IMG/VR virus record: IMGVR_UViG_3300017773_000177
Coordinates: 1-21,526 of that record
Origin: a virus
Strand: one strand, 5' to 3'
DNA length: 21,526 nucleotides
Position numbers and translations under genes: made by a program. Below are positions 1-21,526 of this stretch, one piece after another. The stretch's first letter is position 1, and each line of letters begins with the position of its first letter. The notes under the pieces are model-generated. The model saw only the letters and a list, made by a program, of their open reading frames with translations, did no database searches and was not told the origin of the DNA.

Positions 1-231
1 CCTAGTTCGTGGATAGACAAAAGACTTTGGGTTGCAAATCACTTGGGCCCTACAGCTAAAAAAAGACTTATTCTTACCCATAATAAAGGTCTTCTAGATG
101 GCGATGTATTGATAGATGATAACGTCTGGAATGGCGTAGAGGACTTTAAAGGTACTCACATACATTTTGGCCAAGATAGGTTTAAAGATTGGGCTTCAGT
201 ACTTAAGTTCATCGATAGTATATTTATATAA
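1..231 (+). CDS. 5'(3')-deoxyribonucleotidase, C-terminal part (5' truncated)
   Basis: The frame is open from the first base, so the N-terminus, including the catalytic DxD of the HAD fold, lies outside the window. The visible 76 residues match the C-terminal half of the phage/bacterial NT5C family of HAD phosphatases. They show a basic LILTHNK segment (motif III region), then LLDGDVLIDDN (the acidic motif IV that binds Mg2+), then a G-T-H-I-H-F strand near the end. Such enzymes remove the 5' phosphate from deoxynucleoside monophosphates in the cytoplasm and are common nucleotide-metabolism genes in T4-like phages. The family call rests on the LIDD motif and its surroundings. Substrate preference cannot be judged from this part. 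Confidence 0.75.
   Translation, partial: PSSWIDKRLWVANHLGPTAKKRLILTHNKGLLDGDVLIDDNVWNGVEDFKGTHIHFGQDRFKDWASVLKFIDSIFI
219..228 (+). promoter_or_regulatory. late-promoter-like box TATATTTATA
   Basis: TATATTTATA lies inside the last codons of the nucleotidase, 4 nt before the start of the next gene. The same ten bases recur at 6777 and 8421, both directly upstream of structural genes. Promoter function is inferred from recurrence only. If it is a -10 box, the gene at 233 would be almost leaderless, so this copy is less convincing than the others. Confidence 0.3.
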
Positions 232-232
232 G

Positions 233-496
233 ATGAAACACATGTTCGAGCCCAAAGATATTAAAAATATAGCATCTTTTATTAAAGATACTGCTGCAAC
301 CCAAGCCTATGACATCTTAGTAAAGGATGGTCCTGGTACGTTTGGTGAGGACTTTCCAGTTAATACGTTTATTTCAAAACTTATAGATCACTATTCTGGA
401 AAGGAAGATTATCACAAATGTGCCAAGCTTCAAAGCATTCAAGAAATATGGGTAACCAGTAAACTATTATCAGAATTCACAAAAACTTCGGAATAA
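233..496 (+). CDS. hypothetical protein (87 aa)
   Basis: I do not recognise this protein. It is a soluble, mixed-charge 87-residue polypeptide with no signal peptide or membrane segment. It looks helical, with segments IKNIASFIKDTAATQAYDIL near the N-terminus and LQSIQEIWVTSKLLSEF at the C-terminus. I chose the ATG at 233 because the previous gene stops at 229-231. An in-frame ATG at 242 is an alternative, and neither has a clear Shine-Dalgarno sequence. Longer versions of the frame would run back into the nucleotidase and are unlikely. It is followed by an intergenic promoter-like region, so it probably ends a transcription unit that includes the nucleotidase. Confidence 0.65.
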   Translation: MKHMFEPKDIKNIASFIKDTAATQAYDILVKDGPGTFGEDFPVNTFISKLIDHYSGKEDYHKCAKLQSIQEIWVTSKLLSEFTKTSE

Positions 497-528
497 TTTT
501 TTTATGTCGAAAAGTTTTATTATATTGT
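493..528 (+). promoter_or_regulatory. promoter-like region, T-tract plus TATATTG box
   Basis: Directly after the stop codon comes AATAATTTTTTTAT, then 15 nt, then TATATTG (521-527). The same layout, with the same 15-nt spacing, occurs at 3728-3761, and a close variant at 19528-19561. The box resembles the Bacteroidetes -7 element (TAnnTTTG). The leader to the ATG at 557 would be about 25 nt and has no clear ribosome binding site. Confidence 0.45.
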
Positions 529-556
529 ATTAATTATAAACACTAAATATTTTCTT

Positions 557-886
557 ATGAGAAAAACAAATTACTCAGGTGGTTCTAACAAGAACCAAAC
601 ACGTTCTAAATTCGATCCAAAACGCTTTGGTAAGCATTGGGGTACTATTGATTTTAAATTGGCAAAAGGTCGTAAGGCTAAAGTAGCTATTGAACCTGCA
701 AATCAACCTCTTATAGGTTCATTATGTATTGCAGGTAAAGAAATTGAAATAACTTTTTCTGAAGCCAATAAAATTATGGAAACTTTAAATGATGCTAAAC
801 ATCAATATAATGTTGCTAAGCGAATTGGCATGTTGGATGCTGGAACTGGCACTCCTGATAACATAGAGGTTACAACTTATGAATAG
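557..886 (+). CDS. hypothetical protein (109 aa), basic N-terminus
   Basis: I do not recognise a family. The first 50 residues are polar and rich in Lys, Arg and Asn (MRKTNYSGGSNKNQTRSKF and onward), suggesting nucleic acid or surface binding. A central IAGKEIEITFSEANKIMETLNDA segment looks like a strand followed by a helix. There is no membrane segment. It is the first gene behind the promoter-like region at 493-528. Its stop codon overlaps the start of the next gene by 8 nt, so the two are probably co-transcribed and translationally coupled. Confidence 0.65.
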   Translation: MRKTNYSGGSNKNQTRSKFDPKRFGKHWGTIDFKLAKGRKAKVAIEPANQPLIGSLCIAGKEIEITFSEANKIMETLNDAKHQYNVAKRIGMLDAGTGTPDNIEVTTYE

Positions 887-1115
887 TATTATCGCAATAG
901 CCTTAGGTGCAATAGCAGGTGGTGTAGCCACCTCTATGTACTATGGTCGAAAAATGAACACTGTTATGACATCATTATTAGATACCAGAACAGTTAATAA
1001 ATTGTTAAGAGAGCATACGTCTAAATTAGATGAAAAAAAATCCGCAAAAAAACAAAGTCACAAACGCCCAGCTAAGAAGCGTAGCCAAAAACAACGGACT
1101 GCAACAAAGTCTTAA
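879..1115 (+). CDS. small membrane-anchored protein with basic tail (78 aa)
   Basis: Residues 3-22 form one small-residue-rich hydrophobic helix (IIAIALGAIAGGVATSMYYG), followed by a soluble linker and a very basic C-terminus (EKKSAKKQSHKRPAKKRSQK) that could bind nucleic acid or acidic lipids. The start is supported by GAGG at 866-869, nine bases before the ATG, and it overlaps the end of the previous gene. The last 86 nt are shared in another frame with the gene starting at 1030. No family is recognised. Single-helix basic proteins of this kind occur in many phages without known roles. Confidence 0.6.
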   Translation: MNSIIAIALGAIAGGVATSMYYGRKMNTVMTSLLDTRTVNKLLREHTSKLDEKKSAKKQSHKRPAKKRSQKQRTATKS

Positions 1116-1374
1116 TAATATTTTTAGTGCTAGCTTTTCACCTGACGATGATGTAATTAGAAAATTTAATTATATATCTTCTTTGGTTGGTGACAACATT
1201 AGAAAATCTAAAGACTCTGCTAATTTTGATACTGAAGATTTTAAATCTGATGCTTCTACATTATTAAATTTAAAAATGAAATATGAAGCAACTATGATTA
1301 AGGATACTAAAGATCTTAAATTAGCAAATAAAATATATAACAAGCATAAGCGGTTATCTGCTCTAATGTCTTGA
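1030..1374 (+). CDS. hypothetical protein (114 aa) overlapping the upstream gene
   Basis: Residues 30-114 look like a genuine soluble, helical, charged protein (for example FNYISSLVGDNIRKSKDSAN and LNLKMKYEATMIKDTKDLKL). The only ATG upstream of this segment is at 1030, inside the preceding gene. This gives an unusually long 86-nt overlap in a different frame. No Shine-Dalgarno sequence precedes 1030, so either translation is coupled to the upstream gene or a non-ATG start further down is used. It ends just before the tmRNA acceptor segment. No family is recognised. Confidence 0.55.
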   Translation: MKKNPQKNKVTNAQLRSVAKNNGLQQSLNNIFSASFSPDDDVIRKFNYISSLVGDNIRKSKDSANFDTEDFKSDASTLLNLKMKYEATMIKDTKDLKLANKIYNKHKRLSALMS

Positions 1375-1383
1375 TATTTATTA
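1374..1383 (+). promoter_or_regulatory. possible promoter box for the tmRNA (ATATTTATTA)
   Basis: ATATTTAT at 1374-1381 resembles the recurrent TATATTTATA box and starts within the stop codon of the upstream gene. A transcript beginning a few bases later would start near the two G residues at 1385-1386, just before the tmRNA acceptor segment. The match is imperfect and the DNA is AT-rich, so this is tentative. The tmRNA could instead be processed out of the upstream gene's transcript. Confidence 0.25.
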
Positions 1384-1447
1384 TGGATCGAAGTACTTTT
1401 ATTAGCTACTCTATTGGACGCGGGTTCGATTCCCGCCATCTCCACCA

Positions 1448-1465
1448 AGTGACAACTAACAATAT
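1448..1465 (+). other. tmRNA intervening spacer
   Basis: These 18 nt separate the CCA end of the acceptor segment from the first G of the coding segment. In permuted tmRNAs such a linker is removed from the precursor, leaving two RNAs held by base pairing. Here RNase P would cut before G1466, and 3' trimming would leave CCA at 1445-1447. Confidence 0.75.
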
Positions 1466-1519
1466 GGGGATGACTGGCTTTGACAAAGAGATAAGGATTT
1501 AAGGAAGATCACGTTAACT

Positions 1520-1552
1520 GGCGAATCAGTTTACATGGCAATGGCTGCTTAG
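1520..1552 (+). other. tmRNA proteolysis tag frame, GESVYMAMAA
   Basis: Reading from GGC at 1520 gives G-E-S-V-Y-M-A-M-A-A and then TAG at 1550-1552. The five bases before the resume codon are TAACT. U at -5 and A at -4 match the positions known to set the resume codon in Escherichia coli (UAGUC). The small hydrophobic -AA terminus is the classical ClpXP degradation signal. The GExxY pattern resembles tags of Bacteroidetes, and the -AMAA end resembles the Chlorobium tag. The resume codon is assigned by this resemblance, so the N-terminal limit of the tag is less sure than its end. Confidence 0.75.
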
Positions 1553-1558
1553 GCACCC

Positions 1559-1597
1559 TGACCCAAACGGTTTAAAAGAGGTCATGTCGTAAAAACC
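1559..1597 (+). other. H-type pseudoknot in the tmRNA coding piece
   Basis: Stem 1 is TGACC (1559-1563) with GGTCA (1580-1584). Inside its loop, GGTTT (1569-1573) can pair with AAACC (1593-1597) downstream. This makes a typical H-type pseudoknot just after the tag stop codon, the place where tmRNAs carry PK2. The pairing is read by eye and unfolded alternatives have not been scored. Confidence 0.6.
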
Positions 1598-1622
1598 TCG
1601 GTTGGTGGTAGGAAATTTTTAA

Positions 1623-2150
1623 ATGGATAAATCAGGCTATAATATTATTTGGAAAATGGAAGACGTAAAACAATACGAGTCTTTATGGGCTTTTACTGAT
1701 GATGATCTTAAATCTATTTTTGTAGATGGTGTAGACCAAGGTTGGTATAATGATTTTTTAAATTGTGTAGTAGATGATGTAGTTTTAGGTCATGAAAAGC
1801 CAAGTATAATAGATTCAGCAAATTCAGATTGGACTTCATCTACTACTTCTATGACTGATGATGAGTATGATGCTTATATTGAATGGTCTGAGCAATCCGC
1901 CCAGAGCAAAAGTTCTGAAACAAGACCAAATATTAATTTCGATTTTATTTTTGAACCTGAAGATGATTTTGGTATAACTGTAACCCTCGTTGGTGATAAG
2001 TTAGCAATAACTTCTGAAGACTTAAAAGTTTTAGATGACTTAAAAGAAATCTTTGTTAAGGCTGGTAATATTTGCTGTGACCATTATAAGAAAAAATATA
2101 AAGGTATAATTTTTCACACTTATGTATTTATAATAGAAAACCAATTATAA
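1623..2150 (+). CDS. hypothetical acidic protein (175 aa)
   Basis: I do not recognise this protein. It is acidic and soluble, rich in Asp and Glu (for example FTDDDLKSIFVDGVDQGWYN and MTDDEYDAYIEWSEQS). A low-complexity Ser/Thr stretch lies near residues 75-85, and residues 103-120 look like strands (FDFIFEPEDDFGITVTLVG). The C-terminus is more basic (DHYKKKYKG). AGGAAA (1610-1615) lies about eight bases before the ATG, so the ribosome binding site directly abuts the estimated end of the tmRNA coding piece. This suggests the tmRNA and this gene share a transcript. Confidence 0.65.
   Translation: MDKSGYNIIWKMEDVKQYESLWAFTDDDLKSIFVDGVDQGWYNDFLNCVVDDVVLGHEKPSIIDSANSDWTSSTTSMTDDEYDAYIEWSEQSAQSKSSETRPNINFDFIFEPEDDFGITVTLVGDKLAITSEDLKVLDDLKEIFVKAGNICCDHYKKKYKGIIFHTYVFIIENQL
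2125..2132 (+). promoter_or_regulatory. weak promoter-like box TATTTATA
   Basis: TATTTATA lies in the last codons of the preceding gene and would give a leader of about 28 nt to the ATG at 2167. A second copy (2160-2167) overlaps that start codon and cannot act as its -10 box. The assignment rests only on similarity to the boxes at 6777 and 8421. Confidence 0.2.
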
Positions 2151-2166
2151 GCTTATACTTATTTAT

Positions 2167-3144
2167 ATGAAATTAAAATTATTCCCATATATGATAGCTT
2201 TATCTGCATTGGCGGTATCAGCCTCAGCAGCAGCTTATTCAGTTTATGGCCTTAGCCAACTATTTGCCGGAGCATCTTTAGCTGTTATTATAATGGCAAG
2301 TTCTCTAGAAGTATCTAAACTAGTAATAGCATCTGCTCTATATCAATATTGGAATGATCTTAATAGATATATAAGAACCTATCTAATAGTAGCTATTTTA
2401 GTTTTGATTACAATTACTTCTGGTGGTATATATGGATTCCTATCCGGAGCTTACCAACAGACTGCTGCAGAATCGGAATTAGTCTCTAAGAATCTAGATA
2501 TTCTTAAAACTAAACAAAATAGATATTCGAGTAGATTGACTAATGAAACAACCAAAGTAAATAGTCTTACAACATCCCTTTCTAATCCAACTAAAATCCA
2601 ATATGTGGATAAAGAAACTGGACAGCTAGTAACTACAACATCATATAAACAAAGAAAGTTGTTAGAGACCCAGCTATTAAAATCTGAATTAAATGTTTCT
2701 AATTTAACCGACTCTATTTCATTATATGATTCTAAGATTTTAAATATGCAGTATAGTAATCAAGCAGCCAGAGAATTAGGGCCTTTAAAATACATGGCTT
2801 CTTTAATGAATAAACCAATGGAGTCGATAATAAATTGGTTTATGTTACTAATTATTTTTGTATTTGATCCTTTAGCTATTGTTTTGGTTGTTGTAGCTAA
2901 TATGGCTTTTTTAAAACTTAAACCTAAAGTAGCTCCTGTTGAATACTTTAATGCTAGAAATAAAAAATTAGAACAAATAGTTGAATCTAAACCCAAAGAA
3001 CCCCAAATAGAAAAAATTGTTGAATATAGAAATAATCCTATTGTATTGGAAACTCTATTGCAATTAATACACAGAAATCCAGAATTTTCTGCTGAGTTCG
3101 AAGAAAAATTAAAAAATCAATTTTATGGCGAAGAAAACAAATAA
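2167..3144 (+). CDS. four-helix membrane protein with long coiled coil (325 aa)
   Basis: Three hydrophobic segments lie near the N-terminus (about residues 7-28, 33-60 and 70-93). A polar region of about 120 residues with heptad-like patterning (KNLDILKTKQNRYSSRLTN and onward) follows, then a fourth membrane helix at about 222-248. The C-terminal 75 residues are charged and partly Pro/Lys/Glu-rich (ESKPKEPQIEKIVEY). With an even number of helices, both ends lie on the same side, and the coiled coil would sit on the other side of the membrane. I do not recognise a family with confidence. Bacteroidetes DUF4407-type proteins share this general plan, but I cannot show homology. The size and shape suggest sensing, scaffolding or superinfection control rather than a simple holin. 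The start at 2167 lacks a Shine-Dalgarno sequence. Confidence 0.7.
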   Translation: MKLKLFPYMIALSALAVSASAAAYSVYGLSQLFAGASLAVIIMASSLEVSKLVIASALYQYWNDLNRYIRTYLIVAILVLITITSGGIYGFLSGAYQQTAAESELVSKNLDILKTKQNRYSSRLTNETTKVNSLTTSLSNPTKIQYVDKETGQLVTTTSYKQRKLLETQLLKSELNVSNLTDSISLYDSKILNMQYSNQAARELGPLKYMASLMNKPMESIINWFMLLIIFVFDPLAIVLVVVANMAFLKLKPKVAPVEYFNARNKKLEQIVESKPKEPQIEKIVEYRNNPIVLETLLQLIHRNPEFSAEFEEKLKNQFYGEENK

Positions 3145-3730
3145 AGTTACCAAAATCAAAGGCGCAAAAAAATATGTAGCCGTTGTAGTTAAAGATCAAA
3201 AAGCATTTGATAAAAAATGTGAACATCGTGTAGTTTATAGAAGAGGAAGCAAATGGAATCAAGATCCAGATCTAACTTATAGATATATGGATTGTAAACT
3301 ATGTGGTCAAGAATCTCAAGTTGGAAATAGAGCCACCGCTGCTACATGTAGTCAGTGTGTTAATTCTATGGTTGAAGCACCAAGTATAGGTAAACAAAAA
3401 ATAGTTACTGGTCGTCCTGCTGGTTGGCATTGGAAAGCAGTTTTTGTAGATAAAGACGGAACTGTTTATCACCGAGGAGTAGAACAACCTAAACTAAAAG
3501 GTACTCTAAAGCCTACAAACATAGAACCTAAAAAAAGAATTAGAAAGCGTGACAAGCAAAAAGTAATCCAGGAAGCTATCCAAAGAATTGCAAAGCTAAA
3601 GAGAAAGCTACCTAAGACTAGATTCAAAAAGGATAAAAAACCTATTGAAGCACAATTAAAAAAACTTCAAAAAATTGCTCAAGGTAAATTTCCTAAGAAT
3701 TTTTCCATCCCTGAATTTATGGCTGAATAA
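3125..3730 (+). CDS. zinc-ribbon protein with basic C-terminus (201 aa)
   Basis: A probable zinc ribbon lies at about residues 57-79: CKLCG, then ATCSQC 17-20 residues later, giving a CxxC...CxxC set. Another Cys-x-His pair (KCEHR) lies near residue 33. The last 80 residues are very basic and helical (KKRIRKRDKQKVIQEAIQRI), which suggests RNA or DNA binding. It starts within the 3' end of the membrane protein gene (20-nt overlap) without a Shine-Dalgarno sequence, pointing to coupled translation. No named family is recognised. A role in transcription or nucleic acid packaging is a guess from the charge and the ribbon. Confidence 0.65.
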   Translation: MAKKTNKVTKIKGAKKYVAVVVKDQKAFDKKCEHRVVYRRGSKWNQDPDLTYRYMDCKLCGQESQVGNRATAATCSQCVNSMVEAPSIGKQKIVTGRPAGWHWKAVFVDKDGTVYHRGVEQPKLKGTLKPTNIEPKKRIRKRDKQKVIQEAIQRIAKLKRKLPKTRFKKDKKPIEAQLKKLQKIAQGKFPKNFSIPEFMAE

Positions 3731-3762
3731 TTTTTTTATTCAAAATATTTTTCTTATATTTA
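3728..3762 (+). promoter_or_regulatory. promoter-like region, T-tract plus TATATTTA box
   Basis: AATAATTTTTTTAT overlaps the stop of the previous gene and is followed after 15 nt by TATATTTA (3755-3762). The 18-base string ATATTTTTCTTATATTTA at 3745-3762 is repeated exactly at 19544-19561 upstream of the primase. The leader to the ATG at 3794 is about 25 nt and contains AAAGGAA (3781-3787), a good ribosome binding site. Confidence 0.5.
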
Positions 3763-3793
3763 GATCTATTAGATTAGACTAAAGGAAATCACT

Positions 3794-4006
3794 ATGGATA
3801 AAATTATTTATGAAAGATCTGACAAGTCTATGGAACCTCAAAAAATTGTATTTGAAGTTTCTCCTGATTTGTCCTTGAAAGATTTTAAATTAAATTGTAT
3901 TCGAATGGCTCAAGCATTAGGGTATAGTACCGAAACAATAAAAAAAGAATTTAACTATGTTGGAGAGTCTAGTGACCCTTCACAACTAAAATTATTATTT
4001 GGCTAG
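3794..4006 (+). CDS. small hypothetical protein (70 aa)
   Basis: I do not recognise this 70-residue soluble protein. A strand-like segment (QKIVFEVSPD) leads into a helix (LSLKDFKLNCIRMAQALGYS). The start is supported by AAAGGAA six bases upstream, and it is the first gene behind the promoter-like region at 3728-3762. The next gene, the ClpP-like protease, starts one base after its stop codon. Translation of the two is probably coupled, and this small protein may act with the protease, although nothing in its sequence shows that directly. Confidence 0.65.
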   Translation: MDKIIYERSDKSMEPQKIVFEVSPDLSLKDFKLNCIRMAQALGYSTETIKKEFNYVGESSDPSQLKLLFG

Positions 4007-4007
4007 T

Positions 4008-4658
4008 ATGAAAAAAGAAGAAAATCTTTATGACGAACCGGATTTGGAAACTCCAAAAACCGAAGAAGAAGAACCTCAAGTAAGCTTTGTATTGGGCGGT
4101 CAAGAACCTCCTGGTCCTGATATGCAAGAAATGGATTCTGGCTTATCTATAAAAGACTCTTTGCTTTATTTTATAGGTAGTGTAGATGAATTTTCTTTAT
4201 TAGACTTTATGGCAAAGACTCGAACCATATTAAAAAATAGACCTGAAGAAAATGCTAAAGACCCAATAAGTGTTGTTATAGATTCCTTTGGTGGCGATGT
4301 TTATTCTACTTTAGGTATTATAGATTTTATGGAAAACTTAGAGGTCCCGGTTAATACAATAGCCAGAGGTAGATGTATGTCTGCAGCAGCAATCATATTG
4401 GCATGTGGTACTGGTGATAGGATTGCTTCGAAAAGAACTAGTCTGATGTTACATAATAGTTCCGGTGGAGCTTCAGGTACTGCAAGAGAAATTAGAATTA
4501 ATATAGAACATCATGACAATCTTGATAGTGAATTATATTCTATTCTTGCTGACAAAACAAAAAAGCCAGAATCTTGGTGGAAAGAAAATTTAAGAAATGA
4601 TTTATATATAAATGCTGACAAAGCTTTAGAGCTAGGTATAATAGATTCAATAGGATAA
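4008..4658 (+). CDS. clpP: ClpP-like serine protease (216 aa)
   Basis: This is a self-compartmentalising serine protease of the ClpP fold. After about 45 acidic, disordered-looking residues, the core carries VVIDSFGGDVYSTLGIID (canonical substrate-groove GG motif), Ser125 in GRCMSAAAI, His149 in MLHNSSGG and Asp198 in RNDLYI. The Ser-His and His-Asp spacings (24 and 49) fit Escherichia coli ClpP (25 and 49), so the triad looks intact. Family members assemble as double heptamers and rely on a ClpX- or ClpA-type unfoldase; none is seen here, so a host unfoldase may be used. I chose the ATG at 4008 rather than an upstream TTG. The acidic N-terminal extension is not typical of the bacterial enzyme. 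In phages ClpP-like proteins may also process capsid proteins, but no capsid genes are in view. Confidence 0.85.
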   Translation: MKKEENLYDEPDLETPKTEEEEPQVSFVLGGQEPPGPDMQEMDSGLSIKDSLLYFIGSVDEFSLLDFMAKTRTILKNRPEENAKDPISVVIDSFGGDVYSTLGIIDFMENLEVPVNTIARGRCMSAAAIILACGTGDRIASKRTSLMLHNSSGGASGTAREIRINIEHHDNLDSELYSILADKTKKPESWWKENLRNDLYINADKALELGIIDSIG

Positions 4659-4659
4659 T

Positions 4660-5403
4660 ATGAAGTTAACAGATAAGCAAATCACAGACAATTGGCAAAA
4701 ACTATTAGATATAGTCGAGTCTAGTTTTACTGGAAAAAGACAAAAAACTCTTTTAGCTATGTATGAGTTTTTCCAAGACCGCATGATAGTAGCTCCGGCA
4801 TCAGGATTGGAACATTATCATAATTGTTTTGAAGGTGGATATGTCGACCATGTTATTCGCGTAGTCGAATGTGCAAAAAAATTAGATGCTGCTTGGAATT
4901 CAATGGGTGCTCAAGACGAAGCTTATACTCAAGAGGAATTAATCTTTGCTGCACTTCACCATGACTTAGGTAAAGTAGGTGATCGTGAAAATCCATATTA
5001 CGTTCCAAACCCAAGCGAGTGGCATAGAAAAAATCAAGGTAAGATTTATGACTTCTGTGAAAATCTACAACACATGAGTGTTCCTGATCGCGCACTATTT
5101 TTACTTCAAGAGTTTGGAGTTCGGTATACTGCTAATGAAGCTATTGCAATCAGATGTGCTGATGGTTTATATGATGTAGCAAGTGAGGCTTACTTTAAGA
5201 CGTATAATCCTCAAAAAGAATTGCGCAATCATTTACCAATACTATTACATCATGCGGACCACATGGCTTCTAGAATAGAACATGATGCAGCTAAAAATAC
5301 CAAGCCATCTATTAAACCAAAAACTATTTCTAATACAAAAAAAACTGTTTCTAAAGCAAACGAAAAAGCAACAGATTTATTTAAAGATCTATTTGGAGAA
5401 TAA
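4660..5403 (+). CDS. HD-domain metal-dependent phosphohydrolase (247 aa)
   Basis: The HD signature is clear: His in EHYHNCFEGGYVDHV, the HHDLGK motif (His100-His101-Asp102) and a later HHADHMAS segment near residue 198. These would coordinate two metals. Such proteins hydrolyse phosphate esters of nucleotides; subgroups act on dNTPs, 5'-nucleotides, ppGpp or cyclic nucleotides, and the sequence does not tell which. The C-terminal 45 residues are Lys/Thr/Ser-rich and look disordered, ending in a short helix (ATDLFKDLFGE). AGGA at 4652-4655 supports the start, and the gene begins one base after the ClpP stop. HD hydrolases are frequent in T4-like phages, where they are usually thought to serve nucleotide supply. 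Confidence 0.8.
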   Translation: MKLTDKQITDNWQKLLDIVESSFTGKRQKTLLAMYEFFQDRMIVAPASGLEHYHNCFEGGYVDHVIRVVECAKKLDAAWNSMGAQDEAYTQEELIFAALHHDLGKVGDRENPYYVPNPSEWHRKNQGKIYDFCENLQHMSVPDRALFLLQEFGVRYTANEAIAIRCADGLYDVASEAYFKTYNPQKELRNHLPILLHHADHMASRIEHDAAKNTKPSIKPKTISNTKKTVSKANEKATDLFKDLFGE

Positions 5404-5404
5404 T

Positions 5405-5674
5405 ATGATTTATCTAGCTTTAGGATACTTATTACCATTCTATGTTATATTTAACTTATTAAGAAAGGTTGAAAAAATAACTGAACAATTAGAAGAGTCT
5501 GGTAAAGATATTCAAAATGTATATTCTGAGGTAGATAAAGCATATTCAGAAATGAAGGTTATAGATTCGAAAGGTGGTTTCCAAGCAGATGATGAGGTTG
5601 GAACTATTTTTCAAAGTCTCAAAGAAGTTATTTATATATTAGGAGATAAATATGGAAGTGATAATGAAGCTTAG
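5405..5674 (+). CDS. small membrane-anchored coiled-coil protein (89 aa)
   Basis: Residues 1-17 form a single hydrophobic helix (MIYLALGYLLPFYVIFN). A charged helical region with heptad character follows (VEKITEQLEESGKDIQNVYS), and the C-terminus is polar. GGAG at 5395-5398 fits the ATG at 5405; a longer frame reaching back to 5282 lies inside the HD gene and is not supported. The 3' end overlaps the sigma factor gene by 23 nt and contains its ribosome binding site. I do not recognise a family. The shape suggests a membrane-tethered scaffold or spanin-like protein, but there is no lipobox or signal cleavage site. Confidence 0.6.
   Translation: MIYLALGYLLPFYVIFNLLRKVEKITEQLEESGKDIQNVYSEVDKAYSEMKVIDSKGGFQADDEVGTIFQSLKEVIYILGDKYGSDNEA
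5629..5636 (+). promoter_or_regulatory. late-promoter-like box TATTTATA upstream of the sigma gene
   Basis: TATTTATA lies 4 nt before AGGAG (5641-5645), which serves the ATG at 5652. The spacing to AGGAG is identical to that at 6779-6791. It sits inside the end of the preceding gene. If real, the late sigma factor could promote its own gene. Confidence 0.3.
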
Positions 5675-6434
5675 CCCAGTAGAAACCTTTTATGAAAATT
5701 TGGATAAACTTCAAAGTGATTTTGAAGCTGAATATAATAGACCTGGAAAACGAGGTAGACCTCGAAAAAATAAAATGTATTTTACTCCAGTAACAGAAGA
5801 AGCTATAATTGCTTATAATAATGAAGAAAGTGAAAGATTAAAAAATAGAGTCTACAAAGAACATATACATTATCCTCTATACAAAATGGCTGAAAATCTT
5901 ATTCATAGATTTAAGTTTTATTATATAGATGGTACTCCAGAAGATGTTAAATATGAAGTAATAACATTTCTTTTGGAAAAGTTAAATAAATACACACAGG
6001 ATAAAGGAAGAGCGTTTTCATATTTTTCTATTGTAGCTAAAAATTATCTAATACAAAATAATAATAAAAGTTATAAAAGATTAATTTCTAAAGCAGATAC
6101 TTTAGCCATTGATACTGAAAGAAATGTTACTAATGAAATAGTTAGAGCAAGTAATCTACAAACAGTAAATTCATTTATGGATAGATTTGTAGATTATTAT
6201 GATGAAAAAATAGAAGATCTATATAGAAGTGATAGAGATCGAAGAATTGCTTATGCAGTTTTAGAGCTCTTTAAAAGTCGTGAAAACATCGAGAATTATA
6301 ATAAGAAAGCGCTTTATATTATGATTCGAGAAATGACTGGGACAAAGACTCAGTATATCACGAAGGTTGTAAATGAGATTAAGTCTGAATATTTTAGACT
6401 TTTTACTTTATTTGATGAAGGTAAAATACAATAA
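5652..6434 (+). CDS. 55: late-transcription sigma factor, T4 gp55-like (260 aa)
   Basis: The central region matches the T4-like late sigma factor. A conserved block around residues 55-90 contains KNRVYKEHIHYPLYKMAENL. Next come HRFKFYYIDGTPEDVKYEV and a region-2-like segment with KGRAFSYFSIVAKNYLIQNN (core-polymerase and -10 strand contacts in sigma-70 terms). The N-terminus has a basic AT-hook-like GKRGRPRKNK stretch near residue 32, which is not usual for T4 gp55. The protein is longer than T4 gp55 (185 aa). gp55 binds the host core polymerase and, with sliding clamp and gp33, reads late promoters. The start has AGGAG at the ideal distance. It lies just upstream of the structural block it would control. 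Confidence 0.85.
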   Translation: MEVIMKLSPVETFYENLDKLQSDFEAEYNRPGKRGRPRKNKMYFTPVTEEAIIAYNNEESERLKNRVYKEHIHYPLYKMAENLIHRFKFYYIDGTPEDVKYEVITFLLEKLNKYTQDKGRAFSYFSIVAKNYLIQNNNKSYKRLISKADTLAIDTERNVTNEIVRASNLQTVNSFMDRFVDYYDEKIEDLYRSDRDRRIAYAVLELFKSRENIENYNKKALYIMIREMTGTKTQYITKVVNEIKSEYFRLFTLFDEGKIQ

Positions 6435-6443
6435 TCTCTAGTA

Positions 6444-6455
6444 GGCAATATTGCC
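6444..6455 (+). repeat. perfect 12-nt palindrome in the gap after the sigma gene
   Basis: GGCAATATTGCC is a perfect inverted repeat in the 51-nt gap between the sigma factor and the next gene. It could be an operator or an RNA hairpin without loop. It lacks a following T-run, so it is not a convincing intrinsic terminator. Confidence 0.35.
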
Positions 6456-6485
6456 CAAAATTAAAATGAATTTGAGGAAAATCAA

Positions 6486-6713
6486 ATGGAATCAGTAATT
6501 AAGTATGTAACAGGATTTTTTAGTGGATTGTTAACCATCTTTATGGCAATTATCCCAGTATCAATCCTTTGGTATGTATTGACTGGTGGCTCGGTATTCG
6601 GAATCGATGTCGTAGCTAATCTTTCAAATCTAATCACTCGTGTTGGTGAAGGCGGATTTGTAGGTATTGTGGTATTAGTTTTACTAGTATCATTTTTCAC
6701 CGGTAAAAAATAA
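6486..6713 (+). CDS. two-helix small membrane protein (75 aa), holin-like in shape
   Basis: Two hydrophobic segments (about residues 6-33 and 52-71) are separated by a polar loop (FGIDVVANLSNLITRVGEGG), and the protein ends in Lys-Lys. Size, two helices and a short basic end fit a class II holin. However, no endolysin gene is adjacent, and many small phage membrane proteins share this shape. GAGG at 6474-6477 supports the start. The gene stands alone between the sigma factor and a strong terminator, so it may be expressed at a high and defined level. Base composition is slightly richer in G and C than its neighbours, by eye. Confidence 0.65.
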   Translation: MESVIKYVTGFFSGLLTIFMAIIPVSILWYVLTGGSVFGIDVVANLSNLITRVGEGGFVGIVVLVLLVSFFTGKK

Positions 6714-6738
6714 TTGATTTATATAATTAGTTTTTAAG

Positions 6739-6769
6739 TGCCCTGGCTTTATGCTGGGGCATTTTTTTT
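6739..6769 (+). terminator. intrinsic terminator
   Basis: TGCCCTGGC (6739-6747) pairs with GCTGGGGCA (6753-6761) as a nine-base-pair stem with two G-U pairs and a TTTAT loop, followed by eight T (6762-6769). This is a standard Rho-independent terminator. It separates the sigma/small-membrane-protein unit from the structural block. Confidence 0.92.
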
Positions 6770-6776
6770 GTGCTTA

Positions 6777-6786
6777 TATATTTATA
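6777..6786 (+). promoter_or_regulatory. late-promoter-like box TATATTTATA
   Basis: TATATTTATA directly follows the terminator and precedes AGGAG (6791-6795) and the ATG at 6803. It is identical to the boxes at 219 and 8421. Lying right after a terminator and before the first baseplate-block gene, this is the best-placed candidate for a late promoter in the window. Confidence 0.55.
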
Positions 6787-6802
6787 CATGAGGAGTTTTA
6801 TT

Positions 6803-7150
6803 ATGAATGGCGATCACGAAGTATTTAAGGGTAAGTCTTTTTCAGACCTGCTATCCGATATATACACAAATTCAAAAAAGAAAGAAAATCAAATTAATGG
6901 TTTAATACGGGACCTGCAACCAATGATTAAAAATATTGGTGATGCAACAGTCATAGTTCCTTTGATAGCTGAATATCTAGATGTGTCTGTAAAAAATGAC
7001 GATGCTTTAGTTAAAATGGCTTCAATAGTTCAAAGAGCTATGGCTAGAACTGCACAAGCAGAAGGCAAGGGTGCTATACTAACCGAAGAAGAAAAGAAGC
7101 AACTTATTGAAGTTGCCCAAGAGTTAGAAGACAGAGAAAAAAATGGCTAA
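6803..7150 (+). CDS. structural-block hypothetical protein (115 aa)
   Basis: This soluble, mainly helical protein has a motif-like core, FKGKSFSDLLSDIYTNSKKK and then IGDATVIVPLIAEYLDVSVK. The Glu/Lys-rich C-terminal helix is EEEKKQLIEVAQELEDREKN. Similar short proteins precede the hub gene in other T4-like phages as far as I recall, but I cannot name a T4 counterpart. A baseplate or assembly role is inferred from position. The true start is the ATG at 6803 behind AGGAG, not an upstream ATG inside the promoter-like box. It overlaps the next gene by 8 nt. Confidence 0.65.
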   Translation: MNGDHEVFKGKSFSDLLSDIYTNSKKKENQINGLIRDLQPMIKNIGDATVIVPLIAEYLDVSVKNDDALVKMASIVQRAMARTAQAEGKGAILTEEEKKQLIEVAQELEDREKNG

Positions 7151-8189
7151 GGTTTTTTCACCAAATAGATCTACACCTTCTGGAGCCAATCCCGTTGGCG
7201 TTCCTAATATTACTTATGCTGAAGTTGCTCAAGTTTTATTGGATGCATCCGATGATGCTTTTAATCCCCCTGGCAATGTAAATATTGGTAGTATTAAGGC
7301 CAGGCTTTTAGACACAGAAAGGGGTAAACCTGTAGAAGACTTAACTTGGTATGCTCCTTTAAATATTAATGACACCTATATCCCAATAATCGGTGAAGTA
7401 GTTATGTTGGTCCAAGCACCAAATAGAAATATTGTTAGAGCTAAAAAATCCATAGAGTATTATTATTTATCTGTAGTATCTATGATGGGTAATGTAACTA
7501 ATAATGCTATAAAGGGATTTTCTAAACCTATTAAGCAAAGTGACCTAGTATCTTATACGGGAAACCAAGAGTCAGGCACTACAGATTCTTTAGGTGATTA
7601 TATTCCTGAACTTGCTAAATCTAACCTAATAGCTTTTGAGGGTGATAAGCTAATTCAAGGTAGATGGGGTCATGGTATTAGGTTTACAAATACTTCAAAT
7701 GGTTCTAGCCAACCTTCGTTTTGGAATAAAGATGGTAACGATGGTGATCCTTTGATTGTAATTTCTAATGGACATGCCAGCACTTATCCAGATTCTTATT
7801 TGGAATCTATAAACGATGATGCTTCTACTATAGTTTTATCCTCTGCGCAATCTATAGATCTTGAAGTTGGAAACCCTGTACATCAATCTTTACAATCAAT
7901 AAATCAATTTAGTGCAGGCCAGCTAGTTTTAAATTCTGATAGGATAGTTTTAAATTCAAAAAGCGATGGTGTTATTATTACTGGTAAAACTGGTGTATAT
8001 ATATCTACCCCGAATTGGAAAACCGATTTTAATGAACTAATGGATGTGTTGGAAATAGTTATTACCGAGCTGAATGATTTTATGTCTGGTAGCAAACCAG
8101 CACCAACAGGTGGAGGACCTACAGGGCCAACTCCTTCGGCGGGGGCTTTAGCATCTGCATTACAAAAATTAAAACAATTAAAACAATAG
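7143..8189 (+). CDS. 5: baseplate hub/central spike protein, gp5-like without lysozyme (348 aa)
   Basis: The N-terminal half resembles the OB-fold of phage spike proteins: NIGSIKARLLDTERGKPVED, and IPIIGEVVMLVQAPN near residue 80. The middle carries the signature of T4-like gp5 relatives, IQGRWGHGIRFTNTSNGSS followed by GNDGDPLIVISNGHAS. A strand-repeat segment near residues 255-285 (SAGQLVLNSDRIVLNSKSDG) would form the start of a trimeric beta-helix needle. The last 50 residues are Gly/Pro/Ala-rich and then helical. T4 gp5 (575 aa) has an inserted lysozyme between OB-fold and needle; here there is no lysozyme motif, and the length fits its absence. The protein would form the membrane-puncturing tip of the tail. 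Confidence 0.75.
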   Translation: MAKVFSPNRSTPSGANPVGVPNITYAEVAQVLLDASDDAFNPPGNVNIGSIKARLLDTERGKPVEDLTWYAPLNINDTYIPIIGEVVMLVQAPNRNIVRAKKSIEYYYLSVVSMMGNVTNNAIKGFSKPIKQSDLVSYTGNQESGTTDSLGDYIPELAKSNLIAFEGDKLIQGRWGHGIRFTNTSNGSSQPSFWNKDGNDGDPLIVISNGHASTYPDSYLESINDDASTIVLSSAQSIDLEVGNPVHQSLQSINQFSAGQLVLNSDRIVLNSKSDGVIITGKTGVYISTPNWKTDFNELMDVLEIVITELNDFMSGSKPAPTGGGPTGPTPSAGALASALQKLKQLKQ

Positions 8190-8199
8190 GAGAATTTTT

Positions 8200-8415
8200 A
8201 TGCCTTTAGTAAAATCAGTATTAAAAAGTAAAATAAAAAATGCATTACTATCTGAAAATGGTGATGATGCAACCCAAAAGCAAAAAGAGGCAGCCGAAAG
8301 ATTGGCTTCTAAGCTTTCTAATGCTATAGATTCATATATAAGATCTGCTACTGTAGCATCAACTGGTGCAAATAGTGGAGGACCTGTTATATCAACATCA
8401 ACAAGTATTTCATAA
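8200..8415 (+). CDS. small structural-block protein (71 aa)
   Basis: I do not recognise a named family. The N-terminus is a basic amphipathic helix (VKSVLKSKIKNALLSENGDD), followed by an Ala-rich helix (KEAAERLASKLSNAIDSYIR). The short Ser/Thr/Gly tail ends in STSTSIS. AGGAG (8190-8194) supports the start, and it lies 10 nt after the hub gene. Similar short proteins following the spike gene occur in other tailed phages and may be tail or baseplate accessories, but that is inference from position only. Confidence 0.6.
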   Translation: MPLVKSVLKSKIKNALLSENGDDATQKQKEAAERLASKLSNAIDSYIRSATVASTGANSGGPVISTSTSIS

Positions 8416-8420
8416 TATTG

Positions 8421-8430
8421 TATATTTATA
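8421..8430 (+). promoter_or_regulatory. late-promoter-like box TATATTTATA
   Basis: The exact ten-base box seen at 6777 and 219 lies in a 38-nt intergenic gap, 10 nt before AGGAG (8441-8445) and 23 nt before the ATG at 8454. The gap contains little else, which supports a promoter role. Confidence 0.5.
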
Positions 8431-8453
8431 CATGATGTATAGGAGATAAATAA

Positions 8454-8810
8454 ATGACTAAAAAACAATTAGTAGAAGTTATAAGAAAAGTTGTTAAGAG
8501 CGAAGTTGATAAAGCAGTTAAAAATGCTATTAATGAAATTCAACAACCTAAAAAAAATTCAAACGACCGAATGTCTTTGCAAGAAGTTTTAAATCAGACT
8601 GAAAAACAAGACGAGTGGAAATCTATGGGTGAGTTTAATTCTATAGATGCTAGATCTAAATTTACATCTATGCAGGGTGGAATGGGTAATAGTATATCTG
8701 CAGGGCAATCTAATTTACTAAATGAGCCAGCAGTACAAAAAGACCAAAGTTTACAAAAAGCATTTACAAGAGATTATAGTGAATTAGTTAAAGCAATGAA
8801 GAAGAAATAA
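8454..8810 (+). CDS. hypothetical structural-block protein (118 aa)
   Basis: The N-terminus is a strongly amphipathic, coiled-coil-like helix (VIRKVVKSEVDKAVKNAINE). A polar middle region follows, rich in Gln, Asn and Ser (FTSMQGGMGNSISAGQSNLL). The C-terminus is helical and basic (FTRDYSELVKAMKKK). No family is recognised and there is no membrane segment. It opens the transcription unit that contains the baseplate wedge genes gp25 and gp6, so a virion or assembly role is likely. The start has AGGAG nine bases upstream. Confidence 0.6.
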   Translation: MTKKQLVEVIRKVVKSEVDKAVKNAINEIQQPKKNSNDRMSLQEVLNQTEKQDEWKSMGEFNSIDARSKFTSMQGGMGNSISAGQSNLLNEPAVQKDQSLQKAFTRDYSELVKAMKKK

Positions 8811-8812
8811 AA

Positions 8813-9310
8813 ATGGCCCAACAAAGAACTGAAAATAGATTTAATCCTTTAGATTTTGAAACTGATGTAGCTATTGGTTTAGGTCTTCCTTTGGTTCATC
8901 CAACAGCTGGTCAAAATAACCCTCCTGCAACAGGAAGTTTAGAAGGTGGTGACGCAAATGTTGGGACATCGAAAATGTCTGGTGGAGTTTTTAATTCTAC
9001 ATACACAACAAAAGAACAGGTCAAAGCTAATATTAAAAATCTAGTTCTTACTAATCCTGGCGAAAGATATTATCATCCGAATTTTGGTGTTGGTGCCCAA
9101 GGTTTATTATTTGAAAATGTAACTAAAGATTTATTAAAAAAACTTGGATCTAAGATAGAGACTCAGGTAAATTTATGGTTACCATATGTTACGATTAAAG
9201 ATATACAAATTAATACTGATCGTATAGACAGTAATGAACTTAGAATAAAAATAGATTATGTTATTTTTGAAAATGATTTCGATCTTCAAAGTATAACTGT
9301 ATTTGCTTAG
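8813..9310 (+). CDS. 25: baseplate wedge protein gp25 (165 aa)
   Basis: This belongs to the GPW/gp25 family. The diagnostic core NPGERYYHPNFGVGAQGLLF lies at about residues 81-100, preceded by KEQVKANIKNLVLT and followed by a helix (LLKKLGSKIETQVNLWLPYV) and C-terminal strands. gp25 binds the gp6 wedge core and nucleates polymerisation of the tail sheath. The N-terminal 60 residues, with a Gly/Ser/Asn-rich stretch, make this longer than T4 gp25 (132 aa). Its place directly before gp6 is the usual order in T4-like phages. Confidence 0.92.
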   Translation: MAQQRTENRFNPLDFETDVAIGLGLPLVHPTAGQNNPPATGSLEGGDANVGTSKMSGGVFNSTYTTKEQVKANIKNLVLTNPGERYYHPNFGVGAQGLLFENVTKDLLKKLGSKIETQVNLWLPYVTIKDIQINTDRIDSNELRIKIDYVIFENDFDLQSITVFA

Positions 9311-9318
9311 GAAATAAA

Positions 9319-11181
9319 ATGGCTGAAAAAGATATAAAATATTTAAATAAAGATTTTTCGGGATTCCGAGATAACTTAGTGGAGTTTGCTAAGAACTACT
9401 TTCCGGATACTTATAATGATTTTAACGAATCATCTCCTGGTATGATGTTTATAGAAATGTCTTCTTATATTGGTGACGTTTTATCATACTACACAGATTA
9501 CCAATTAAGAGAAAGTTTACTTTCCCAAGCACAAGAAAGAACCAATATTTTGGATATCGCAAACTCATTGGGCTATAAAGCCAAAGCATCTGTACCAGCA
9601 TATACAGATCTTAGTGTATACCAATGGTTACCTGCAAAAGAGGATGGATCGGGAAATTCTATTCCTGATATGGCTTACGCTTTAAAAATACCTACTGGAA
9701 TGGAAGTTAATGCAGAATCTAATTCTGAAGTAAAATTTACTACAGTAGAGGAAGTAAACTTTTCAAATACAAGTTCTGCTGATACAAATGTTACTGTTTA
9801 TAGTCTAGATGATACTACTGGTGAACCTAATGCATACCTAATAAAAACAAAAGTTAAAGCTGTTTCTGGTGGAACTCAATCTGAAACTTTTACAATAACA
9901 GAAACAAAAAAATTCAATAAAATAAAACTAGCAGCTACAAATGTTATTCAAATACAATCGGTGGTAGATGCTGATTCTAATAGATGGTATAATGTACCAT
10001 ATCTAGCGCAAGATACAATATTCGAAGAAATCCAAAATAATTCTACAGTAGATCCAACAACATCAGGTAATCAAAGCGAAACTCCATATCTTCTAAATCT
10101 CAGAAGAACTGGAAGAAGGTTTACTACAAAAATAGATAAAGATAATTACACTGAGCTTTTGTTTGGTGCAGGTATTTCTACTAGTCCTGATGAACTAATA
10201 ATACCTAATCCATCTACAATAGGCAATGTTTTACAAATAGGTGAAACCGCTAAACTTGACGTTTCTTTTGATCCTGCAAATATGATGTTTACTAAAGCTT
10301 ATGGTAAAGCTCCTAGTTCAAATCTTACTGTAACCTATTTAGCAGGTGGAGGTTTGGCATCTAATGTTGTATCTGGAGATTTAACTAAAATTGCTAGTAA
10401 TTTATTTAATATAGATGAGGATGGCTTAAGCTCTTCCACATTACAGACCGTAAAAGATTCTTTAGCTGTAACAAATGAACAGCCAGCTACTGGAGGAAGA
10501 TCTTCGGAATCCAACGAGGAAATACGACAGAATGCTTTGGCTTCTTATGCTTCTCAAAATAGAGCAGTAACAAAAGAAGATTATATTTCTAGAGTTTATG
10601 CTATGCCAGCAAAATTTGGTTCTATATCTAAAGCATATATAACTAGAGATGAAATTACAAATAACGAAATCGACAGTAATCCTTTAGCTTTGAACTTATA
10701 TGTTTTAAGCTATGATCTAAATAGTAATTTAACTATAGCTAACGATACTACAAAAAGAAATTTACAAACATATTTAAGTCAGTATAGAATCCTAACTGAT
10801 GCTATCAATATAAGAAATGGTTTTGTAGTTAATATAGGTATTGATTTTGAAATAATTGTTTTACCTAGTTTTAATGGTAAAGAGGTTTTAGTTAGAGCAA
10901 TCGATCGAGTTAAAAAGTACTTTGATATAGAACAGTGGCAATTCAATCAACCAATTCTTTTAAATGACTTAGCAGCAAAACTTAGTGTTGTAGAAGGTGT
11001 TCAAGCATTGGTAGATATTAAGATTAAAAATAACGTAAGTACAGCTTCAGGTTATTCAGGTAATGAATATGATATAACAACAGCTACTTCTAATAATGTA
11101 ATCTATCCTTCTCAAGATCCTTGCATTTTTGAAGTTAAATATCCTGATGCTGATATTCGCGGTAAAGTGGTTGGGTACTAA
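9319..11181 (+). CDS. 6: baseplate wedge protein gp6 (620 aa)
   Basis: This is the dimeric core of the baseplate wedge, close in length to T4 gp6 (660 aa). The N-terminus carries FNESSPGMMFIEMSSYIGDV, YYTDYQLRESLLSQAQERTN and LDIANSLGYKAK, typical of the family. Around residues 389-430 it has the Baseplate J/gp6 signature: ATGGRSSESNEEIRQNAL, then NRAVTKEDYISRVYAMPAKF. The C-terminal domain ends with strands likely to mediate ring formation. gp6 dimers form the iris-like ring that opens on sheath contraction, holding gp25, gp53 and gp7. AGGAA just before the ATG supports the start. Confidence 0.92.
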   Translation: MAEKDIKYLNKDFSGFRDNLVEFAKNYFPDTYNDFNESSPGMMFIEMSSYIGDVLSYYTDYQLRESLLSQAQERTNILDIANSLGYKAKASVPAYTDLSVYQWLPAKEDGSGNSIPDMAYALKIPTGMEVNAESNSEVKFTTVEEVNFSNTSSADTNVTVYSLDDTTGEPNAYLIKTKVKAVSGGTQSETFTITETKKFNKIKLAATNVIQIQSVVDADSNRWYNVPYLAQDTIFEEIQNNSTVDPTTSGNQSETPYLLNLRRTGRRFTTKIDKDNYTELLFGAGISTSPDELIIPNPSTIGNVLQIGETAKLDVSFDPANMMFTKAYGKAPSSNLTVTYLAGGGLASNVVSGDLTKIASNLFNIDEDGLSSSTLQTVKDSLAVTNEQPATGGRSSESNEEIRQNALASYASQNRAVTKEDYISRVYAMPAKFGSISKAYITRDEITNNEIDSNPLALNLYVLSYDLNSNLTIANDTTKRNLQTYLSQYRILTDAINIRNGFVVNIGIDFEIIVLPSFNGKEVLVRAIDRVKKYFDIEQWQFNQPILLNDLAAKLSVVEGVQALVDIKIKNNVSTASGYSGNEYDITTATSNNVIYPSQDPCIFEVKYPDADIRGKVVGY

Positions 11182-11183
11182 TT

Positions 11184-12221
11184 ATGATATATTCTATTTT
11201 TCCAAAAGCGGATACAACTTGTTACGAAAGGTATCCAAATAAAAATACCGGTTTAGATGAAATATTAGAGCTGGAAAAAATTGTGTCTAGCTCTACAATA
11301 GCTGGATTATATAATACAAGAATCCTAATGGATTTTGATTTGTACAATCTTTCCCAATCATTAAATACTGAAGGTGTAAATCCCGATAAATTTTATTTGA
11401 ACTTGTATGTAGCAGATAAGAATACTCCAGAGCCATCTAGGATACAGTATGGGTATCCTGAAAATACTGATTGGGTAGCTGGTATAGGGAAATCAACTCA
11501 TAATCCTGAAACCAAAGATGGTGCTAGCTGGAAATATAGAACTGGAACTAGTCAATGGACTGGTGCTGATGGAGCTGGGCCCGAAAATAATTCCGCTATT
11601 AGTATAATATTATCTGAAAGTAAAAATGATATTCGAGCTGATTTAACCGGTTTAATTAATTCTACTTGGAACATATCTGCAAATCCTGGAATTCTTATAA
11701 GAAGACCTGCAAGTGAAGAAAATGATGGTAAAAGATATGGCTATTTAAAATTCTTTTCTAATGATACTTCTACTGTTTATAGACCTAAATTAGATATTTG
11801 TTATAATGACCATTCATGGGTTACTGGAAGTCTTTTAGCTTTAGATACAACCAAGGATTGTTTTGTTTATCTTAAAAATAATTATCAATCATTAAAAATT
11901 AATTCGACAGTAAAATTTAGATTTGAAGCCAGAGAAAAATATCCAGCCAAGACATATGGATCTTCAACATCTAATTTAGTAACTAAGTATTTTCCTAGTT
12001 CTAGTTATTATTCTTTAGTAGATTATAAAACTGGCGAAGTGGTTATTCCTTTCGATACAACATATACTAAAATCAGTTGTGATGGCTTAGGAAACTATGC
12101 TAATTTAAAACTTAGTGGATTGTATCCTGATAGACTTTACAAGTTTAATGTTAGGATAGATAATTCTGATGGTACAACAAAGTATCATGATATAGATCAT
12201 ATTTTTAAGGTGGTAGAATAA
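11184..12221 (+). CDS. baseplate-region structural protein, DNRLRE-like N-terminus (345 aa)
   Basis: The first 35 residues (IFPKADTTCYERYPNKNTG) resemble the start of DNRLRE-type beta-sandwich domains. The following pattern of strands with Trp and Asn/Thr-rich loops, including YLKFFSNDTSTVYRPKLDI near residue 190, fits that fold. Residues 220-345 look like a second beta domain of immunoglobulin type, ending in LYKFNVRIDNSDGTTKYHDI. It lies between gp6 and the giant gp7-like gene, with 2-nt and 1-nt junctions, so it is almost certainly virion structural. A glycan-contacting or decorating role is possible. There is no direct T4 equivalent that I can name. Confidence 0.6.
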   Translation: MIYSIFPKADTTCYERYPNKNTGLDEILELEKIVSSSTIAGLYNTRILMDFDLYNLSQSLNTEGVNPDKFYLNLYVADKNTPEPSRIQYGYPENTDWVAGIGKSTHNPETKDGASWKYRTGTSQWTGADGAGPENNSAISIILSESKNDIRADLTGLINSTWNISANPGILIRRPASEENDGKRYGYLKFFSNDTSTVYRPKLDICYNDHSWVTGSLLALDTTKDCFVYLKNNYQSLKINSTVKFRFEAREKYPAKTYGSSTSNLVTKYFPSSSYYSLVDYKTGEVVIPFDTTYTKISCDGLGNYANLKLSGLYPDRLYKFNVRIDNSDGTTKYHDIDHIFKVVE

Positions 12222-12568
12222 TGGCAGCAGCAACGGGTAATCAAAATTCTCAAATGGCTAATGAAGCACCTATGACACAAACGACTCCTCAAGCATCCAC
12301 GGTTTCGGTAACTACTTCTGGCCAATCAATACCAACTCCTTCTATGCAAACTTTCGAGGAGGCAAATTCTGGAGACAGGGTCCAATCTGAAATAACGTTT
12401 AATTTTAATACAGCTGAAGCAAAATTCAATGATGTTTCGGAGCCTATTTTGGACATGTCTAATGATGAGAATATTATATCAATAGATGCCAGAGCTATAG
12501 TATATAAAGAAATTCCATTTGGTGAAATAATAAATACTGAATTTAAAACATATCCTTTTAAAGGCTAA
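12221..12568 (+). CDS. hypothetical structural-block protein (115 aa)
   Basis: The first 55 residues are low-complexity, rich in Gln, Ser, Thr, Ala and Pro and probably disordered. The rest appears strand-rich and more ordered (VQSEITFNFNTAEAKFNDVS, then EIPFGEIINTEFKTYPFKG). No family is recognised. Its start codon overlaps the previous stop by one base (TAATG), and the next gene starts one base after its stop. It is therefore part of a tightly coupled baseplate cluster and may be a linker or chaperone for the large wedge protein. Confidence 0.6.
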   Translation: MAAATGNQNSQMANEAPMTQTTPQASTVSVTTSGQSIPTPSMQTFEEANSGDRVQSEITFNFNTAEAKFNDVSEPILDMSNDENIISIDARAIVYKEIPFGEIINTEFKTYPFKG

Positions 12569-12569
12569 T

Positions 12570-15500
12570 ATGAAAATAATACCATCATTTAAAAATTCTA
12601 AAGTTAACAAAGTAGCTAAGTACTTAGATGACTCTATAGCTTTATTAGCTATAGATTCTCCTGCTAATGATAAAGAGTGGGTTGCTAGATATGAGCTATT
12701 TATTGGTGGGAACATTATATCTACATCAGAGCTTTTAGATCCTAATACAACATCTATTGTTAATGCTTCGGTCATTGACAATGTACCATTAATAGATTTA
12801 GATGTAAATAATTTATTGGCAAATGAAAACTTACCACCAAACAATTATGATGTTAAAATTCATTTGCATAGAAGACTGGATAGGTCTAATCAGGTGGGTA
12901 GATCTTTTCCAGTATCATTTTATGTTAAAGAGATATCTCCAAAAAGAGATGAAATAGTTTTAGGTGTTCATGACCCATTACTAATAGAGGGAAACTCTTT
13001 ACAAGCTCAAAATACTATAAATAAGTACTGGGTTAGAGCCCGAGTTTTAATTCAAAATAATATTGGCCTTAAAAATAAAGTATTTGTTTTTGAAAATGGT
13101 GATGTTTACAATGTAATAAATCAGAGAGTAGATGACGTTCCAAGATCTCCTACAACACTAATAGGAAAACCTAGTGAAGGTACTTTAGTTTTAAAACTTT
13201 CAAGACCATTAGTAAAATCCATTGGTAATGGTGACCTTTGTATATTGGAACAACAAGTAACTCCTGCAAGACAAGTCAAAGTAAAAATACAAGCTCAGCC
13301 TATTCCTAATACAAATTACAAAATGAAGCTGCCGGACTTTTCAGTTCCAGCCGGATCTACATCAGCTCCTACTTCTACTAAATTTGAATCGTGGAGTTCT
13401 TTATTAGGTTCTAATACTGAAACAAAAAATAGACTTTTAAATAGTGTTTTTAGTTCTTCTACAGCTCATTCTGCAAACCTTGGTATAGATTATCGAAAAT
13501 ATTCTAACTTTGTACACTTTAGTTCTGCAAATGAAAGACTGGAAAATTTTAAATATAAGATCCAGCTAATAGAGTATTATGATACTAAACTAACAGCTTT
13601 ATCTTCAGCAACGTCTTCTACTATATCTGCAAATAAAACAAATTATATTAATAAAAAAAATAAAATAATAGGGTCATTTGATGGTTACGAAAATTATTTA
13701 TACTACGAGTCTAGTTCTTACGAATCTAGTTCTTATGGTATATTCAATGCATCCACATGGCCAAAAACAACGTCAAACAAGCCATATGTATTAGCTTCAG
13801 TTAACTCTTCAGCAGTAACATCTTGGCTAGCTACACAATCTGCAGCGGCTTTAGATTATGATATAGACAATGATTATAATTTAGAAAAAACAGTTCCTGA
13901 CCATGTAAGACTAGATCCTCAAAATGCAAACTACTTAATGTTTGTTAATATGTGTGGACAGCATTATGATCAATTATATAATTATGTAGATCACTTAACA
14001 AAAATACATGATAGAACCAATGACTTAGATATTGGTATTTCTAAAGATATTATATGGGATACATTAAAGTCTTTAGGTTGGAATGGTATTAATGGCTACA
14101 ACTTCGAAGATTTGTGGTCATATAATTTAGGCTCCGATGAAACTGGAGCTTATCAAACTACAGAATCTGGTAGTACCCAAACATTTGTTGTATCGTCTTC
14201 TATGCCAACCTCGGACATAACAAAAGAGATTTGGTTAAGAACTTTAAATAACTTACCATACATTTTAAAAACCAAAGGTACTGAAAGATCCATAAGAGCA
14301 TTGACTAATATTTATGGCTTACCACCAACAGTTCTTAGAGTAAGAGAATATGGTGGTGCGCCTAAAGATATGTCTACTAACCAATATATAAAGTATGAAC
14401 AATTTAATCAGTCTTTAGTATTTGGTTCAGGAGAACCTTATTTAAAATTACCATGGGGTCAATTATCAAATTCTGTTATTACCCAGTTGCCTTCAAATGC
14501 AATACCCCCAAGCGTAATTGAATTCCGGTTAAATTGTAATACTCCTCAGAATTCAATTATAATGCATCAACATGCAGGTAATAATGCTACAAACTGGCAA
14601 ATAGAATTAGAGAAACATCCATCTGCTAGTAATACTAATTCTGGATATTATAATTATGGTAGAGTCTGGTCGTATATTCGACATGATGGAACAGTATCTA
14701 CTGACTTTTCTGGCTCTGCTACAGATTGGGCTCCTATTTTTGATAATGATTGGTGGAATATACAATTTGGTATTAATGATTCCAATTATTCTTCTACATA
14801 CGACCAAACATTTAAATTGGATTTATGGAAAGCTCCAGACCATGCCAAAGGAATTGTTACTCATAAATACCATTCTACAAATTCAATAAATAATCAACAT
14901 TTTTGGAGAGGTACTGCTAAGCCCGTTATTGTTGGATATGGTGATGGTACACAAGAAGGTCAATTCGTAGCAGGTACTTATGAAAGTAATGCTTCAAATA
15001 GATTACAAGGATTTACTGGTAGCATTCAGGAAATTCGTTATTGGGCATTTAATAATGATGCAAGACTTACAGATGCTGCTTTTACTAATCACGTCCTTTC
15101 TCCATTATCTATAGAAGGAAATACATATACTGCATCATATACAGATTTAGTTTATAGGCTTCCATTAGGATCTGACAATAAAGCTTATACTCTTACTAAT
15201 GGAACTAAAATTTTATCTGCACATCCGAACCAAAATAAACTAGATATATTTAAAAGTTCAAGTGGGTATTTGGCTTATGATGTTAATTCGGGATCTGCTT
15301 ATAACTTTACTGGTACTTCTGCTGACTGGCAATATGAAGAAGAGTCTTATTTTACTGTAGTCCCTGAAATCATAGGATCTAGAGCAATATCAGATAAAAT
15401 TAGAATTGAGTCTGGGAGTATTACTGGTGAATTAAAAAGGAATCAGTCCATAGTTAGTAGTTCTATAGAATTAGCATCTGTAGATTCACCTATGTTAGGA

Positions 15501-16394
15501 ATCTATTATTCTCCTGTAGATGATATAGATATAGATATTTCCCATCAAATAGGTGGAGCTAAGTTCGATGACTTTGTCGGAAACCCTAGGGATGCATATC
15601 GAACCAAATATAAAGAATTAAATCATATTAGAAATCACTATTGGTCTAAGTATAATACTTCACCTACATTTGGAGCTTATCTTAAAGTTCTAAAGTATTT
15701 TGATCATTCAATATTTAAACAGGCTGAATCTTTAGTACCTGGCCGAGCAAAAGATCAAACTGGTTTAATGATTAAGCCAAATCTATTAGAAAGACCAACA
15801 ATAGTAAGGGTTTCAGAATCATTTGAAAATCGTACATTTGGAATGAGTGATTTAGTAGCTAATAAAGTTGATTATAAATTTAGCAAAGAAACTATGGATC
15901 TGGGGTTTGTTTCTAATCAAACTTACGATGGATCTATTCATGCGAATAATAAAACATACTTAGTATATGATAGGGACTTATCCCAAAAAGCAAATAGCAA
16001 CTTAGTAAATAGCTTTGATGAATCTGCTGGTGGTGACCGAACAATTGGTGGAATGGCTTCTCAGGACGTACCAACTTATGATAGTTCTGTAGTAAGTAAA
16101 AAATACACGCAGAAGACTTCAGGGAGCAATTCTGGTTCTGTAGCTGTCCAAGACTTCGTTCCTACAGCAATAAAAAATCAAAGATATGGTGGAACTAAAT
16201 ATGGCTCTATCAATGGATCAATTGGTGGTATAATAAATTTAGTTAATGACCCTACTGTAACCGGAACGGGTTTATTTGACAATACAACTACGGATAATAT
16301 TAAGTGTGCAATAGAAGTTGTTGAAACTAATGCAATAGAATTAGAAGTAACTGAACGTACTATTAATAGTAGAGGTGACATTACATTAAGGTAA
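12570..16394 (+). CDS. giant baseplate wedge protein, gp7/gpI-like with lectin-like insertion (1274 aa)
   Basis: Residues about 15-130 look like an immunoglobulin-type beta domain (RYELFIGGNIISTSELLDPN). Around 455-610 lies a helical region with VNMCGQHYDQLYNYVDHLTK, then LNNLPYILKTKGTERSIRAL (KGT near residue 569), then IYGLPPTVLRVREYGG. This is the pattern of the P2 tail protein I / T4 gp7 core, which joins two gp6 chains in each wedge. Residues about 648-848 resemble a concanavalin/LamG domain: VIEFRLNCNTPQNSIIMHQH, then DNDWWNIQFGINDSN and FTGSIQEIRYWAFNND. The remainder is strand-rich, with a helical HIRNHYWSKYNTSPTFGAYL segment near residue 1015. T4 gp7 has 1032 aa. Position after gp6 fits gp7. 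The gp7/gpI link is by motif, not alignment. Confidence 0.65.
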   Translation: MKIIPSFKNSKVNKVAKYLDDSIALLAIDSPANDKEWVARYELFIGGNIISTSELLDPNTTSIVNASVIDNVPLIDLDVNNLLANENLPPNNYDVKIHLHRRLDRSNQVGRSFPVSFYVKEISPKRDEIVLGVHDPLLIEGNSLQAQNTINKYWVRARVLIQNNIGLKNKVFVFENGDVYNVINQRVDDVPRSPTTLIGKPSEGTLVLKLSRPLVKSIGNGDLCILEQQVTPARQVKVKIQAQPIPNTNYKMKLPDFSVPAGSTSAPTSTKFESWSSLLGSNTETKNRLLNSVFSSSTAHSANLGIDYRKYSNFVHFSSANERLENFKYKIQLIEYYDTKLTALSSATSSTISANKTNYINKKNKIIGSFDGYENYLYYESSSYESSSYGIFNASTWPKTTSNKPYVLASVNSSAVTSWLATQSAAALDYDIDNDYNLEKTVPDHVRLDPQNANYLMFVNMCGQHYDQLYNYVDHLTKIHDRTNDLDIGISKDIIWDTLKSLGWNGINGYNFEDLWSYNLGSDETGAYQTTESGSTQTFVVSSSMPTSDITKEIWLRTLNNLPYILKTKGTERSIRALTNIYGLPPTVLRVREYGGAPKDMSTNQYIKYEQFNQSLVFGSGEPYLKLPWGQLSNSVITQLPSNAIPPSVIEFRLNCNTPQNSIIMHQHAGNNATNWQIELEKHPSASNTNSGYYNYGRVWSYIRHDGTVSTDFSGSATDWAPIFDNDWWNIQFGINDSNYSSTYDQTFKLDLWKAPDHAKGIVTHKYHSTNSINNQHFWRGTAKPVIVGYGDGTQEGQFVAGTYESNASNRLQGFTGSIQEIRYWAFNNDARLTDAAFTNHVLSPLSIEGNTYTASYTDLVYRLPLGSDNKAYTLTNGTKILSAHPNQNKLDIFKSSSGYLAYDVNSGSAYNFTGTSADWQYEEESYFTVVPEIIGSRAISDKIRIESGSITGELKRNQSIVSSSIELASVDSPMLGIYYSPVDDIDIDISHQIGGAKFDDFVGNPRDAYRTKYKELNHIRNHYWSKYNTSPTFGAYLKVLKYFDHSIFKQAESLVPGRAKDQTGLMIKPNLLERPTIVRVSESFENRTFGMSDLVANKVDYKFSKETMDLGFVSNQTYDGSIHANNKTYLVYDRDLSQKANSNLVNSFDESAGGDRTIGGMASQDVPTYDSSVVSKKYTQKTSGSNSGSVAVQDFVPTAIKNQRYGGTKYGSINGSIGGIINLVNDPTVTGTGLFDNTTTDNIKCAIEVVETNAIELEVTERTINSRGDITLR
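13704..13733 (+). repeat. 15-nt tandem duplication inside the giant wedge gene
   Basis: TACGAGTCTAGTTCT (13704-13718) is followed directly by TACGAATCTAGTTCT, differing at one base. This encodes YESSSYESSS from residue 379. It keeps the frame and lies in a probable surface linker. Confidence 0.8.
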
Positions 16395-16410
16395 AAAATA
16401 TAAATTCTGG

Positions 16411-16419
16411 ATATTTATA
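16411..16419 (+). promoter_or_regulatory. late-promoter-like box ATATTTATA
   Basis: ATATTTATA lies in the 67-nt gap between the giant wedge gene and the next structural gene. The leader then runs about 35 nt to AGGAG (16451-16455) and the ATG at 16462. It matches the last nine bases of the TATATTTATA box. Confidence 0.45.
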
Positions 16420-16461
16420 TACAGATAGGCTGAAAGGCCGAAATTAACAAAGGAGTTTACA

Positions 16462-17085
16462 ATGGGATATTTAGATAAATCATCAATTACTGTAGATGCT
16501 ATTCTTACTAAAAGAGGTAGAGAAAAATTGGCATCTGGAGATTTTACAATTACAAAATTTGCCTTAGCTGATGATGAAGTTGATTATGCACTTTGGGATG
16601 AAAGCCATTCTAGAGGAACCTTATTTTATGGCCAAGCTATTGAAAATTTACCTATGGTAGAAGCTATTCCTGATGAATCTAAAGTTATGAGGTATAAGCT
16701 TATGACTCTTAGTAAAAATATTCAAAAATTGCCTTTCTTACAATTAACTCCTGCGGATGCAACATTTACACTAACAGGCTTAGGTTCTACCGGGACTATT
16801 ACAGCAAAAACATCAACGTCTGTTTCTGGTGGTGCAAACTTTGGAGATACAGCATATACAGCTATAATTTCAGACAAAAGTGTTGCTGAATTCGGCGGCG
16901 TTGTTAATCCAAATGAACCTGGAACGACTTCAAGAACGTTTAATGTAGTTAATGGTATTGCTTCTATTATATTTTATGGAAACCCATCAGAAGCAGTTGC
17001 TAAATCTACAACACTTACAATAGTAGGTAACCAAACTGGTATCACTGGAACTGTAGCAATTAGTGTACCTAAATTAACAACATAA
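16462..17085 (+). CDS. virion structural protein with Ig-like C-terminal domain (207 aa)
   Basis: The N-terminal 60 residues (GYLDKSSITVDAILTKRGRE, then FTITKFALADDEVDYALWD) match a protein seen widely in aquatic T4-like phages, where it is usually labelled a structural protein. After the segment KVMRYKLMTLSKNIQKLPFL, residues about 95-205 are Thr/Ser/Gly-rich strands typical of a bacterial Ig-like domain (TFTLTGLGSTGTITAKTSTS and onward). Ig-like domains on phage virions often bind cell-surface glycans weakly. An own promoter-like box and a strong ribosome binding site suggest high expression. Which part of the virion it belongs to is not clear; baseplate or tail is likely from the neighbours. 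Confidence 0.65.
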   Translation: MGYLDKSSITVDAILTKRGREKLASGDFTITKFALADDEVDYALWDESHSRGTLFYGQAIENLPMVEAIPDESKVMRYKLMTLSKNIQKLPFLQLTPADATFTLTGLGSTGTITAKTSTSVSGGANFGDTAYTAIISDKSVAEFGGVVNPNEPGTTSRTFNVVNGIASIIFYGNPSEAVAKSTTLTIVGNQTGITGTVAISVPKLTT

Positions 17086-17087
17086 TA

Positions 17088-18266
17088 ATGGCAAATAGAT
17101 ATGTTCCCGGTTTAGAATCATACAAAAAAAGAATAAGGAAACTTAAAGAAATGGCTAATTTAGTAAAACCCACGAATACAACATTTATAGACTTTGATTA
17201 TATATATGCATCCGATGCTGATGTAGGTGATCTTACTAAAGTAGTCGGTGGTGATGTAATTATAAATACTGTTGGTGATAGAATTAATTCTGCAATGTGG
17301 GATACTGGTGATCCGCTACTAACCACTGGAGAATTTTTTACTTCATCTGCCCAATCAGGTTCTTCTGGTGAATATTACTTAGATGTTTACAGGGCAAATC
17401 CTCAAACCGATTCAACACAGGCATCACAATTTTCGGTTGCTTATGGTAATTACCATGGTTCTGGTTCTTCTAACCTAGAAGGTCAATCTTATGGTTATAC
17501 ACCAACAAAAGCAATATATTCTCAGTATGCTGCATTATTAGAAGATAAAAATGATAGTGATACCGATTTTAAATTTGATATTGGTGGTTCTGCTAAAGAT
17601 TCTATTTACGTTATTAATATTGGTAGAAACAATTTAAAAGAATCAATGGATCCTGGTAACTGGGAATTAAAAATTTCTGGTTCAAATGGAACAACAATTC
17701 AATTAATAGATACTTTAACTGGTTCTGGCTCTAACGACCAAGGTGATGGCCCTCATAATATAATTTCAGGATCTATTGCAAATGGCCAATCTGGTACTAA
17801 TATTTATGGTAAGTTTTATCCTAAATATGGTATAATGATATTAGATCAAGTAAAAGTAAATGCTTCTGCAACAATCACTTTGGATGCTACAAATTACTGC
17901 TATGATTGTTCGGAAGGAACAACTCAAACATCTATGATTAATCAAAACCCTTTACATTTATTCAATGCTATTAAAGGTGGAGCACATTTTAAAGCTAGAA
18001 ATACAGAGCATTTACATTCCAGAACTTATTTCTGTAGAATTCCTAGCTATGCAGCTAATCATTCTGCAAACCCAACATTTGTAGCAGAAGGATCTACAGA
18101 TGGAACCTTTAGACATGCTTCAATGGTTGGCAATCCTAAAAGTTATATAACTACAGTAGGTCTTTATGATGAGAATAATGAATTGCTAGCTGTAGCAAAA
18201 CTTTCTAAGCCATTATTAAAATCATTCCAAAGGGAAGCTTTAGTTCGTGTAAGATTAGAATACTAA
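17088..18266 (+). CDS. baseplate/tail structural protein, paralogue of the next gene (392 aa)
   Basis: The N-terminus is basic and helical (YKKRIRKLKEMANLVKPTNT). The middle is strand-rich with Gly/Ser loops. The C-terminus has YFCRIPSYAANHSANPTF and then YITTVGLYDENNELLAVAKL. The latter is shared with the next gene at 16 of 20 positions, and an upstream YGIMILDQVKVNASA segment also has a counterpart there. The shared C-terminal part looks like an attachment domain, with the differing middle exposed. It starts two bases after the previous stop. No T4 homologue can be named with confidence; gp8 occupies a similar map position in T4 but I see no match to it. Confidence 0.6.
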   Translation: MANRYVPGLESYKKRIRKLKEMANLVKPTNTTFIDFDYIYASDADVGDLTKVVGGDVIINTVGDRINSAMWDTGDPLLTTGEFFTSSAQSGSSGEYYLDVYRANPQTDSTQASQFSVAYGNYHGSGSSNLEGQSYGYTPTKAIYSQYAALLEDKNDSDTDFKFDIGGSAKDSIYVINIGRNNLKESMDPGNWELKISGSNGTTIQLIDTLTGSGSNDQGDGPHNIISGSIANGQSGTNIYGKFYPKYGIMILDQVKVNASATITLDATNYCYDCSEGTTQTSMINQNPLHLFNAIKGGAHFKARNTEHLHSRTYFCRIPSYAANHSANPTFVAEGSTDGTFRHASMVGNPKSYITTVGLYDENNELLAVAKLSKPLLKSFQREALVRVRLEY

Positions 18267-18277
18267 AAGGCTAAAGA

Positions 18278-19084
18278 ATGGGCTATACATTCAAACAGAT
18301 TGCCACTAAAAATATTACTAAACATACTGCACACAAAAAGTATGAAATAGCAATATCAGATTCTACGGGAAGCTTTGACGACTTAAATGTTTTTGCTTAC
18401 CAAGGAGCTTCTAATTCTTTAGAGTGGGATTCTGCAAATAATACACTTACTACTAATGGTTATGCTAAACGTGATATATATGATTCTATTCGTAGTGATT
18501 TTTACAAGTCTTGTTTTTCAGGGGCTTTTACAGGATTACTTTCTCAAAATCCAACAGGTAGTAAAATTGTAAAAACTTCTTTACAATCATCTATAAATGT
18601 TATATCGATTCCCCACCTTATGAAAAGTGATAAACTAAAACCTGGTGAAATAAAAATAACTTCTGGATCTCTAATACTTTCTGATGATAGCAATGGTAAT
18701 TTAATATCCGGTTCAACAAATGTAGGAAATGTATTTTATGATTATGGAGTTATAGTTTTAAATGCAAGTGCATCTGGAAATTGGTCAAATGCTTTTTCAC
18801 ATTGTAATTTAGAATTTAAAAATACTTATGTTATGGAAGAACATGAATACATGTGTAATATAGGTAAGGAAGAATTCAACGCCAGTACCAATCAGTCTAT
18901 TTTATCTGACATACCCAATAAAAAACTAAAGTCGATAGTAACATCATCAGCATGGAATCCATATATAACCACTGTAGGTCTATATGACCAAGACAATAAC
19001 TTATTGGCTGTAGGTAAACTGGGTCAACCAATTAAAAAGTCTGAAAAATACGATACATCATTTATTATAAGATTTGACACATAA
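18278..19084 (+). CDS. baseplate/tail structural protein, shorter paralogue (268 aa)
   Basis: This shares with the previous gene the C-terminal YITTVGLYDQDNNLLAVGKL block, and, with looser similarity, the YMCNIGKEEFNASTNQS and VFYDYGVIVLNASASGN segments. It is 124 residues shorter and has a different, Ser/Asn-rich central region. Two adjacent related genes suggest a duplication followed by specialisation, for example two subunits of a baseplate ring. AAAGG shortly before the ATG supports the start. The stop overlaps the nuclease start by one base. Confidence 0.6.
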   Translation: MGYTFKQIATKNITKHTAHKKYEIAISDSTGSFDDLNVFAYQGASNSLEWDSANNTLTTNGYAKRDIYDSIRSDFYKSCFSGAFTGLLSQNPTGSKIVKTSLQSSINVISIPHLMKSDKLKPGEIKITSGSLILSDDSNGNLISGSTNVGNVFYDYGVIVLNASASGNWSNAFSHCNLEFKNTYVMEEHEYMCNIGKEEFNASTNQSILSDIPNKKLKSIVTSSAWNPYITTVGLYDQDNNLLAVGKLGQPIKKSEKYDTSFIIRFDT

Positions 19085-19530
19085 TGAGCCATTGGAAATA
19101 TAAAGGAAAATATCTTAGGGAAGTACCTGAAGGATTTTTCGGTTTTGTTTATTTAATTACTAACATTCTTACTAGTAAAAAGTATATAGGCCGTAAATAC
19201 TTCGGAACATCTCGACGGATTAAAGTTAAGGGTAAAACCCGCAGAAAAGTTGTTCGCAAAGAATCCGACTGGAGAACTTACGTTGGTAGTTCCAAATCAG
19301 TATTAGCAGATATTAATGAATATGGAATTGACAAGTTTAAGTTTCAAATTTTATTTTTGGGTGAAACAAAGGGCCAAGTAAATTACATGGAAGAAAATAT
19401 CCAACACAAATCTGATGTTATGATCCGCCAAGATTATTATAATGATTGTGTTGGTAGTAGAAAATTTGTTTCTGTAAAATTTACTGAAAAATCAAAAAAG
19501 CTAATCTTAGAAACAAAACTCCCTAAATAA
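19084..19530 (+). CDS. GIY-YIG nuclease, Seg-like (148 aa)
   Basis: The GIY-YIG core is visible: GFVYLITNILTSKKYIGRKY at about residues 18-37 (VYL in place of GIY, then YIG with the conserved Arg). This is followed by a basic segment with an SRRIKVKGKTRRKVV stretch, DWRTYVGSSKSVLADI, and the metal-binding Glu near residue 103 in NYMEENIQ. Family members cut DNA using one divalent metal; free-standing phage versions are often homing endonucleases (Seg in T4). No DNA-binding repeat of the NUMOD type is evident at the C-terminus, so it may be a domesticated nuclease rather than a selfish gene. The TAATG overlap with the structural gene implies shared translation. Confidence 0.7.
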   Translation: MSHWKYKGKYLREVPEGFFGFVYLITNILTSKKYIGRKYFGTSRRIKVKGKTRRKVVRKESDWRTYVGSSKSVLADINEYGIDKFKFQILFLGETKGQVNYMEENIQHKSDVMIRQDYYNDCVGSRKFVSVKFTEKSKKLILETKLPK

Positions 19531-19561
19531 TTTTATATCTCGCATATTTTTCTTATATTTA
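19528..19561 (+). promoter_or_regulatory. promoter-like region upstream of primase
   Basis: This begins at the stop of the nuclease gene and contains AATAATTTT, then ATATTTTTCTTATATTTA (19544-19561), identical over 18 bases to 3745-3762. The TATATTTA box ends only 4 nt before the primase ATG, so a transcript from it would be leaderless or nearly so. Confidence 0.5.
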
Positions 19562-19565
19562 ACCT

Positions 19566-20483
19566 ATGATAAAAGTGCAAATAAAGAAACTATTAGAATC
19601 CGTTTTAGGTAAGGGCCAAGATAAAAACCAAGGAGATGTTTGGTTTCATTGTCCATACTGTCACCATCCAAAACCTAAACTTTCTGTAAACACTATAAAT
19701 CAAAAATGGCAATGTTGGGTCTGTGGGAAAAAAGGTCGCAAGCTTGTAAACATTCTAAAATCAATAGGTGCTTCATATCAAAAAATAAAAGACCTCGGTA
19801 AATTAGTTGGTGAAATAGATACTCGAGCTTTTAAAAAAACACATGAGAATCTTTGTTTACCTTTAGAATATATTCCAATATTAAGTGGTAATATGAAAAG
19901 TCCTGACTATAGAAATGCAGTTAAATACTTAAAGTCTAGAGGAATTAAAAAGTATGATATTCTTAGGTATTCTATTGGCTATTGTGAGTCTGGAGAATAT
20001 GGTGGTATGATTATAATTCCTAGCTACGATGCAAATGGAGAACTTAACTTTTTTACTGCAAGATCTTTTTATGATGTGGACTTTAAGCATAAAAACCCTC
20101 AGGTGTCTAAAGATATAATAGGTTATGATTTGCTAGTAAATTGGAATGAACCTGTAAATATAGTTGAAGGACCTTTTGATGCTTTAGCTATTGGTGAAAA
20201 TGCTATTCCTCTTTTTGGAAAGTTAATACAGAATAAATTAAAACATAAAATATTGCAAAGTAAAATGCCAAGAATAAATTTATTATTGGATGCAGATGCA
20301 AGAGCTAAAGCATTAGAACATGCGGAGTATTTTATGAATAATAATATAATTGTGCACCTAATAGAATTGGCAGATTCTGATCCTAGTGAATTAGGTAAAA
20401 GTAAAATTTTGGAAATGATAAAAGCTTCAGAGCCTTTAACATTTAGTAGATTGATGGGGTATAAACTATATGCAAACGGTTGA
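19566..20483 (+). CDS. 61: DNA primase, gp61/DnaG-type (305 aa)
   Basis: An N-terminal zinc finger (Cys29, Cys32, Cys50, Cys53 in FHCPYCHHPKPK and WQCWVCGKKG) fits the template-reading CHC2-like domain of primases. The TOPRIM catalytic core follows: VEGPFDALAIGE with Glu201, and LLLDADARAKALEHAEYF with Asp242 and Asp244. Segments SIGYCESGEYGGMIIIPSYD and GELNFFTARSFYD belong to the RNA polymerase basic region. The enzyme makes RNA primers for lagging-strand synthesis together with a gp41-type helicase, which is not in this window. The length is close to T4 gp61 (342 aa). There is no ribosome binding site, in line with the very short leader. It overlaps the next gene by 14 nt. Confidence 0.88.
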   Translation: MIKVQIKKLLESVLGKGQDKNQGDVWFHCPYCHHPKPKLSVNTINQKWQCWVCGKKGRKLVNILKSIGASYQKIKDLGKLVGEIDTRAFKKTHENLCLPLEYIPILSGNMKSPDYRNAVKYLKSRGIKKYDILRYSIGYCESGEYGGMIIIPSYDANGELNFFTARSFYDVDFKHKNPQVSKDIIGYDLLVNWNEPVNIVEGPFDALAIGENAIPLFGKLIQNKLKHKILQSKMPRINLLLDADARAKALEHAEYFMNNNIIVHLIELADSDPSELGKSKILEMIKASEPLTFSRLMGYKLYANG

Positions 20484-21526
20484 TATTAATGTTGGTTTTA
20501 ATAATGTAGAAAAAATATTGCACATTGCAGATATTCATATTAGAAATTATAAAAGACATAAAGAATATAGATCTGTATTTTCTCAGTTATATAAAGATGT
20601 AAAAAAATTACCTAAAAATTCTTTAGTTTATATAGCCGGGGATATAGTACACAATAAAATAGACATGTCTCCTGAACTAATTCATTTGACAAGAGAATTT
20701 TTAATTTCTTTGGCGGATATAAGACCTACTATTTTTATTCGTGGTAATCACGATATGAATTTAAATAATAAAAGTCGAATGGATGCGCTAAAGCCTATTT
20801 ATGACTCCTTAGAGCATCCCAACTTGTTTTATCTAGATCAAACCAAGGTGTATAACATTGCAGATATTCAGTTTTCTGTTTTTGACATTGCAGATGAGTA
20901 TGAAAATTACATTAAGGCTTCTGACATGGCAGATGAAAAATTAAAGGTGGCTTTATTTCATGGAGCTGTAGATTCATCTATGACTGATGCAGGATTTAAG
21001 GTTAGAAATGACCACTATTCCATAAAAATGTTTGCTGGCTACGACCTTGTTCTTTTAGGAGATATACATAAAAATCAATACTTAGATATAAATAAAACTG
21101 TCCACTATCCAGGAAGTTTAGTTCAACAAAATTTTGGAGAATCTTATGAAACCCATGGTTATACTACTTGGGACCTTAGCGACTTGTCTAGTAGCTTTAC
21201 TAATATCCATAACGATTATGGCTTCTATACCATTAATATTGATAATGGGGTGTTACCTAGCATTAAAGACATTCCTAGGTTTCCTAGATTAAGAATTAGA
21301 ACCAGTAATACAACAGAAGCAGAGCTTAAAAATTTAATGCTACAGATAAGAAAAAAATCTTCTTTTTCTGATGTAATGGTTATTAAGACTGACAAAATAA
21401 AAGGGTCTTCAGAAAATAAAGTAGCCAAAGCTTTACTTAAAGATGTTAGAGATATTGAATACCAAAATGATCTTTTAGATGATTATATATCTAGAAATTA
21501 TTCTTTAGAACCAGATATGGTGGCTA
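20470..21526 (+). CDS. 47: recombination nuclease subunit, gp47/SbcD/Mre11-like (3' truncated)
   Basis: The frame is open from the ATG at 20470 to the window end (352 codons seen). It carries all metallophosphoesterase motifs in order: ADIHIR (Asp21, His23), AGDIVHNK (Asp58), RGNHDMN (Asn93, His94, Asp95), LFHGAV (His164) and LGDIHKNQ (Asp198, His200). It then has YPGSLVQQNFGE, which is typical of SbcD/Mre11. In T4 this subunit pairs with the gp46 ATPase to process DNA ends for recombination-dependent replication and host DNA breakdown; a gp46 gene is expected to the right. T4 gp47 has 339 aa, so the gene may extend only a little further. The start lies within the primase gene (14-nt overlap), indicating coupled expression. 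Confidence 0.9.
   Translation, partial: MQTVDINVGFNNVEKILHIADIHIRNYKRHKEYRSVFSQLYKDVKKLPKNSLVYIAGDIVHNKIDMSPELIHLTREFLISLADIRPTIFIRGNHDMNLNNKSRMDALKPIYDSLEHPNLFYLDQTKVYNIADIQFSVFDIADEYENYIKASDMADEKLKVALFHGAVDSSMTDAGFKVRNDHYSIKMFAGYDLVLLGDIHKNQYLDINKTVHYPGSLVQQNFGESYETHGYTTWDLSDLSSSFTNIHNDYGFYTINIDNGVLPSIKDIPRFPRLRIRTSNTTEAELKNLMLQIRKKSSFSDVMVIKTDKIKGSSENKVAKALLKDVRDIEYQNDLLDDYISRNYSLEPDMVA

Follow-up and report, generated by a model that had tools for sequence, protein, structure and literature searches.

The locus and its features

The window, by which we mean the whole 21,526-base stretch of a virus record that was analysed, carries a circularly permuted tmRNA (ssrA) gene on the + strand at 1385-1607. 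The precursor would be about 223 nt long and its two pieces about 63 and 142 nt, the ends being estimates. The features of the gene and its surroundings are as follows.

1373-1381 (+): the element GATATTTAT, directly upstream of the acceptor piece, a probable promoter element
1385-1447 (+): acceptor piece (tRNA-like 3' part), about 63 nt, from the start of the RF04321 match (exact 5' end estimated) to an encoded CCA
1420-1436 (+): T arm, stem GCGGG/CCCGC (1420-1424/1432-1436), loop TTCGATT
1437-1447 (+): 3' strand of the acceptor stem, CATCTCC (1437-1443), discriminator A1444 and CCA (1445-1447)
1448-1465 (+): intervening sequence of 18 nt between the CCA and the acceptor 5' strand, expected to be removed
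1466-1472 (+): 5' strand of the acceptor stem, GGGGATG, 7 bp with 1437-1443
1466-1607 (+): coding piece (tRNA-like 5' part, helix 2, tag frame and 3' pseudoknot), about 142 nt, 3' end estimated
1485-1510 (+): coding-piece strand of the interrupted helix 2 (1485-1490/1409-1414, 1496-1503/1396-1403 and 1507-1510/1386-1389)
1512-1531 (+): candidate mini pseudoknot replacing PK1 (1512-1514/1521-1523; AACT 1516-1519/AGTT 1528-1531), enclosing the resume codon
1520-1552 (+): tag frame GGC GAA TCA GTT TAC ATG GCA ATG GCT GCT TAG, encoding GESVYMAMAA and a stop
1567-1599 (+): H-type pseudoknot 3' of the tag (ACGGT 1567-1571/GTCGT 1586-1590; GAGGT 1578-1582/ACCTC 1595-1599)
3999-4658 (+): ClpP-like protease gene (PF00574, E = 5.7e-30), 2.5 kb downstream of the tmRNA gene and not part of the RNA

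An earlier note on this DNA had proposed a circularly permuted tmRNA, and three lines of evidence bear this identification out: the Rfam model, synteny and strong covariation. Segment 1385-1552 (+) matched Rfam RF04321 (tmRNA_permuted) over the full model, both pieces included, with 63.4 bits against a cut-off of 47 (E = 2.2e-10 when all 4227 families are searched against the entire window; E = 5.2e-14 for the record). Besides the score, the gene has the features of RF04321 members, namely the order of the pieces with a spacer, the acceptor G3-U70, a tag frame that closes with a hydrophobic degron and a stop, and helix 2. The beta_tmRNA model recognized the tRNA-like core with 48 bits, short of the 84 set as cut-off for that model. 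The note had also named ARAGORN and covariation in related phage contigs as checks; the pairs are kept in the relatives, and ARAGORN reported no tmRNA in the window. The explanation that ARAGORN is blind to the whole clade of related genes described below was ruled out, because it found 61 of the 72 members. RF04321 scores are lower in this clade (54-73 bits) than in most other phage permuted tmRNAs (71-163 bits). By homology, the gene would most naturally be read as yielding a mature RNA in two pieces.

All of the predicted elements were recovered, none of them more than a base or two from its predicted position. The T arm and CCA (1420-1447) precede the 5' end at 1466 across the 18-nt spacer, and the 7-bp acceptor stem includes G1468-U1441, equivalent to G3-U70. 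The second helix, given as 1484-1490/1409-1416, was found within one to two bases of that position (1485-1490/1409-1414), with five of its six pairs formed; the mismatches in helix 2 are A-A at 1413/1486 and U-U at 1399/1500 and 1400/1499. The tag frame and the pseudoknot follow in the predicted order. For the span, which the note gave as 1385-1600, the acceptor piece has to be taken upstream as far as about 1385, as 1386-1389 pairs with 1507-1510, and the coding piece probably reaches about 1607: the Rfam match runs to 1552, the covarying pseudoknot to 1599, and CACC (1554-1557) could, by eye, form a closing helix with GGTG (1604-1607).

Several elements and genes surround the tmRNA gene. In 56 of the 72 clade genes the motif ATATTTAT is found 51-54 nt upstream of the T loop, and within 60 nt upstream of ORFs in the clade it was seen 33 times on the coding strand, compared with 7.0 expected and with 7 for its reverse complement. 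TATTTAT(A), the reverse complement of the T4 late box, recurs in the window at 221, 1375, 2160, 5629, 8423 and 16412, often directly before + strand genes. Judged from sequence, TATTTAT(A) or ATATTTAT is probably a phage promoter element. An open frame on the - strand at 1170-1448 (MVEMAGIEPASNRV...) is antisense to the T arm and probably a false gene call. A gene for a SegE-like GIY-YIG endonuclease at 19084-19530 adjoins tail genes.

The Ser, His and Asp triad of the ClpP-like protein aligned with that of 6hwm. A ClpP gene is present in 19 of 50 tmRNA-bearing phage records, often within about 3 kb of the permuted tmRNA; such genes were noted in the window and in L003, L029, L034, L035, L038, L062, L088 and L102. 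Within the clade, 21 of 72 loci have ClpP downstream of the tmRNA, and about 40 of the 72 are long enough on that side to show it. With this count, a tmRNA-ClpP pairing as part of the system was set aside; the protease may possibly be a functional partner of the tmRNA. In L229, L236, L266, L271, L277 and L317, in which ClpP was not found, a ClpS gene lies 1.3-2 kb upstream of the tmRNA.

Homologues, covariation and the tag

The first relatives were collected with a permuted-junction pattern, which drew 110 virus contigs. All 50 of these records that were tested whole scored above the Rfam cut-off, so this kind of gene is common in phages. One of them, L038, has the same gene order around the tmRNA as the window, and the clade was assembled with a second pattern from its tag region together with a search using the membrane protein encoded at 2167-3144. 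Seventy-one distinct relatives were obtained, nearly all on virus contigs, which together with the window make 72 complete genes. L038 and L120-L122 carry a syntenic tmRNA gene, and the proteins encoded around it share about 31-65% identity. Homologues of the neighbours were found on the same strand in 41 (557-886), 45 (2167-3144), 46 (3125-3730) and 52 (4660-5403) of the 72 loci, with median identities of 46-54%; the clade contigs are often short, and a missing neighbour therefore says little. A protein search with the gene directly downstream (1623-2150) gave no relatives. Ten records with the neighbouring genes had no tmRNA match, and neither Microcystis phage Mel-JY01, Flavobacterium phage immuto nor the uncultured LR756508 matched RF04321. 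Among the closest relatives by the ClpP protein, L112-L114 stop before the locus and L116 is without the tmRNA gene. Because several syntenic relatives do without it, the tmRNA is dispensable, and its absence from the ten records and from the nearest named phages makes it an optional but long-kept passenger.

We aligned 59 homologues with short spacers and assessed 40 named pairs in seven helices. Standard pairs occupied 95.2% of the cells, compared with 84.1% (s.d. 0.4) when partners were shuffled and 38-49% when the partner was slid by one to three bases. Both sides had changed in 21 of the 40 pairs (259 cells, compared with 77 in shuffles), and none of 500 shuffles reached any of the five measures. 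The shuffles ignore relatedness, whereas the slid control does not, and the two agree.

Using anchored segments of 71 sequences, the own partner outperformed 2000 shuffles in both the T and acceptor stems, in two segments of helix 2 and in the AACU/AGUU stem. The T stem is paired in 100% of the homologues, pair 1 occurring as G-C, C-G or A-U and pair 2 as A-U, C-G, U-A or G-C. One pair of the acceptor stem covaries (C-G, U-A, G-C), and the G-U pair that the earlier note had singled out for alanine charging is kept in 71 of 71 homologues, whereas the pair two steps off changes freely. The helices joining the acceptor piece to the coding piece covary: own-partner pairing in helix-2 segments 1 and 2 was 89% and 96%, compared with 63% and 86% after shuffling, a level that 0 of 2000 shuffles matched, and 0 of 200 shuffles reached it for the third segment (1386-1389/1507-1510). 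On the tag side, relatives have UGACC/GGUCA, UGAUC/GAUCA, UGAAC/GUUCA, UGAAUC/GAUUCA or UGAGUC/GACUCA. In the 3' pseudoknot, both sides had changed in all five pairs of the second stem (GAAGC/GCUUC, GGGAC/GUCCC and GGGAU/AUCCC in relatives) and in three pairs of the first.

The tag frame and its stop are kept in 72 of 72 members with the consensus GExVExAMAA. Codons 7, 9 and 10 encode Ala throughout (GCA, GCG, GCT or GCC), with changes only at the third position; codon 8 is always ATG, and the stop is TAA, TAG or TGA. Because codons 1, 2, 5, 6, 7, 8 and 9 were partly specified by the pattern used to collect the genes, their constancy is in part a product of that selection; the pattern left codon 10 as a whole, the stop and the third position of each Ala codon unconstrained. 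A hairpin between the last Ala codon of the tag and downstream bases was rejected for weak support and for its clash with the closing helix of the window.

Compact design, proposed function and alternatives

The small size that the earlier note had found unusual is real, though common to the entire clade: ARAGORN spans are 288-297 for the short-spacer genes, fixed flanks included, and mostly 305-405 nt for other phage permuted genes. An ordinary PK1 is absent in the window, and there is no room for one, because the end of helix 2 at 1510 is so close to the resume codon at 1520. A mini pseudoknot formed around that codon may take its place. Its 4-bp stem occurs in two states, AACU/AGUU in 56 and AACA/UGUU in 14 of 71 sequences, both strands changing in concert with one mismatch, and the stem of 2-3 bp changes from CG(C)/GCG to UGC/GCA in L173; the proposal is tentative because the two-state switch may reflect few events. 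CCA is encoded in 8 of the 72 genes, including that of the window, while 40 have ACTA and 18 have ACAA; some tmRNA genes are reported to lack an encoded CCA at this position (PMC11915505). We consider it possible, but on the unlikely side, that the clade represents a distinct minimal design, in which a tiny pseudoknot around the resume codon replaces PK1 and the CCA is mostly added post-transcriptionally. If true, the resume codon would be shown to the ribosome in a manner not known from standard tmRNAs. An RNA of this unusually small size can help in working out which parts a tmRNA requires.

The spacer is 13-20 nt as a rule and 65-67 nt in 11 genes (L130, L143, L152, L187, L189, L191, L206, L222, L245, L303 and L305), where it contains AT-rich palindromes such as TATATTCAATTGAATATA; two of the four tested fold better than shuffles, with z below -2.9. 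Near-identical spacers of 65-67 nt occur in otherwise different tmRNAs, and this recurrence suggests exchange. A whole tRNA gene occupies the spacer in L236 (tRNA-Glu(UUC)) and in L220 (tRNA-Ala(UGC)), as would be expected if the transcript is cut between the pieces.

We consider it very probable that the locus is a phage-borne permuted ssrA gene from which a compact two-piece tmRNA for trans-translation is made. Host tRNA-processing enzymes would cut a single transcript after 1447 and before 1466, the spacer being lost, and the two pieces would be held together by the acceptor stem and the interrupted helix 2, the pairing of which is evident from covariation. Host alanyl-tRNA synthetase would charge the CCA end through G3-U70, a determinant present in the gene, and host SmpB would bring the charged tmRNA to stalled ribosomes; an SmpB gene was not found in eight phage records, four of them of 130-171 kb. 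By reading GESVYMAMAA and the stop, the ribosome would be freed, and the AMAA end suggests that the tagged unfinished protein would be passed to ClpXP-type proteolysis. Upkeep of hijacked machinery or recycling of host proteins has been suggested as the benefit to the phage (PMC9004378).

A tagless phage tmRNA that inhibits the tmRNA of its host is on record (DS6A, cited in PMC11915505), and the window RNA might likewise be made and charged but act as a decoy, blocking or titrating trans-translation in the host, a role with which the missing normal PK1 would agree. However, a decoy would need neither the frame nor the stop, both of which are kept in all 72 genes with only synonymous variation in the Ala codons, and we regard this explanation as improbable. 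The patchy presence of the gene, including the ten neighbour-bearing records without a match, would also suit a functionless ssrA fragment from a host, either decaying or recently captured. The compensatory changes in the helices and the tag kept across relatives with proteins of about 31-65% identity contradict such a fragment and leave it a very slim chance. That a tRNA-like T arm lies beside unrelated sequence by coincidence is hardly conceivable: T arms alone yield many weak matches and ARAGORN made no call in the window, but the Rfam match above the cut-off spans both pieces, and the homologues, paired in 95% of cells compared with 38-49% in the slid controls, refute a chance resemblance. 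We thus retain a functional two-piece tmRNA as the preferred reading.

Comparison with known tmRNAs

The tag pattern was also scanned across 84,980 cellular genomes. It matched a single cellular contig, CALBOT010000027.1 (L317), binned in an archaeal Nitrosopelagicus MAG, with a clade tmRNA at 4252-4420. The same contig encodes a phage-type endonuclease, an HNH endonuclease and ClpS, and its genome gave the only match above the cut-off among 398 genomes of its phylum. The contig is best read as a misbinned phage contig. For archaea, 68-73 tmRNAs have been reported, 19 of them permuted, with misbinning as the null hypothesis, and one permuted gene (GCA-2688965) has a tRNA-Ala in the spacer, reported as a unique feature (PMC11915505). 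Compared by arrangement only, that gene resembles L220, a virus contig that also has a spacer tRNA-Ala, with the anticodon UGC. The L317 result matters for the archaeal tmRNAs because misbinning is the null hypothesis and the spacer tRNA-Ala recurs in L220. CALBOT010000027.1 supports misbinned phage as a source of the reported archaeal tmRNAs, and the clade offers a concrete check on them.

The assignment to a T4-like phage holds only loosely. The window encodes gp25-like and gp6-like baseplate proteins of T4 type and a SegE-like endonuclease, but by the gp6-like protein the nearest relatives are Mel-JY01 (49%), LR756508 (44%) and immuto (42%), and not members of Straboviridae or Kyanoviridae. 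The earlier note knew of no description of a permuted tmRNA from a T4-like phage, a belief that proved wrong. A two-piece tmRNA was described in the T4-like marine myophage Melnitz, and of 53 two-piece structures counted across phage genomes, 50 came from marine or aquatic samples (PMC9004378); the record of Pelagibacter phage Mosig EXVC030M (MT647606.1, Kyanoviridae) already annotates an SsrA, which matched RF04321 as a permuted tmRNA with 93.6 bits. A 2025 tmRNA database holds 79 bacteriophage sequences. Phages with a permuted tmRNA were thus already known, and the available text of those sources does not name the lineage of the window.

The gene of the window shares with RF04321, the merged alpha, beta and cyano tmRNA family, the tRNA-like domain, the spacer, the order of the pieces and the end of the tag, but it lacks most of the PK1 stem that precedes the tag in the model, with deletions of several tens of positions. 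The Mosig gene is likewise a permuted member of RF04321; it adjoins a late-transcription accessory gene and is annotated as 339 nt, compared with about 223 in the window. Melnitz, like the window, combines a permuted ssrA with T4-like genes in a marine myophage, but it belongs to another phage lineage, its ssrA lies upstream of the late transcription coactivator, and it was reported with a glutamine riboswitch (PMC9004378), of which the Rfam search of the window found none. Alongside these phages, a large marine phage clade joins the viruses carrying their own ribosome-rescue RNA.
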